This document shows positions 1 to 64,000 of a DNA stretch of 64,000 nucleotides, one piece after another (the first letter of the stretch is position 1; each line of letters begins with the position of its first letter). The translations under genes and the position numbers were made by a program. Under the pieces are notes generated by a model that saw only the letters and a list, made by a program, of their open reading frames with translations, did no database searches and was not told where the DNA came from. Source of the DNA: Dechloromonas sp. A34 (lineage in GTDB: Bacteria; Pseudomonadota; Gammaproteobacteria; Burkholderiales; Rhodocyclaceae); assembly GCF_026261605.1 (NCBI RefSeq), contig NZ_CP102486.1, forward strand, positions 1,240,001 to 1,304,000, written 5' to 3'.

Positions 1-127
1 TTTCGATCTGCCGGATGTTCTCGTCGAGCGGGCCGCAGAGATTGGCGAGCAGCGTGTTGTCGACCGGCGCCAGCGAGATATCGACCGGTTTGCTCTTCGG
101 CGCGGGCCTAGTCTTCGCGGATGACAA
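1..127 (-). CDS. phoH: PhoH-like (YbeZ) ATPase, N-terminal fragment cut by the window edge
   Basis: Only about 42 codons are visible. The reading frame gives a segment with [21 protein letters not shown], the conserved N-terminal stretch of PhoH/YbeZ proteins, P-loop nucleotide-binding proteins often found directly after miaB and before ybeY. The frame overlaps the end of miaB, and the only in-frame start is a TTG at 127, inside the last codons of miaB, which would mean translational coupling. The ATPase domain lies outside the window. The family call is from the N-terminal motif and the gene order; the exact start is an inference. Confidence 0.8.
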
Positions 128-1445
128 TCTCGCCCCTCAGGCTATGGGCCAGTGCCGATGTGATGCGGACATCGACGAAGGTGTTGATCAGCCGCGGGTT
201 GCCAACAAAGTTGACGATGCGGTTGTTGTCGGTGCGTCCGGCCAGTTCGTGCACATCCTTCTTCGAGGTGCCCTCGACCAGTACGCGCTGGACGCTTCCG
301 ACCATGGCCTGGCTGATCACCTGGGCCTGTTCGTCGATGCGCTTTTGCAGGCGGCTCAGGCGGGCCGATTTGACGGCGGCCGGCGTCGAATCGTCGAGTT
401 CCAGGGCCGGCGTGCCCGGCCGCGGGCTATAGACGAAGGAGAACGAGTTGTCGAAGCCGACCTCGTCGATCAGCTTCATGGTCTTTTCGAAATCGTCGTC
501 GCTTTCGCCGGGGAAGCCGACGATGAAGTCCGTGGACAGCGAAATGTCGGGCCGCGCCGCGCGCAGCTTGCGGATGATCGACTTGTATTCGAGCGTCGTG
601 TAGCCGCGCTTCATCGCCGCCAGCACGCGGTCGGAGCCGGCCTGGACCGGCAGGTGCAGATGCGAGACCAGCTTCGGCACCGTGGCGTAGGTATCGATCA
701 GGCGCTGCGACATTTCGCGCGGATGCGAGGTCGTGTAGCGGATGCGCTCGACGCCGGGAACTTCGGCGATGTACTCGATCAACATCGCCAGGTCAGCCTT
801 CTCGTCGGTGCCCGGCATGTCGCCGCGATAGGCATTGACGTTCTGGCCGAGCAGCGTGACCTCGACGACGCCATTGGCGGCCAGGCCGGCGACTTCGGTC
901 AGCACGTCCTCGAACGGCCGCGACACTTCGCCGCCGCGGGTGTAGGGCACGATGCAGAATGTGCAGAACTTGGAGCAGCCTTCCATGATCGAGACGAACG
1001 CCGAGGCACCTTTGACTTCGGCCGGCGGCATGGCGTCGAACTTCTCGATTTCCGGGAAGGAGACGTCGACCGCAGCCTTGCCCTTGGCTTTGCGCTCGGC
1101 AATTAGTTGCGGCAGGCGATGCAGGGTCTGCGGGCCGAAGACGATATCGACGTAAGGGGCGCGGGCGACGATGGCATCGCCTTCCTGGCTGGCGACGCAA
1201 CCGCCGACGCCGATCACCAGATTGGGATTCAGTTGTTTCAGGTGCCGGACCCGGCCCAGATCGTGGAAGACCTTCTCCTGCGCCTTTTCGCGCACCGAGC
1301 AGGTATTGAACAGGATGATGTCGGCCTCTTCGGGGTTCTCGGTCCTGACAATTGTTTCGGAAGCATTGAGCACATCGGCCATCTTGTCCGAATCGTACTC
1401 ATTCATCTGGCACCCGAAAGTGCGGATGAATAATTTCTTGGGCAT
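108..1445 (-). CDS. miaB: tRNA-2-methylthio-N6-dimethylallyladenosine synthase MiaB
   Basis: Radical-SAM methylthiotransferase that adds a methylthio group to i6A37 of tRNAs reading UNN codons. The N-terminal UPF0004 domain has its three cluster cysteines (FGCQMN, NTCSVR, GGCVAS). The central radical-SAM motif CxxxCxxC is in CSKFCTFC, followed by PYTRGGE, and a C-terminal TRAM domain ends at VIRED. Length (445 aa) fits the family. I chose ATG 1445 ([12 protein letters not shown]); an in-frame TTG six codons upstream at 1463 is possible, and neither has a clear ribosome-binding site. It is followed by phoH, the usual miaB-ybeZ order. Confidence 0.95.
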
Positions 1446-1508
1446 GGGTAAATTACTTTGCAAATCAGGGGTTGCCGGTTCGGCAACGGGGCCGCCGGAA
1501 AGGTGTTC

Positions 1509-1514
1509 ATTATA
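1509..1514 (-). promoter_or_regulatory. Probable -10 element for miaB
   Basis: On the minus strand this reads TATAAT, about 64 bases upstream of the miaB ATG. No good -35 is visible at 16-18 bases; the area overlaps the divergent tRNA-Met promoter. A tentative assignment from sequence alone. Confidence 0.4.
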
Positions 1515-1530
1515 ACCGAGCGCAAATGCC

Positions 1531-1560
1531 TTGACCGGAGAAAGCTCGGCAAACTATAAT
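1531..1560 (+). promoter_or_regulatory. sigma-70 promoter of tRNA-Met
   Basis: TTGACC (1531-1536), an 18-base spacer, and a consensus TATAAT (1555-1560) lie 18 bases before the tRNA. The hexamers are close to consensus, as expected for a stable-RNA promoter. Confidence 0.8.
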
Positions 1561-1577
1561 CCGCGCCCTCAAAGCGT

Positions 1578-1654
1578 GGTGATGTAGCTCAGTTGGTTAG
1601 AGCGGTGGATTCATAACCCACAGGTCGGCAGTTCAATTCTGCCCATCACCACCA
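1578..1654 (+). tRNA. tRNA-Met (anticodon CAT), 77 nt
   Basis: A complete cloverleaf can be folded: acceptor GGTGATG with CATCACC, D arm GCTC/GAGC, anticodon loop TTCATAA, T arm GGCAG/CTGCC with TTCAATT, discriminator A and an encoded CCA end. The last anticodon-stem pair is an A-C mismatch. The acceptor stem starts G-C and therefore looks like an elongator tRNA-Met rather than an initiator. Its last 45 bases are repeated exactly at 4228-4272, so the gene is the target of an integrated element that rebuilt the 3' end. Confidence 0.95.
1610..1654 (+). repeat. Left attachment-type repeat (45 bp, inside tRNA-Met)
   Basis: From the anticodon loop to the CCA end, this is identical over 45 bases to 4228-4272. 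The bases just outside differ (A versus T on the left, C versus G on the right), so the repeat ends are sharp. This is the layout left by a site-specific integrase acting on a tRNA gene. Confidence 0.9.
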
Positions 1655-1666
1655 CCAGTACATGGA

Positions 1667-1697
1667 AACGGCCAACCCAAGCGGGTTGGCCGTTTTT
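1667..1697 (+). terminator. Rho-independent terminator after tRNA-Met
   Basis: A perfect 12-bp stem (1667-1678 with 1683-1694), loop AAGC, then T5. It lies inside the island, so it was brought in with the element and now ends the tRNA transcript. Confidence 0.85.
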
Positions 1698-1700
1698 GTT

Positions 1701-1719
1701 TCTGGTCCATTTCTGGTCC
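1701..1719 (+). repeat. Tandem TCTGGTCC repeat, left inner end of the island
   Basis: Two copies of TCTGGTCC spaced 11 bases apart, start to start. The same 19-base arrangement with one mismatch occurs at 4054-4072 near the other end. Possible arm-type binding site of the lost integrase; function is inference. Confidence 0.5.
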
Positions 1720-1870
1720 AAATTTGGCAGTGGTAGGCCCTCCATATGCTCGGCCTTGAGGTCTTTCCTCCGATTAGATGATCGGGGTAAGCAGAGTGCC
1801 GGCCATGTCACCCGCGTAGAGTTGATGTACGATCCTCTCACCAAATTCTCTCAGCTCCACATGCAGCCTT

Positions 1871-2587
1871 ATGGCAACCACACTGCTTTTTGTCGATGCG
1901 GATAACCAAGCACCGATCCTTGCCACAACGCTAACCCGGTTTCTGAAAACTATCGGGCGTGAGTCCGCCAAAGCCATCGTCGCTGGCAACGGTGTAGGAG
2001 ATCGTGTTAGAAACTGGGAGTTGGCTCTCAAGGAGGCCCGTCCGGACATCGAAGTGGCATGCCATGTGGCGCCGCCCCGCAAACAGTCCGCCGATGTTCG
2101 CTTGATGTTTGAGCTTGCACCGTTCTATCACGGACAGCCAGACTCAGCCGTGCTGCTGGTGATCTTTTCTCGCGACGACCTGCTAGTGGCGGCAGCCGAG
2201 TGCTTGGTGCAGAAGGGGCACAACGCCATGGTCGTGGTGGGGTCGTCCTCTAATGGCACATCCTTGGTCACTGACGTACCAGTGGTGGTCTTACCATCAC
2301 CTCAAGTCGCTGCCGCACAAGTAGCGCCAGCGCCTATACACGACGTCGCTACAGCGCGCCCTGCCAATCAATCAGACACCAAACCCGATAACGCTGTTGT
2401 TACAACAGCAATCACTAAAATTCGGCAGCAACTTAAACCCAACAAGCAGGGAGGCTATGCTGCTTCTGCGGTCGGGCAGGTGCTTGCACAGCTTGGTCAC
2501 GACAAGGCAAATCGAACCAAGATCGTTAAACAGATTCCGAATTTGAAGGAGGTCGGGACAGGCCCCGAGAAGCGACTGATCTTCTGA
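1871..2587 (+). CDS. NYN (PIN-like) domain protein with C-terminal OST-HTH/LOTUS-like domain
   Basis: 238 aa. The N-terminal part (about 1-145) has the acidic pattern of NYN/LabA-type RNase domains: LFVDADN near residue 6, QSADVRLMFELAPF near 75, and VIFSRDDLL near 97, which would supply the metal-binding aspartates. A low-complexity Ala/Pro linker (about 145-175) leads to a basic segment (about 175-238, ITKIRQQL through KRLIF) resembling the OST-HTH/LOTUS winged helix that follows NYN domains in many bacterial proteins. The likely role is RNA binding and cleavage. The ATG at 1871 begins directly with the conserved strand; no strong ribosome-binding site is seen. G+C is lower than neighbours, and the gene is the only intact non-transposase cargo of the tRNA-Met island. 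Target and biological role are unknown. Confidence 0.75.
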   Translation: MATTLLFVDADNQAPILATTLTRFLKTIGRESAKAIVAGNGVGDRVRNWELALKEARPDIEVACHVAPPRKQSADVRLMFELAPFYHGQPDSAVLLVIFSRDDLLVAAAECLVQKGHNAMVVVGSSSNGTSLVTDVPVVVLPSPQVAAAQVAPAPIHDVATARPANQSDTKPDNAVVTTAITKIRQQLKPNKQGGYAASAVGQVLAQLGHDKANRTKIVKQIPNLKEVGTGPEKRLIF

Positions 2588-2671
2588 ACTGTCTTTGCCA
2601 GGGGCAATAAATAGTCCGGTGTAATCTGTTGCTTCTTTATCCCCATTTCTATCTTTAGATTACCCGGTCAG

Positions 2672-2700
2672 AAAAAAGCCCCGCTGTCACGGCGGGGCTT
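2672..2700 (-). terminator. Rho-independent terminator of the broken minus-strand gene
   Basis: A perfect 9-bp stem (2676-2684 with 2692-2700) followed on the minus strand by T6. It starts 5 bases after the stop at 2705, which supports that the minus-strand fragment was once a real gene. Confidence 0.8.
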
Positions 2701-2704
2701 CAGA

Positions 2705-2883
2705 TCAATCTGTTTCAGGCGTTGGCGGATCGGGAATGAATATTTTCGAAGTATCCAGCCCGTCGAACAGGATCACCAGCCGGGGAACAGCGGCGGCCGC
2801 CCGTGGTGTACGGGGCACGAAGTTGTCGAATACATCCCCCTTGGTGCCGTTCCGGACGTCATTGATCGTGACAGGCAACCCGA
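2705..2883 (-). pseudogene. 3' fragment of an unknown gene cut by the IS element
   Basis: About 58 codons remain, reading LPVTINDVRNGTKGDVF near the cut and ending PDPPTPETD before TGA at 2705. The frame stays open to the point where IS3-type OrfA sequence begins, then runs antisense into the transposase. A perfect terminator directly downstream shows this was a real 3' end. I do not recognise the family. The missing 5' part is not elsewhere in the window, so the insertion was followed by a deletion. Confidence 0.55.
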
Positions 2884-3119
2884 TCATCGGCTTTTTGCAG
2901 CAGGCAGAAGTTGGCATACCGATCAAGGAACTGTGTCGGCAGCATGGCTTCAGTGATGCCTCGTTCTACAACTGGCGAGCGAAGTTTGGCGGCATGACGG
3001 TTCCGGACGCCAAGCGCCTGAAAGAGCTGGAAGCCGAGAACGGCAAGCTCAAGCGGCTACTGGCGGAATCGATCCTCGATGCCGAGGCACTCAAGGCCGC
3101 TTTAGGCCGAAAACGCTGA
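2883..3119 (+). pseudogene. IS3-family OrfA, 5'-truncated
   Basis: From IIGFLQQAE onward the protein matches IS407-type OrfA: a helix-turn-helix ([23 protein letters not shown]) and a leucine-rich coiled coil ending KAALGRKR. The usual first ten or so codons are gone; upstream codons (the open frame extends back to 2736) derive from antisense reading of the broken gene. A fusion protein could be made but would lack the native N-terminus. Confidence 0.8.
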
Positions 3120-3145
3120 GCCCCCGGCAAAAGCGTGAGGTAGTC

Positions 3146-3976
3146 ATGGTGATGCAGGAATCGACAGCGATTTCCGAGCGCCGTGCCTGCCTGCTGGTGG
3201 GTTTATCGCGCACGGTCCTGCATTACGAATCGAAAGTGCAGCCAGAGAACGAGCAATTACAGGCAAGGCTGGTTGAACTGGCCGGCGAGCGCCGCCGGTT
3301 CGGCTATCGCCGTCTGCATGCCTTGGTTCGCCGTGAGGGGGTTCAGGCCAATCACAAGCGTATCTATCGCCTCTACAGCGATGCCGGGCTGTCGGTTCGG
3401 CGCCGCAAGAAGCGACATGGTGTAGCCGTTGAGCGGCAGGCGCTGGAATTGCCGTCCTCACCGAACCAGGTCTGGTCGATGGATTTTGTCAGTGACGCAT
3501 TGGCCAATGGCCGCCGGATCAAGGTGCTGACCATCGTCGATGACTTCAGCAAGGAGGCCATCGATCTCGCCGTTGATTTCGGAATATCAGGACATTACGT
3601 GACCCGTGTGCTCGATCAGGCGGCTCGTTTCAGGGGCTATCCCAAGGCGATCCGGACTGACCAGGGGCCAGAATTCACTGGCAAGGCATTAGACCAATGG
3701 GCCTACCAGCACGGCGTGCAGCTCAAGCTGATCCAGGCGGGCAAACCGACGCAGAATGCGTTCATCGAGAGCTTCAATGGCCGGTTCCGGGATGAGTGCC
3801 TGAACGACCATTGGTTTACGAGCCTGCCCCAGGCTCGTATCCTGATTGCCGCTTGGCGCCGAGACTACAACCAGCATCGGCCGCATAGCTCACTGGACTA
3901 CCTGACGCCGGCAGAGTTTGCGGCCAAGCATCGATCCAGTGATCCCGATGATTCTGTCGGGAAAGGATGTCTTTAG
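3146..3976 (+). CDS. IS3-family transposase OrfB (DDE integrase core)
   Basis: 276 aa with an N-terminal HTH_21 region ([13 protein letters not shown] segment at about 50-60) and an rve integrase core. The catalytic triad is visible: D in [11 protein letters not shown] in IRTDQGPEF, and E in [14 protein letters not shown]. The frame is open upstream of ATG 3146 through SPRQKREVV, so translation may begin nearer the orfA stop or arise by frameshifting, as in other IS3 elements. The catalytic core looks intact although the element has lost its left end. Confidence 0.9.
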
Positions 3977-4035
3977 AAGTGCAAACCAAGGACTTTTACT
4001 AAAACGCCCTTGGCACTAAATCCGGGGGCACCTCA

Positions 4036-4227
4036 AGCCAGGACCGGGCGGCGTCTGGTCCAGTTCTGGTCCGGGCGCGCCTGTAGCTTCAATGATGCGC
4101 TCCCTTGGGCAGGTTTCAGTGCTTAAAATTTTTCGGCGGGAAAACCCTTCCGGAAATCTTGTCGGCCAAGGTGGCGGGCTGCTATCAAGCGCGCCCTAAT
4201 CAGTGGAAAAAAGTATTGTGTAAGGTT
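4036..4227. other. Right part of the island, no gene seen
   Basis: From the IS right end to the right repeat there is no convincing coding region on either strand. The only structure I see is the tandem TCTGGTCC repeat at 4054-4072. This may be what is left of the original element's recombination module. Confidence 0.5.
4054..4072 (+). repeat. Tandem TCTGGTCC repeat, right inner end of the island
   Basis: Same orientation and spacing as 1701-1719, 18 of 19 bases identical. It lies outside the IS, 156 bases before the right att-type copy. Confidence 0.5.
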
Positions 4228-4272
4228 TTCATAACCCACAGGTCGGCAGTTCAATTCTGCCCATCACCACCA
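4228..4272 (+). repeat. Right attachment-type repeat (tRNA-Met 3' copy)
   Basis: Exact 45-bp copy of tRNA-Met bases 1610-1654 without the 5' half of the tRNA, so it is not a functional gene. It marks the original chromosomal end of the tRNA gene. Confidence 0.9.
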
Positions 4273-4282
4273 GAAACACGGG

Positions 4283-4309
4283 AACCCGCTGATTCGTCAG
4301 CGGGTTTTT
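4283..4309 (+). terminator. Ancestral tRNA-Met terminator, displaced by the island
   Basis: A 10-bp stem (4283-4292 with 4297-4306), loop TTCG and T5, 10 bases after the tRNA fragment. Its position matches a former terminator of the uninterrupted tRNA gene. Confidence 0.8.
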
Positions 4310-4395
4310 CCGTTTACGCCGGCGGAAATGGCATGCTGTCGCGAACCATTCGCCATTTGCTGCCCTCTGACGATCACTGACAGGAGATTGCTGAA

Positions 4396-4653
4396 ATGAA
4401 GAATGTGACGGTTACGATCAAGCTCGAAATGGAAGTCCCGGACGATTGGGAACTGGCGAAGACCTCGGATGGCATCGATATCCTGAGCATGGGAAACGGT
4501 CAGTATCTGGACCTTACCTTCGAGCCGATGGTGACGGATGATATCGAGGGCACCTGGACGAATGAGGTCGACGAGGGCTTTATGGACGCACTGATGGATA
4601 TGGTTGTTTCCGAAGACGTCGCCTACACGCTGACGGTGCCGCCAGCGCACTGA
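4396..4653 (+). CDS. Small acidic protein of unknown function
   Basis: 85 aa, starting MKNVTVTIKLEMEVPDDWEL and ending TVPPAH. An AGGAG ribosome-binding site lies 10 bases before the ATG. Composition is acidic, with no signal peptide or membrane segment and no motif I can name. It is convergent with gst, with only 6 bases between the stops. Codon use looks like the chromosome, so it is outside the island. Probably a real small protein; no function can be given. Confidence 0.7.
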   Translation: MKNVTVTIKLEMEVPDDWELAKTSDGIDILSMGNGQYLDLTFEPMVTDDIEGTWTNEVDEGFMDALMDMVVSEDVAYTLTVPPAH

Positions 4654-4659
4654 GCGTTC

Positions 4660-5265
4660 TCAGGCCAGGCCTTCACTTTTCAGTGCAGCCTGTACGGCCG
4701 GCCGGGCTCCGACGCGGGCGTGATAGACGGCCACGTTGGGCCAGCGGGCGAGATCGAGCTTGACGAATTTTGTCCAGTTCAGGACGGTGAACAGATAGGC
4801 GTCGGCGACGCTGAAGTTTTCACCGAGCAGGTATGATTTGCCGGCCAGCTGGGTATTTACGTAGTCCAGGCGGCGCTCCAGGTTGCCCAAGGCGGCAGCC
4901 TTCCAGTCGTCGCTGCTGGCGGGATTGAAGAAGGGGCTGAAGGAGCGGTGCAGCTCGGTGCCAATGAAGGTCAGCCAGCTTTGCAGACGATAGCGTTCCA
5001 GCGTGCCGTTGGCCGGGGCCAGTTTCTTTTCCGGCACCTGATCGGCCAGATACTGGACGATGGCCGGCCCTTCGGTCAGCACCTCGCCGCTGTCCAGTTG
5101 CAGGGCGGGCACATAACCCTTGGGATTGATTGCCCAGTAGTCGGCGCCGCTGGCCGTGACCTTGGTCTTGAGATCGACGGCTTCGGTTTCGTAGGGCAGG
5201 CCGGACTCTTCGAGCACGATGTGCGGCGACAGGGAACAAGCGCCGGCTTTCAGAAATAGTTTCAT
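4660..5265 (-). CDS. Glutathione S-transferase (beta-class-like, GstA type)
   Basis: 201 aa. The N-terminal thioredoxin fold begins [20 protein letters not shown], with the Cys-Ser of beta-class GSTs near residue 10, then NPKGYVPAL (cis-Pro loop) and the [11 protein letters not shown] glutathione contact. The C-terminal helical domain has the N-capping [10 protein letters not shown] motif. It is cytosolic and likely conjugates or reduces hydrophobic electrophiles and peroxides. It follows ahpF on the same strand, which suggests one oxidative-stress transcription unit; a perfect inverted repeat separates the two. Confidence 0.92.
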
Positions 5266-5287
5266 GAGCGTCTCCTTGGCTGTAATT

Positions 5288-5315
5288 GTTAACTCCGGCA
5301 GCAGCCGGAGTTAAC
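5288..5315 (-). repeat. Perfect 12-bp inverted repeat between ahpF and gst
   Basis: GTTAACTCCGGC, loop AGCA, then its exact complement. No T-run follows on the minus strand, so it is either a processing/stability hairpin or a weak terminator that limits gst expression from ahpF. Confidence 0.6.
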
Positions 5316-5354
5316 TTCAGAGGCAAGGATATGCCAAAAGGTTCCAGCTTGGCT

Positions 5355-6907
5355 TCAGGCCGGGCCGAGCTCCTGATCAGGTGGTCGAAGGCGCTCAGCG
5401 AGGCCGTGGCGCCGGCGCCCATGGCGATGATGATCTGCTTGTAAGGCACCGTCGTGCAGTCGCCGGCCGCGAACACGCCGGGCACCGAGGTCTGGCCCTT
5501 GGCGTCGATCTCGATCTCGCCGCGTTGAGACAATTCAAGTGTGCCTTTCAGCCAATCGGTGTTGGGCAACAGGCCGATCTGCACGAAGATGCCTTCGAGG
5601 TCGATGCGCTTGACCGCGTCGGTATTGCGCTCCTTGTAGAGCAGACCGTCGACCTTCTCGCCATTGCCGCTGACTTCGGTGGTCAGGGCGCTGGTGATCA
5701 CCGTCACGTTCGGCAGGCTGGCCAGCTTGCGCTGCAGCACGGCATCGGCGCGCAGCTTGCTGTCGAATTCGAGGAGCGTGACATGGCCGACGATGCCGGC
5801 CAGATCGATCGCCGCCTCGACGCCCGAGTTGCCGCCGCCGATCACCGCGACGCGCTTGCCCTTGAACAGCGGGCCGTCGCAGTGCGGGCAGTAGGCGACA
5901 CCTTTGCCGCGGTATTCCTGCTCGCCGGGCACGTTCATTTCGCGCCAGCGGGCACCGGTGGCCAGAATCACTGACTTGCTCTTCACCGTCGCGCCGTTTT
6001 CCAGTTGCACCTCGATCAGGTCGCCGGGAATCAGTCTGGCGGCGCGTTGCAGATTCATGACGTCGACCTCGTAATCCTTGACGTGCTCCTCTAGGCCCAT
6101 GACCAGCTTCGGGCCATCGGTGGCCTTCACCGAGATGAAATTCTCGATGGCCAGCGTGTCCATGACCTGGCCGCCGAAACGCTCCGCCATAAGGCCGGTG
6201 CGGATGCCCTTGCGGGCTGCGTAGATGGCGGCCGAAGCGCCGGCCGGTCCGCCGCCGACGACCAGCACGTCATAGGCTTCCTTGGCATTGATTTTTTCGG
6301 CATCGCGGGCGGCGGCGCCGGTGTCGAGCTTGGCGATAATTTCCTCGATCGTCATCCGACCAGCGCCGAACTCGGCGTCATTCAGGAAAACGGTCGGCAC
6401 GGCCATGATCTTGCGACGCTCGACTTCGCCCTGGAACATCGCGCCGTCGATCATCGTGCTGGTCACACCAGGGTTGAGCACAGCCATCAGGTTCAGGGCC
6501 TGCACGACGTCCGGGCAGTTGTGGCAGGACAGCGAGATGAAGGTCTCGAACCGGAAGCTGCCGGGCAGGGCCTTGATCTGTGCGATGACTTCGGCGTCTA
6601 CCTTGGGCGGATGGCCGCCGGTCTGCAGCAGGGCGAGAACCAGCGAGGTGAATTCGTGGCCCATCGGGATGCCGGCAAAGTGGATGCGCGGCGTTTCGCC
6701 GGGCAGGCCGATAGCAAAAGAGGGGCGCAACGTGGCGCTACCGTTTTCGCGCAGGCTGACCTGGCTCGAGAGTGCGGCGATGTCGACCAGCAGGCCGCGC
6801 ATTTCCTCGGCCTTGGCGCTGTCGTCGAGCGAGGCGACCAGTTCGATCGGGCGTTGCAGCTTTTCGAGGTAGGCCTTGAGTTGCGTTTTGATGTTGGCGT
6901 CAAGCAT
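5355..6907 (-). CDS. ahpF: Alkyl hydroperoxide reductase subunit F (apparent frameshift at the last codons)
   Basis: FAD/NADH-dependent disulfide reductase that recycles AhpC. The N-terminal tandem thioredoxin-like domain has the SCHNC redox motif near residue 130. The flavoprotein part has [10 protein letters not shown] (FAD), YCPHCDG (second CxxC) and GGGNSG (NADH). As sequenced, the frame misses its stop after [10 protein letters not shown] and runs out of frame through gst to 4820 (695 codons). Adding one base to the CCC run (5362-5364 on the plus strand) gives SSAPA then TGA at 5355-5357, i.e. 517 aa, the usual size. A homopolymer error is the simplest reading; a real readthrough extension cannot be excluded. 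Confidence 0.93.
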
Positions 6908-6936
6908 GTCTTGCTCCCGGTTCAGAATTTCATTGG

Positions 6937-6958
6937 AAAGCCGGAGAGGGCCGGCTTT
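6937..6958 (-). terminator. Intercistronic hairpin between ahpC and ahpF
   Basis: An 8-bp stem AAAGCCGG/CCGGCTTT with a 6-base loop, about 30 bases before the ahpF start. There is no long T-run. It may be a partial terminator or mRNA-processing hairpin that makes ahpC more abundant than ahpF, as is usual for this pair. Confidence 0.5.
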
Positions 6959-7009
6959 GCGTTGAAATCCTCGCCGCTCCGGGCGGGAGCGACGGGGTTC
7001 AGCGTTGCC

Positions 7010-7573
7010 TTAGATCTTGCCGACCAGGTCCAGCGACGGGGCCAGGGTGGCGTCGCCTTCCTGCCACTTGGCCGGGCAGACTTCACCGGGGTGGGAGGCT
7101 ACGTACTGGGCTGCCTTGATCTTGCGCAGCAGTTCGGAAGCGTCGCGGCCGATGCCCAGGTCGTGAATCTCGGCGACCTTGATTTCGCCTTCAGGATTGA
7201 CCACGAAGGTGCCGCGCAGGGCCAGGCCTTCTTCCTCGATCATCACGTCGAAGTTGCGGGTGATGGCGCCGGTCGGGTCGCCGATCATCGGGTAGGTGAT
7301 CTTCTTGATGGTGTCGGAGGTGTCGTGCCAGGCCTTGTGGGTGAAGTGGGTGTCGGTCGACACGGAGTACACCTCGACACCGATTTTCTTGAACTCCGGA
7401 TAGACGTCGGCCATGTCGCCGAGTTCGGTGGGGCAAACGAAGGTGAAGTCGGCGGGGTAGAAGAAGAAGACGGACCACTTGCCCTTGAGGTCGGCTTCGG
7501 AAACGGGAACGAACTTGCCGTTGTGAAAAGCGGTTGCCTTGAACGGTTTGATTTGGGAATTGATGATCGACAT
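7010..7573 (-). CDS. ahpC: Alkyl hydroperoxide reductase subunit C (peroxiredoxin)
   Basis: 187 aa, typical 2-Cys AhpC. The peroxidatic Cys47 sits in FVCPTE after FFYPADFTF; the resolving Cys166 is in GEVCPAKW. The protein reduces hydrogen peroxide and organic peroxides in the cytoplasm and is re-reduced by AhpF, the next gene. An AGGAG site lies just upstream of the ATG. Upstream is a promoter with an OxyR-type palindrome, so induction by peroxide is expected. Confidence 0.97.
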
Positions 7574-7613
7574 CTGGGTTTCTCCTGGTGGTTAGAAATT
7601 GAACACAACGCCA

Positions 7614-7678
7614 TATTAAGTATCGCTGCCTAATTGGACCAATTGATTGAACAAATAAACAGAATAGAGATTGGCTAT
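7614..7678 (-). promoter_or_regulatory. ahpC promoter with OxyR-like site
   Basis: On the minus strand TTGGTC (7637-7642), a 17-base spacer and TTAATA (7614-7619) form a plausible promoter. Just upstream, 7664-7678 reads ATAG-N7-CTAT exactly, the core half of the OxyR consensus; the outer two tetrads are weakly matched. Position directly upstream of the -35 fits activation. The OxyR link is inference from motif and gene. Confidence 0.6.
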
Positions 7679-7779
7679 TCTGTCATTGCGTCCAGGAAGC
7701 TGGCTCCCTATCACCTAGTTACAAAGAACTAGCCATCTCCTCTCATTCGAACTAGGTGCCTCCTGTCAGCGGTATCTGC

Positions 7780-7793
7780 TTGATACAAATCAA
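7780..7793 (+). promoter_or_regulatory. FNR/CRP-family box (TTGAT-N4-ATCAA) upstream of napD
   Basis: TTGATACAAATCAA is a perfect FNR-type palindrome, centred about 85 bases before the napD ATG. Anaerobic activation of nap by an FNR/Dnr-type regulator is expected; which paralogue binds cannot be told from the site. Confidence 0.75.
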
Positions 7794-7871
7794 GTCTTTG
7801 GGGGGTAGGATGCGGATCATTGCCATCCATAGCAGCTCTTGACTGCAAATCGTCCAGGAGGATCAGGCCGG

Positions 7872-8129
7872 ATGAATATCTCCAGTGCCATTTTGTACAT
7901 AGCTCCAGCACGCCTCGAGGAGGCCTGTGCCGCGTTGCTCCAGTTGCCGGGGGTGGAGATTCATGCCCGTACCCCGGAAGGTAAGGTGGTCGTCACGCTG
8001 GAAGACGACGATACGAATTCGGCTGCGGACAGTTACGTGGCTTTGCATGGTCTTCCCGGCGTCGCATCGGTAGCCATGGTTTATCAATATAGCGGCGACG
8101 AGTCAGATACCGAGGAGGTAGAGGCGTGA
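7872..8129 (+). CDS. napD: NapD, chaperone for NapA maturation
   Basis: 85 aa from ATG 7872, preceded by AGGAGG at the right distance; the open frame extends 11 codons upstream but without a better start. The protein is a small ferredoxin-like fold ([40 protein letters not shown]) typical of NapD, which binds the Tat signal peptide of NapA and holds back export until the cofactor is in. It overlaps napA by four bases (GTGA), so the two are translationally coupled. Confidence 0.92.
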
Positions 8130-10639
8130 AGCTCAATCGACGGGATTTCATCAAGGCCAACGCAGCAGCAGCGGCCATTTCGGCAGCCGGCTTGCCGGCG
8201 GCCAGCGCAGTGGCAGCACCGCAGAAGGACGAAATTCGCTGGGACAAGGCGCCCTGCCGCTTTTGCGGCACCGGCTGCAGCGTGCTGGTCGGTACCCAGG
8301 ACGGCCGCGTCGTGGCCACCCAAGGCGACCCGGATGCGCCGGTCAATCGCGGTCTGAACTGCATCAAGGGCTATTTCCTCTCCAAGATCATGTACGGCAG
8401 CGACCGCCTGAAGACGCCGCTGTTGCGCATGAAGGATGGCAAGTACGACAAGAACGGCGATTTTTCGCCGATTTCCTGGAAACAGGCCTTCGACATCATG
8501 GAAGAGAAGGCCAAGGCGACCTTGAAGGCCAAGGGGCCGAACGGCCTGGCGATGTTCGGATCCGGCCAATGGACGGTCTGGGAGGGCTACGCTGCCGCCA
8601 AGCTGATGAAGGCCGGCTTCCGCACCAACAATCTCGATCCCAATGCCCGCCACTGCATGGCCTCGGCTGTTGCCGGGTTTATGCGCACCTTCGGCATCGA
8701 CGAGCCGATGGGCTGCTACGACGACATCGAGCATGGCGACGCCTTCGTGCTCTGGGGCTCGAACATGGCCGAGATGCATCCGATTCTCTGGACGCGGATC
8801 ACCGACCGCAAGCTGTCCTCAAAGAACGTCAAGGTTGCCGTGCTCTCGACTTTCGAGCACCGCTCCTACGAGCTGGCCGACATCCCGATGATCTTCACGC
8901 CGCAGACGGATCTGGCGATCCTCAATTACATCGCCAACTACATCATCCAGAACGGAAAGGTGAATCAGGCTTTCGTCGACAAGAACATCAATTTCAAGAA
9001 GAGCGCCACCGACATCGGTTATGGCCTGCGCCCGACGCATGCCCTGGAAAAGGATGCGACCAGCAATGGTTATCCTGGTGCCGACGGCAAGCCGAAGGGC
9101 GATACCGGCAAGTCCGAAGCGATCACCTTCGAGGAATACAAGAAATTCGTCGCCGACTACACAGTCGAGAAGGTTTCCAAGCTGTCTGGCGTCGCCCAGA
9201 AGGACCTCAAGGCGCTGGCCGAGCTCTATGCCGATCCGAAGATCAAGGTCGTCTCGTTCTGGACCATGGGCTTCAACCAGCATACCCGTGGCACCTGGGC
9301 CAACAACCTCGTCTATAACATCCACCTGCTGACCGGCAAGATTTCCGAGCCAGGCAACAGCCCGTTCTCGCTGACCGGCCAGCCGTCTGCCTGCGGCACG
9401 GCGCGCGAAGTCGGTACCTTCTCGCATCGTCTGCCGGCCGACATGGTCGTCACCAATCCCGAGCACCGCAAGCACACCGAAGAGCTGTGGGGGCTGCCGG
9501 AAGGCACCATCCCCGACAAGGTCGGTTTCCACGCGGTGGCCATGGCGCGGGCGCTGAAGGACGGCAAGGTCAATTTCTACTGGCAGCAGTGCAACAACAA
9601 CATGCAGGCCGGTCCCAACATCAACGAGGAGCTCTATCCGGGCTGGCGCAAGCCGGAGAACTTCATCGTCGTCTCCGACCCCTACCCGACAGTTTCGGCA
9701 ATGGCAGCCGACCTTATCCTGCCGACCGCGATGTGGGTCGAGAAGGAAGGCGCCTACGGCAATGCCGAGCGCCGCACGCAGTTCTGGCGGCAGCAGGTCA
9801 AGGCGCCGGGCGAGGCACGTTCCGACCTCTGGCAGCTGATCGAGTTCGCCAAGCGCTTCAAGATGGAGGAAGTCTGGCCGGAAGAACTGCTGGCCAAGGC
9901 GCCGAAGCTCAAGGGCAAGACGATGTATGACGCGCTGTTCGCCAACGGCGTGGTTAACAAGTTCAAGGCCACGGAAATCCAGCCCGGCTTCGACAACGAC
10001 GAAGCCAAGCTCCTCGGTTTCTACGCGCAGAAGGGGTTGTTCGAGGAATACGCCGCCTTCGGTCGCGGCCACGGCCATGACCTGGCGCCGTTCGAAACCT
10101 ATCACCAGGCTCGCGGCCTGCGCTGGCCGGTAGTTGGGGGCAAGGAAACGCTATGGCGCTTCCGCGAAGGCTACGATCCTTACGTCAAGAAGGGCGAGGG
10201 CGTAAAGTTCTACGGCCACAAGGACGGCAAGGCAGTGATCTTCGCGCTGCCTTACCAGCCGGCTGCCGAGGTTCCGGATAAGGATTTCGACCTTTGGATG
10301 TCCACCGGTCGCGTCCTTGAGCACTGGCACACCGGCACCATGACTCGCCGCGTCCCCGAACTCTACAAGGCTTTCCCGGATGCCGTGGTGTTCATGCATC
10401 CGGACGACGCCAAGGCGCGTGGACTGCAGCGTGGCATGGAGGTCAAGGTGGCTTCGCGCCGTGGCGAAATTCAGTTGCGTGTCGAAACTCGCGGTCGCAA
10501 CAAGCCGCCGCGCGGCCTAGTCTTTATTCCGTTCTTCGACGCTGGCCGCCTGGTCAATAAGTTGACGCTGGATGCGACCTGCCCGATTTCGAAAGAAACC
10601 GATTACAAGAAGTGTGCCGTCAAGGTGACACGGGCCTGA
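8126..10639 (+). CDS. napA: Periplasmic nitrate reductase catalytic subunit NapA
   Basis: 837 aa, GTG start overlapping the napD stop. A Tat signal (RRDFIK at residues 5-10, then an Ala-rich stretch to about 30) sends the folded enzyme to the periplasm. A [4Fe-4S] site uses Cys44, Cys47, Cys51 and Cys79 ([10 protein letters not shown]), and Cys177 (ARHCMAS) is the molybdenum ligand of Nap-type enzymes. The rest matches bis-MGD molybdopterin oxidoreductase domains, with the dinucleotide-binding domain at the C-terminus. It reduces nitrate to nitrite with electrons from NapB. Confidence 0.98.
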
Positions 10640-10712
10640 CGCCGCGCAGTGCCAAACAAATGAACGAATAAGCGGCCGGAGCAATCCGGCCGTCCATCGG
10701 AGGTAAGAAACC

Positions 10713-11156
10713 ATGAAATTTATCCCTGCTCTGGTGCTGGCGGCCGCTGTACTCCTCTCGGGAGTGAGTGGCGTCGGCGCGCAGGAAAAACTGGTCAACG
10801 AAATCGGTAACGTGACAATCGAGGGGAATTCGAAGGTCGACATGTTCCGGCCTGAAAAGGATCAGGAAACCATTCCCCGGAATTTCCAGAAACAGCCGCC
10901 GTTGATCCCGCACAGCATCAAGGGTTACAACATTACTCAGAACTTCAACAAGTGTATGGATTGTCACTCCAAGGAACGCGCCGATGAAACCGGAGCGACC
11001 AAGGTTGCCAAATCGCACTATCTGGATCGCGAAGACAAGAAACAATCCAATATCTCGCCGCGCCGCTACTTCTGCATGCAATGCCATGTGCCGCAGTTCG
11101 ATGCCAAGCCGCTCGTTGCCAATACCTATAAACCGGCTGCCAAAAAGGGGGAATGA
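10713..11156 (+). CDS. napB: NapB, dihaem cytochrome c subunit
   Basis: 147 aa with a Sec signal peptide (residues 1-23, cleavage near VGAQ) and two haem-binding motifs, CMDCH (81-85) and CMQCH (121-125). It takes electrons from NapC and passes them to NapA in the periplasm. A GGAGG site precedes the ATG. The gap to napA is 73 bases, and napB overlaps napC by 4 bases, so the three stay in one operon. Confidence 0.96.
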
Positions 11157-11794
11157 TGAGTCTCGAAAAATTTGTGCCCGCCTGGGTCAAGCGCATCGGC
11201 CTGGTTACGGCGTTGCTGCTGTTCGTCGCCGGCGTCGTCTTCTGGGGGGGCTTCAATTGGGCGCTGGAGGCTACCAACAAGGAGGCTTTCTGTATTTCCT
11301 GCCACGAGATGGAGGAAAACGTCTTCCGCGAATATCAGAACACCGTGCATTACACCAACCGCACCGGGGTTCGTGCGACCTGCCCGGACTGCCATGTGCC
11401 CAAGGAATGGGGGCCGAAGATGATCCGCAAGATCCAGGCGTCCAACGAGGTGTTCCACAAGATACTCGGTACCATCGATACGCCGGAGAAGTTCAACGCC
11501 AAACGCGGCCAGCTTGCCCAGAACGAATGGAAGCGGATGAAGGCGAACGACTCGCAGGAGTGCCGCAACTGCCACCGCTACGACTACATGGACTATACCG
11601 AGCAGGGCAACCGTGCGGCCCGCATGCACCCGGTGGCTTTCACCGAGGGCAAGACCTGTATCGACTGCCACAAGGGCATCGCGCACCAGTTGCCAGCGAT
11701 CGACCAGCATATTGGCAAGCAGAATGAAGGTGCGCCGGCTATTTCACATGGCGAGAAGGCGGCCGAGGCGGCAGCGTCCGACGAGAAGAAGTAA
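11153..11794 (+). CDS. napC: NapC, tetrahaem quinol dehydrogenase (NapC/NirT family)
   Basis: 213 aa. One N-terminal membrane anchor (about residues 14-33) is followed by a periplasmic domain with four CxxCH motifs: CISCH 47, CPDCH 77, CRNCH 137 and CIDCH 169. It oxidises menaquinol or ubiquinol and feeds NapB. Two adjacent ATGs (11153, 11156) are possible; the AAGGGGG site fits the second slightly better. The Lys/Ala/Glu-rich tail (after about 185) is not part of the conserved domain. A strong terminator follows, so the operon is napDABC without napE, F, G or H here. Confidence 0.96.
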
Positions 11795-11818
11795 GCCTAT
11801 TTCCGTAGCATGAACATG

Positions 11819-11846
11819 CCCCGGCCTCTGGCCGGGGTTCTCTTTT
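11819..11846 (+). terminator. Terminator of the nap operon
   Basis: An 8-bp GC stem (11819-11826 with 11830-11837), 3-base loop, then TTCTCTTTT. Confidence 0.85.
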
Positions 11847-12015
11847 CTGGATTGCCCCGCGCAGCGCCATGCGAAAAACCACAAAATTTCTTGCAAGGCG
11901 CATGAATAAAGCCTTTCCGGGGCAACACATATTCAAAAAGGTGTGCTACTTTTACCGTGCTGCCGTTCCAACGGCCAGTTTTCTTAATCAAACTCAGGTA
12001 ACAGGAGGCACTTAG

Positions 12016-12315
12016 ATGAATAAATCCGAGCTGGTCGAAGTTGCTGCAAAAGAAGCTGGTATTACCAAGGCTGCTGCCGACAAGGCTCTGTCAGCCATCA
12101 TTGGGGCGGTCGTCAAGACGGTTACCCTGGGGGAGTCTGTCACGCTCGTTGGTTTCGGCACATTCAAGTCCGCGAAGCGCGCCGCGCGCACCGGCAAGAA
12201 CCCAAAAACCGGCGCCACGTTGAAGATTCCGGCGACCACCGTGCCGAAATTCACCGCTGGTACTGCCTTCAAGGCCTCCGTGGCCGCCAAGAAGTCCGCT
12301 GCCAAAAAGAAATAA
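12016..12315 (+). CDS. HU-family DNA-binding protein
   Basis: 99 aa. Starts MNKSELVEVAAKEAGITKAA and carries the HU core (TLVGFGTFKSAKRAARTGKNPKTG), with the DNA-contacting arm around residues 50-75 and a Lys/Ala-rich tail (AAKKSAAKKK). Nucleoid protein that bends DNA as a dimer. An AGGAGG site precedes the ATG and a terminator follows, so it is its own transcription unit. The extended basic tail is longer than in E. coli HU (90 aa). Which HU paralogue it is cannot be decided here. Confidence 0.93.
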   Translation: MNKSELVEVAAKEAGITKAAADKALSAIIGAVVKTVTLGESVTLVGFGTFKSAKRAARTGKNPKTGATLKIPATTVPKFTAGTAFKASVAAKKSAAKKK

Positions 12316-12330
12316 TTTGGCTTACTCTAT

Positions 12331-12362
12331 GCGGGGTCCGTGCATAGCGGGCTCCGCTTTTT
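12331..12362 (+). terminator. Terminator after the HU gene
   Basis: GCGGGGTC (12331-12338) pairs with GGCTCCGC (12350-12357), two wobble pairs, followed by T5. Confidence 0.65.
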
Positions 12363-12370
12363 AATTTGCG

Positions 12371-12712
12371 ATGAACACCTCGAACCCCGAAACCCCGCCT
12401 GAAAATCCGCCCGTTGTGGCTCCGCCCAACGACAATCGTCGACGCCTGCGTGACTTGTTGTCCATTCCGGAGCGTGATCGCACCGATGAACAATGGGATG
12501 AGATCATCGAGCTGGAAATCCAGCTGGCACCCGGCAACCGTATTTCCGGAAACGAGCCGAGCGGCACGCCTGGTCGCGGTCCCATGTCCCACGGCAAGCC
12601 CGGGGGCGGTGGCGGTGCCGGACAGCCGCAGAAGAAGCATCGTCCGCGCACCAACAACAATAACCGTCGTCCGCGCCAGAACAAGCCGCCCACCGGCGGA
12701 AATCCCGCCTGA
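12371..12712 (+). CDS. Low-complexity protein of unknown function
   Basis: 113 aa. A short ordered segment (about 22-55, RRRLRDLLSIPERDRTDEQW) is flanked by a Pro/Asn-rich N-terminus and a Gly/Pro/Asn/Arg-rich C-terminus containing an NNNNRRPRQNK stretch. It is highly basic at the end and probably disordered, which would fit nucleic-acid binding, but no family is recognised. It lies between the HU terminator and a UbiH-type gene, 40 bases before the latter. No clear ribosome-binding site. Confidence 0.6.
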   Translation: MNTSNPETPPENPPVVAPPNDNRRRLRDLLSIPERDRTDEQWDEIIELEIQLAPGNRISGNEPSGTPGRGPMSHGKPGGGGGAGQPQKKHRPRTNNNNRRPRQNKPPTGGNPA

Positions 12713-12752
12713 TCGTTTTGTTTGATTTCGTTGAGGCGGCATAATTGCCGTT

Positions 12753-13916
12753 ATGCAACAATTTGACCTGATCATCGTCGGTGGCGGACTGGCCGGCGCC
12801 AGTCTGGCCACGGCCTTGCGCGACACCCGATTGCGCATCGCCCTGGTGGATAACCAGCCGCCGCGGGCCGCCGCAGGCTGGGACGCGCGAATCTACGCGA
12901 TCAGTCCGGTAAACGCTGCTTTCCTCGAAGCGATCGGCGCCTGGAAACATCTCGATGCGAGCCGTATGGCGCCCATCCGGGCCATGCAGATTGCCGGTGA
13001 CGCGGGCGGAGCGCTGGCGTTTTCGGCCTTCGATACCGGAGTTTCGGAGCTCGGCTGGATCATCGAGTCGTCATTGATGGCGTGCGAACTGTGGGAGAGC
13101 GCCAAGCGCCAGGGTAACCTGACTCTGTTCTGCCCGGCCAGTCCGGCCCAGCTCGAGTTTCGTCACGATGCGGCGATTCTGCAGTTGGGCGACGGCACCG
13201 TGCTTTCCGCCAAGCTGCTGGTCGGGGCCGATGGTCGCGATTCCTGGGTCCGCCAGGCGGCGGGCTTGGCGGCGATCAATACGCCCTACGGCGAAAAAGG
13301 CGTGGTTGCCAATTTTTCGACCGAAAAGCCGCATCGCAATATTGCCTATCAGTGGTTTCGCGACGACGGGGTGCTGGCCTATCTGCCGCTGCCCGGGAAC
13401 CGCATATCCATCGTCTGGTCCACTCCGGATGAAAACGCCGATGCACTGTGCGCCTTGGCGCCGGAACAGTTGTGCGATCGGGTGGCCGAGGCCGGATCCC
13501 GTATCCTGGGCGGGCTTGAGTTGCTGACGCCGGCAGTTGCCTTTCCGTTGCGCCTGATGCGGGTGCCGCAGACGGTGGCGCCGCGTCTGGCGCTGGTGGG
13601 CGACGCCGGGCACGGCATTCATCCGCTGTCGGGGCACGGGATCAATCTCGGTTTTCAGGATGCGAAGGAACTCGCTGCCCTGCTTGCAGCCACCCAGCCA
13701 TGGCAGGATATCGGCGACGAACGCCTGTTGCAGCGCTATCAGCGGGCGCGCAAGGAAGAAACGTTCTTGATGCAGACCACGACGGACGGCCTGCGCCGTC
13801 TGTTTCGGGAAGCGACGCCCGGCCTGCGCACCATTCGTAATATGGGTCTGAATCTGACCAATGGTCTGCCCTTCATAAAAAATGTCCTGGTGCGCTACGC
13901 ACTGGGTGCCCTTTAG
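12753..13916 (+). CDS. UbiH/UbiF/COQ6-family FAD-dependent hydroxylase
   Basis: 387 aa flavin monooxygenase. The FAD site starts at residue 6 (IIVGGGLAGASLA); the DG motif is LLVGADGRDSWVR near 155; the second FAD motif is GDAGHGIHPLSGHGINLG near 288. The family hydroxylates the ring of ubiquinone precursors. Which position (UbiH, UbiF, UbiI or UbiM-like) cannot be told from sequence alone. It ends 9 bases before dsbC, with which it is probably co-transcribed. Confidence 0.88.
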   Translation: MQQFDLIIVGGGLAGASLATALRDTRLRIALVDNQPPRAAAGWDARIYAISPVNAAFLEAIGAWKHLDASRMAPIRAMQIAGDAGGALAFSAFDTGVSELGWIIESSLMACELWESAKRQGNLTLFCPASPAQLEFRHDAAILQLGDGTVLSAKLLVGADGRDSWVRQAAGLAAINTPYGEKGVVANFSTEKPHRNIAYQWFRDDGVLAYLPLPGNRISIVWSTPDENADALCALAPEQLCDRVAEAGSRILGGLELLTPAVAFPLRLMRVPQTVAPRLALVGDAGHGIHPLSGHGINLGFQDAKELAALLAATQPWQDIGDERLLQRYQRARKEETFLMQTTTDGLRRLFREATPGLRTIRNMGLNLTNGLPFIKNVLVRYALGAL

Positions 13917-13925
13917 GAGAATTGC

Positions 13926-14624
13926 ATGTTGAGAAAACTGTTGCCGCTTGTGCTGCTGACATTGACCGGTGCGGCTGCGGCCGACGAGGCGGATGTCAAG
14001 AAGGCGATGGAGGCCAAGCTCGGCGCCAAGGTCGAGAGTGTGACCAAGGCCGGCTATCTCGGCTTGTATGAAGTGTTCTCCGAGGGCAATATCGTCTACA
14101 CCGACGAAAAGGCAACCGCGTTCATCGTTGGTCCGCTGATCGATGGCAAGACCATGAAGAACGTCACCGAAGAGCGCATGCGCAAACTGACCGCGATCAA
14201 GTTCGGCGACCTGCCGCTGGAAAGGGCCATCAAGCAGGTGCGCGGCGACGGCAAGCGCGTGCTGGCAACCTTCGAGGACCCCAATTGCGGTTACTGCAAA
14301 CGGCTGGCTAAGGATATCCAGAAACTGGAGAACGTCACGATCTACACCTTCCTCTATCCCATTCTCTCAGAAGACTCGGTACGCAAGTCGAAGCAGATCT
14401 GGTGCTCGGCCGATCGTGCCAGAGCCTGGAACGACTGGATGGTCGATGGCAAGGCGCCGGCTGGCAAGGAAGACTGCGATACCTCGGCGGTCGGCAAAAA
14501 TCAGGAGTACGGCCGCAAACTGAACATCTCAGGCACACCGACGATGTTCTTCGGCGATGGCGAACGGGTGCCCGGAGCCATGCCGCTCGCCCGAATCGAG
14601 CAGAAACTTGGTCAGGTCCGGTAA
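13926..14624 (+). CDS. dsbC: Thiol:disulfide interchange protein DsbC
   Basis: 232 aa periplasmic disulfide isomerase. The signal peptide is residues 1-19 (cleavage near AAAADE), followed by an N-terminal dimerisation domain (20-80) and a thioredoxin domain with the active site CGYC at 121-124. A second Cys pair (WCSAD... KEDCDT) matches the structural disulfide of DsbC. The cis-Pro loop is SGTPTMFF near 205. An AGGAG site sits just before the ATG. A terminator with a TTCG loop follows. Confidence 0.94.
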   Translation: MLRKLLPLVLLTLTGAAAADEADVKKAMEAKLGAKVESVTKAGYLGLYEVFSEGNIVYTDEKATAFIVGPLIDGKTMKNVTEERMRKLTAIKFGDLPLERAIKQVRGDGKRVLATFEDPNCGYCKRLAKDIQKLENVTIYTFLYPILSEDSVRKSKQIWCSADRARAWNDWMVDGKAPAGKEDCDTSAVGKNQEYGRKLNISGTPTMFFGDGERVPGAMPLARIEQKLGQVR

Positions 14625-14648
14625 ACCGGCCGGCGTTTCGCAATAACA

Positions 14649-14669
14649 GGGCAGCTTCGGCTGCCCTTG
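14649..14669 (+). terminator. Terminator after dsbC
   Basis: A 7-bp stem GGGCAGC/GCTGCCC with TTCG loop (14649-14666), then a weak T-rich stretch. Confidence 0.7.
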
Positions 14670-14909
14670 TCGTTTCCGGGATCGGCTTCCGGAGGCCGGA
14701 TCGAGCCCAAAACACCCTCGGTCGTGGGTGAAGAAAATACCACGATGGCATGCCGGTGGCGGCTCCCCACAAATCCACATAACTCCTTATAAGTCACTTT
14801 AAGTGTCCATTTGGTCGCCTTTGATTTTTAAGGAAAAATTTTCTCAAAAATCACAATAGCAACGATCTGTAAGTCCTTGTTGTGTAAGTAGAAATTACAA
14901 ATTCCTCTA
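14670..14909. other. A/T-rich upstream region of the dcw cluster, no gene seen
   Basis: Bases 14770-14909 are markedly A/T-rich compared with the flanks. I see no coding region or RNA gene; the stretch may act as an upstream promoter element. Confidence 0.5.
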
Positions 14910-14961
14910 TTGACTGTGGGGTGTTGATGTTCTAAAGTGGGAAAACGTGTTGAAAAGTGGG
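14910..14961 (+). promoter_or_regulatory. dcw promoter Pmra with MraZ-type GTGGG repeats
   Basis: TTGACT (14910-14915), 17 bases, TAAAGT (14933-14938) is a likely promoter. GTGGG occurs at 14916, 14937 and 14957, with a degenerate GTGTT at 14947, giving a 10-base period: GTGGG-N5-GTGTT-N5-GTGGG. This is the direct-repeat pattern bound by MraZ. The boxes overlap the -10 and the start region, so autorepression is expected. Confidence 0.75.
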
Positions 14962-14983
14962 TAAACGAGGAGCGAGACGAGGG

Positions 14984-15430
14984 ATGTTCGAAGGGGCGAC
15001 TGCGCTGAGTCTAGATGCCAAGGGGCGTCTTGCCATACCGGCAAGGCACCGCGAGCCCCTGCTCGCCGCCGCCGAAGGCTCGCTCGTGCTGACCGCGCAC
15101 CCGCATCGCTGCCTGCTGCTTTATCCCTCGCCGGCCTGGCAGCCGATTCGCGACCAGATTCTCAAGGCTTCCAGCCTCGATACCCGCGCCGCCTCGATCA
15201 AGCGCGTCCTGGTCGGTAACGCCCGTACGGAAGAGCTCGATTCGGCCGGCCGCATCCTGGTCGCCCCGGAGCTGCGCGAGTACGCCCATCTGGAAAAGAC
15301 GGTCTACCTGGTCGGAATGGGCAGCCATTTCGAAATCTGGAGCGAGGCCGGCTGGAAACAGCAGAACGATCTGGCAGCGGAGGCGCTTTCCGGCGATCTG
15401 CCGCCGGGCTTTGGAGATCTGGTGCTGTGA
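14984..15430 (+). CDS. mraZ: Transcriptional regulator MraZ
   Basis: 148 aa from ATG 14984 ([19 protein letters not shown]), preceded by an Arg-free purine-rich GAGGAG/GAGG stretch; the open frame goes further up but only into the GTGGG boxes. Two SpoVT/AbrB-like repeats carry the family DxKGR motif (residues 10-14) and its second copy ([10 protein letters not shown]). MraZ forms a ring that binds GTGGG repeats and represses its own operon. First gene of the dcw cluster; overlaps rsmH by four bases (GTGA). Confidence 0.95.
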
Positions 15431-16353
15431 CCCAGGGTGGCACCCACGTCACGGTGCTGCTCGAAGAGGCGGTTCAAGCGCTGGCGATCAAGGCCGAAGG
15501 TGCCTATATGGATGCCACCTTCGGTCGCGGCGGCCACAGCCGGCTGATCCTTTCCGTGCTCAACGAGAAGGGCCGCCTGGTCGCTCTCGACCGCGATCCG
15601 CAGGCGATCGCCGCGGGGGCGACGATCAACGATTCCCGGTTTCAACTGGTCCATCGCGCCTTCGGCGAAATTGCCGAGGCGGCAGAAGAGGCTGGCGTGC
15701 GGGAGATCGATGGAATTCTGTTTGATGTAGGGGTGTCGTCGCCGCAAATCGACGACGGGGGGCGCGGCTTCAGCTTTCGCCACGATGCGCCGCTCGACAT
15801 GCGGATGGATGTGACGCAGGGCGAGACGGCGGCCGAGTGGCTGGCGCGGGCCGATATAAGGGACATTACGGAGGTCATTAGAAACTATGGCGAAGAACGG
15901 TTTGCTTTCCAGATTGCAAAGAAGGTTGTGGCTGCTCGGCTCGAACAACCTATTGTCACAACAGCTCAGTTCGCGGCCCTCGTACGCGAGACCGTGCGCA
16001 CCCGTGAGCCAGGGCAGGACCCGGCGACGCGCAGCTTTCAAGCTCTACGGATTCATATCAATCAAGAGCTCCGCCAGCTGGAGATAGCCCTGCCGCAGGC
16101 ACTTGAGCTGCTCAAGCCGGGCGGGCGGCTGGTCGTGATCTGCTTTCATTCGCTGGAAGACCGTATCGTCAAGAACTTCATGCGCTCCCAGGCCAACGCC
16201 GACGATCTGCCCAAGGGCCTGCCCTTGCGTGCGGACCAGTTGCCAAAGCCCAAGCTGCGCCTGATCGGCAAGCAACTAAAGCCGTCGGCGGCGGAAGTCG
16301 CTGCCAATCCGCGGGCGCGCAGTGCCGTGATGCGTGTGGCTGAAAAACTGTAA
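15427..16353 (+). CDS. rsmH: 16S rRNA (cytosine1402-N4)-methyltransferase RsmH
   Basis: 308 aa with GTG start overlapping mraZ. SAM-binding motif is [14 protein letters not shown] near residue 30, and [14 protein letters not shown] is the MraW signature. Near the end [25 protein letters not shown] is the conserved C-terminal basic block. It methylates C1402 in the P site of 16S rRNA. Overlaps ftsL by one base (TAATG). Confidence 0.97.
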
Positions 16354-16643
16354 TGGTCCGTTTCAACATGATCCTCCTGCTGATTGTCGTGATTTGCGCG
16401 CTTGGTGTGGTGACCTCCCAGCACCGCGCGCGCAAGCTCTTTCAGGCCCTGGAAGGGGAGCAGGAGCGGGCACGTCAGCTCGACGTCGAATATGGCCAGT
16501 TGCAGCTTGAAATGTCGACCTGGGCCACCCATCCGCGGATCGAGAAGATCGCCCGCGACCGCCTGCACATGGTGACGCCCGATGCGATCGGCCGTGTCGT
16601 GCCGCCATCCGTCCCGGGCCCGCTCAAAAAGGCGGGCCACTGA
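16353..16643 (+). CDS. ftsL: Cell division protein FtsL
   Basis: 96 aa bitopic protein: a short cytoplasmic end, a membrane helix (about 4-22, MILLLIVVICALGVVTSQ) and a periplasmic coiled coil (ARKLFQALEGEQERARQLDVEYGQL). FtsL joins FtsB and FtsQ and activates FtsI/FtsW at the septum. Sequence is divergent, as in all FtsL; the call rests on topology and its place between rsmH and ftsI. Overlaps ftsI by one base. Confidence 0.92.
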   Translation: MVRFNMILLLIVVICALGVVTSQHRARKLFQALEGEQERARQLDVEYGQLQLEMSTWATHPRIEKIARDRLHMVTPDAIGRVVPPSVPGPLKKAGH

Positions 16644-18391
16644 TGGTCGTTCGCCGCCGCCCGCAACGAGGCCATCGCTTTACGGAAAGCCCGGTGCTGC
16701 AACTGGCGCTGCAGGGCTGGCGTTCGCGCACGGTCGGCCTGTTGTTAATGGTGGCGTTTCTGGCCCTGGTGGCGCGCGGCTTCTATCTGCAAGTGATCAA
16801 TAACGATTTCCTGCAAGAGAAGGGCGACTCGCGCTATCGCCGCGACATCGAAGTCTCCGCCTCGCGGGGCAAGATTACCGACCGCAATGGCGACATGCTG
16901 GCCGTGTCTACACCGATGAAGTCGATCTGGGCCATTCCCGGCGATGCGCGGACCATGGACGCACCGCAGAAGCGGCAACTCGCCGCCCTCCTCGAAATGA
17001 GTGTGCGCGAACTTGACGGCAAGATCGCCTCGGACAAGACCTTCGTCTTCGTTAAGCGCCAAGTGCCGCCGGAGACGGCCGACCGCATCGCGGCGCTGAA
17101 GCTGCCTGGCGTGCATAACGAAAAGGAATACCGCCGCTATTACCCGACCGGCGACATGACGGCCCATATCGTCGGCTTTACCGGCGTGGACGACAAGGGT
17201 CTGGAGGGGGTCGAACTGGCCTTCCAGCAGAGCCTGCTCGGCCGTCCCGGGGCGCGGACCGTGATTCGCGACCGGCGCGGCAATATCGTCGAGGACGTCG
17301 GGGCTTTGAAGCCGCCGCAGGATGGCAAGGAAATCCGCCTCGCCCTCGATTCCAAGATCCAGTATCTGGCCTACAGCCATCTGAAGGCAGCAGTCGAAAG
17401 TAACAAAGCCAAGGCTGGTGGTGCCATCGTGATCGACACCCGCAACGGCGAAATCCTGGCACTGGCCAACTGGCCGACTTATAACCCGAACAATCGCCAG
17501 CATCTCTCAGGAGCCCAGCTGCGCAACCGGGCAATCACCGACACCTTCGAACCGGGGTCGGTGATGAAGCCGTTTACAGCAGCCTTGGCACTGGAAAGGG
17601 GCAAGGTGCGCTTCGATACCATAATCAATTGTGCGCCGGGGCGACTGACCATCGGCAGCGCGACCATCTCCGATGCCCACCCGCATGGCGCGCTGACCGT
17701 GGCCCAGGTCATCCAGAAATCCTCCAACGTCGGCACGGCCAAGATCGCCCTCGGCTTCCCGCCGCAGGAAATGTGGGAAATGTTCGACAGCGTCGGCTTC
17801 GGCCAGATGCCCAACCTCGGCTTTCCGGGCGAGGTCAATGGCCGCCTGCGGCCCTGGAAAAACTGGCGCCCGATCGAGCAGGCAACGATGTCCTACGGTC
17901 ACGGCATTGCCGTCAGCCTGGTTCAACTGGCGCGGGCCTACACGGTCTTCGCACACGATGGCGAGCTGATGCCGCTGTCGCTGATTCGCCTCGAAGACGC
18001 ACCGGTACGTGGAGTCCGCGTCTTCTCGCCGCAGACCTCGCGCGAAGTGCGGGCGATGCTCGAAATGGCCGTCCAGCCGGAAGGTACGGCGCCGAAAGCG
18101 CGGGTTCCCGGCTATCGGGTCGGCGGCAAGACCGGTACCGCCTACAAGATTGAAGGCGGGGTCTATGCCCGCAAGTACATTGCCTCGTTTGTCGGTATCG
18201 CGCCGATCAGCGATCCGCGCCTGGTCGTCGCCGTGATGATCGACGAGCCGACCGGCGGCGCCCACTACGGCGGCGATGTCGCCGGTCCGGCCTTCTCGCA
18301 GATTACCGGTGGCGCCCTGCGCACCCTGGGTATCGTGCCGGATGCGCCGATCCAGGTGGCTGAGGCAGCGCTGGGGAAGGGCAGCTTGTGA
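16643..18391 (+). CDS. ftsI: Peptidoglycan D,D-transpeptidase FtsI (PBP3)
   Basis: 582 aa, class B penicillin-binding protein. A membrane anchor (about 33-50) precedes a dimerisation domain and the transpeptidase with SxxK in PGSVMKPF (about residue 303), SxN in KSSNVGT and KTG in GGKTGTAYK (about residue 496). It cross-links septal peptidoglycan together with FtsW. Ends in a GTGA overlap with murE. Confidence 0.97.
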   Translation: MVVRRRPQRGHRFTESPVLQLALQGWRSRTVGLLLMVAFLALVARGFYLQVINNDFLQEKGDSRYRRDIEVSASRGKITDRNGDMLAVSTPMKSIWAIPGDARTMDAPQKRQLAALLEMSVRELDGKIASDKTFVFVKRQVPPETADRIAALKLPGVHNEKEYRRYYPTGDMTAHIVGFTGVDDKGLEGVELAFQQSLLGRPGARTVIRDRRGNIVEDVGALKPPQDGKEIRLALDSKIQYLAYSHLKAAVESNKAKAGGAIVIDTRNGEILALANWPTYNPNNRQHLSGAQLRNRAITDTFEPGSVMKPFTAALALERGKVRFDTIINCAPGRLTIGSATISDAHPHGALTVAQVIQKSSNVGTAKIALGFPPQEMWEMFDSVGFGQMPNLGFPGEVNGRLRPWKNWRPIEQATMSYGHGIAVSLVQLARAYTVFAHDGELMPLSLIRLEDAPVRGVRVFSPQTSREVRAMLEMAVQPEGTAPKARVPGYRVGGKTGTAYKIEGGVYARKYIASFVGIAPISDPRLVVAVMIDEPTGGAHYGGDVAGPAFSQITGGALRTLGIVPDAPIQVAEAALGKGSL

Positions 18392-19869
18392 GCACACCAC
18401 GCGAAATTCTCGACCGTCTCGCCGCGCTCGGCATCGAACAGAGTGGTGTCGCCGACGACAGTCGCCAGGTCCAGGCCGGCGATCTCTTCCTCGCCTACCC
18501 CGGTGATCTGGCCGATGGTCGCCGTTATATCGGCGATGCCATTGCCCGCGGGGCGGTAGCCGTAGCCTGGCAACCGGGTGGCGAATTCGCCTGGAATGCC
18601 GGCTGGCAAGTTCCCAACCTGGCGGTCGACGCCCTGCGTCCTCTGGCCGGGCCGCTCGCCCATGCCGTCTATGGCCACCCCAGCGAAGGCCTGTCGCTGA
18701 TCGCGATCACCGGGACCAATGGCAAGACGACGATCAGTCAGTGCATTGCCAGCGCCTATCCGAAACCCTGCGCCATCATCGGCACTTTGGGCGCCGGCTT
18801 TCCGGATGGTCTGGTCGATACCGGTTTCACGACCCCGGAAGCGACGACCCTGATGCGCTACCTCGCCCGCTTCCGCGCCGAGCACGCAGTCGCCTGCGCC
18901 CTCGAGGCCAGTTCGATCGGCATCCAGGAAGGCCGGCTGAACGGGGCGCGCGTCGATGTCGCGGTATTCACCAACATCACCCGCGACCACCTCGACTATC
19001 ACGGCACAATGGATGCCTATGCCGCCGCCAAGGCCAGGCTCTTCGCCTGGCCGCGGCTGCGCACGGCGATCATCAACTTGGACGATGAATTCGGCCTGAA
19101 ACTGGTGCGCGAGACGACCGCCATGCGTGTGCTGGGCTATGCTATCGGCGAGCCGCGCCGCGATTTTCCGGCCCATGTCCGCGCCGAAAACTTGGTCGAT
19201 ACCCCTTTCGGCCAGCGTTTCACCCTGATTCTGCCGAATGGCCGGGGCACGGTCGATACCGGGCTGGTCGGCCGCTACAACATCTCCAACCTGCTCGCCG
19301 TCGCTGCCGTCCTGCACGATGCTGGCGTCTCGGTCCAGGAAGTCGTGCGCCGCCTCTCCGAACTGACCCCGCCGCCCGGCCGCATGGAGCGTGTCGGCGG
19401 GAATGGCGAACCGCTTGTCGTCGTCGATTACTCGCATACGCCGGATGCGCTGGACAATGCGCTGACCGCCCTGCGCGATGTCGTCACCCCGCGTGGCGGT
19501 CGCCTGTGCGTCGTCTTCGGTTGCGGCGGCGATCGCGACAAGGGCAAGCGTCCGCTGATGGGCGGCGTCGCCGAGCAGAAGGCCGACCGCGTGCTGGTGA
19601 CCAGCGACAACCCGCGCAGCGAAGTGCCGCAGGCCATCATTGACGACATCCTGGCTGGCATGACGCATGCCGAAGTCGAAGTCGACCGGGCCGTGGCCAT
19701 CCGCCGGGCGGTATGCGAAGCCGATGCCCGCGATGTGATCCTGCTTGCCGGCAAAGGCCACGAAACCTATCAAGAGGTGAGCGGCGTCCGCACCCCATTT
19801 TCCGATATCGAGCAGGCGCAGGCCGCGTTGGCCCTGCGTCGCTCCGCACAGGAGGGAAAGGCCGTATGA
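18388..19869 (+). CDS. murE: UDP-MurNAc-L-Ala-D-Glu:meso-DAP ligase MurE
   Basis: 493 aa, GTG start. The ATP-binding motif ITGTNGKTTISQ is near residue 111, and the DNPRSE motif near 411 indicates meso-diaminopimelate rather than lysine specificity. Adds the third residue of the peptide stem. Overlaps murF by four bases (ATGA). Confidence 0.97.
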   Translation: MSTPREILDRLAALGIEQSGVADDSRQVQAGDLFLAYPGDLADGRRYIGDAIARGAVAVAWQPGGEFAWNAGWQVPNLAVDALRPLAGPLAHAVYGHPSEGLSLIAITGTNGKTTISQCIASAYPKPCAIIGTLGAGFPDGLVDTGFTTPEATTLMRYLARFRAEHAVACALEASSIGIQEGRLNGARVDVAVFTNITRDHLDYHGTMDAYAAAKARLFAWPRLRTAIINLDDEFGLKLVRETTAMRVLGYAIGEPRRDFPAHVRAENLVDTPFGQRFTLILPNGRGTVDTGLVGRYNISNLLAVAAVLHDAGVSVQEVVRRLSELTPPPGRMERVGGNGEPLVVVDYSHTPDALDNALTALRDVVTPRGGRLCVVFGCGGDRDKGKRPLMGGVAEQKADRVLVTSDNPRSEVPQAIIDDILAGMTHAEVEVDRAVAIRRAVCEADARDVILLAGKGHETYQEVSGVRTPFSDIEQAQAALALRRSAQEGKAV

Positions 19870-21236
19870 ACTGGCTGCTCTCGCAAGTTGCTGTAGCGGT
19901 CGATGGCCGCCTGACCGGCCCGGACCTCGCCGTGTCCGGTGTCTCCACCGATACCCGAGGTATCGGCCCCGGGCAGTTGTTCATCGCCTTGCGCGGTGAG
20001 CGTTTCGATGCCCACGATTTTCTTGCCCCGGCTGTGGCCAGCGGCGCCGCAGCTCTGATGGTGGCCGATGAAAGCAAGCTGCCGGCGGGTGTCACGGCCG
20101 TCATCGTCGACGATACGCGACTCGCACTCGGCCGCCTCGCCGCCGCCTGGCGGCGCAGTTTCCAGTTGCCGGTGATCGCCGTCACCGGCTCCAACGGCAA
20201 GACGACGACCAAGGAAATGATCGCCGTCATCCTCAAGGCCCAGTTTGGCGATGATGTGCTGGCGACGCGCGGCAACTTCAACAACGACATCGGTCTGCCG
20301 CTCACCCTGCTCGGCCTGCATGCCGGGCACCGGGCCGCGGTGATCGAAATGGGTATGAATCATCCGGGCGAGATCGGCTATCTGGCTCCGATCGGCGCGC
20401 CAACCGTGGCGCTGGTCACCAACGCCCAACGCGCCCACCTCGAAGGGATGGGCGACCTCGATGAAGTTGCCCGCGAAAAGGGCAGCATCTTTGGCGGCTT
20501 GGACGCCAACGGCATCGCAGTCGTCAATGCCGATGATTGCTACGCCGAGGCCTGGCGCGAAATGGCCGCTCCGCATGCGGTTTGCACTTTCGGGGTCGAT
20601 CAGGCCGCCGACGTTTACGGCAAGGTGCATCAACATGGCCTGGAAACCGCCCTCGAATTGAGCGCCCCGGCGGGCTCGGCGAGCATCCGTCTGCGCATTG
20701 CTGGTCGCCACAACGCCCGTAATGCGGTAGCCGCCGCCGCCGCCTGTCTCGCCGCCGGTCTGCCGTTGACCGCAGTGATCGCCGGGCTGGAAAGCTTCGC
20801 CGGCGTCAAGGGCCGTCTGCAACGGCGCGCCGGCAACAAGGGTGCCGAAATTCTGGACGACACCTACAACGCCAATCCGGACTCGGTCCGCGCCGGAATC
20901 GACGTGCTCGCCGCCACCATCGGCCGCAAGCTGCTGGTCCTCGGCGACATGGGTGAAATCGGCGAGGCCAGCGGCCAGTATCACGATGAAATCGGCGGCT
21001 ATGCCAAGAGCCAAGGCATCGATCGCCTGTTCGCCCTGGGCGACGCCGCGCAGCAGGCGGTGCGCAACTTCGGTGAGGGGGCCAAGCATTACTGCAATGT
21101 CGAAAAACTGATTGCCGCCGTCGACAAGGAACTCGGTCCGGATACCACGGTGCTGGTCAAGGGGTCGCGCTTCATGAAAATGGAACGGGTGGCGGATGCC
21201 CTGGCCGTGGCGGCCACCCCCGAGGAGAAAAACTGA
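19866..21236 (+). CDS. murF: UDP-MurNAc-tripeptide:D-Ala-D-Ala ligase MurF
   Basis: 456 aa from ATG 19866 ([16 protein letters not shown]). The open frame continues 51 codons further up inside murE, which is not coding for MurF. ATP site is [13 protein letters not shown] near residue 108; [10 protein letters not shown] and the [11 protein letters not shown] motif are typical of MurF. It adds D-Ala-D-Ala to the precursor. Ends in TGATG, one-base overlap with mraY. Confidence 0.97.
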
Positions 21237-22339
21237 TGCTGCTGGCGTTGACCCAATGGCTCGCCCAGGACGTGCGCTTTTTCAACGTCTTCAATTACAT
21301 CACCCTGCGCACCGTGCTCGCCGCGATGACCGCGCTGCTGATTTCCTTCGCCGCCGGGCCGGGCGTGATCCGCTGGCTGGCGGCCAAGAAGATCGGCCAG
21401 GCGGTGCGCGCCGACGGCCCGCAGACCCACCTCGTGAAGTCTGGCACGCCGACCATGGGCGGCGTGCTGATCCTGATCGCTATCGCCATCACGACCCTGC
21501 TCTGGGGCGACCTGACCAATAAATACGTGTGGACCGTGCTCGTCGTGACCCTCGGCTACGGCATCGTCGGCTGGTACGACGACTGGAAGAAAGTCGTCTA
21601 CCGCGATCCGAAAGGCCTGTCGGCCAAGTGGAAGTATTTCTGGCAGTCGGTGCTCGGCATCGGCGCCGCGCTGTTCCTCGCCTTCTCGGCCAAGTCCGGC
21701 GCCGAAACCCAGCTCATCGTGCCCTTCTTCAAGACGGTCGCCTATCCCTTGGGCATCATCGGCTTCATCACGCTGACGTATTTCGTGATCGTCGGCACCA
21801 GCAATGCGGTTAATTTGACCGACGGCCTCGACGGCCTGGCGATCATGCCAACCGTCATGATCGCCTCGGCCTTTGCGCTGTTCGCCTACGTCACCGGCCA
21901 CGCGGTCTATGCCAAATATCTGCTGATTCCCTACGTGCCGGGGGCTGGGGAACTCTGCATCCTGCTCGGCGCGATCGCCGGGGCCGGGCTCGGCTTCCTG
22001 TGGTTCAACGCCTATCCGGCCGAAGTCTTCATGGGCGATGTCGGCGCCCTGGCTCTCGGCGCGGCGCTCGGTACCGTGGCGGTGATCATTCGCCAGGAAA
22101 TCGTGCTGTTGATCATGGGCGGCGTCTTCGTCGTCGAAACCCTGTCGGTCATGCTGCAAGTCAGCTGGTTCAAATACACCAAGAAAAAATACGGCGAGGG
22201 CCGGCGCATCCTGCGCATGGCGCCGCTGCATCACCACTTCGAACAAACCGGCTGGAAGGAGACGCAGGTCGTCGTCCGCTTCTGGATCATCACCATCATG
22301 CTCGTGCTGGTCGGGCTTTCGTCGTTGAAATTGCGCTGA
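21236..22339 (+). CDS. mraY: Phospho-MurNAc-pentapeptide transferase MraY
   Basis: 367 aa, ten predicted membrane helices. Conserved cytoplasmic loops are visible: KSGTPTMGG near residue 64, [11 protein letters not shown] near 196 (catalytic aspartates) and the HHHFE motif near 332. It makes lipid I from UDP-MurNAc-pentapeptide and undecaprenyl phosphate at the inner membrane. GAGGAG precedes the ATG. One-base overlap with murD. Confidence 0.97.
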
Positions 22340-23691
22340 TGGAACTCAAGGGAAAACGCGTTCTGGTCGTCGGGCTCGGTGAGTCCGGGCTGGCGATGGC
22401 CAAGTGGCTGCATCGTCAGGGCGCGTTCGTCCGCGTTGCCGATTCGCGCGCCAACCCGCCGAACCTGCCGGCACTGGCCGCCGTCGCGCCGCAGGCGGAG
22501 GTCATCGCCGGGCCGTTCGCCGCCGCCACTTTTGCCGGCCTTGACCTGATCGCCCTGTCGCCGGGCGTGCCCAAGGCAACACCCGAGATCGCCGCCGCCG
22601 GTGTGCCGGTGATTTCCGAAATCGAATTGTTCGCCGCCGGCGTGCGCGACCAAGCGCCCGCTTCGCAGCTCATCGCCATCACCGGCAGCAACGGCAAGAC
22701 GACTACTACGGCCTTGACCGCTCACCTGCTAAACGGCGCCGGCGTGCCGGCCATTGCCTGCGGCAACATCTCGCCGTCGGCCCTCGATGCCCTGATGGAT
22801 GCCCAGGATGCTGGCGCCTTGCCCGAGGTATGGGTGGTCGAACTGTCGAGTTTCCAGCTTGAAACGACGCACCACCTGAATGCCAGGGCGGCGACCGTGC
22901 TCAATGTTTCGGAAGACCACCTCGACCGTTACGACGGCAGCCTGGCTAATTACGCTGCCGCCAAATCCCGCGTCTTCCAGGGCAAGGGCATCATGGTGCT
23001 GAATCGCGACGACGATTGGTCGATGGCCAATGGCCGTTGCGGGCGGACGCTAGTCACTTTCGGCCTGAATCCGGCACCGCGCGGCGTCGATTACGGCTAT
23101 GCCGACGGTGCCATCTGGCGCGGCAAGGAAAAGCTCGTCGGGCTGGCTGACCTGAAACTGTCCGGCCTGCACAATGCCGCCAACGCGATGGCCGCGCTCG
23201 CTCTCTGTGAAGCGGTCGGCGTTGAAGCGGCCCGCCTGATCGGTCCGCTGAAGGCTTTCGCCGGTCTGCCGCACCGTGTCGAAACCGTGGCCGAAATCTC
23301 CGGTGTCCTTTACGTCGACGATTCGAAGGGCACCAATGTCGGCGCCACGCTGGCCGCCATCGAAGGTATGGGTCGCAAGGTCGCTATCGTCCTCGGCGGC
23401 GACGGCAAAGGCCAGGATTTCTCGCCGCTCAAGCCGGCACTGGAAAAGCATGGTCGTGCCGTGGCCCTGATCGGCCGCGACGCCGCCGCCATCGGCATGG
23501 CCCTCGAAGGCAGCGGTGTCCCGACCCGGATTCTCGGCGACATGGACGCCGCCGTGCGCTGGCTGACCGCCCAGGCCATGGCCGGCGATTGCGTGCTGCT
23601 TTCCCCGGCCTGCGCCAGCCTCGACATGTACCGCAACTACGCGCATCGGGCCGAGGCCTTCATCGACGCGGTGAAGGGCTTGTCGTCATGA
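22339..23691 (+). CDS. murD: UDP-MurNAc-L-alanine:D-glutamate ligase MurD
   Basis: 450 aa from ATG 22339 ([19 protein letters not shown]); the open frame upstream lies within mraY and is ignored. UDP-binding N-terminus, ATP site [13 protein letters not shown] near residue 114, and the C-terminal DDSKGTN loop near 330. Adds D-Glu to UDP-MurNAc-L-Ala in the cytoplasm. ATGA overlap with ftsW. Confidence 0.97.
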   Translation: MELKGKRVLVVGLGESGLAMAKWLHRQGAFVRVADSRANPPNLPALAAVAPQAEVIAGPFAAATFAGLDLIALSPGVPKATPEIAAAGVPVISEIELFAAGVRDQAPASQLIAITGSNGKTTTTALTAHLLNGAGVPAIACGNISPSALDALMDAQDAGALPEVWVVELSSFQLETTHHLNARAATVLNVSEDHLDRYDGSLANYAAAKSRVFQGKGIMVLNRDDDWSMANGRCGRTLVTFGLNPAPRGVDYGYADGAIWRGKEKLVGLADLKLSGLHNAANAMAALALCEAVGVEAARLIGPLKAFAGLPHRVETVAEISGVLYVDDSKGTNVGATLAAIEGMGRKVAIVLGGDGKGQDFSPLKPALEKHGRAVALIGRDAAAIGMALEGSGVPTRILGDMDAAVRWLTAQAMAGDCVLLSPACASLDMYRNYAHRAEAFIDAVKGLSS

Positions 23692-24851
23692 TGATCGGCG
23701 CCCTCGACACCCCGCGTCGCCAGGTGGCCGAGATCGACTACGCCCTGCTGTGGAGCGTCTTGATCCTGCTCTTCGCCGGGCTGGTGATGGTCTATTCGGC
23801 CTCGATCGCAACTGCCGAGGGCGGGCGCTTCACCGGCCACCAGCCGGCCTACTACCTGGTCCGCCATGGCATTTTCCTGTGTATCGGCCTGGTCGCGGCC
23901 GCCGTTGCCTTCCAGGTGCCCCTGTCGCTATGGCAGAAAAATGCGCCTTACCTGTTCATGATCGGGGTCGTGCTGCTCGCCATCGTGCTTATCCCCGGCA
24001 TCGGCCGTGACGTCAATGGCGCCCGCCGTTGGCTGCCGCTCGGCTTTGCCAATCTGCAGCCGTCGGAACTGATGAAGCTGTTCGCCGCGCTTTACGCCGC
24101 CGATTACACCGTGCGCAAGATCAACGTCATGCACGACCTGAAACAGGCCTTCCTGCCGATGTTCGGCGCGATGGCCATCGTCGGCATGCTGCTCCTCAAG
24201 GAGCCGGACTTCGGCGCCTTCGTCGTCATCATCTCGATCTCGATCGGCATTCTTTTCCTTGGTGGCTTGAAGGCGCGGCTGTTCGCCCTGCTCGTCATTG
24301 GCCTGTTGATTGCCTTCGCCTTGCTGATCATCGTCTCGCCTTACCGGCGCGATCGCATCTTCGGTTTCATGGACCCCTGGGCCGATGCCTTCGGGCGTGG
24401 CTACCAGCTCTCGCATTCGCTGATCGCCTTTGGACGTGGCGAACTGTTCGGGGTCGGCCTCGGTGGCAGCCTCGAGAAGCTGTTCTACTTGCCCGAGGCG
24501 CATACCGACTTCCTGCTTGCCGTGATCGCCGAGGAACTTGGCTTTTTCGGCGTGCTGGCAGTGATCGGGCTGTTCGCGCTGGTCGTCCAGCGGGCCTTCG
24601 CCATCGGCCGCCAGTGCGTCCAGCTCGATCGCCTGTATCCGGCGCTGGTCGCCATGGGGCTCGGCATCTGGATCGGCGTTCAGTCCTTCATCAATATGGG
24701 CGTCAATATGGGCCTGCTGCCGACCAAGGGCCTGACTCTGCCGCTGATGAGCTTCGGCGGCTCGGGCATTCTCGCCAACTGCGTGGCGATGGCGATCCTT
24801 TTGCGGGTTGACTGGGAGAACCGGCAACTCATGAGAGGCGGAAAACTATGA
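23688..24851 (+). CDS. ftsW: Septal peptidoglycan glycosyltransferase FtsW (SEDS)
   Basis: 387 aa from ATG 23688 (a second ATG follows at once). About ten membrane helices; SEDS motifs include MVYSAS near residue 26, ARRWLPLG near 107, EPDFG near 168 and the GILANC stretch near the end. It polymerises lipid II with FtsI at the septum. Overlaps both murD (ATGA) and murG (ATGA). Confidence 0.96.
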   Translation: MMIGALDTPRRQVAEIDYALLWSVLILLFAGLVMVYSASIATAEGGRFTGHQPAYYLVRHGIFLCIGLVAAAVAFQVPLSLWQKNAPYLFMIGVVLLAIVLIPGIGRDVNGARRWLPLGFANLQPSELMKLFAALYAADYTVRKINVMHDLKQAFLPMFGAMAIVGMLLLKEPDFGAFVVIISISIGILFLGGLKARLFALLVIGLLIAFALLIIVSPYRRDRIFGFMDPWADAFGRGYQLSHSLIAFGRGELFGVGLGGSLEKLFYLPEAHTDFLLAVIAEELGFFGVLAVIGLFALVVQRAFAIGRQCVQLDRLYPALVAMGLGIWIGVQSFINMGVNMGLLPTKGLTLPLMSFGGSGILANCVAMAILLRVDWENRQLMRGGKL

Positions 24852-25906
24852 GCAAGACCATCATGATCATGGCCGGCGGTACCGGCGGCCACATCTTCCC
24901 GGCGCTGGCCGTTGCCGACAAGATGCGCCAGCGCAGCTGGAACGTCGTCTGGCTGGGTAATCCGGATGGCATGGAGGCCCGCCTGGTGCCGCAGCACGGC
25001 TATCAAATGGTCTGGCTGAAATTCAGCGCCTTGCGCGGCAAGGGTATCCTCAGGAAGCTGCTGCTGCCCTTCAACCTGTTGCGCGGCTTCTGGCAGGCGC
25101 AAAAGGTCATCCGCCAGGTGCGGCCCGATGTCGTGCTCGGTATGGGCGGCTACATCACCTTTCCGGGCGGCATGATGGCCTCGCTGCTCAACAAGCCACT
25201 AGTCATCCACGAACAGAATTCGGTGGCCGGGCTGGCCAACCGTGTGCTGGCCAGCGTTGCCGACCGCATCGTGAGTGGCTTCCCAGATGTCCTGAATAAG
25301 GGCATTTGGGCCGGCAACCCGGTACGGGATGAGATTGCACGCATCGCTCCGCCGGCCGAGCGTTTTGCCGAACGGACAGGCGCACTCCGTCTGCTGGTCA
25401 TCGGCGGCAGTCTGGGGGCGCAGGCGCTGAACGAAGTGGTGCCGCAAGGCCTCGCCATGCTGGGCGAAAGCGATCAGCCGCAAATCGTCCACCAAGCCGG
25501 CGAAAAGCATCTCGAGGCGCTCAAGGCAGCCTATGCGGCAGTCGGCGTCCAGGCTCACTGCGTTTCCTTCATCGAGGACATGGCCGGGGCCTACGAATGG
25601 GCCGATCTGGTGATCTGCCGGGCCGGCGCCCTGACCGTGGCCGAACTGGCGGCGGCCGGCGTGGCCAGCATCCTGGTGCCTTTCCCGCATGCGGTCGATG
25701 ACCACCAGACCGGCAATGCCAAATTCCTGGTCAATGTCGGCGGCGCCTTCCTGCTGCCGCAATCCGAATTGACCCCGGAGAGCATTGCGTTGATCCGCAA
25801 CTACAGCCGCAGCCAGCTGCTGGAAATGGCCGAAAAGGCTCGCAGCCTGGCCAAACCCGATGCCACCGAAGAAGTGGCGAATATTTGTGCGGAGAGCGCG
25901 AAATGA
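24848..25906 (+). CDS. murG: MurG, lipid II-forming GlcNAc transferase
   Basis: 352 aa, GT-B fold. Begins [20 protein letters not shown], the glycine-rich loop of Mur[10 protein letters not shown] and [12 protein letters not shown] follow, and the UDP-GlcNAc site is [16 protein letters not shown] near residue 258. A membrane-associated enzyme that turns lipid I into lipid II. ATGA overlap with murC. Confidence 0.97.
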
Positions 25907-27294
25907 AACACAAGGTCAAACACATCCACTTCGTCGGCGTCGGCGGCTCGGGCATGAGCGGCATCGCCGAAGTGCTGGCCCACCTTGGCTATACGGTCAG
26001 CGGATCCGATATTGCGGCCAGCGCGACGACCCGGCGCCTTGAAGGCGAGGGCATCCGGGTGGTGATTGGACATGCCGCGGAAAACATTCGGGGCGCCCAG
26101 GCGGTGGTCGTATCGACGGCGGTCAAGGCCGACAACCCGGAAGTTGCCGCCGCCCGCGAGAGCAAGATTCCGGTCGTGCCGCGCGCCCAGATGCTGGCCG
26201 AGCTGATGCGCCTCAAGCGTGGCATCGCCATCGCCGGCACCCATGGCAAGACGACAACGACCAGCCTGGTGGCCACCATCCTGGCCGAAGGCGGCATCGA
26301 TCCGACCTTCGTCATCGGCGGCCGGCTCAATGCGGCTGGGGCCAACGCCCGCTTGGGCAGCGGCGAGTTCCTGGTGGCCGAGGCCGACGAATCGGATGCC
26401 TCCTTCCTGTTCCTGTCGCCGGTTCTTTCGGTGGTCACCAACATCGACGCCGACCACATGGAAACCTACGGTCACGACTTCGAGCGCCTCAAGGGCGCTT
26501 TCGTCGAATTCCTGAACCGCCTGCCGTTCTACGGCGTCGCCGTGCTTTGCGCCGACGATCCGAACGTGCGCGCCATCATGCCGCAGGTCGCCAAGCAGAT
26601 CGTTACCTACGGTCTGACGCCGGGCTGCAATTTCTACGCCGAAAACGTCGTCGCCGCTGACGGCCAGATGCGTTTCGACTGCGTGCGGGTCAATGGCACG
26701 ACCAGCCGCCTGTCGATCACGCTCAACACGCCGGGTCTGCACAACGTGCTCAACGCACTGGCGGCAATCGCCGTCGCCACCGAGTTGCAAGTCGCCGACG
26801 CAGCCATCATCAAGGCGCTCGCCGAGTTCAAGGGCGTCGGTCGGCGCTTCCAGCGCTACGGCGAAGTCGCCCTGCCGGCCGGCGGCAGCTTCACGCTGGT
26901 CGACGACTACGGCCATCACCCGGTCGAGATGGCGGCAACCCTGGCCGCCGCCCGCGGCGCCTTCCCTGGCCGCCGCCTGGTGCTGGCCTTCCAGCCGCAC
27001 CGCTACACGCGGACGCGCGACTGTTTCGAAGATTTCGTCAAGGTGCTGTCCACGACCGACGTGCTGCTGCTGGCCGAAATCTACGCCGCCGGCGAAGCGC
27101 CGATCGTCGCCGCCGACGGCCGTTCGCTGGCCCGCGCCTTGCGCGTCGCCGGCAAGGTCGAGCCGGTGTTCGTCGAAGATATCGCGGCCATGCCGCAAAC
27201 GATCATGGATGTCGCCCGCGACGGCGACGTGGTGTTGTGCATGGGCGCCGGCTCGATCGGCGCCGTTCCGGGCAAGGTGGTGGAGTTCAAATGA
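25903..27294 (+). CDS. murC: UDP-N-acetylmuramate:L-alanine ligase MurC
   Basis: 463 aa from ATG 25903 ([20 protein letters not shown]), overlapping the murG stop; an in-frame start six codons upstream has no support. ATP site is [13 protein letters not shown] near residue 108 and ADESDASFL near 170. First amino-acid-adding enzyme of the pathway. It sits between murG and ddlB; murB is not in this cluster. ATGA overlap with ddlB. Confidence 0.97.
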
Positions 27295-28208
27295 GCGGTT
27301 TCGGCAAAGTTGCAGTTCTTTTCGGCGGCACCTCCGCCGAGCGCGAGGTTTCCCTGAACAGTGGTTCGCGGGTGCTGGCCGCGCTGCAGGGCCAGGGCAT
27401 CGACGCCCACCCCTTCGATCCGGCCACCCAGCCTCTCGACGCGTTGAAAGGCTATGACCGCGCTTTCATCGCGTTGCACGGTCGTCATGGCGAGGACGGC
27501 ACCATCCAGGGCGCGCTGGAAGTCATGCACATTCCCTACACCGGTTCCGGCGTGCTGGCCTCGGCGCTGGCCATGGACAAGTTCCGCACCAAGCTGATGT
27601 GGCAGGCGGCCGGGCTGCCGATCCCCGACTACGCGCTACTCAATGCCGATTCGGATTTCGCCGATATCGAGGAAGAACTCGGCCTGCCGATTTTCGTCAA
27701 GCCGGCGCATGAAGGGTCGTCGATCGGCATCAGCAAGGTCAAGGAGCGCGACACGCTGCACCTCGCCTATGCCGAAGCCGCCAAGTACGACCCGCTGGTT
27801 ATCGCCGAGAAGGGCGTGATGGGTGGCGAATACACGGTCGGCATCATCGGCCGCGGCGACGACATGGTGGCCTTGCCGATCATCAAGATCGAACCGGCAA
27901 CCGACTGGTACGACTACGAAGCCAAATACAACCGCGACGACACGCGCTACCAGTGTCCCTGCGGCTTGCCTGAGGCCAAGGAGGTGGAAATCCGTAGGGG
28001 TGCCCTGGAAGCCTTCCGCATCCTCGGCGGACGCGGCTGGGGGCGGGTCGATTTCCTGATGGACGAGGCCGGCAATCACTATTTCCTGGAAGTAAACACC
28101 GCTCCGGGCATGACCGATCATTCGCTGGTGCCGATGGCGGCGCGGGTCAGCGGCATGGACTACCCGACGCTTGTGCGCCGCGTGCTCGAACTGGCCGCCA
28201 ACGACTGA
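27291..28208 (+). CDS. ddlB: D-alanine:D-alanine ligase
   Basis: 305 aa from ATG 27291 ([22 protein letters not shown]). ATP-grasp fold: [12 protein letters not shown] near residue 63, [14 protein letters not shown] near 144, and the metal site [15 protein letters not shown] near 268. Makes the D-Ala-D-Ala dipeptide used by MurF. In the dcw position typical of ddlB. Ends 8 bases before ftsQ. Confidence 0.96.
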
Positions 28209-28216
28209 GCCGATGA

Positions 28217-28957
28217 ATGTGGAACAAACCGCACCTTTTGAACGCGCTCGCCGACCTGCTGATGCTGGTTGCCGGTGCTGCGTTGCTGGCCGCCGCGGCG
28301 GTCTGGCTGGTGCGCGTGCCATCGTTGCCGGTGCGCCAGGTGGTGTTTGCCGAGCCATTGCTCCATACGCGGCGCCTGGAAGTCGAACAAATTCTGCCTT
28401 CGGCGTTGAAGGGGAACTTCTTCAGCCTGAACCTGGAAACCGTGCGCAGTACGCTGGAAAGACTGCCCTGGGTGCGCAAGGTCAATGTCCGGCGCATCTG
28501 GCCGGCCAAGCTCGAGGTCCGGGTCGAGGAACACAAGCCGGTGGCGCGCTGGGGCGAGGGCCGTGGCGAACTGGTCAACAGCTACGGCGAGGTCTTCGCG
28601 GTGCTGGCCGGGGCCGAGGAAATGGCGACCTTGCCGCTGTTGTACGGACCGCAGGGCACGGCCAACGAGGTCCTGAAGCGTTATGGCGAGTTGGTGGGTT
28701 CGTTCGCGGCAGTCGGCGAAAAGCCGGTGCAGGTGATCCTGTCGCCGCGTCTGGCCTGGCAGTTGAAGCTCGAGAGCGGGATGTTGTTGAACATGGGGCG
28801 GGAGCAGCCGAAAGCGCCGGTGGGCGTGCGTCTGCAGCGATTTATCGAGGTTTATCCGGAAACCGTCGCCAACCGGGCTGTACGTCCGGCCGTGGTGGAT
28901 TTGCGGTATCCGAACGGCTTTGCGATGCGAGTCGCGAGCGAGGGGAAGGGAAAGTAG
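28217..28957 (+). CDS. ftsQ: Cell division protein FtsQ
   Basis: 246 aa bitopic protein: short cytoplasmic tail, membrane helix (about 10-30), then POTRA domain (VRQVVFAEPLLHTRRLEVEQI, residues 37-105) and the FtsQ beta domain. It scaffolds FtsB/FtsL at the septum. The divergent sequence fits the family, and the position between ddlB and ftsA is decisive. Ends 4 bases before ftsA. Confidence 0.94.
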   Translation: MWNKPHLLNALADLLMLVAGAALLAAAAVWLVRVPSLPVRQVVFAEPLLHTRRLEVEQILPSALKGNFFSLNLETVRSTLERLPWVRKVNVRRIWPAKLEVRVEEHKPVARWGEGRGELVNSYGEVFAVLAGAEEMATLPLLYGPQGTANEVLKRYGELVGSFAAVGEKPVQVILSPRLAWQLKLESGMLLNMGREQPKAPVGVRLQRFIEVYPETVANRAVRPAVVDLRYPNGFAMRVASEGKGK

Positions 28958-28961
28958 GCAT

Positions 28962-30191
28962 ATGAGCAGGGATAACAAGGATCTGGTCGTCGGGCTGGAC
29001 ATCGGGACGTCGAAAATCGTCGCGCTGGTCGCCGAGATCAACCAGGAAGGCCATCTGAACGTGATCGGCATGGGCTCGCAGGACTCGCGCGGCCTCAAGA
29101 AGGGGGTCGTGGTCAATATCGAGGACACGGTGCACACGATCAGCCGCGTCATCCAGGAAGTCGAGCTGATGGCCGACTGCAAGGTGCGCGACGTCTACAC
29201 CGGGATCGCTGGCAGCCACATCAAGAGCTTCAACTCGAACGGCATGGTCGCCATCAAGGACAAGGAAGTGACGACCAGCGACGTCGAGCGGGTCATCGAA
29301 ACGGCCAAGGCGATGCCGATTCCGGCCGATCAGGAAATCCTGCACATCCTGACCCAGGAATTCGTCATCGACGGCCAGGACGGTATCCGCGAGCCGATCG
29401 GCATGAGCGGCATGCGCCTCGAAGTCAAGACCCATATCGTCACTGGCGCCATTTCGGCGGCCCAGAACATCGTCAAGTGCGTGCGTCGTTGCGGCCTCGA
29501 GGTCAATGACCTCGTGCTGCAACCGCTGGCCTCCAGCTACGCCGTCCTGTCCGAGGACGAGAAGGATCTCGGCGTCTGCCTGATCGACATCGGCGGCGGC
29601 ACGACCGACATCGCGGTGTGGACCCAGGGCGCCATCCGCCACACCTCGGTGATTCCGATCGCCGGCGACCAGGTCACCAACGACATCGCCATGGCGCTGC
29701 GCACGCCGACCCGCGAGGCCGAGGACATCAAGTGCAAGTACGGCTGCGCCCTGTCGCAACTCGCCGATGTTGCCGAAAACCTCGATGTGGCGGGCGTTGA
29801 CGACCGGCCGAGCCGCAAACTCTCGCGCCGGGCGCTGGCCGACGTCATCCAGCCGCGAGTCGAGGAACTCTACGAGCTGATCCAGAACGAACTGCGCCGC
29901 GCCGGCTTCGAGGAAGTGCTGTCTTCGGGCGTCGTGCTGACCGGTGGGGCCAGCGTCATGCCGGGTATGGTCGAGCTGGGCGAGGAAATTTTTCATATGC
30001 CGGTGCGCCTCGGCAACCCGAAATACAGCGGCAGCCTGGCCGATGTCGTGCAAAGCCCACGGTTTTCGACGTCCTACGGCCTGTTGCTCGAAGCCCAGGC
30101 CCAGCGCAAGCGCGGCCAGAACATTCAGGAAAAGCAGGGTTTCAAGGATGTCTTCGAAGGCATGAAATCCTGGTTTGCCAAGAATTTTTGA
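28962..30191 (+). CDS. ftsA: Cell division protein FtsA
   Basis: 409 aa from ATG 28962 (MSRDNKDLVVGLDIGTSKIVAL); the frame extends 14 codons back into ftsQ without a good start. Actin-fold motifs: phosphate-1 (GLDIGTSK), SHIKSFNS in the 1C domain, LIDIGGGTTDIAV near residue 207 and VVLTGGASVMPGM near 325. The C-terminal amphipathic membrane-targeting helix is at the very end (FEGMKSWFAKNF). Tethers FtsZ to the membrane. Confidence 0.97.
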   Translation: MSRDNKDLVVGLDIGTSKIVALVAEINQEGHLNVIGMGSQDSRGLKKGVVVNIEDTVHTISRVIQEVELMADCKVRDVYTGIAGSHIKSFNSNGMVAIKDKEVTTSDVERVIETAKAMPIPADQEILHILTQEFVIDGQDGIREPIGMSGMRLEVKTHIVTGAISAAQNIVKCVRRCGLEVNDLVLQPLASSYAVLSEDEKDLGVCLIDIGGGTTDIAVWTQGAIRHTSVIPIAGDQVTNDIAMALRTPTREAEDIKCKYGCALSQLADVAENLDVAGVDDRPSRKLSRRALADVIQPRVEELYELIQNELRRAGFEEVLSSGVVLTGGASVMPGMVELGEEIFHMPVRLGNPKYSGSLADVVQSPRFSTSYGLLLEAQAQRKRGQNIQEKQGFKDVFEGMKSWFAKNF

Positions 30192-30226
30192 TTTGTTATT
30201 GAACAGTTTTTTCAGAGGAGGTAGTC

Positions 30227-31414
30227 ATGTTTGAAATCATCGAGAAAGACGAGGAAACCGGCACCATCATCAAGGTGTTCGGGGTTGGTGGTGCCGGCGG
30301 CAATGCCATCGAGCACATGATTCGCGAAGGTGTTAACGGTGTCGAATTCATCGCCGCCAATACCGATGCCCAGGCCCTGAGCCGCAATGCGGCGTCGAGC
30401 AAGCTGTCGCTCGGTAAGACCGGGCTGGGTGCCGGCGCCAAGCCGGAAAAGGGCCAGGAAGCTGCCCAGGAACACCGCGACGAAATTCGCGCCAGCCTGG
30501 AAGGCGCCCACATGGCCTTCATCACGGCCGGCATGGGTGGCGGCACGGGTACCGGCGCCGCTCCGGTGGTTGCCGAGATCGCCCGTGAAATGGGTATCCT
30601 GACCGTCGGCGTGGTTACCAAGCCGTTCAGTTTCGAAGGCAACAAGCGGATGAAGTCGGCCGAAGCCGGCATCGCTGAATTTTCCAAGCACGTCGATTCG
30701 CTGATCGTCATCCTCAACGACAAGCTTATGGAAGTCATGGGCGACGACGCCGATGTCGACGATTGCTTCAAGGCGGCTGACGATGTGCTGAAAAACGCCG
30801 TCGGCGGCATTGCCGAAATCATTACCTACCCGGGCCTGGTCAACGTCGACTTCGAAGACGTGCGCACCGTAATGGGCGAAATGGGCCGCGCCATGATGGG
30901 TTCCGCCGCCGCCGCCGGCCTCGACCGCGCCCGGATCGCGGCCGAACAGGCCGTCGCCTCGCCGCTGCTCGAAGGCGTCAACCTGTCCGGCGCCAAGGGC
31001 GTGCTGGTCAACATCACGGCCGCCAAGGGCGGACTGAAGATGAAGGAAGTCAACGAAGTGATGAACACCGTCAAGGCCTTCGCAGCCGAAGACGCCCACA
31101 TCATTTTCGGCGCCGTGTACGACGAACTGATGGGCGACGCCCTGCGCGTTACCGTGGTCGCCACCGGCCTCGGCCAAGCGGCTGCTGCGCGCGGTCGCCA
31201 GACCTTCGAAGTCATCAACACGCCCGTGCTGCAAGCCCAGGCAACGGGTACGCATGACGCGGTGGCCTTCAGCAACGGCCCGGGCATCGACTTCAACCAG
31301 CTGGAAATTCCGGCGGTGATGCGCAACAAGCGCAACGTGACGGTCGAAGCGCTGGCCAACAGTGGCGTGGATCGTTACGACATTCCGGCTTTCCTGCGTA
31401 AACAGGCGGATTGA
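30227..31414 (+). CDS. ftsZ: Cell division GTPase FtsZ
   Basis: 395 aa tubulin homologue. GTP-binding: GVGGAGGNAIEHM near residue 21 and the tubulin signature GGGTGTGAAPVVA near 105. The T7 loop NVDFEDVRTVM is near 206. A variable linker precedes the conserved C-terminal peptide (DIPAFLRKQAD), which binds FtsA and ZipA. AGAGGAGG lies just upstream. The 35-base gap to ftsA is among the few in the cluster, so ftsZ may also have its own promoter. Confidence 0.98.
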   Translation: MFEIIEKDEETGTIIKVFGVGGAGGNAIEHMIREGVNGVEFIAANTDAQALSRNAASSKLSLGKTGLGAGAKPEKGQEAAQEHRDEIRASLEGAHMAFITAGMGGGTGTGAAPVVAEIAREMGILTVGVVTKPFSFEGNKRMKSAEAGIAEFSKHVDSLIVILNDKLMEVMGDDADVDDCFKAADDVLKNAVGGIAEIITYPGLVNVDFEDVRTVMGEMGRAMMGSAAAAGLDRARIAAEQAVASPLLEGVNLSGAKGVLVNITAAKGGLKMKEVNEVMNTVKAFAAEDAHIIFGAVYDELMGDALRVTVVATGLGQAAAARGRQTFEVINTPVLQAQATGTHDAVAFSNGPGIDFNQLEIPAVMRNKRNVTVEALANSGVDRYDIPAFLRKQAD

Positions 31415-31454
31415 TGTAACAAAACTCTCTCTGAAAAAGGGTGGCGTCACGTTG

Positions 31455-31463
31455 TGTTACAAT
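31455..31463 (+). promoter_or_regulatory. Extended -10 promoter upstream of lpxC
   Basis: TGTTACAAT fits TGn-TATAAT, 33 bases before the lpxC start. No good -35 is seen, as is common for extended -10 promoters. It would let lpxC be expressed apart from the division genes. Confidence 0.55.
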
Positions 31464-31495
31464 GTGGTGCCTTCCCCAATCAATCAAGCACTTAC

Positions 31496-32410
31496 ATGCT
31501 CAAGCAACGCACGCTCAAGACTGTCATCCGCGCCTCCGGCGTTGGCCTGCATGGTGGCGTCAAGGTCAATATGGCCCTGCGTCCGGCCGCTCCGGATACC
31601 GGTATCGTCTTCCGTCGCGTCGATCTGCCGGAACCGGTTGATATTCCCGCTGCCGCCTTCATGGTCGGCGACACCCGCATGTGCTCCTGTCTGGAAAAGG
31701 ACGGAGTCAAGGTTGGCACTATCGAACACCTGATGTCGGCTTTTGCCGGCCTCGGCATCGACAACGCCTGGGTCGATCTGGATGCGCCGGAAGTACCCAT
31801 CCTCGACGGCTCCGCGTCGCCCTTCGTTTTCCTGATCCAGTCGGCCGGGATCGAAGAACAGAACGCCGCCAAAAAATTCATTCGCGTCACCCAGCCGATC
31901 GAAGTCCGCGACGGCGACAAATGGGCGCGTTTCGAACCCTACGACGGCTATCGCCTGACTTTTTCCATCGTCTTCAATCATCCTGCGATCGACAAGTCGG
32001 CGCAAAAGGCCGAAATCGATTTCGCCGAACAGTCCTACACCCGTGAAGTGGCGCGCGCCCGCACCTTTGGCTTCATGCAGGAAGTCGAATACCTGCGCGA
32101 AAACGGCCTCGCCCTCGGCGGCGGGCTGGAAAACGCCATCGTCCTCGACGAATTCCGCGTCCTCAATCAGGACGGCCTGCGCTACGGCGACGAGTTCGTC
32201 AAACACAAGATTCTCGACGCGGTCGGCGACCTTTACCTGCTCGGCCACCCGCTGCTCGCCGCCTACTCCTCGCACAAGGGCGGCCACGCCATGAACAATC
32301 AGCTCGCCCGCGAACTGCTCGAGCACCCGGAGTCCTGGGAACTGGTGACCTTCGAAAAAGCCGAGAATGCACCGGCCGGCGTCATTCGCTGGCTGAATCA
32401 GCCGGCCTAA
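31496..32410 (+). CDS. lpxC: UDP-3-O-acyl-N-acetylglucosamine deacetylase LpxC
   Basis: 304 aa from ATG 31496 ([21 protein letters not shown]); an upstream in-frame TTG/ATG would add 14 odd residues. Zinc ligands are in [11 protein letters not shown] (His near 79) and [15 protein letters not shown] (His and Asp near 238-242), with the catalytic SHKGGHAMN His near 265. Commits UDP-acyl-GlcNAc to lipid A, confirming a Gram-negative outer membrane. Confidence 0.97.
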
Positions 32411-32416
32411 GCCGAT

Positions 32417-32605
32417 ATGTGGCTGCTGCGCCTGCTGGCAGTCCTCTTGGTGATTACCGTTGGCGTTGGTGTCGTGCTTTATGCCTTGACCGGCAAGCGC
32501 AGCTATCTGGCTTTTAGCTGGCGTCTCTTCCGTTATGGAATCGTCTTCGCGCTACTTGTTTTCGCCCTGATGTTCGTCGAGCGCCTGGCCATTATTCCCT
32601 GGTAG
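32417..32605 (+). CDS. Small two-helix membrane protein, unknown
   Basis: 62 aa starting 6 bases after the lpxC stop. Two hydrophobic segments (about 4-24 and 40-58) flank the basic KRSYLAFSWRLFR loop. It is probably co-transcribed with lpxC. No family is recognised. Its last 14 bases overlap the 3' end of the convergent DciA-like gene. Confidence 0.65.
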   Translation: MWLLRLLAVLLVITVGVGVVLYALTGKRSYLAFSWRLFRYGIVFALLVFALMFVERLAIIPW

Positions 32606-33026
32606 CGGCGCGCTGCAACAGGGTTTCCAGCGCATCCCGCAAGGCGCCTTGAGGCAGGTTGTCGGAAGTTGCGCGCAGGACGCCGCAAGCCTTTGCAGAA
32701 AGCGGCTTCTGGGTTGAACTCGTTGATTGGTAAGGAATTTGCCGGGGTTGTACTTTTACCTCCATGACGTTACACTCCGCACCGCCTTTCGATAACTCGT
32801 CGCACAAGCGCTGACTCATCTGGCGAATCTTGGCGGCGACCGCGCCGTTGTCGGCGTGGATAACGACTCTCCCCGATTTGTAGTTGGCAACACATGCCGC
32901 GTGGCGAAGTCCCGCCGGGGCAATCGCTTCGAAGCGCCGTGAAAGCTTGAGCAAGAGCCGCGCATGCACCATCAGTCGGCCGGTGGCGGCGTCGCTGTCG
33001 AGATATTGCTCAGGCACTTTGTACAT
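32592..33026 (-). CDS. DUF721/DciA-like protein
   Basis: 144 aa from ATG 33026 (MYKVPEQYLDSDAATGRLM). Residues 15-95 resemble the DUF721/DciA domain (ARLLLKLSRRFEAIAP, VVIHADNGAVAAKIRQMSQRL). In many bacteria DciA loads the DnaB helicase and stands in for DnaC. The gene lies next to secA and lpxC, the usual place of DUF721 genes in betaproteobacteria. Its start is only 10 bases from the start of the divergent M23 peptidase, so its control region must lie inside that gene. Confidence 0.75.
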   Translation of the reverse strand: MYKVPEQYLDSDAATGRLMVHARLLLKLSRRFEAIAPAGLRHAACVANYKSGRVVIHADNGAVAAKIRQMSQRLCDELSKGGAECNVMEVKVQPRQIPYQSTSSTQKPLSAKACGVLRATSDNLPQGALRDALETLLQRAATRE

Positions 33027-33036
33027 TGGAGGTTCC

Positions 33037-33954
33037 GTGCAGATTATTCTGGTCTCGCGCCACATGAAGGCGGCGCGAACAATCACCATTATGCCTCGGC
33101 ACATACTGTTGGCGCTCGCGGTCTTTTTTGCGATGGTCCTGTCGACTTCTGCGGTTTTTTCCTGGCTGTCGGTCCAGTTTCGTTTGCCGCTCGTCGAAAA
33201 TCTGATGTTTTCGATTCAACAGCGTGAGTCGCAAAAGATTCAGGATTACGTCAGCGCCAACCTGCAGTTGATGGCGACGCGCTTGGGTGAATTGCAGGCC
33301 AAGGTCCTGCAGCTCGACAGCCTCGGCGAACGGGTCTCCGGCTTGGCCGGCGAAAAGGCAGCAGCCCGTCCGAGCACGCTCGCCGGGCAGGGCGGGCCGT
33401 ACTTGCCGGCACCGATGACGGCAGGCGAATTGCAGCGGGAAATTGAACGCCTGGCGACGGCCATCGATTACCGCTCCGACGAGTTGGCGGTTATCGAGTC
33501 GCGCCTGCTCGAAAAGCGGGTCAAGGGGCGCCTGTTGCCAACGACGCTGCCGGTCAAGGATGCGGCATTCGGTTCCCCCTTTGGTCACCGCAACGATCCG
33601 ATTGCCGGTTTGCGGGCGATGCATGAAGGCATCGACTTCGTCGCCGAAACCGGCACGCCCATCGCGGCGGCGGCGGACGGCGTGGTGCTGGTCGCGGAGC
33701 ATCATCCCGAATTCGGCAACATGATCGACATCGACCACGGCGACGGGCTGACTTCGCGTTATGCCCACATGTCGCGCCTCAACGTCAAGGCCGGGACGTT
33801 GGTCAAGCGTGGGCAGGAAATCGGGGCTGTTGGCAGCACCGGACGCTCGACCGGCGCGCATCTTCATTTCGAGGTCCGTATGCTCGGTGTGGCCCAGAAT
33901 CCGGCGCTGTTCCTAAAGCAGGGTGCCGGCTACGCCCAGTTCAAACGGCACTGA
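33037..33954 (+). CDS. M23-family metallopeptidase with membrane anchor and coiled coil
   Basis: 305 aa from GTG 33037, with GGAGG at 33028-33032. A membrane helix (about 22-42) is followed by a coiled coil (ESQKIQDYVSANLQLMATRL onward), a linker and a LytM domain: HEGIDFVAETGTPI and the HLHFEV motif near residue 283, with Gly-rich GSTGRSTGAHLH. Zinc ligands look complete (H in MHEGID, D of same motif, H in HLH), so it could cut cell-wall peptides. Sits between dciA and secA. Confidence 0.88.
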   Translation: MQIILVSRHMKAARTITIMPRHILLALAVFFAMVLSTSAVFSWLSVQFRLPLVENLMFSIQQRESQKIQDYVSANLQLMATRLGELQAKVLQLDSLGERVSGLAGEKAAARPSTLAGQGGPYLPAPMTAGELQREIERLATAIDYRSDELAVIESRLLEKRVKGRLLPTTLPVKDAAFGSPFGHRNDPIAGLRAMHEGIDFVAETGTPIAAAADGVVLVAEHHPEFGNMIDIDHGDGLTSRYAHMSRLNVKAGTLVKRGQEIGAVGSTGRSTGAHLHFEVRMLGVAQNPALFLKQGAGYAQFKRH

Positions 33955-34007
33955 GCGCCAAGCGTCGACTCCTTGATCTAGGTCGTCCTCGTCGTATCGG
34001 GCCGGCA

Positions 34008-34016
34008 TGCTAGAAT
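34008..34016 (+). promoter_or_regulatory. Extended -10 promoter of secA
   Basis: TGCTAGAAT fits the extended -10 form, 41 bases before the secA ATG. No matching -35 is evident. Confidence 0.5.
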
Positions 34017-34056
34017 CCGCGCTTTGCCGCGCCCTGCGCCACCCTATTCCAAAGCG

Positions 34057-36771
<2,715 letters not shown>

Positions 36772-36777
36772 TCCCCC

Positions 36778-36806
36778 AAGGCACCCGCGAGGTGCCTTGA
36801 TGCTTT
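36778..36806 (+). terminator. Terminator after secA
   Basis: An 8-bp stem AAGGCACC/GGTGCCTT with loop CGCGA (36778-36798), then GATGCTTTT. Confidence 0.7.
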
Positions 36807-36819
36807 TGGAGCTACACGA

Positions 36820-38046
36820 ATGCCTGTCAATTACGCCACCCCAGCCGCCGATCAACTGTTTCCGGTCGCCGGCGTTCGCCTCGGTGTCGCCGAAGCCGAG
36901 ATTCGCAAGAAGAACCGCCGCGACCTGACGCTGGTCGCGCTCGATGCCGGCTGCACGGTCGCCGGCGTATTCACGCAGAACCGTTTCTGCGCAGCGCCGG
37001 TGCAGCTCTGCCGCCAACATTTGGCGAATGGCAAGGAAATCCGGGCTCTGGTCATCAATACTGGCATTGCCAATGCCGGTACCGGCGGGCCCGGCCGGCA
37101 GGCGGCGCAAGCCAGCTGCGAAGCGGTGGCAGGCCTGTTCGATGTGGCTGCCGATCAGGTTCTGCCATTTTCGACCGGTGTCATCCTCGAGCCGCTACCT
37201 GTCGATCGCATCAAAGCTGGGCTGCCGGCCGCTTTGGTCGATCTCAAGGCTGACAACTGGTATGCCGCGGCGCACGGCATCATGACCACCGATACCGTGG
37301 CCAAGGCGGCTTCGCGGCGGCTTCAGGTGGCCGGCAAGACGGTGACCATCACCGGCGTCTCGAAAGGCGCCGGCATGATCAAGCCGAACATGGCGACCAT
37401 GCTCGGCTTCCTGGCCACCGATGCCGGGATCGCCCAGCCGCTGCTCGACCAACTGGTAAAGGAGGCAGCGGATGCTTCCTTCAACTGCATCACGGTCGAT
37501 GGCGATACCTCAACCAACGATTCCTACGTGATGATCGCCTCTGGCCAGTCCGGAGCCAGTTTTGCCAGCGAAGCTGATGCCGGATGGGTCGAGGTCAAGG
37601 CGGCGATCATCGCCGTCTCGGTCGAACTGGCCCAGGCCATCGTGCGCGATGGCGAAGGCGCCACCAAATTCATCACGGTGGCTGTCGAAGGCGGCAAGTC
37701 GATTGCCGAGTGTCGTCAGGTCGGCTATGCCATCGGCCATTCGCCGCTGGTCAAGACTGCTTTCTTTGCTTCCGACCCCAATCTCGGCCGCATCCTGGCG
37801 GCGGTCGGTTACGCCGGCATCGGCGATCTCGACGTCGATGGCGTCAGGGTCTGGCTGGATGATGTGCTGGTCGCCGAAAACGGCGGCCGGGCGGCAGTCT
37901 ACAAGGAAGAGGACGGGGCGCGGGTGATGGCGCAGGCCGAAATCACCGTGCGCGTCGACCTTGGGCGCGGTGCGGCTGCGGCGAAGGTCTACACCTGCGA
38001 TTTTTCCTACGATTACGTCAAGATCAACGCCGACTACCGTTCGTAG
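36820..38046 (+). CDS. argJ: Glutamate N-acetyltransferase / N-acetylglutamate synthase ArgJ
   Basis: 408 aa. The self-cleavage site is within [16 protein letters not shown], near residue 188-190 (Ala-Thr cut, Thr nucleophile). The N-terminal alpha chain and C-terminal beta chain are both present; the end ([15 protein letters not shown]) is the conserved C-terminus. It moves the acetyl group from acetylornithine to glutamate in arginine synthesis, so the cell recycles acetyl groups. A bulged hairpin separates it from the convergent cytochrome gene. Confidence 0.97.
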
Positions 38047-38058
38047 TCGGCGTTCAGA

Positions 38059-38086
38059 GGGGCGCGCCAGATTGGCTGGCGGCCCC
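38059..38086. terminator. Hairpin between convergent argJ and the cytochrome gene
   Basis: GGGGC-G-CGCCAG pairs with CTGGCG-GCCCC, one bulge, loop ATTGG. It has no T-run, so its role as a terminator is only probable. Confidence 0.5.
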
Positions 38087-38094
38087 AGCCCGGC

Positions 38095-38733
38095 TTATTT
38101 CTTGGGCTTGGCGATCTGGTTGACCATATGGACAACCGCCGACTTCATTTCGGCATCGCTGAGGTCGGCCATGCCACCCCGGGCCGGCATCGCATTGTGG
38201 CCGCTGATCGCGGACTTCACGAGGGGATCGATCCCGCCTTTCAGGCGTGGTGTCCAGGCTTCGACATCACCCATTTTCGGCGCGCCTTCCTTGCCGGCGG
38301 CGTGACAGTCCTGGCAGCGGCTGGCGACGATCTGGGCGCCGGTCTTACGCTGCGGCGCGGCATAAGTCTTATCGGTGTCGGTGGCATGTCCGCCGCTGAC
38401 CATGTAGGCGACGGCACGGCTCATTTCGACGTCGGATAGATTGGCCTGGCCGCCGTGCGCCGGCATGTTGCGCACACCGGTGATTGCGTTCTGGGTCAGG
38501 TTGGAGAGACCTTTGGAGGCCCGCTTGGACCATTCAGCCCGATCGCCAATCTTGGGGGCGCCATCCTTGCCCTCGGCGTGACAGCCGACGCAAACTGATT
38601 CGACCACCTGCTTGCCGCTGCGCTCGGCTGCCAGGGCTGTCGCTGTTGACGCGGCTGCGACGAACAAAAGCGCAATGGCTTTTAGGGAAAATGTTGAGTG
38701 CCAGCCGTGCCGGCTACCGATGTTATTTCGCAT
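38095..38733 (-). CDS. Dihaem c-type cytochrome (c5-like tandem domains)
   Basis: 212 aa. A signal peptide (about 15-36, LKAIALLFVAAASTATALAAE) is followed by two similar domains, each with CxxCH (CVGCH near 49, CQDCH near 140), a GAPKxGD motif and a Met-rich end (MPAHGG and MPARGG) likely to give the axial Met. Periplasmic electron carrier; the donor and acceptor are not shown by the context. AAGGA precedes the ATG. The two domains look like an internal duplication of a cytochrome c5/c4 type unit. Confidence 0.88.
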   Translation of the reverse strand: MRNNIGSRHGWHSTFSLKAIALLFVAAASTATALAAERSGKQVVESVCVGCHAEGKDGAPKIGDRAEWSKRASKGLSNLTQNAITGVRNMPAHGGQANLSDVEMSRAVAYMVSGGHATDTDKTYAAPQRKTGAQIVASRCQDCHAAGKEGAPKMGDVEAWTPRLKGGIDPLVKSAISGHNAMPARGGMADLSDAEMKSAVVHMVNQIAKPKK

Positions 38734-39100
38734 GATTATTCCTTAATTCTCGAAATTGTTTTTTTCCAGTCCCTCTGTTGCCTGGGGGCTCGAAGCTCGA
38801 GTATTGCCATGTCATCGCGGTTGGCTTGCGTTTTCATCACGATGCAGCCCCCACGGCAGGATAGCACCGAGCCGATGAAAATGGGAAAAACGACAATGGA
38901 GAATGCGGCAGATGGTCGAGTTTTGGATCGTTGCTCCTCATCCGGCCGAGGTGAAAAGTGGGTGGACCCTTTTGGCGGAACCTCCGTGGCGTGCGTGCTA
39001 GACTTGCCTAGTCGAATGCGCAATGGATAGGCAATGAAAAGAGCCAGCGGACTGTCCCGGGTTTTCCGGTTGAATCTGGGCTCATCCCGGAGCATGCCTC
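38734..39100. other. Intergenic region, no gene supported
   Basis: 367 bases between divergent genes. An open frame on the minus strand (38736-39095, 119 codons) has no family features and runs across both control regions, so I do not call it. The stretch must hold promoters for the cytochrome and the permease, but I cannot place convincing hexamers. Confidence 0.5.
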
Positions 39101-40225
39101 ATGACTGATATTCGCCGCGATCTGACCCGGACTACCCTGGCCATTCTCTGCATTCTAGGCCTGATCGGCCTCTCTCTCTGGGTCTTGCGCCCGTTTCTGG
39201 CGGCGACGGTGTGGGCGACGATGATCGTTGTCGCGACCTGGCCGCTGCTGCTCTCGCTCGAGGCGCGCTTTGGCCAGCGCCGTGCCCCGGCCGTCGCCGT
39301 GATGAGCCTGGCCATGTTGTTGCTGTTGGTCTTGCCGCTGTTGCTGGCAATCGACACCATCGCCGATCATTCCGGGCAATTGACCGAGGCGGCGCGCAAC
39401 GTGGCGGCCAATGGCCTGCCCCTGCCGCCGGACTGGGTGGCGTCACTGCCACTGCTTGGCGAGAAACTGGCCATGCTGTGGACGCAACTGGCGGCCAGCG
39501 GCGCGGCTGGTATTTTGGCCAAAGTTACGCCCTATGCCGCCGATACCGGCAAGTGGGTCCTGGCGCAGGTCGGTGGCCTGGGCGGCATGCTGATCCAGTT
39601 CCTGCTGGTCGTTACCATCGCCGCCATTCTCTATTCCGGCGGTGAGGTTGGCGCCCGGATGGCGCAGCGCTTCGGTCGCCGGCTGGCCGGCGAGCGCGGC
39701 GAAAATTCGATCATCCTGGCCGGCCAGGCGATTCGCGGCGTGGCGCTGGGGGTCGGGGTCACCGCCATCGTCCAGACTGTGCTCGGCGGTATTGGCCTAG
39801 CGATCGCCGGGGTGCCCTTCGCCTCCCTGTTATCGGCGGTCATGCTGATGCTCTGCATCGCCCAGGTCGGCCCGAGCCTGATCCTGTTTCCGGCGGTCGG
39901 CTGGATGTACTGGATGGGCGACAACGGCTGGGCGACCTTCCTGCTGATCTGGAGTGTGGTCGTCGCCACGCTCGATAATTTCCTGCGCCCGATGCTGATC
40001 AAGAGAGGCGCCGACCTGCCGCTGCTGCTGATTTTCGCCGGCGTCATCGGCGGCATGCTGAGTTTCGGCCTGATCGGCATCTTCGTCGGGCCGGTGGTGC
40101 TGGCCGTGACCTATACGCTGATGCTGGCCTGGATCGAGGATGCCTTGGGCAAGGACGAAGAGCCGGTCGCCGAGCCGGTGCTAGAGGCGGCGCAGGCGGA
40201 TCATCCGGAACCACCCGCCGGCTAG
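39101..40225 (+). CDS. AI-2E-family transporter (YdiK-like permease)
   Basis: 374 aa integral membrane protein with about eight helices: two near the N-terminus (15-60), one at 65-85, a long loop (90-150), then helices from 160 to 350. The family motif [30 protein letters not shown] segment lies near residues 290-315. Members were first proposed to export AI-2; substrates vary and the name should not be read as function. GGAG sits 8 bases before the ATG. Its 3' end overlaps the convergent methyltransferase by 45 bases. Confidence 0.85.
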
Positions 40226-40774
40226 CGCCGCCTGGTCGAATTCCAGCGCTAGTTCGGGTACTTCGGCGAGTAGGTCTTCGAAGACGACGTCGATGCGGGT
40301 CGCCACCCGGCGGGCCAGCGGATTGGCCAGTCGCCGCAACAAGGCCGGCTGGCCGCGGCGGAGAAACTTGTCGAAAACCAGGGCCTGGCCGCCGGGGCGC
40401 AAAATGCGTGCGATTTCGGCCAAACAATGAGCCGGCTCGGGGACGACCGCCAGAATCAGGTGCAGCACGGCGCCGTCGAAGCTGGCGTCGGCAAAAGGCA
40501 GTTGCTGGGCATCGCCCTGTACCGCCGCGAAGTCGATATCGCCGACCCGCGGCCGGGCTCTACTCAGCATGGCCCGATTGAGGTCGAGCCCGACGTAACG
40601 GTGCTGTGGCGGCAGATGCGGCAGATCGAGACCGGTGCCGACGCCGGCCAGCAGGACGCGCCCAGGCTTCTGCGGCAGCGCGGCCAAACTGCGCTGGCGG
40701 GCAGCCCGCGTGACCCGGGCAATCACCGCGTCGTAGAACGGGGCGATTAGCGTATAGGTCTGCTTGAGGCTCAG
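40181..40774 (-). CDS. Class I SAM-dependent methyltransferase (UbiE-like), probable CTG start
   Basis: The canonical frame starts at GTG 40726 (181 aa), but the conserved N-terminal helix [17 protein letters not shown] is encoded in frame just upstream and would be lost. The first plausible start that keeps it is a CTG at 40774, which overlaps the apaG stop as CTGA, the same layout as the ATGA/GTGA couplings elsewhere; that gives 197 aa. Motif I is [15 protein letters not shown], followed by GLDLN and the [16 protein letters not shown] motif. The substrate is unknown. CTG start is inference. Confidence 0.72.
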
Positions 40775-41154
40775 TGCAGTACTCGTGGCATGGCCAGCGT
40801 GAACTCGGGGATTTCGGCCTCGAAGTGTGTGCCGTCCTCGGCCACCATCTGGTAAGTGCCCTTCATCGTGCCGACCGGGGTATTCAGCTGTGAGCCGCTG
40901 GAGTACTGAAAGCTCTCGCCGGGCTTGAGCAGCGGCTGCTTGCCGACGACGCCGAGGCCGCGCACCTCCTGCACTTCGTTGTGGGCGTCGGTGATGACCC
41001 AGTGGCGCGAAACCAGCTGGGCCGGCACTTCGCCGATATTGGTGATGATGATGGTGTAAGCGAAAAGGTAGCGGTTCTCTTCCGGGTCGGACTGGTCGGG
41101 AATGAATTGCGCTACCGGCTGGATTTCGATTCGATACTTGTTGGAGTCGGGCAT
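40771..41154 (-). CDS. apaG: ApaG (Co2+/Mg2+ efflux-associated, DUF525)
   Basis: 127 aa beta-sandwich protein of the ApaG/F-box-associated type: [29 protein letters not shown] and [20 protein letters not shown] are the family signature, with the end ...[10 protein letters not shown]. ApaG was linked to cobalt resistance in Salmonella; its exact role is unsettled. It is divergent from rpe with 36 bases between start codons, and probably co-translated with the downstream methyltransferase. Confidence 0.93.
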
Positions 41155-41190
41155 GGGATAATTTCGTCTGTTTTTGTTCAGGGAAGCATC

Positions 41191-41892
41191 ATGTCAGTCA
41201 AAGATTTCATCATCGCACCGAGCATTCTTTCAGCCAACTTTGCCAAACTCGGCGAAGAGGTGGCCAATGTCATCGCTTCCGGTGCCGACTGGATTCACTT
41301 CGACGTGATGGACAACCATTATGTTCCCAATTTGACCATCGGGCCGCTGGTTTGTGAGGCGATCCGGCCATGCACGAGGGCGCCGATTGACGTCCATCTG
41401 ATGGTCAAGCCGGTGGATCGCATCATTCCCGATTTTGCCAAGGCCGGCGCCAATATCATCACCTTCCACCCGGAGGCTTCCGAGCACGTCGACCGCAGCC
41501 TGGCGCTGATCCGCGATGCTGGTTGCCTGGGCGGCCTGGTCTTCAACCCGGCGACGCCACTCGACTACCTGGACTACGTGCTCGACAAGATCGACGTCGT
41601 GCTGCTGATGAGCGTCAACCCCGGCTTCGGCGGCCAGAAGTTCATACCAGGCACGCTGGCCAAGGCTCGCCAAGCGCGCGCCAAGCTGGACGCCTACGAG
41701 AAGGAAAGCGGCCGGCGCATCCGTTTGGAAATCGATGGCGGCGTGAATCCAGCCAACATCGCCGAAATCGCCCGTGCCGGAGTCGATGCCTTCGTCGCCG
41801 GTTCCGCTGTCTATGGGGCAGGCAAGGACAGCGACCCGCATCGCTACGATTCGATCATCGGCGCCCTGCGCAGCGAACTGGGCAAAGTCTGA
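41191..41892 (+). CDS. rpe: Ribulose-phosphate 3-epimerase
   Basis: 233 aa from ATG 41191 ([20 protein letters not shown]). TIM barrel with the metal ligands in [14 protein letters not shown] (His and Asp near 35-39), HLMV near 70, [10 protein letters not shown] near 142 and EIDGGV near 180. Interconverts ribulose-5-P and xylulose-5-P. The open frame upstream is antisense to apaG. Overlaps gph by one base (TGATG). Confidence 0.96.
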
Positions 41893-42572
41893 TGCATTTT
41901 CAATCCGTTACCTTCGACCTCGACGGCACGCTGCTCGACACCATCGCCGACCTCGCCGAGGCTTGCCGCCTGATGCTCGAAGAAATCGGCGCCCCGCCGC
42001 GCACCCATGCCGAAGTGCACAGCTTCGTCGGCAAGGGCATGGCAGTTCTCGTCGAGCGCTGCCTGACCCATGAGCACCCGCCCTCGGCTGAACGCCTGCA
42101 CGAAGCCATCGAGTCCTTCAAGCGCCATTACGCAGTGGTCAATGGTCGCTTCACCCAGATCTACCCAGGGGTGATCGACGGTCTCAAGGCATGGCGGGCG
42201 AGTGGCCTGAAAATGGGCGTCGTTACCAACAAGCCGGGGATGTTCACCGAGGCCCTGCTCGAGCGCATGGGGATGACCAGCTACTTCGATGTCATCGTCT
42301 CCGGCGACACGACGGCGCACAAGAAGCCGCATCCCGAACCAATCCTGCATGCCTGCCGCTTGTTCGACGTGCGGCCGGACCGCAATCTGCATATCGGTGA
42401 TTCGAAAAACGACATCCAGGCCGCTCATGCCGCCGGCTGTCCGGCATTCGCCGTGCCCTACGGCTACAACGAAGGCGAGCCGGTGGACAGTGCAGAATGC
42501 GATGCGCTAGTATCCAGTCTCCTTGTTGCCTACCAACAAGCACTTACTTTCAAAGACCTCAAGCACAAATGA
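41892..42572 (+). CDS. gph: Phosphoglycolate phosphatase Gph
   Basis: 226 aa from ATG 41892 ([17 protein letters not shown]). HAD motifs: DLDGTLLDT (nucleophile Asp near 9), VVTNKP (motif II), KKPHPEP (motif III Lys) and IGDSKNDIQAA (motif IV). It removes 2-phosphoglycolate. Its TGA overlaps the ATG of a Trp-rich leader peptide, so translation of the leader is coupled to gph, and trpE lies downstream, an order common in betaproteobacteria. Confidence 0.95.
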   Translation: MHFQSVTFDLDGTLLDTIADLAEACRLMLEEIGAPPRTHAEVHSFVGKGMAVLVERCLTHEHPPSAERLHEAIESFKRHYAVVNGRFTQIYPGVIDGLKAWRASGLKMGVVTNKPGMFTEALLERMGMTSYFDVIVSGDTTAHKKPHPEPILHACRLFDVRPDRNLHIGDSKNDIQAAHAAGCPAFAVPYGYNEGEPVDSAECDALVSSLLVAYQQALTFKDLKHK

Positions 42573-42625
42573 CGACACAGCGACTCTGGAACGAATGGCA
42601 AGGCTGGCGCCCCTGGCGTCGGTAA
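42569..42625 (+). CDS. trpL: Trp-rich leader peptide (trp attenuator)
   Basis: An 18-codon frame whose ATG overlaps the gph stop (ATGA) and which ends TAA at 42623-42625. Tryptophan is at residues 7, 10, 13 and 16 of 18, every third codon, which is far beyond chance. It lies 69 bases before trpE. This is the hallmark of a ribosome-mediated attenuator sensing charged tRNA-Trp. Too short for ordinary ORF lists. Confidence 0.85.
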   Translation: MTTQRLWNEWQGWRPWRR

Positions 42626-42656
42626 TTCCTTTCCGCTTTTGCGCCTGAACGGCGCA
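42605..42656 (+). promoter_or_regulatory. Possible competing hairpins of the trp attenuator
   Basis: TGCGCC (42640-42645) pairs with GGCGCA (42651-42656). The same GCGCC can pair instead with GGCGC inside the Trp codons of the leader (about 42606-42610). A ribosome stalled on Trp codons would cover that copy, so the two pairings exclude each other. No T-run follows the hairpin directly; a T5 lies just before the trpE ribosome-binding GAGG (42679-42687), so control could be on termination or on trpE translation. Confidence 0.5.
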
Positions 42657-42694
42657 CCCAGACCGCAATACCCTGTCATTTTTGAGGCATCCCC

Positions 42695-44169
42695 ATGACT
42701 GAAATCGAATTCAACGCGCTTGCCGCGCAAGGCTACAACCGTATTCCTGTTACCCTGGAAACGTTTGCCGATCTCGACACGCCGCTGTCGATCTACCTCA
42801 AGCTGGCCAACGGCCCTACACCTATCTGCTCGAATCGGTGCAGGGTGGCGAACGCTTCGGCCGCTATTCGATCATCGGCCTCGCCGCCTCGACGCGGATC
42901 ATCGTCAATGGCCACCAGGTGCTGGTGCTGACCGGCAACCGCATCGCCGAGCGCGAAGACGACACCAATCCGCTCGACTTCATCGGCAAGTTCATGGAGC
43001 GCTTCCGCGCCCCGCCCAGCGCCGGCCTGCCGCGCTTCTGCGGCGGCCTGGTCGGCTGTTTCGGCTACGATACGGTGCGCTACGTTGAAACCAAGCTGAC
43101 CCGCACCCACAAGCCGGACGACATCGGTACGCCGGACATCGGCCTGCTGCTCTCCGAAGAAATCGCCGTCGTCGACAACCTGTCCGGCAAGCTGACCCTG
43201 ATCGTCTATGCCGAACCCGGTTTTCCCGGTGCCTACCAGAAAGCGAGGGCCCGGCTCAAGGAATTGCTCGGCAAACTGCGCACCGCCGTCACCATTCCGA
43301 GCGAACAGCCGGTCTACTCCGAAGCCGCCGTCTCCACTTTCGGCGAAGCGGCCTTCAAGCAGGCCGTGCTCAAGGCCAAGGACTACATCACCGAAGGCGA
43401 CGTCATGCAGGTCGTGCTCTCGCAGCGTATGACCAAGCCCTTCCAGGCCAGCCCGATGGCGCTCTACCGGACGCTGCGCAGCCTGAATCCGTCGCCCTAC
43501 ATGTTCTACTTCGATTTCGAGGATTTTCATGTCGTCGGCGCTTCGCCGGAGATTCTGGTCCGCCTCGAAGGCGACCGTGTCACGGTCCGCCCGATCGCCG
43601 GCACCCGCAAGCGCGGCGCGACGCCGGAAGAAGATGCCGCCCTGGCCGCCGAACTGCTGGCCGACGAGAAGGAGCGTGCCGAGCACACCCAACTGCTCGA
43701 CCTCGGCCGCAACGACTGCGGCCGCGTCGCCAAGGTCGGTACCGTCAAGCTGACCGAGAACATGATCGTCGAGCGCTACTCGCACGTCATGCATATCGTC
43801 TCCAACGTCGAAGGCCGGCTGCAGGCCGGGCTGGATGCCCTCGACGTGCTCAAGGCGACCTTCCCTGCTGGTACGGTGTCCGGCGCGCCGAAGGTGCGGG
43901 CCATGGAAATCATCGACGAGCTGGAACCGGTCAAGCGCGGCATCTACGCCGGAGCCGTCGGCTACCTCGGCTTCCATGGCGACATGGATCTGGCAATCGC
44001 TATCCGTACCGCCGTGGTCAAGGACAAGCGCCTCTACGTTCAGGCCGGCGCCGGTATCGTTGCCGATTCCGATCCCAGTTCGGAATGGACCGAAACCCAG
44101 AACAAGGCCCGCGCCGTGCTGCGCGCTGCCGAATTGGCCGAGCAGGGGCTCGATACGCGGATAGACTGA
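42695..44169 (+). CDS. trpE: Anthranilate synthase component I TrpE (apparent frameshift near codon 40)
   Basis: The gene starts at ATG 42695 ([20 protein letters not shown]), with GAGG upstream. The frame breaks after KLANGP: one C added to the CCC run at 42814-42816 restores [20 protein letters not shown] and a continuous 491-aa protein. Without it, only a 443-codon frame from an internal start at 42838 remains. The chorismate-binding domain is intact ([58 protein letters not shown]). It makes anthranilate from chorismate with TrpG. The break is probably a sequencing error in a C run. Confidence 0.9.
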
Positions 44170-44190
44170 GTGCGTCGCCACCCAAGTGAA

Positions 44191-44216
44191 AACCGCCCGG
44201 AACCGGGCGGTTTTTT
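44191..44216. terminator. Bidirectional terminator between trpE and the binding protein
   Basis: A 10-bp perfect stem (44191-44200 with 44203-44212), 2-base loop and T6 on the plus strand; the complementary A-rich side serves the convergent gene less well. Confidence 0.85.
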
Positions 44217-44243
44217 ATTGCACTGAGGAAACGCTGCCCCTGA

Positions 44244-45386
44244 TTATTCGGCCTCCAGCTTCCAGACACCATCCTTCAGTTGCATCATGACCCGTCCGCG
44301 ACGGTCGAAACCGGAGTGGTCCTCGGGCGTCATCGTGTAAACACCCTGGGTTCCGACCAGTTCCTTGATATTTTCGAGCGCATCGCGCAGCGCGCTGCGG
44401 AATTCCGGCGTGCCCGGTTTGGCTTTCTTCGCCGCTTCGGGAATGGCTTTCTGGAGCAGCAGGCCGGCATCGTAGACGTTGGCGCCGAAGGTCGCCGGCT
44501 TGTTGCCGTAGAGTTTTTCGTAGGCGGCGATATAGTCCTGGGCGACCTTCTTTGACGGATTGCTGTTCGCCACCTCGTCGAGCACGATCATCGCCCCGGC
44601 CGCCATCAGCGCGCCCTCGACCTTCTTGCCGCCAAGGCGGATGAAGTCCGGAGTCGCCGCCCCGTGCGTCTGGTAGATGCGGCCCTTGTAGCCCTGATCG
44701 ATCAGGGTCGCGTGCGGCAGCACGGCCGGGCCGCCGGTGCCGGCGACGAGCACGGCATCGGGGCGGGCGGCGACCAGCTTGAGGCTCTGGCCGGTCACCG
44801 ACTGGTCGGTGCGCAGGTAGCGTTCGCTTGCGACCAGCTGAATCCCGGCCTGCCTGGTCTGGGCAGTGATTTCCTTGAGCCAGGATTCACCATAGGGGTC
44901 GTTGTAGCCGATGAATCCGAGGGTCTTGACCCCGCTTTTCTTCATGTGGGCGATCAGGGCGTCGGCGATCAGGCTGTCGTTCTGGGTTGTCTTGTAAACC
45001 CAGCGCTTCCTGTCGTCCATCGGCAGTACCACGGCCGGCGTGCCGACCGGCGCCAGCATCGGCAGCCCGGCTTCGGCGACGAAGGGCAGGATGCCCATGG
45101 CGCTGGGCGAACCGGTCGGGCCGATCAGGGCGTCGATATTCTGTTCGGCCAGCAGTTTCTTGACCAACTGCACGGTCTGCGTCGCGTCCGAGGCATCGTC
45201 GTAATGAATGTAGTCGACGCTCAGGTTGCCGATCTTGCGCGGCAGCAGGGCAACCGTGTTCTTCTGCGGAATGCCGACGACGGCGGTCGGGCCGGTCGCC
45301 GAATAGACGACGCCGACCTTGACCTGGGCGACGGCGGCGAATGAAAGAAGGGAAAGGAGCAGGGCGCTCGGCAGGCGAAGCTTCAT
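44244..45386 (-). CDS. Branched-chain amino-acid-type ABC transporter substrate-binding protein
   Basis: 380 aa with a signal peptide (1-20, cleavage near AVAQVK). Type I periplasmic binding fold of the LivK family: VGVVYSATGPTAVVGIPQKN near residue 22, IGPTGSPSAM near 90 and GYNDPYGESW near 163. It would bind an amino acid or small amide/organic acid in the periplasm. No permease or ATPase genes lie nearby, so its transporter partners and ligand are unknown. Confidence 0.88.
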   Translation of the reverse strand: MKLRLPSALLLSLLSFAAVAQVKVGVVYSATGPTAVVGIPQKNTVALLPRKIGNLSVDYIHYDDASDATQTVQLVKKLLAEQNIDALIGPTGSPSAMGILPFVAEAGLPMLAPVGTPAVVLPMDDRKRWVYKTTQNDSLIADALIAHMKKSGVKTLGFIGYNDPYGESWLKEITAQTRQAGIQLVASERYLRTDQSVTGQSLKLVAARPDAVLVAGTGGPAVLPHATLIDQGYKGRIYQTHGAATPDFIRLGGKKVEGALMAAGAMIVLDEVANSNPSKKVAQDYIAAYEKLYGNKPATFGANVYDAGLLLQKAIPEAAKKAKPGTPEFRSALRDALENIKELVGTQGVYTMTPEDHSGFDRRGRVMMQLKDGVWKLEAE

Positions 45387-45541
45387 GCAGGATCTCCGGA
45401 CGACAGGTGGGCAAAGAGAATGGCGTCATGATACGGCAGGGCCAGCAAGATTCCGCACCACCAAGGGATGTCGATGATTGACCGGCAACCGGGCAAGCAA
45501 CATACTCGCAGCCGATTCCCGCCAACCTCGACCAGCCGCTT

Positions 45542-46480
45542 ATGGAAATCCTGATCGACATCATCCTGAAGTCCGGGCGCTCCGCCATCGAGCTCGCATT
45601 GTTCGTCCTGCTGCCGGTCATGATCGTGATGCTGTCGCTGATGCGCCTGCTCGAGGCGCGCGGCGTGCTCGACTGGGTGGTCGGCCATCTGGCGCCGCTG
45701 CTCAAGCCTTTCGGGCTGACCGGGCTAGGCGTCTTCGCGGCCCTGCAGATCAACTTCGTCAGCTTCGCGGCGCCGATGGCGACACTGACCATGATGGAGC
45801 AGCGCGGCGCCTCGGACCGCCATCTGGCGGCGACGCTGGCCATGGTCTTCGCGATGGCCCAGGCCAACGCGGCTTTTCCGATGCTGACGATGGGCCTCGA
45901 TTTCACGACGACGCTGGTGTTCTCGCTGATCGGCGGCCTGGTCGCCGCGGCGGCGACCTATCATCTCTTTGGCCGGGGGCTCTCCGATCAGGAAGACAAG
46001 CTCGATGAAACGCTGAATCACCCGGTGGCCGAGAGCGCCAAGGGCGTGCTCGATGTCATCAACCGGGCCGGGGCGGAGGCCTTCAAAATCGCGGTCGGCG
46101 CCATGCCGATGCTGGTCCTGTCGCTGGTCGTCGTCATGGCCCTCAAGCGCTTCGGCGCCATCGACCTGCTGACCGTCTGGCTGACACCGCTGCTGGCGAT
46201 GGTATCGATCGACCCGGTGCTGATCCTGCCCACCCTGACCAAGTACCTGGCCGGCGGCACGGCGATGATGGGGGTCATCGACGACATGCGGCGGGCTGGT
46301 CAGATCAGCGTCGAACTGCTCAACGCCAGCGCCGGTTTCCTGATTTCGCCCTTCGATATTCCCGGTGTGGCCGTGCTGATCTCGGCCGGACGACGGGTGG
46401 CCGCAGTGTGGAAACCGGCGGCACTTGGCGCCTGCCTCGGCATTGCAGTCCGCACCGCCGGGCATGTGCTGGTCGGCTGA
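45542..46480 (+). CDS. Gate-domain (nucleoside-recognition) membrane protein
   Basis: 312 aa, about eight hydrophobic segments with two similar halves (1-135 and 170-310), each with a Gate-type pattern such as NFVSFAAPMATLTMMEQRGAS and PTLTKYLAGGTAMMGVIDDM. The family (SpmA/SpmB, YjiH, nucleoside recognition) is linked to transport, but substrates are mostly unknown. The ATG at 45542 is the first in a good context; an alternative upstream start has no support. Confidence 0.75.
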   Translation: MEILIDIILKSGRSAIELALFVLLPVMIVMLSLMRLLEARGVLDWVVGHLAPLLKPFGLTGLGVFAALQINFVSFAAPMATLTMMEQRGASDRHLAATLAMVFAMAQANAAFPMLTMGLDFTTTLVFSLIGGLVAAAATYHLFGRGLSDQEDKLDETLNHPVAESAKGVLDVINRAGAEAFKIAVGAMPMLVLSLVVVMALKRFGAIDLLTVWLTPLLAMVSIDPVLILPTLTKYLAGGTAMMGVIDDMRRAGQISVELLNASAGFLISPFDIPGVAVLISAGRRVAAVWKPAALGACLGIAVRTAGHVLVG

Positions 46481-46486
46481 AGCCGG

Positions 46487-46819
46487 TCAGCCGGTTTCGG
46501 CCGAGCAGTCGCAACCTTGGCCCGCCGCGATCCAGCGGGCGAACAGCCGGCTCGCCAGCTTCTCGCCCGGCGTCGGCAGCCAGCCGAGGAAATGCCCGGG
46601 GCGGGTGAGCAGGCCGCAGTGGTAACGGGTCTCCGCCGCCGACCATGCCAGCGCCGGGCAGGGGCCGGTTTTTTGCAGGAAGCACAGGCGCGCCGCCGGG
46701 CAGGTTTCCAGCATGCAGCAGACGCCGCAGCCGTTGCAGGCCAAGCCCGCGGCGGGCTTGTCAGGGGCGTCGCGGTGGAGGTGGATGGTTTGTTCGTGCA
46801 CGCCCGAATATTGAACCAA
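46487..46819 (-). CDS. YkgJ-type cysteine-cluster protein
   Basis: 110 aa, with a CxxCxxCC pattern (CNGCGVCCMLE near 28-35) followed by CPAARLCFLQKTGPCPA and terminal CDC. Such proteins (YkgJ/DUF109-like) are predicted to bind Zn or an Fe-S cluster. Function unknown. Convergent with the Gate-domain gene (7 bases apart). The first residues (MVQYSGVHEQT) lie upstream of the conserved part, so the start may be further in. Confidence 0.75.
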   Translation of the reverse strand: MVQYSGVHEQTIHLHRDAPDKPAAGLACNGCGVCCMLETCPAARLCFLQKTGPCPALAWSAAETRYHCGLLTRPGHFLGWLPTPGEKLASRLFARWIAAGQGCDCSAETG

Positions 46820-46867
46820 GGCCGGAAAAAATGCTCGAAACGCAGTGACCGAACTCAGGAGCTATCG

Positions 46868-46993
46868 ATGAAGAAACTGCTATCCGTTCTGCTGGCCACC
46901 CTGTTCGCCGTGGGCAGCGTTTCCGCAATTGCTTGCGGTGACAAGGCGAAAGACGAAAAACAGATGAGCACACCGGCGAAGCCGAAGATGTGA
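46868..46993 (+). CDS. Small exported peptide, 41 aa
   Basis: Starts at ATG 46868, with AGGAG 8-12 bases upstream. The whole N-terminal half is a signal peptide (MKKLLSVLLATLFAVGSVSA), followed by IACGDKAKDEKQMSTPAKPKM. The single Cys follows SAIA, so a lipobox is imperfect and lipidation is doubtful. The charged tail is about 20 residues. Followed by a good terminator. Unrecognised, but start, signal and terminator make it a likely real gene. Confidence 0.65.
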   Translation: MKKLLSVLLATLFAVGSVSAIACGDKAKDEKQMSTPAKPKM

Positions 46994-47012
46994 GCTTGCT
47001 TCGCGTGTATGA

Positions 47013-47036
47013 GAAAGGCAGCCCCGGCTGCCTTTC
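47013..47036. terminator. Terminator between the 41-aa peptide gene and the M23 gene
   Basis: An 11-bp perfect stem GAAAGGCAGCC/GGCTGCCTTTC with a CC loop; it can serve both convergent genes. Confidence 0.8.
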
Positions 47037-47042
47037 TTGCGT

Positions 47043-47855
47043 TTACGGCCGGACCAGGAACAGCTCGGGATCGACAGGCGTGTTGTTGAGGATCACTGCC
47101 CAGTGCAGGTGCGGTCCGGTGGCGCGGCCGGTGGCGCCGACGGCACCGAGGGTTTCGCCCTGGCGGACGGGCTGCCCAGCGCGGACATCGAGACGTGAGA
47201 GGTGCATGTAGGCGGTGACCAGGCCCTGGCCGTGGTCGATGAAGACCGTGTTGCCGTTGAAGAAGTAATCGCCGGTATTGGCAACCACGCCAGCGGCCGG
47301 CGCCTTGACCGGCGCCCCGCTGCCGGCGGCGACATCGAGGCCGGCATGTGGGTTGCGCGGCAGGCCGTTGAAAATGCGGCGCAGGCCGAAGCGGGACGAC
47401 AGCGGACCGCTGGCCGGCAGGCGGAAGTCGGTGGCCGGGGCGGCGGCCGAGAAGCGGCGCTTGATCGCTTCGGTGATTTCCTTTTCCCGCGCGATGCGGG
47501 CGAGGTCGTCGGGGTTGGGTTCGACCTTGCGCTGGTCCTTGATGGTCAGCCGCTGTTCCGGGTAATTCTTGATGCCGACCGCGACGCTGCGGGTGGTGGT
47601 GCTGCCGGCGCTGGTCACGGCAATTTCCAGCTCGCCGGGCAGGGTGTCGAGCGGGATGCCGAGCAGCACGAACCAGCGGCCATGGTCGCCGACCACGGTG
47701 AGCGCTTGGTCGCCCCAGCGGGCAGTCGGCGCCGGCTGGCTGGCCGGGCCGAGATCGACGACGGCAACGCCGCCGGGCACCGGCGCATTCCTGGGCAGGG
47801 CCAGGGCGTTGCTGCAGAGGATGCCGAGCAGCAGGGCGCCGCTCAGGCGAATCAA
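47043..47855 (-). CDS. M23-family peptidase (LytM domain), secreted
   Basis: 270 aa from a TTG at 47855 that overlaps the stop of the upstream metallopeptidase (TTGA); GTG 47882 is an alternative that adds nine residues before the signal peptide. The signal peptide ([16 protein letters not shown]) is followed by an N-terminal beta domain (40-130) and a LytM domain with [14 protein letters not shown] and the HLHWAV motif near the end, so both zinc-ligand regions are present. Periplasmic peptidoglycan hydrolase or divisome activator. Confidence 0.87.
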
Positions 47856-48707
47856 AGCTGGGCAGCCTTGAAGGTGTTGCACTGGTTCATGTCGCCGCTC
47901 TCGAAGCCGCGCTTGAACCAGCGCACGCGCTGGGCCGAACTACCGTGGGTGAAGCTTTCCGGCACGATGCGGCCCTGGGTCTGCTGTTGCAGGCGGTCAT
48001 CGCCGATCGCGGTGGCGGCATTGAGGGCGGCTTCAAGGTCGCCCGGTTCGAGGACTTTTTTCATGGTGTCCGTGCGCTTGCCCCAGACCCCGGCCAGGCA
48101 GTCGGCCTGCAGTTCCATGCGCACCGACAGCGCATTGGCTTCGACCTTGCCGGCTCGTTGCCGGGCCTGGTGCACCTTGTCGGCGATGCCGAGCAGGTTC
48201 TGCACGTGATGGCCGACTTCGTGGGCGATGACGTAGGCCTGGGCGAATTCGCCGGGGCGTGAAAACGCTCCTTCAGCTCGCGGTAGAAGGCGAGATCGAT
48301 GTACACCTTTTGATCGCCCGGGCAGTAGAACGGCCCCATGGCGGTCTGGCCGGTGCCGCAGGCGGTTGGCGTGGCGCCGGTGAACAGGACCAGTTTCGGG
48401 ACTTGGTACTGCTGGCCGTTCTGGCGGAAGGTGTCGGTCCACACGTCCTCGGTCGAGGCCAGCACCTTCGAGACGAAACGGGCGTTCTCGTCGTTGGCCG
48501 GCGGCTTTTGGGCGGTCGGGGCGCTGTGCTGGGCGAGCGGCGTCTGTTCGATGACGCCGAGCAGGGTTAGCGGATTGATGCCGGTAAAGTAGCTGACGAC
48601 CAGGGCCAGGATGACGCCGCCAATGCCGACGCCACCAGCGCCGATCCCCCGCCGCCGCCCCGGCGGTCCTCGATATTGTCGCTTTCGCGATGGTCGTCGA
48701 AGCGCAT
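47852..48707 (-). CDS. Neutral zinc metallopeptidase (YpfJ-like), two apparent frameshifts
   Basis: Starts at ATG 48707 ([16 protein letters not shown]), with AAAGGA just upstream. The frame breaks at the C5 run 48646-48650 and at the G4 run 48254-48257 (plus-strand bases); one added base at each gives a 285-aa protein, the usual size. Corrected order: Gly-rich linker, membrane helix ([18 protein letters not shown]), then a domain with the HExxH zinc motif ([17 protein letters not shown]) and the distal [11 protein letters not shown] motif. Membrane-anchored metallopeptidase of unknown substrate. Both breaks sit in C/G runs, so they are probably sequencing errors. Confidence 0.82.
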
Positions 48708-48717
48708 GGCGATTCCT

Positions 48718-49530
48718 TTAGCGGTAAAGGTTGATGGTGTCGCGGGTTTCCTGCGCCACCTTGCGGGCCGCAGCGGCGAAGTTAGCGTCCTTGCCGGCGA
48801 ACAGGATGGCACGCGAGGAATTGATCATCAGGCCGGTGCCGTTGTCAGTACGGCCGGCGCGGACGGTGGCTTCGATGTCGCCGCCCTGGGCGCCGATGCC
48901 CGGCACGAGCAGCGGGATGTCGCCGACGATCTCGCGGACGCGGGCGATCTCGGCCGGGAAGGTGGCGCCGACGACCAGGGCGCACTGGCCGTTGCGGTTC
49001 CACTCGCTGGCGACCAGGCGGGCAACGCGCTCATAGAGTTTTTCGCCGCCGACATCGAGAAATTGCAGGTCGCTGCCGCCGGAATTGGAGGTGCGGCAAA
49101 GCAGGATGACGCCCTTGTTCGGGTAAGCCAGGTAGGGATCGACCGAATCGCGGCCCATGTACGGATTTACGGTGACGGCGTCGGCCTGGTAGCGCTCGAA
49201 GGCCTCAATGGCGTACTGCTCGGCGGTCGAGCCGATGTCGCCGCGCTTGGCGTCGAGAATGACCGGGATGCCCGGGTGCTTGGCGTGGATGTGGGCGATC
49301 AGCGCTTCGAGCTGGTCTTCGGCGCGGCGGGCGGCGAAGTAGGCGATCTGTGGCTTGAAGGCACAGACCAGGTCGGCCGTGGCATCGACGATGGCGGTGC
49401 AGAATTCGAGAATGGCATCGTCGCGGCCCTTGAGGTGCGCGGGGAATTTGGCCGGGTCGGGGTCGAGGCCGACGCAGAGCAGGGAGTTGTTCTTGCGCCA
49501 GGCGGCGACGAGCATTTGGGTGAAGGTCAT
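48718..49530 (-). CDS. pyrF: Orotidine 5'-phosphate decarboxylase PyrF (type 2)
   Basis: 270 aa. Catalytic [11 protein letters not shown] (Lys-Asp pair) near residue 93 and [12 protein letters not shown] near 120 are typical of the longer, type 2 enzymes. Last step of UMP synthesis. Overlaps the upstream DNA methyltransferase gene by 4 bases and is followed by the metallopeptidase, so it appears to lie inside a run of minus-strand genes. Confidence 0.96.
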
Positions 49531-50711
49531 GCGACGTCCTTGGACTTGTCAGACGGGAGGTAACGGGAGAATTTTTCCGGCAGCAGGCAGGTCTGCAGGC
49601 TGCGCTGGGTGAACAGGAAGCGGCCGTCGCAGATGAAGCCGAGCTGCTGCCAGTCGACTTCCTTGTTCAGCATCATGGTGCATTCGATCAGGTCGCGCCG
49701 GGCAATCCGCGGGTTCTTCGGAAACAGCGCCAGGATGGAGCCGTCGAAGCTGTGGCAGTCGTGCAGGAAGAAAGGTTCCGCCTTGCGCGTCCGGCCATTG
49801 ACGTAGATCCGTGGCAGCTCGTTGATCGGGAAGGCGCGGCCCCACTGCCACCAGTTGCTTTCGTCGAACTTCCTGACGCGGCGCTCGAGCAGTTCGGCCT
49901 TGTGCTTGTCGAGGTGCGGGTGCTTGATGCCATAGAGCATGCGGCGAGTTTCGCCGGTTTCGGCGGTTTTCGAATAGACGAATTCCATGTTGCCCTTGGC
50001 GTGGGCGTAGATGTGGTCGGCCCCGGAAACGGCGCCGACCTTGACCGTGAACACGTCGGCGAAGCGGACGCAGTGGTCGTCGCGCAGGAACATCAACTGG
50101 CCGTCGGCTTCGACGAAGCGCCGGCCATCGGCCATCAAGCGGTCCAGGCGGCCCTTTTCGAAACGGAAGATGGCGCAGTTCGGGGTGTGCTCGCCAAAGA
50201 CCCGGACATCGCCGGTTTCGTAAAAGTGCGTGATGCTGCCCTGCTCGTAAAGCCAGGCGTTGAGCTTCTTGGCGGCGGTCAGCTTGATGAACTCGCGCGG
50301 CACGATGAAGACCAGCTCGCCGCCCGGTTTCAGGTGGCGGATGCACTTTTCGATGAAGAACAGGAAGAGGTTGCTGCGCCCGTCGAAGAGTTCGGATTTC
50401 AGTTTCTGGCGGGTGGTCGTGGCCACGTCCTGAAAACGCACATAGGGCGGGTTGCCGATGATGCTGTCGAACTGCTCGCCGAGCGGGTAATCGAAAAAGT
50501 CGCGGATCTCGGCACCGGGCGGCGCGACCCGCGGGTCGATCTCGATGCCGACGCAATCGGCCTGCTTTGCCTTCAGCTTGCGAAAGAAGGCGCCATCGCC
50601 GGCCGAGGGTTCGAGGGTCCGGCCGGTGTTCTGGCAGAGGTCGAGCATGAAGGCCACCACATTGGGTGGCGTGAACACCTGGCCGAGTTGGGCGACGTCG
50701 CGGGCGGACAC
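49527..50711 (-). CDS. N6-adenine DNA methyltransferase (Eco57I/TaqI-like), no restriction partner nearby
   Basis: 394 aa. SAM site: [18 protein letters not shown], then [14 protein letters not shown] (motif I). Catalytic motif IV is [12 protein letters not shown] near residue 87, which indicates N6-adenine methylation. The long C-terminal part (about 200-394) would be the target-recognition region. No endonuclease gene adjoins it; the neighbours are pyrF (4-base overlap) and a DUF924 gene. Either an orphan regulatory methyltransferase or a leftover of a restriction system, with unknown target. Confidence 0.85.
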
Positions 50712-50715
50712 GGGA

Positions 50716-51300
50716 TCAGAAACCGCTGCCCGGCTGAGCGAGGTAAATCGTCTCTTCGGGTGTGGAGGGCCGGCCGAGGGCGGCGTTGCGATGCGGGAAG
50801 CGGCCGAAACGGGCGATCACCTCCTGGTGACGGCGGGCGTAATCGAGGAAACCGTCGTTGCCGGGTTGCTCGGCCGCCAGCGCGGCGAACAGGGCAACCG
50901 AGCGTTCCTGGTCGGCCAGCGCTTCGCTGTGTTCGAGCGGCAGATAGACGAAGACTTTTTCGACAGCGCTCAGCTGTTTGTCCCAGCCCTGGGCGAGCGC
51001 CCGTTCGGCGAGCGAGCGGGCCTCGGCGTCACCGGCAAACATTCGGGCCTCGCCACGGAAGAGGTTGCGTGGGAACTGGTCGAGCAGGATGAGCCGGGCG
51101 AGCAGGCCGGGCGGCGTATCCGCCCACTCGGTCAGGCGGCCGGCCAGCGCCGCCTCGACGTCGGGCAGGAAGCGGCTGCGGATGGCTTCATCGAAAGCGG
51201 CATCCTTGCGAAACCATTCATTTCGCGGCTGGCCGTAGCCGGGTTCGCCGGGACGGCCGAACCAGAAGGCGAGGATGTCCGCCGCTGCCGTGCCGCTCAT
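50716..51300 (-). CDS. DUF924-family protein
   Basis: 194 aa. Starts MSGTAAADILAFWFG and has the DUF924 pattern ILLDQFPRNLFRGEARMFAGD near residue 70 and FVYLPLEHSEALADQERSV near 117. All-alpha, TPR-like fold; biochemical role unknown. It overlaps the glnS stop by 1 base and the methyltransferase start follows 4 bases on, so it is in one operon. Confidence 0.9.
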   Translation of the reverse strand: MSGTAAADILAFWFGRPGEPGYGQPRNEWFRKDAAFDEAIRSRFLPDVEAALAGRLTEWADTPPGLLARLILLDQFPRNLFRGEARMFAGDAEARSLAERALAQGWDKQLSAVEKVFVYLPLEHSEALADQERSVALFAALAAEQPGNDGFLDYARRHQEVIARFGRFPHRNAALGRPSTPEETIYLAQPGSGF

Positions 51301-53099
51301 CAGCCGGCCTTGCCCCAGGAGTCCTTCAGCGTGACGGCGCGGTTGAACACCGGCTTGCCGTCATGCGAATCGACGCGGTCGGCCACGAAATAACCGTGGC
51401 GCTCGAACTGGAAGCGCTCTTCCGGTTTTGCGTCGCGCAGACAGGGTTCGAGCTGGGCGGTGATCGTCTGCCGGGAATCCGGGTTGAGGTCGTCGAGGAA
51501 ATCGCGTTCCAGGTCCGGGGCATCGCCTTCGCGTCGGGCACCGGGGGCGGGCACCTTGAACAGGCGCTCGTAGAGGCGGATTTCGGCGGCGTAGGAGTGG
51601 GCGGCCGAGACCCAGTGCAGATTGCCCTTGACCTTGACGCTGTCGGCGCCCGGCGTGCCGGACTTGGTGTCGGGCAGGTAGTTGCAATGCACGGCGATAA
51701 CCTTGCCGTTGGCGTCCTTGTCGAAGCCGGTGCACTCGACGATGTAGCCGTATTTGAGGCGCGCCTTATTGCCCGGGAACAGGCGGCGGAAGCCCTTGCT
51801 CGGCACTTCCATGAAGTCCTCGCCCTCGATCCACAGTTCGCGGCTGAAAGGAATGCTGCGCTGGCCGAGTTCCGGGTGCAGCGGGTGGTTGGGGGCGAAG
51901 CATTCTTCAACCTGCCCCTCGGGGTAGTTGTCGATAATCAGCTTGACCGGGTCGAGCACGGCAATGCGGCGCTGGTCGGATTCGTTCATGACTTCGCGCA
52001 TGGCATCCTCGAACAGCACGTAGTCGATCAGCGAGTCATGCTTGGAGACGCCGATGCGTTCGGCAAACAGGCGGAAACCTTCGGCCGAGTAGCCGCGGCG
52101 GCGGGCGCCGACCAGGGTCGGCATGCGCGGGTCATCCCAGCCTTGCACGTGTTTTTCCTCGACCAGCTGAATGAGTTTCCGCTTGGAGAGCACGACATAG
52201 GTCAGGTTGAGCCGCGAGAACTCGATCTGCTGCGGCAGTGGCCGCTGCAGCAAACCGCCTTCGGCCAGCCGTTCGAGGAGCCAGTCGTAGAACGGCCGTT
52301 GGTCTTCGAATTCCAGCGTGCAGATCGAGTGCGTGATGTTTTCCAGCGCGTCCTCGATCGGGTGGGCGAAGGTGTACATCGGGTAGACGCACCACTTGTC
52401 GCCGGTGTTGTGATGCGTGGCGTGGCGAATGCGGTAGATCGCCGGGTCGCGCAGGTTGATGTTGGGTGCCGCCATGTCGATCTTGGCGCGCAGGATGTGC
52501 GTGCCGTCGGCGAATTCGCCGGCTTGCATGCGCTTGAAGAGATCCATGTTCTCGGCGGCGCTGCGGGCGCGGAAAGGCGAATCCTTGCCAGGTTGGGTCA
52601 GCGTGCCGCGATTGGCGCGCATCTCGTCTGCCGACTGGCTGTCGACGTAGGCGTGGCCGGCCGAGATCAGGTATTCGGCGAACTGGGCCATCCAGTCGAA
52701 ATAGTTGGAAGCCTGGTAGAGATTGTTTTCGCCATCTTTTTCCCAGGAGCAGCCCAGCCACTTGACCGCGTCGATGATCGAATCGACGTATTCCTGCTCT
52801 TCCTTCTCCGGATTAGTGTCGTCGAAGCGCAGGTGGCAGCGGCCACCGTACTGCTCGGCGAGGCCGAAGTTGAGCAGGATGGACTTGGCGTGGCCGAAGT
52901 GCAGGTAGCCGTTCGGCTCGGGCGGGAAACGGGTGCGGATCTTGGCGGCGTCGAGCGGTGCGGCGGCGTGGTCGGCGGCGGTGCCTGGCTGGCCGGCCCA
53001 GTGGCGCTGGGCGTGCTTGCCGGCAGCAAGGTCGGCTTCGACGATATTCCTGATGAAATTGGCGGCGGGGGCGACTTCGGGTTTATTCGGGCTGCTCAC
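51300..53099 (-). CDS. glnS: Glutaminyl-tRNA synthetase
   Basis: 599 aa class I synthetase. The HIGH-type motif is PPEPNGYLHFGHAKS near residue 58 and the KMSKS-type motif is YVVLSKRKL near 300; GlnS-specific RFDDTNPEKEE follows motif 1. Two C-terminal anticodon-binding beta-barrels are present. About 45 residues longer at the N-terminus than E. coli GlnS. Charges tRNA-Gln directly, as typical of beta- and gammaproteobacteria. Confidence 0.97.
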   Translation of the reverse strand: MSSPNKPEVAPAANFIRNIVEADLAAGKHAQRHWAGQPGTAADHAAAPLDAAKIRTRFPPEPNGYLHFGHAKSILLNFGLAEQYGGRCHLRFDDTNPEKEEQEYVDSIIDAVKWLGCSWEKDGENNLYQASNYFDWMAQFAEYLISAGHAYVDSQSADEMRANRGTLTQPGKDSPFRARSAAENMDLFKRMQAGEFADGTHILRAKIDMAAPNINLRDPAIYRIRHATHHNTGDKWCVYPMYTFAHPIEDALENITHSICTLEFEDQRPFYDWLLERLAEGGLLQRPLPQQIEFSRLNLTYVVLSKRKLIQLVEEKHVQGWDDPRMPTLVGARRRGYSAEGFRLFAERIGVSKHDSLIDYVLFEDAMREVMNESDQRRIAVLDPVKLIIDNYPEGQVEECFAPNHPLHPELGQRSIPFSRELWIEGEDFMEVPSKGFRRLFPGNKARLKYGYIVECTGFDKDANGKVIAVHCNYLPDTKSGTPGADSVKVKGNLHWVSAAHSYAAEIRLYERLFKVPAPGARREGDAPDLERDFLDDLNPDSRQTITAQLEPCLRDAKPEERFQFERHGYFVADRVDSHDGKPVFNRAVTLKDSWGKAG

Positions 53100-53168
53100 G
53101 GGGGAACCTCTGTAATCGATCCCGCCATTTTAACCGGCGCAGCCCGCCAGCCGCCAAAATTCGCCGCG

Positions 53169-53199
53169 CTAGTGCCGTCGGAACAAAGGGCGGCACTAG
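53169..53199 (-). terminator. Hairpin at the end of the chemoreceptor gene
   Basis: CTAGTGCCG pairs perfectly with CGGCACTAG (9 bp, 13-base loop); the stop codon lies in one arm. Only a weak T-rich stretch follows. Confidence 0.5.
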
Positions 53200-54824
53200 A
53201 CGCGGAAGCGCTCCGTCGCGGCCTTCAGCGATTGCGCCGTAGCGAGCAGGGATTGTGCCGCCTGGGCGGTGATCTTCATGCTCTGTCCGGTGTCTTCGAC
53301 CTGATTGGCAATCCGTTCCACCTGCTGGGCGAGGGACGTGCTGGCCTCGCTCTGTTCGCGCGTCGAGGCGGCGACATCGCGGACCAGACTCTGGGCCGAG
53401 CGCGAACCTTCGGCGATGCGGTGCAGCTGTTCGCTTGTCTCGCTGGCGGCGGCCGTGGCCTTCTCAGCTTCCGGCAGCGCAGCATCCATGGCCTTGGCGG
53501 CATTCAGGGTTTCGCTCTGGATACGGTCCACGACGCCGGAAATTTCCAGCGTGGCTTTTTCCGTTCGCTCGGCCAGGACGCGTACTTCGTCGGCGACCAC
53601 CGCGAAGCCGCGCCCCTGTTCTCCGGCACGCGCCGCCTCGATGGCGGCGTTGAGGGCGAGCAGATTGGTCTGCCCGGCAATATCCTTGATGACCGAGGCG
53701 ATGCGTGCGACTTCCTGGGTATTGGCCGAAAGACTGCGTACCTTGTCGGCGGCATTGGCGACCGTCCCCGCCATGCTCGCGATGTTGCTGGCGACCATTT
53801 CAACGCTTTTTTCGCCCTGCTCCGCCAGGTCAGCGGCATTGCTGGCATAGCGTGCGGTTTCGGTGGCGTTGGCGGAGACATGGGTGATCGAAACGGTAAG
53901 TTCCTCCATTGCGGCGGCCATCGTCTGGGTGGCATCGGTTTCGGATGACGCTGCCTCCGCCACCTTGCTTGAAGTATCCGAAATTTCCCGTGCCGAATTG
54001 GCTACCTGGCCGGCGTTACGGGCGATTTCTTCCATCATCCGGCGCAGCGACTGAACCAGATGATTCAGCTCGCCGAGCAGGCTGGCCGGATTCCTGGTGT
54101 CCATGGAAACCGTCAGGTCGCCGGCCGCGACCTTGCTCATGGTGGCGACGGCAAGCGCCGGTTCGCCGCCGATTTGAGCCAGGATCGAGCGGGCAACCCA
54201 CCAGGCGACGGCGCCGACGACTAGCAGGACGAAAACAATGACGAAGGCCGCGCTACGCAACTGCTGATAGAAAACGGTATCGAGATCGTCAATGTAGAGG
54301 CCGGTGCCGATGACCCAATCCCAGGGCTGAAAATGCTGGAGGAGGTGCAGTTTGGGCACCTGGACGTCGCTGCCGGGTTTGGGGGTCAGGGTTTCGACAT
54401 AGCCGGTCTTGTCGAGGGCCGCCTTGAGCATGTTGCGGATGGTGTAGGCGCCGCTCTTGTCCTGGCGGTCCCAGTGACTCTTGCCAACGTATTCGGGGCG
54501 GACCGGGTGCATGACGCCCATGCCCTTGCTGTCATAGGTGTAGAAATACTCTTCACCGAGATAGCGCATGCCGCGCAAAGCATCTTTGGCGAGTTTTTGC
54601 GCATCTTCCCGGCTTAGCTCGCCCTTGGCTTCCTTGGTCTGAAAAACCTTGACCGTATTGATGGCAATATCGACGGCAGCCTGCAGCGTTGCCTTGCGGT
54701 CTTCCAGTAATTGGCTGCGCAGATGGAGAATCTGGAAAGCACCGAGCAAAACCAGACCGAGCAAGGCGATCAGCACCGATAGGGTCAAGCGCGCTTTCAG
54801 CCCACTGAAATTGAAAAGTTCCAT
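53196..54824 (-). CDS. Methyl-accepting chemotaxis protein with single Cache domain
   Basis: 542 aa. A first membrane helix (about 13-31), a periplasmic Cache-type ligand domain (about 35-190; [22 protein letters not shown] is its hallmark), a second helix (about 193-215), HAMP, then the signalling domain with the tip [30 protein letters not shown] near residue 400. The ligand domain fits sCache_2 families that bind small organic acids. It should signal through CheW/CheA; no che genes lie in the window. Confidence 0.93.
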
Positions 54825-55011
54825 TTTTGTCTCCCGACGGTCGCTAGCCTATGGCCGTAGCTGATTATGTATTTCTAATACTTCAGAATATTGCAGCACC
54901 AACGGCCTGTCCAACTTTTAATGGGTGCTGGTCTGCGCTTCTCAATTGTTGCGATGCGCTGTTTGCTGGCCGGAATGGCAAAGTAATGCTGAGTCGCTAC
55001 AATGCAGCACC

Positions 55012-55419
55012 ATGTCCGCTCTGCATAACCTCACGTTTCTCAATTTCCTGGCTATTGGCACCGGTGCGGCCATCGGGGCCTGGGTGCGCTGGCTGCTCGG
55101 GTTGGCGCTGAATCCGCTGTTTGTCACGCTGCCGCTCGGTACGCTGGCCGCCAATCTGATGGGGGGCTATCTGGTCGGCGTGGCGGTGGGCCTGTTTCAC
55201 ATCAACACCCATTTTCCGCTCGCCTGGAAACTGTTCGCCATCACCGGCTTTCTCGGTGGCCTGACGACCTTTTCCACCTTTTCGGCCGAAGTCGTCGAAC
55301 GCCTGCTTGCCGGCCAGCCGGCATGGGCGATCGGGCTGGCTTCGGTGCACTTGGCCGGGTCGCTGACGGCGACCTATCTCGGCTTGCTCACCGTCGGTGC
55401 GACGCGCATCTGGTCCTAG
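55012..55419 (+). CDS. crcB: Fluoride channel CrcB/Fluc
   Basis: 135 aa from ATG 55012 (MSALHNLTFLNFLAIGTGAA). Four membrane helices; hallmark GFLGGLTTFSTFSAE near residue 80 and TLAANLMGGYLVG near 43. A dual-topology channel that exports fluoride. A TACAAT -10-like hexamer sits at 54998-55003, only 8 bases before the ATG, so the transcript may be almost leaderless and leaves no room for a fluoride riboswitch. Confidence 0.94.
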   Translation: MSALHNLTFLNFLAIGTGAAIGAWVRWLLGLALNPLFVTLPLGTLAANLMGGYLVGVAVGLFHINTHFPLAWKLFAITGFLGGLTTFSTFSAEVVERLLAGQPAWAIGLASVHLAGSLTATYLGLLTVGATRIWS

Positions 55420-55442
55420 TACCAGCCGTTGCTTTTGTGGAG

Positions 55443-55883
55443 CTAGGCGGCCTGGCGCAGCAGCTTAAGGCAGTCCAGCGACGCCGCCAGGTCGAGCGCG
55501 CTGAAGTTGTCGAAATTCTTCAGTTTCGGGTCGGCGCCCTTCTCCAGCAGTAGTTTGACCAGGTCGGGCTTGCTGTTCGACGAAACGTACATCAGGCAGG
55601 TCGCACCGTTGCCATTCTGGCGGTCGATATCGATGCCGGCCGCGATCAGGCGCTCGACGATGGCGTGGCTGCCGTTGTAGCAGGCAAGCCAGAGGGCGTT
55701 GCAGCCGTCAGCGTTGACCACCCCGAGATCGACCTTAAGGGCCAACAGTTCCTCCATGATCTCCAGGCTTCCCTCTTTGGCGGCGCGCATCAGCGGGGTG
55801 AAGCGGCCGTCGGCCTGCGTGGCGGAGAGATCATCGGCCGGGAAGCCGTGTTCGGCAAGAAAGGCAAGGAGTCGGGGGCTCAT
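55443..55883 (-). CDS. Ankyrin-repeat protein
   Basis: 146 aa from ATG 55883 (MSPRLLAFLAEHGFPADDLS). Four ankyrin repeats are seen, e.g. DGRFTPLMRAAKEGSLEIMEELLAL, DGCNALWLACYNGSHAIVERLIAAG and NGATCLMYVSSNSKPDLVKLLLEKG. Its start overlaps the stop of the SagB-type gene (ATGA), so the two are co-translated, and a direct partnership is plausible. No signal peptide. The longer open frame upstream is antisense-like readthrough of the neighbour in another frame. Confidence 0.88.
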   Translation of the reverse strand: MSPRLLAFLAEHGFPADDLSATQADGRFTPLMRAAKEGSLEIMEELLALKVDLGVVNADGCNALWLACYNGSHAIVERLIAAGIDIDRQNGNGATCLMYVSSNSKPDLVKLLLEKGADPKLKNFDNFSALDLAASLDCLKLLRQAA

Positions 55884-57520
55884 GAATCGTCCTCGTGGCG
55901 TTGGGGGTAGGGCGGCCCGGTTTCGATCCGGGAATCGGTGATCGGTGTACCGACCGTGAAGTGATAGACGCTTTGCCAGCGGTCGCCGGCCAGTCCAAAA
56001 ACCTCGTGCACGGGGTCGTCGAAATAGCAGCCGATGCCCGTGCCGCGCACGCCAGCGGCCTCTGCCTCGAGATAAAGCGCCTGGCCGAGCAGTCCGGCTT
56101 CGCGCAGCAGTTGGCGATAACCGTGGCCGCTGGCGGTGGCATCCGCGAACTCGCCGAGCATGCCGAGCGAAAAGGCGCTGGTCGCGGCGATGTCCTGATG
56201 GCAGGACACAGAGCGGGCTGTGCGCTGTAATTCCTGCAGATCCATTTCGGCAAGCAGGATCAGGCCGAGGTGAGCGGGGCAATCGGGGGCAAAGTCGACC
56301 ACCCGGCGCTGGTCGGGAAAACGCTCGCCGATGGCGGTCGGTAACTCGGCAGCGGCGCCGGGCGTGCGGGGTAGTAGATAGAGTCCTCTCGGCAAACCAT
56401 CAACGCGCAGCACGAAGAGCAGCAGATGGATGCGGCTCCGCGATTCCTGGGCTGTCCACGGCGCTTGTGCACGCGGCAACAGTGCGTCAAGCATTCGGTA
56501 GAGGGCGGTGCTGGGCAGCGTCTGGCGCGGATCGAAGCGCTGGGCGCTGCGGCGCTGGCGGATCAGTTCGGCGGCCCCGGCCGCCGTTGGGTGGGCGGGC
56601 AGTGGCACCCGCGTCGCAAAGCTTGGGGGTTCCGAGCAGCTGGCTGGATCGCGGCTGGCGGCTGCGGCCTGGTCAATGGCCGGCCAGCGATAGCCTGGTA
56701 CGTCGTCAATCCTGCTTGGTTTGCCCTGCCATTCGGCGTCGTCCAGCCAGTTGGCAAGTGTCGTCGGGGCGGGTGGCGGATGCAGCCCGGGGGCGCGTAT
56801 GGCGAGCAGGATTTCCGGCTCTTCCAGTTCCGTAAAAGCGTAGCGCGAGGAGGGGAAGTCATCCGTGCGGTCCAGTCCGAGGCAGTGGGCCAGCGCGTCG
56901 GCGGTACTGGCGAGCGGTACGACTTCCCAGCCGAGCAGGGCGGCGGAGTAGGACAGGGCGCCGATGGCATGGCCGACATCGAGCTGGCAGTAGCGAAAGG
57001 CGCGCTCGCCGTACTTCCAGGCTTCGCGCCACATGACGCTGGACAGGCCGACGGCCAGCCACGGGCCGCCCTCCTTGGCCGGGTATCGGGCGCGGCCTTC
57101 TAGAACATGGGTTTCCGGGTCGTAGTGATGCAAGCCATCGGCGACGCCCGGTACGTTACCGACGAGGACATAGGCTTCGACCGGATGCAGGTTGCCGGAC
57201 GACGGGTTGCAGCGCAGCGCCCAGCGGCTCGGGCCCCAGCTTTTCCAGGCGGAGACCCCGAACGCGAGTTCGAGTAGCGCGCCGAGGCTATGCGCGTCTG
57301 GGGCGATCGGGGCGGCAGGCGGTTCGCTGAGCAGGGCGTAGGGGCGTTCGTAGCGGTCGGCGCTCAACGGCAGTTCAAGAAGCGGCGCACCGGAGTAATG
57401 GCGGAAGGGCGCCGGCTGGGCCTCCCAGTCGAGCTGTCCGGGGCCTTCGGCATAGGCTGCGAAGCGGTGCTTGGTGCGGGCGTGGTAGGCACGCACGACA
57501 TCTGGTGAGGTATCCGACAC
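55880..57520 (-). CDS. SagB/ThcOx-type nitroreductase-family protein, two tandem domains
   Basis: 546 aa. Both halves resemble the FMN-binding nitroreductase fold: the first (about 60-270) has RCNPSSGNLHPVEAYV near residue 105; the second (about 315-525) has LIRQRRSAQRFDP near 313 and GIGCYFDDPVHEVFGL near 505. In SagB/ThcOx such enzymes oxidise azolines; stand-alone versions like this lack known substrates. No cyclodehydratase or precursor peptide genes are nearby. Coupled by ATGA to an ankyrin-repeat gene. Confidence 0.8.
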   Translation of the reverse strand: MSDTSPDVVRAYHARTKHRFAAYAEGPGQLDWEAQPAPFRHYSGAPLLELPLSADRYERPYALLSEPPAAPIAPDAHSLGALLELAFGVSAWKSWGPSRWALRCNPSSGNLHPVEAYVLVGNVPGVADGLHHYDPETHVLEGRARYPAKEGGPWLAVGLSSVMWREAWKYGERAFRYCQLDVGHAIGALSYSAALLGWEVVPLASTADALAHCLGLDRTDDFPSSRYAFTELEEPEILLAIRAPGLHPPPAPTTLANWLDDAEWQGKPSRIDDVPGYRWPAIDQAAAASRDPASCSEPPSFATRVPLPAHPTAAGAAELIRQRRSAQRFDPRQTLPSTALYRMLDALLPRAQAPWTAQESRSRIHLLLFVLRVDGLPRGLYLLPRTPGAAAELPTAIGERFPDQRRVVDFAPDCPAHLGLILLAEMDLQELQRTARSVSCHQDIAATSAFSLGMLGEFADATASGHGYRQLLREAGLLGQALYLEAEAAGVRGTGIGCYFDDPVHEVFGLAGDRWQSVYHFTVGTPITDSRIETGPPYPQRHEDDS

Positions 57521-57612
57521 GGGGGCTGCTGTAGCGTGGAGTTGGTTGGAGGCTGGGTTAAGAAGTGCCGCGAGTCAATAGCCTGGAGTCGGGACAAGAG
57601 GGTCGGGTGCGC

Positions 57613-57876
57613 TCAAGGCTCGCTCGCCTTTTCGATCTGTTCCGGGGTCAGGCCGACCTGGGTGATCAGGCTGCCTTCGCTGGTATTCCACCAGACCACG
57701 ACCCAGCTCGTGCCATCGGGATCGATGCGTTCGACTTCACAGCGCGAGCCGATCATGTTCATGAACATGTCCAGATCATCCTCGTCGAGGTCGGGGTCGG
57801 GCGTGATGTCAAGAATACGGACCAGATCGCCCGGGGCGACGCTTTGGCCCTTGCAGTCGGTGGTGGTGGCGTTCAT
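57613..57876 (-). CDS. Small acidic protein of unknown function
   Basis: 87 aa from ATG 57876 (MNATTTDCKGQSVAPGDLVR). It looks like a small beta-barrel: GDLVRILDITPD, then an acidic loop (DLDEDDLDMFMNM) and SWVVVWWNTSEGSLITQ. The upstream in-frame codons are unlikely to be used. No motif lets me assign a function; the acidic loop could bind metal. It lies between the SagB-type gene and the LysR gene on the same strand. Confidence 0.7.
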   Translation of the reverse strand: MNATTTDCKGQSVAPGDLVRILDITPDPDLDEDDLDMFMNMIGSRCEVERIDPDGTSWVVVWWNTSEGSLITQVGLTPEQIEKASEP

Positions 57877-57981
57877 GGCGGACTCCGTTGGGTGTCGGGT
57901 TGAGGCGCCTTGTCGGGAAGTCGACAAGGCAAACCGATATATCAAGAGACTCGCAACTGGCGTGCCAGCGCTCCGGCCCGA

Positions 57982-58890
57982 TTAACGGCTTTGCCGCCAG
58001 GGGGTATGGCCGAATTCGTCGACCAGGAAATCGACCATTGCCCGGACCTTGGGGGCGAGATGGCGGCCGCTCGGGTAGGTCACGAAGAGCGGCACCGGCT
58101 CGACGTGGTGCCAGTCGGTCAGGATCGGCACCAGGGCGCCGCGGCGGATGGCCTCGCCGACGATGACGTCGGTCAGCCGGGTGATGCCGACGCCGGCTAC
58201 GGCCAGCTGGAGCACGGTTTCGGCATTGTTGGCGACGACGTTGCCGGCGATATGGACGACGCGGATGCCGTCGTCGGTGTCGAAGGGCCAGCGGCGCAGG
58301 GCGGGCAGAGTGGTAATCCACAGGCAGTTGTGGCGCTGCAGGTCGTCCGGCGTGCGCGGCGTGCCGAAGCGGTCGAGGTAGGAGGGCGCGGCGCAGATTA
58401 CCCGTTCAAGATTGCAGATCCGCCGCGCTACGGTTGATGAGTCATCCAGTGCGCCGATGCGCAGGGCCAGGTCGTAATGCTCGTCGCCAGGGGCGGGCGG
58501 CTGATCCTTGATGGCGACTTCGAGCTCGATGTCGCGGTACTTTTCCAGGAAGCGCGGAATAGCCGGCGTCAGCTGGTGCATGCCGAAAGCCGAGCCGCAG
58601 TGCATGCGCAACAGGCCGCGCGGATGGGTGCCGGCCTCGGCGACCTCGGCCTCGGCTTCTTCCATCGCCGTCAGGATCGGGCGCGCCCGGTTGAAAAAGG
58701 CCTCGCCTTCGGTAGTCAGCTGCAGGCGGCGGGTGGTCCGGGTCAGCAGGCGGGTGCCCAGGCGATCTTCGAGTCGGGTGACCAGCTTGGAGAGGGCTGA
58801 CGGGGTCAGGCCCATTTCCCGGGCAGCGGCCGAGAAGCCGCCGGTTTCCACGGCACGAACAAAAGCGGTCATCTGTGCAGCGCGATCCAT
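57982..58890 (-). CDS. LysR-family transcriptional regulator
   Basis: 302 aa. The N-terminal winged helix-turn-helix is residues 1-60 (MTAFVRAVETGGFSAAAREMGLTPSALSKLVTRLE); the C-terminal co-inducer domain covers about 92-295. Its start is 120 bases from the divergent small gene at 59011. The usual LysR layout makes that gene a candidate target. The inducer is unknown. Confidence 0.93.
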   Translation of the reverse strand: MDRAAQMTAFVRAVETGGFSAAAREMGLTPSALSKLVTRLEDRLGTRLLTRTTRRLQLTTEGEAFFNRARPILTAMEEAEAEVAEAGTHPRGLLRMHCGSAFGMHQLTPAIPRFLEKYRDIELEVAIKDQPPAPGDEHYDLALRIGALDDSSTVARRICNLERVICAAPSYLDRFGTPRTPDDLQRHNCLWITTLPALRRWPFDTDDGIRVVHIAGNVVANNAETVLQLAVAGVGITRLTDVIVGEAIRRGALVPILTDWHHVEPVPLFVTYPSGRHLAPKVRAMVDFLVDEFGHTPWRQSR

Positions 58891-59010
58891 GACTTGATTA
58901 TGGATGAAAATTCACAAATGTTTTGCCAATTGTCTGGATTGTTCTTCGCTGCGACGGCAATTAAAGTTCGATCCGTGCAATGTTGCATCGCAGCAGATAA
59001 GGAATACATC

Positions 59011-59298
59011 ATGGCCCCCATCGACATTCCCACCATCGAACGTCAAGCCCGCGCCCTGCGCGCCCAGGAAATCCAGCGTCTGCAAGGGCTGTTTGCGGAA
59101 CGTCTGAGTCTCTACATGGTACTGCTTGGCACCAGCCTGCTTTCCGGGCTCGAAGTACTGGCCGATGTCCTGCGCCCGGTGTTCTCATGGAACCCCCAGG
59201 ATGGTTCCGCCAAGCCTCATCGCTCAGTGCTCGCCAAATTGAATCGCGGCGTCCGCGCCTTGTTTTCCTGGAATCCGCAGAGCCGTCATCACTGCTGA
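59011..59298 (+). CDS. Small protein with a repeated FSWNPQ motif
   Basis: 95 aa from ATG 59011 with AAGGA upstream. Residues 25-60 include a hydrophobic stretch (LSLYMVLLGTSLLSGLEVLADVL). FSWNPQ occurs twice, near residues 58 and 86, each after a basic/hydrophobic run (RPVFSWNPQ, RALFSWNPQ), with different codons at the two copies, so the repeat is kept at protein level. The family is unknown to me. Divergent from a LysR gene. Confidence 0.7.
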   Translation: MAPIDIPTIERQARALRAQEIQRLQGLFAERLSLYMVLLGTSLLSGLEVLADVLRPVFSWNPQDGSAKPHRSVLAKLNRGVRALFSWNPQSRHHC

Positions 59299-59333
59299 GC
59301 GGCTTCGCTCGGACTTCCTTCGGGCGCCCTTCT

Positions 59334-59954
59334 TCAGGTGACGCCGAGCAGCGCTTTCAGAGCGCTGGCTCCGGCCGGCCTCGACAACAGGGCGAGTGCG
59401 CCGCAGTTCAGCAGCACGGTTGCCCAGAAGACCACCTGAAACGACATCTTGCTCGATTTGTGGCGCAGCCGGTTCTGGGCGACCAGCGCCCCTGGCCAGC
59501 CGCCGATCAGGGCGAGCAGGTGCAGCGTATTTTCCTTGGTGCGCCAGCGGTCGTTGCGGGCCGCGGATTTGTCGGCCGCGTAGGCGATGAAGGCCGCGAG
59601 GCTGGCGCCGACGTAAAGGCCAAGGACGGCGAGCGGCAGCTTGCCGGTCAGCGCCGACACTGCGACAAAGGCGAGAAAAATCCCGGCGATGGCCAGCGGC
59701 AGCCGGCTTGACCCGTTGGCCTTCGCGGCGCGCATTTTTTGCGGGCTACCGACAAAATCAATCTGCGTCGCCTGCAGACGCCCTCTGGCATCGCGAACCT
59801 GTTCGTAGGTAACGATCTGGCCAGCCTCCGGCCGGCGCTGGCGCTTGGCGAATGACCTGATGTGGGCGAAGATTTCCGGGCCGCCCAGGTTGGGGGTGAT
59901 GAAGCCGAATCCCTGATCGTCTTTCCAGGTGGTGATCTTTCCTTGGTGGCGCAT
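59334..59954 (-). CDS. Cold-shock domain fused to DUF1294 membrane domain
   Basis: 206 aa from ATG 59954 (MRHQGKITTWKDDQGFGFI). Residues 3-65 form a cold-shock domain (GKITTWKDDQGFGFITPNLGG, RNP-like), followed by a basic linker and three or four membrane helices of the DUF1294 type (RRTKENTLHLLALIGGWPGALVAQNRLRHKSSKMSF-like region near 155). It suggests a membrane-bound RNA- or DNA-binding protein. Such fusions are found widely but lack a known role. Confidence 0.88.
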   Translation of the reverse strand: MRHQGKITTWKDDQGFGFITPNLGGPEIFAHIRSFAKRQRRPEAGQIVTYEQVRDARGRLQATQIDFVGSPQKMRAAKANGSSRLPLAIAGIFLAFVAVSALTGKLPLAVLGLYVGASLAAFIAYAADKSAARNDRWRTKENTLHLLALIGGWPGALVAQNRLRHKSSKMSFQVVFWATVLLNCGALALLSRPAGASALKALLGVT

Positions 59955-60003
59955 GGTCGTACTGTAGGTCTCGAATTGACAGGCGGATGTCATTGTCGGC
60001 GAT

Positions 60004-60621
60004 TCAGACGACGTAGAACAGAATCGCGATGAAATGGGCCAGGCTGCCAGCGATCACGAACAGGTGCCAGATGCCGTGCCAGTGGCGGTAACGCTCATCG
60101 AAGGCGAAGAAGACGATGCCCGCGGTGTAGAAGATGCCGCCCGCCGCCAGCCACAGGAAGCCGGGTAGGCCGAGGCTGGCGAGCAGCGGCTTGATGGCGA
60201 CGATGACGATCCAGCCCATCACGCCGTAGATGACCAGGGACAGCACCCGCGCCTTCGAGCGTGGCTTGATTTCCTGCAGCATGCCGATGGCGGCCAGAGT
60301 CCAGACGATGCCGAACAGCCACCAGCCCCAGGGGCCGCGCAGGCTGATCAGGCAGAAGGGGGTATAACTGCCGGCGATCAGCAGATAGATCGAGAGATGG
60401 TCGAGCTTGCGCAGGATGTCCTTCAGGTGACCGCGCACGCTGTGGTAGATGGTCGAAATGCTGTACAGCATGACCAGCGTCGCGCCGTAGACGGACATGC
60501 TGAACACCTTCCAGCCATCGCCGCTGGCGATGGCCAGGACCAGCAGCCAGACGGCACCGCTCAGGGCGAGCAGGGCGCCGATCAGGTGTGTCCAGGCGTT
60601 GAAGCGTTCTCCGTGGTAGAT
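60004..60621 (-). CDS. Hemolysin III/YqfA-family membrane protein, no canonical start codon
   Basis: The GTG at 60507 gives only 167 aa and drops the first helix. In frame upstream the sequence reads IYHGERFNAWTHLIGALLAL, the normal N-terminus of the family (usually M-YHGE), and an ATC stands where the ATG should be (60619-60621). GGAGGG lies 8-13 bases before it, and a TAG is two codons further up, so no other start is possible. From ATC the protein is 205 aa, the family length, with seven helices and the conserved histidines (STIYHSV, HWHGIWH, AHF). Confidence 0.72.
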   Translation of the reverse strand: MYHGERFNAWTHLIGALLALSGAVWLLVLAIASGDGWKVFSMSVYGATLVMLYSISTIYHSVRGHLKDILRKLDHLSIYLLIAGSYTPFCLISLRGPWGWWLFGIVWTLAAIGMLQEIKPRSKARVLSLVIYGVMGWIVIVAIKPLLASLGLPGFLWLAAGGIFYTAGIVFFAFDERYRHWHGIWHLFVIAGSLAHFIAILFYVV

Positions 60622-60697
60622 GGCCTAGCCCTCCGTCAACTGGGCGATGCCCTCGAACGTACTCAGACCATGCGATGTATCGCGGGTTCGCCGAACT

Positions 60698-61686
60698 TCA
60701 GAATAGACGGGCCAGATGGCTTGGCAAGTCGCGCTCGCTGACGAAGGTCAGGTCGTACATGGCAGTCAGCCCCTTCGCATGCTCATCGCTGAGGCCGGTG
60801 ATGCACATCACGAAATTCCGGCCATTGAGTCCGAGGCGCTTGCGCAGGGTCAGATACTTGTCGATGTTCTGGCGGAACTCGCCAGTCTTGCATTCGATGC
60901 AGATCGGGATGTTGCCATCGATCAGCATGAACACATCGAGTTCGTAGCTCTCATCGTTTTGCAGGGTAATGCTCAGGTTACGGGCGCAGGAGAAACGTTT
61001 ATTTCGTTCCTTCGCGTATTCCAGGCAAGCCATCAGGGCAAACCATTCGAGCCATTCGCCGTTGAAGAATTCGCGGATGGCCGGCGCTGTTTGCAGGATC
61101 AGCCGGACATTGTTTTCCGGTCGGTTATGGAAGCACTTGGCGACGAAGGAGAAGTCGTAGAGCTGCTGGCAGAACGCTGAAATGGCTTTGGCGTCCTCCG
61201 GCGATTTCTTGTCGAGGTGGATCGTGGTGCTCGAATACTCTTTCTGCTGCGCCCAGCGCAGGCGTTCCAGTACTTCCTTGAGGACCGGCAGATTGCGTCC
61301 GATCTGTACGGCGACTTCATCAAAAAAGCCGGTGGTGTCCACGCCGCGCATATTGGCTTGAATCTTGATCTGCTTGCGGGTGAACCAGTCGTGGATCGGG
61401 CCGTGCTGCTGTTCGGAAGCCAGATGGTCGGTGTTGAAAAGGTCGATGCCGTCGGGCAGGGAAGCAGCCGGGCGGTGCCTGGCTTGGCGACTGGACTATT
61501 CGCCGCGTTGAGACGGATCACTTCGCGCTGAGCGGTAAAATACTTGTCGAGCAGCTTTTCGATGAAGAACAGCGTGTTATAGACCGCGGCCGGACTGTTG
61601 CATTTCGGGCAGGCGATGGTCTCGCCGATCTGGCCATCCGGTTGCTCTTGCAGGAGGTAGCACTTGTTGCAGCGGATGATTGCCAT
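60698..61686 (-). CDS. Zinc-ribbon protein with PD-(D/E)XK nuclease-like domain (apparent frameshift)
   Basis: Starts at ATG 61686 (MAIIRCNKCYLLQEQPDG). One C added to the CCC run (61470-61472, plus-strand GGG) joins two frames into a 329-aa protein. The N-terminus has a zinc ribbon (Cys6, Cys9, Cys26, Cys29), then a linker and an alpha region. The C-terminal part has FFNGEWLEWFALMACLEYAK, YELDVFMLIDG and IECKTGEF; corrected Asp251, Glu265 and Lys267 fit the PD-(D/E)XK core, and the pattern recalls the DUF1887/Card1-type nuclease domain. A TATACT -10 lies upstream at 61717-61722. Divergent from hrpA. Role unknown; CARF domain not seen. Confidence 0.7.
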
Positions 61687-61809
61687 GGCCGGGTGGGATG
61701 TCTTTGATATGCGGCGAGTATAAACGACGGTTACGCCAGGGGGGGGGCGGTGGCAAAGCCTGGTGCGGGGCTTTTCGGGATAATGCGCGCCTGATTGACG
61801 CCGAATACC

Positions 61810-64000
61810 ATGACCCAAACCAGCCACCGAAACTCTCGCCGTTCCAGCCCGAAATTTCTCGGACTTTGCTTGGCGGCCGACCTTCCCCGGTTGCGCGCGC
61901 TGGCGCGCCAGATGGAACAGGGCGACGATGTGCGACGGGCCAAGGCGCAAGCGGATTTCGCCCTGCTGCTCGAGAAATCCAAGGCAGCGTCCGATGCGCG
62001 GCGTGCCCGCCTGCCGAAACCGGAATTCCAGGCCGATCTGCCGGTCAATGAACGGCGGGCCGAGATTGCCGAGCTGATCGAGAAGCACCAAGTGGTCATC
62101 GTTTGCGGCGAGACCGGTTCGGGCAAGACGACGCAGTTGCCGAAAATCTGTCTCGAACTGGGGCGCGGTGCGACTGGTCTGATCGGCCACACCCAGCCCC
62201 GCCGGCTGGCCGCCCGCTCGGTCGCCACAAGGCTGGCCCAGGAACTCAAAACCCAGGTCGGGGCCGGGGTCGGCGTCAAGATTCGCTTCCAGGACCGCTC
62301 CAGCCCGGAGAGCTGGGTCAAGCTGATGACCGACGGCATCCTGCTCGCCGAAAGCCAGTCCGATCCCTATCTGAATGCCTACGACACGATCATCATCGAC
62401 GAGGCGCACGAGCGCAGCCTGAACATCGATTTCCTGCTCGGCTACCTCAAGCAACTGCTGCCCAAGCGCCCCGATCTGAAGCTCATCATCACCTCGGCGA
62501 CCATCGATGCCGAGCGCTTCTCGCAGCACTTCGGCGGCGCCCCGGTGATCGAAGTGTCGGGGCGCCTCTACCCGGTCGAGGTGCGCTACCGGCCGGTCGA
62601 GGATCTGGAGAAGAAGGACGACGAGCGCGATCTCTACGACGCCATCGTCGATGCCGCCGACGAACTGTCGCGCCTGGGCAGCGGCGACATCCTGGTCTTC
62701 CTGCCCGGCGAACGGGAAATCCGCGAAGCGGCCGAAGCCTTGCGCAAGCACGCCCTGGCCCGGCCCGGCCTGTCGTCTACGGCGCACGCCCCGGAAATCC
62801 TGCCCCTCTTCTCGCGCCTCTCGGCCGGCGAGCAGGACCGCATCTTCAAGCCCTCCGGCAACCAGCGACGCATCGTGCTCGCCACCAACGTCGCCGAAAC
62901 CTCGCTGACCGTGCCCGGCATTCGCTACGTGATCGACACCGGCCTGGCCCGGGTTAAGCGCTACTCCTACCGCAACAAGGTCGAGCAGCTGCAGATCGAA
63001 AAAGTGTCGCAGGCCGCGGCTCGCCAGCGCGCTGGGCGTTGCGGCCGGGTGGCGGCCGGCGTCTGCGTTCGGCTCTACGACGAGCTCGACTTCAACGCCC
63101 GGCCGCCCTTCACCGACCCGGAAATTCTGCGTTCCTCGCTGGCTGGCGTCATCCTGCGCATGAAGTCGCTGCGCCTGACTGATGTCGAGAGCTTCCCCTT
63201 CCTCGAGCCGCCGCCGGCCAAGGCGATTGCCGACGGCTATGCGTTGCTGCAGGAACTCGGCGCGCTCGACGACGACAATGTCCTGACGCCGATCGGCCAG
63301 TCGCTGGCCAAGCTGCCGCTCGACCCGCGCATCGGCCGCATGCTGGTCGCGGCGCGCGACCTCGGCTGCCTCAAGGAAGTCATGGTCATCGCCGCCGGCC
63401 TCTCCGCCCAGGACCCCCGCGAGCGGCCGCAGGAGCGCCAGCAGGCGGCCGACGAGAAACACAAGCTGTTCGTCGACGAGAAGTCGGAATTCCTCTCCTG
63501 GTGGAAACTGTGGAACTGGTTCCAGAATGCCGTCGAACACAAGAAATCGAACAAGCAGCTGGTCGATACCTGCCATGCCCATTTCCTGTCCTACCTGCGC
63601 CTGCGCGAATGGCGCGAGGTGCATGGCCAGTTGCACGCGATGGTCGCCGAGCTGGGCTGGAAGGAAAGCGACATCCCCGGCACCTACGAGGCCATCCATC
63701 AGGCGCTGCTCGCCGGCCTCCTGGGCAATCTCGGCTGCAAGGCCGACGAGTCCGGCTATTACCTCGGCGCGCGCGGCATCCGCTTCCTGATCCATCCCTC
63801 CTCGCCGCTGCAGAAGAAGGCCGGCAAATGGCTCATGGCAGCCGAAATCACCGAGACCACCCGCCTCTTCGGTCGCTGCGTCGCCCGCATCGAGCCCGAC
63901 TGGCTGGAGAAAGTGGGCGCTCACCTCATCAAGCGCAGCTACTTCGACGCGCACTGGGAAAAGAAGTCGATGCAGGTCGCCGGCTGGGAGCGGACGACGC
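61810..64000 (+). CDS. hrpA: ATP-dependent RNA helicase HrpA (3' end beyond the window)
   Basis: Open from ATG 61810 to the edge (730 codons). DEAH-box motifs: GETGSGKTTQLPK (I), TQPRRLAARSVA (Ia), DEAHERSLNIDFLLGYL (II), ITSATIDAERFSQHF (III), LATNVAETSLTVPGI (V) and QRAGRCGRV (VI). The helicase-associated HA2 and OB regions follow, and the C-terminal HrpA domain (DUF3418) is cut off. It is a 3'-to-5' RNA helicase linked to mRNA processing and ribosome rescue. This frame has no stop in the window, and a 951-codon open frame lies antisense to it. Confidence 0.95.
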   Translation, partial: MTQTSHRNSRRSSPKFLGLCLAADLPRLRALARQMEQGDDVRRAKAQADFALLLEKSKAASDARRARLPKPEFQADLPVNERRAEIAELIEKHQVVIVCGETGSGKTTQLPKICLELGRGATGLIGHTQPRRLAARSVATRLAQELKTQVGAGVGVKIRFQDRSSPESWVKLMTDGILLAESQSDPYLNAYDTIIIDEAHERSLNIDFLLGYLKQLLPKRPDLKLIITSATIDAERFSQHFGGAPVIEVSGRLYPVEVRYRPVEDLEKKDDERDLYDAIVDAADELSRLGSGDILVFLPGEREIREAAEALRKHALARPGLSSTAHAPEILPLFSRLSAGEQDRIFKPSGNQRRIVLATNVAETSLTVPGIRYVIDTGLARVKRYSYRNKVEQLQIEKVSQAAARQRAGRCGRVAAGVCVRLYDELDFNARPPFTDPEILRSSLAGVILRMKSLRLTDVESFPFLEPPPAKAIADGYALLQELGALDDDNVLTPIGQSLAKLPLDPRIGRMLVAARDLGCLKEVMVIAAGLSAQDPRERPQERQQAADEKHKLFVDEKSEFLSWWKLWNWFQNAVEHKKSNKQLVDTCHAHFLSYLRLREWREVHGQLHAMVAELGWKESDIPGTYEAIHQALLAGLLGNLGCKADESGYYLGARGIRFLIHPSSPLQKKAGKWLMAAEITETTRLFGRCVARIEPDWLEKVGAHLIKRSYFDAHWEKKSMQVAGWERTT

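Follow-up and report, generated by a model that had tools for sequence, protein, structure and literature searches.

How might a tryptophan-rich leader frame control trpE when it is followed by no terminator hairpin of the classical kind? This question is raised by the gph-trpE gap of Dechloromonas sp. A34, which was analysed within a 64,000-nucleotide stretch of DNA (the window) belonging to a single-contig genome of 4.76 Mb. A previous sequence-only reading had placed in the gap an 18-codon frame with Trp at positions 7, 10, 13 and 16 that starts on the gph stop, and all of this is present in the sequence. The leader ATG at 42569 overlaps the gph stop TGA (42570-42572), and the leader TAA (42623-42625) lies 69 bases from the trpE ATG at 42695. 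The upstream gene we take to be gph (phosphoglycolate phosphatase) from that reading, from its place after an rpe-like frame and from sequence features.

41892-42572, + strand: gph frame, 226 amino acids, with its stop overlapping the leader start
42569-42625, + strand: Trp leader frame, 18 codons and a stop, peptide MTTQRLWNEWQGWRPWRR
42587-42589, 42596-42598, 42605-42607 and 42614-42616, + strand: the leader Trp codons, read from the sequence
42695-44169, + strand: trpE, its frame shifted between the ATG and about 42838

The trpE ATG of the window precedes the aligned stretch by 143 bases and is in a different frame. An open in-frame ATG or GTG start is found in 66 of the 68 other same-genus trpE loci, the remaining two being cut off, and the shift in the window may be either a real lesion or a sequencing error. 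On the 3′ side of trpE, a GC-rich palindrome with a T-run (AACCGCCCGGAACCGGGCGGTTTTTT) was noticed by eye at 44190-44217, followed by an opposing frame; it is absent from the consensus scan list. The trpG and trpD genes of the same genome are located elsewhere, at about 4.316 Mb, and no Trp leader was found in the 400 bases upstream of trpG.

The leader frame is clearly conserved within the genus. A TrpE search gave matches at E 1e-150 in 70 of 76 genomes, and 69 loci were examined, with genome G068, a partial TrpE match, left out; 66 of the loci had enough upstream DNA, whereas L030, L114 and L150 had none that was usable. A leader is present in 64 of these 66 loci, 61 times with 18 codons, and carries at least three Trp residues in 63 of the 64, which argues that it is more than a chance frame. 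Trp7 is invariant (64 of 64 leaders) and Trp13 and Trp16 are nearly so (62 and 61), while Trp10 is retained in 45. The two exceptions are L129, where the frame is shifted near the leader end, and L135, which shows no leader and no gph end in front of trpE. The Trp leader peptide proposed earlier is thus borne out, and, judged by its conservation, the Trp-rich frame before trpE is confirmed as real. As in a classical attenuator, it is a Trp-codon frame located 5′ of a trp gene, its translation being presumed from sequence conservation.

Trp-rich leaders also occur 5′ of trpE in the wider family, in other Betaproteobacteria and in some Gammaproteobacteria, with motifs such as AEAWPWRPWR (Accumulibacter-type), EAWLWRRWQSW (Oxalobacteraceae), SWRWW (Methylophilales) and RWWRWRTG (Marinobacter). 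Across all taxa, a frame with at least two Trp is present in 173 of 211 upstream regions under a loose rule that admits some chance frames. Loci with no usable trpE start (L030, L051, L068, L091 and L150) were dropped before the counts, from which the window itself (L001) and two other chorismate-binding proteins (L002 and L003) were also left out. A stricter rule on length, position and start was followed by hand removal of up to ten sequences in which the frame picked was apparently a chance or wrong one (L042, L171, L056, L065, L054, L052, L108, L097, L076 and L069; L056 carries a Trp-rich leader that the rule did not pick). This left 161 sequences, 155 of them distinct, and 82 representatives; for L136 and L138 the rule chose a start longer than the 18-codon one. 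A same-type set of 71 sequences, including a few from other genera, was selected by a pattern of Trp followed by certain residue pairs. This pattern favours Trp7, and the Trp counts given above were therefore taken from the 69-locus survey, which did not use it. An alignment of 65 sequences leaves out the long-insert leaders L017, L031, L116, L155 and L178.

Some leaders have further features of their own. In two same-genus leaders, L017 and L031, the final WR-WR motif is preceded by a similar in-frame insertion, WPFDGAQDW, that resembles a short mobile or palindromic repeat; the insertion in L116 differs. In EAWPW and EAWHW leaders (L035, L036, L039, L197, L217 and others) a short hairpin of variable sequence can be seen by eye just 5′ of the Trp codons, often followed by a Shine-Dalgarno-like GGAGG inside the leader.

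A defining feature of a classical terminator attenuator is absent from the window: no hairpin with an adjacent U-run follows the leader (42626-42694), as had been noted from the sequence. The segments from which a two-way switch had been proposed are present, GCGCC at 42641-42645 and GGCGC at 42606-42610 and 42651-42655, and two hairpins are predicted around them.

42603-42623 (42603-42611 with 42615-42623), + strand: hairpin in the last Trp codons, from the minimum-energy fold
42640-42656 (42640-42645 with 42651-42656), + strand: P3, the GCGCC/GGCGC hairpin 3′ of the leader stop, from the fold

One half of the proposed switch holds up, as GCGCC can pair with the downstream GGCGC in 98% of the cells of the 65-sequence alignment against 23-60% in slid versions, with two of the five pairs changed on both sides. 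For the other half, GCGCC is able to pair with the GGCGC inside the Trp codons in 97% of cells; this match is largely fixed by the codons UGG-CGN and does not appear in the predicted folds of the window. The Trp-codon segment is predicted to pair with itself in the minimum-energy fold, also with a ribosome at Trp7.

A terminator-like scan match at 42603-42623 was rejected, as it lacks a real U-run and is followed only by AATTCCTTTC. Our own scan gave a terminator-like site in one of the 71 same-type sequences (L127) and in five of 72 other representatives (L214, L188, L106, L092 and L102); these counts are lower bounds, since L087, where a hairpin precedes six T, escaped the scan. Such a hairpin with six T lies between leader and trpE in L087, L092 (a Polynucleobacter) and L102, the Oxalobacteraceae type, where it seems to be combined with some complementarity between the leader start and the trpE Shine-Dalgarno (SD) region. 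In L106, a relative of these three, the leader-start complementarity is GUUUCUC with GAGAGAAAC. Among the Rfam 15 covariance models, only a tRNA matched the window at gathering scores, and a search of 42400-42800 up to E 5 gave two matches from unrelated families, far below their gathering scores.

A different structural element emerges when sequences are read side by side: the leader start and the bases immediately preceding it are complementary to the SD region of trpE, with sequences that differ by lineage. In the window, the unconstrained fold of 42519-42724 is one long hairpin of -57.4 kcal/mol (z -2.26; 6 of 200 shuffles as good), in which the helices P0, P1 and P2 are predicted to clamp the leader start onto the trpE SD, while leader codons 4-7 pair further inside.

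42557-42562, + strand: P0 5′ strand CCUCAA, the anti-SD segment just upstream of the leader start, pairing with 42682-42687 in the minimum-energy fold
42567-42574, + strand: P1 5′ strand, leader start region AAAUGACG, pairing with 42674-42681
42580-42582 (GCG) and 42585-42589 (UCUGG), + strand: P2 5′ strand, containing the first Trp codon, pairing with 42664-42666 and 42658-42662
42658-42666, + strand: P2 3′ strand CCAGA-C-CGC, from the fold, conservation and swap test
42674-42687, + strand: P1 and P0 3′ strand UGUCAUUU-UUGAGG, with the trpE SD GAGG at 42684-42687, from the fold, conservation, swap test and ribosome model

The helices are retained in the aligned sequences, with 93% of cells paired for P0, 87% for P1, 81% for P2b and 89% for P2a, and each slid version is lower; the CCUC:GAGG pairing of P0 drops to 31-55% and that of P1 to 16-71%. 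An SD-like motif precedes trpE in 70 of the 71 same-type sequences and in 55 of 72 other representatives. Anti-SD-like words around the leader start are found in 62 of 71 same-type sequences against 22 of 71 in a control stretch; outside this set the figures are 28 and 21 of 72, and the word count therefore shows little there. An SD sequestered in a conserved structure, as expected of a translational attenuator, is thus predicted from the models and the alignment.

Comparative evidence for the clamp also comes from exchanging its two partners between species. Among 28 same-type representatives, native partners pair better than swapped ones (z -6.1; 26 of 28 better than expected; 0 of 100000 permutations), and other thresholds give z -5.0 with 20 representatives and -7.1 with 40, while the controls stay at -0.8 and -0.1. 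For the 72 other representatives z is -14.2 (65 of 72, 0 of 100000 permutations; control -1.0), and the effect appears both in the 42 that belong to the family (z -8.7, control -0.7) and in the 30 outside it (z -9.6, control -0.3), where L043 is counted although it probably is a family member. Locus numbers and record titles, some of them naming no genus, served to decide which of these belong to the family. Taken separately in the same-type set, P2 gives z -4.6 (0 of 100000 permutations) and P0 z -3.1 (116 of 100000 as good), whereas P1 alone, which varies little in sequence, is not significant (z -1.3).

Base composition evidently matters at the leader start. The leader-start segment reached p 0.05 against dinucleotide shuffles in only 27 of the 82 representatives and surpassed all of its own gph controls in only 23, the raw duplex energies being -17.6 for native and -17.1 for gph control segments. 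A first swap test with all 82 representatives (z -14.1; 29 of 82 in the best 5% of their own row) is thus partly inflated by composition, since the gph control segments were nearly as strong. The control windows of the later swap tests and a pairing map answer this objection. In the map, window energies of the 82 representatives were centred by row and column, and an anti-diagonal appears that peaks at the leader start versus the trpE start (t -8.2) and extends to about +40 versus -40, as one extended hairpin.

Covariation between columns of the same-genus alignment is weak (p 0.01, with the best of the predicted pairs at rank 203 of 9917), and RNAalifold on the 65 sequences gives only 13 pairs at -3.5 kcal/mol. 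We think that the pairing register slips between lineages, which is why the alignment-free swap tests with their controls were relied on. Together, the models and the sequence comparisons make the clamp between the leader start and the trpE SD region a well-supported structure.

How a ribosome on the leader might affect this structure was approached with a static folding model in which the ribosome is a 30-base mask and co-transcriptional folding lies outside the model. In the window, the modelled probability of the SD being unpaired is 0.016 in the free RNA, 0.39 with a ribosome at the leader start and 0.37 with one at Trp7; with the ribosome at Trp10, Trp13, Trp16 or the stop it remains at 0.016-0.020, so that of the ribosome positions modelled just these two, the leader start and Trp7, free the SD. 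Over the 71 same-type sequences, SD accessibility averages 0.06 both in the free RNA and with a ribosome at the stop, 0.21 with one at Trp7 and 0.35 with one at the leader start; the Trp7 value is above the stop value in 67 of the 71 sequences, and in 23 of them the difference is larger than 0.2.

The picture is different in the broader set, where 76 of the 82 representatives were modelled. There shuffled sequences leave the SD more accessible than the real RNA does (p 1e-4), although 23 of the 76 show the opposite. Placing a ribosome at the leader start raises SD accessibility above the free state in 55 of 76, but the first-Trp position gives a more open SD than the stop position in just 37 of 76 (p 0.80), and so has no advantage over it. 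Outside the same-type set, only five of the 72 representatives have their first Trp before codon 11, and 207 of 213 Trp codons are at codon 11 or later. In the model, direct occlusion by a ribosome at Trp7 is thus compatible with the situation in this genus; for families with later Trp codons, a queue of ribosomes or a kinetic effect would have to be invoked. Even within the genus, Trp10, Trp13 and Trp16 are left unexplained, since modelled stalls at these codons keep the SD closed, and a stall at Trp7 opens it only partly.

An account of the leader also has to consider how it is itself transcribed and translated. The stop of gph overlaps the leader ATG in 40 of the 71 same-type sequences, is located 5-30 bases upstream in 17 and at -2 in one, and is unplaced in 13; in 10 of the 71 it begins seven bases upstream of the ATG. 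An SD-like motif before the leader start is found in only one of 71 same-type sequences and three of 72 other representatives, and reinitiation after gph may therefore still matter, being possible where the two overlap. Within gph, the following elements were found.

42484-42513, + strand: candidate promoter inside gph, -35 TGGACA 42484-42489 and -10 TAGTAT 42508-42513, from the consensus scan
42522-42540, + strand: hairpin H1, close to where the leader transcript is predicted to begin, within gph codons, from the fold and scan

The promoter scan by itself gave one hit against 0.5 expected in shuffles of the region. A -10-like hexamer at a nearly fixed position about -55 from the leader ATG is, however, present in 62 of 71 same-type sequences and in none of 71 control gph stretches, and in other representatives in 48 of 71 against one of 71, at varying distances; in the window TGGACA is positioned 18 bases upstream of it. 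This suggests a promoter inside gph with a transcript start near 42520, and the leader probably has a promoter of its own, although gph coding in the same stretch may account for part of the -10-like conservation. The coupling to gph translation that the sequence-only reading regarded as unusual is accordingly seen as an overlap in 40 of 71 sequences, but the conserved promoter-like element makes it probable that gph is not the sole route to the leader. The hairpin H1 is located right at the predicted transcript start, and its arms appear by eye to change together in relatives; the stretch also codes for the end of gph.

Taken together, the leader, its Trp codons, the clamp helices, the lack of a U-run terminator and the conserved promoter-like element are all supported by the comparisons, and the arrangement likely works like a translational attenuator. 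We infer the ribosome stalling, the direction of the response, the involvement of Rho or decay and the initiation of an SD-less leader, perhaps by reinitiation after gph. With no ribosome near the leader start, the RNA would form the long hairpin in which P1 and P0 pair with the trpE SD region, and trpE would be poorly initiated. Trp7 is positioned in P2, the next helix up. When charged tRNA-Trp is scarce, a ribosome would wait with Trp7 in its A site, covering approximately +2 to +31 of the leader, and would hold P1 and P2 apart so that the trpE SD is free. When Trp is plentiful, the ribosome would reach the stop codon and the clamp would close behind it, hiding both starts, and the untranslated trpE mRNA might then be lost to Rho or decay. 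On balance we consider this Trp-sensing translational attenuation through the leader-start/trpE-SD clamp probable. The earlier suggestion that the mechanism may act on trpE translation is therefore favoured by the data, via a helix other than those it had named.

Several other explanations have to be weighed against it. Classical transcription attenuation, in which the Trp codons would choose between an antiterminator (GCGCC with the Trp-codon GGCGC) and a terminator (GCGCC with the downstream GGCGC), could draw on the three segments, able to pair in 97-98% of cells, and on the six-T hairpins between leader and trpE in L087, L092 and L102. It is nevertheless quite unlikely here, as no U-run follows P3 in the window and a terminator-like site was found in one of 71 same-type sequences at the lower bound; moreover, P3 persists in the Trp7-stalled fold while the Trp-codon segment pairs with itself, and the leader-start/SD pairing would be left unexplained. 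A further alternative is a ribosome queue, in which a stall at Trp13 or Trp16, or at the late Trp codons elsewhere, backs a second ribosome onto the leader start and so keeps the SD free. Such a queue would make use of the retention of Trp13 and Trp16 in 62 and 61 of 64 leaders (Trp10 in 45), of the late Trp codons in the 72 other representatives (207 of 213 at codon 11 or later) and of the modelled opening by a leader-start ribosome (0.39 in the window; above free in 55 of 76). It would require dense loading, which is doubtful with an SD-like motif before only one of 71 and three of 72 leaders, and Trp7 is too near the leader start to build a queue, so that as the mechanism in its own right we hold it to be unlikely.

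The same modelled opening by a leader-start ribosome would also serve a constitutive dampener or coupling device, in which ribosomes translating gph and the leader open up the trpE start whatever the Trp supply and the Trp codons matter little. A ribosome terminating on gph would presumably cover a similar stretch, the gph stop and the leader ATG overlap in 40 of 71 sequences, and leader frames have been proposed as translation antennas in PMC4833913. Such a device would, however, explain neither the invariant Trp7 and the conserved Trp13 and Trp16 nor the Trp-rich leaders before trpE far outside the genus, and we regard it as very unlikely. Translational attenuation through the clamp can also be joined with queueing in a broader reading, which we put forward tentatively. 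It envisages a widespread attenuator class of Betaproteobacteria and some Gammaproteobacteria, where a complementary leader start and trpE ribosome-binding site would clamp each other shut and drift together between taxa. Occupancy of the SD-less leader start, by an early-Trp stall or by a queue behind later Trp codons, would be the sensor, and trpE translation rather than termination the output, with a terminator added in Oxalobacteraceae-type lineages. The co-drifting helix would offer a ready test set, and each helix and each Trp codon makes a separate prediction that can be tested.

The pairing between leader start and trpE SD region appears to be a new element, missed by the sequence-only reading, and no description of such a clamp was found in the open-licence literature searched. 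Its novelty is held with reserve: Vitreschak et al. 2004, on Trp attenuators in Proteobacteria, and the review of Lopatovskaya et al. 2010 may cover Trp leaders 5′ of beta-proteobacterial trpE and may contain part of the finding.

For transcription attenuation the trp leader is the textbook example, and E. coli trpL is a classical ribosome-mediated attenuator with a U-run terminator. What trpL has in common with the leader described here is the short Trp-codon leader peptide directly 5′ of trpE. In contrast to trpL, such a terminator turned up in our scan in only one of the 71 same-type sequences, and the partner predicted for the SD is the leader-start stretch. In E. coli trpL the start:SD pairing amounts to only -4.1 kcal/mol, and none of the 82 representatives is as weak, although trpL is a rough control because its stretch is AT-rich. 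If a large group of bacteria does control trpE through such a clamp, the same sensor, a slow ribosome at Trp codons, would be wired to a different output, which would explain how terminator-based searches could overlook such leaders.

The hairpins of erm-type translational attenuators are arranged differently, and these attenuators are not known to clamp their leader start onto the structural gene's SD. The likeness to them is that ribosome stalling in a leader frame frees a sequestered SD (PMC8274638, PMC5118997), as proposed here, whereas the signal there is an antibiotic-bound ribosome. The nearest precedent seen is the LEU element of Actinobacteria (PMC1262725), with a leader peptide 5′ of leuA whose leucine codon run pairs with the leuA SD and for which a pseudoknot is proposed. 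In our folds, made with programs that do not predict pseudoknots, the codon run does not itself pair with the SD; the SD has the segment preceding the leader start as its partner, and the start codon is paired in the adjoining P1. The two systems would thus differ in the partner of the SD, which is the codon run in the LEU element and the leader start with its preceding CCUC before trpE, where the first Trp codon is placed in the next helix.
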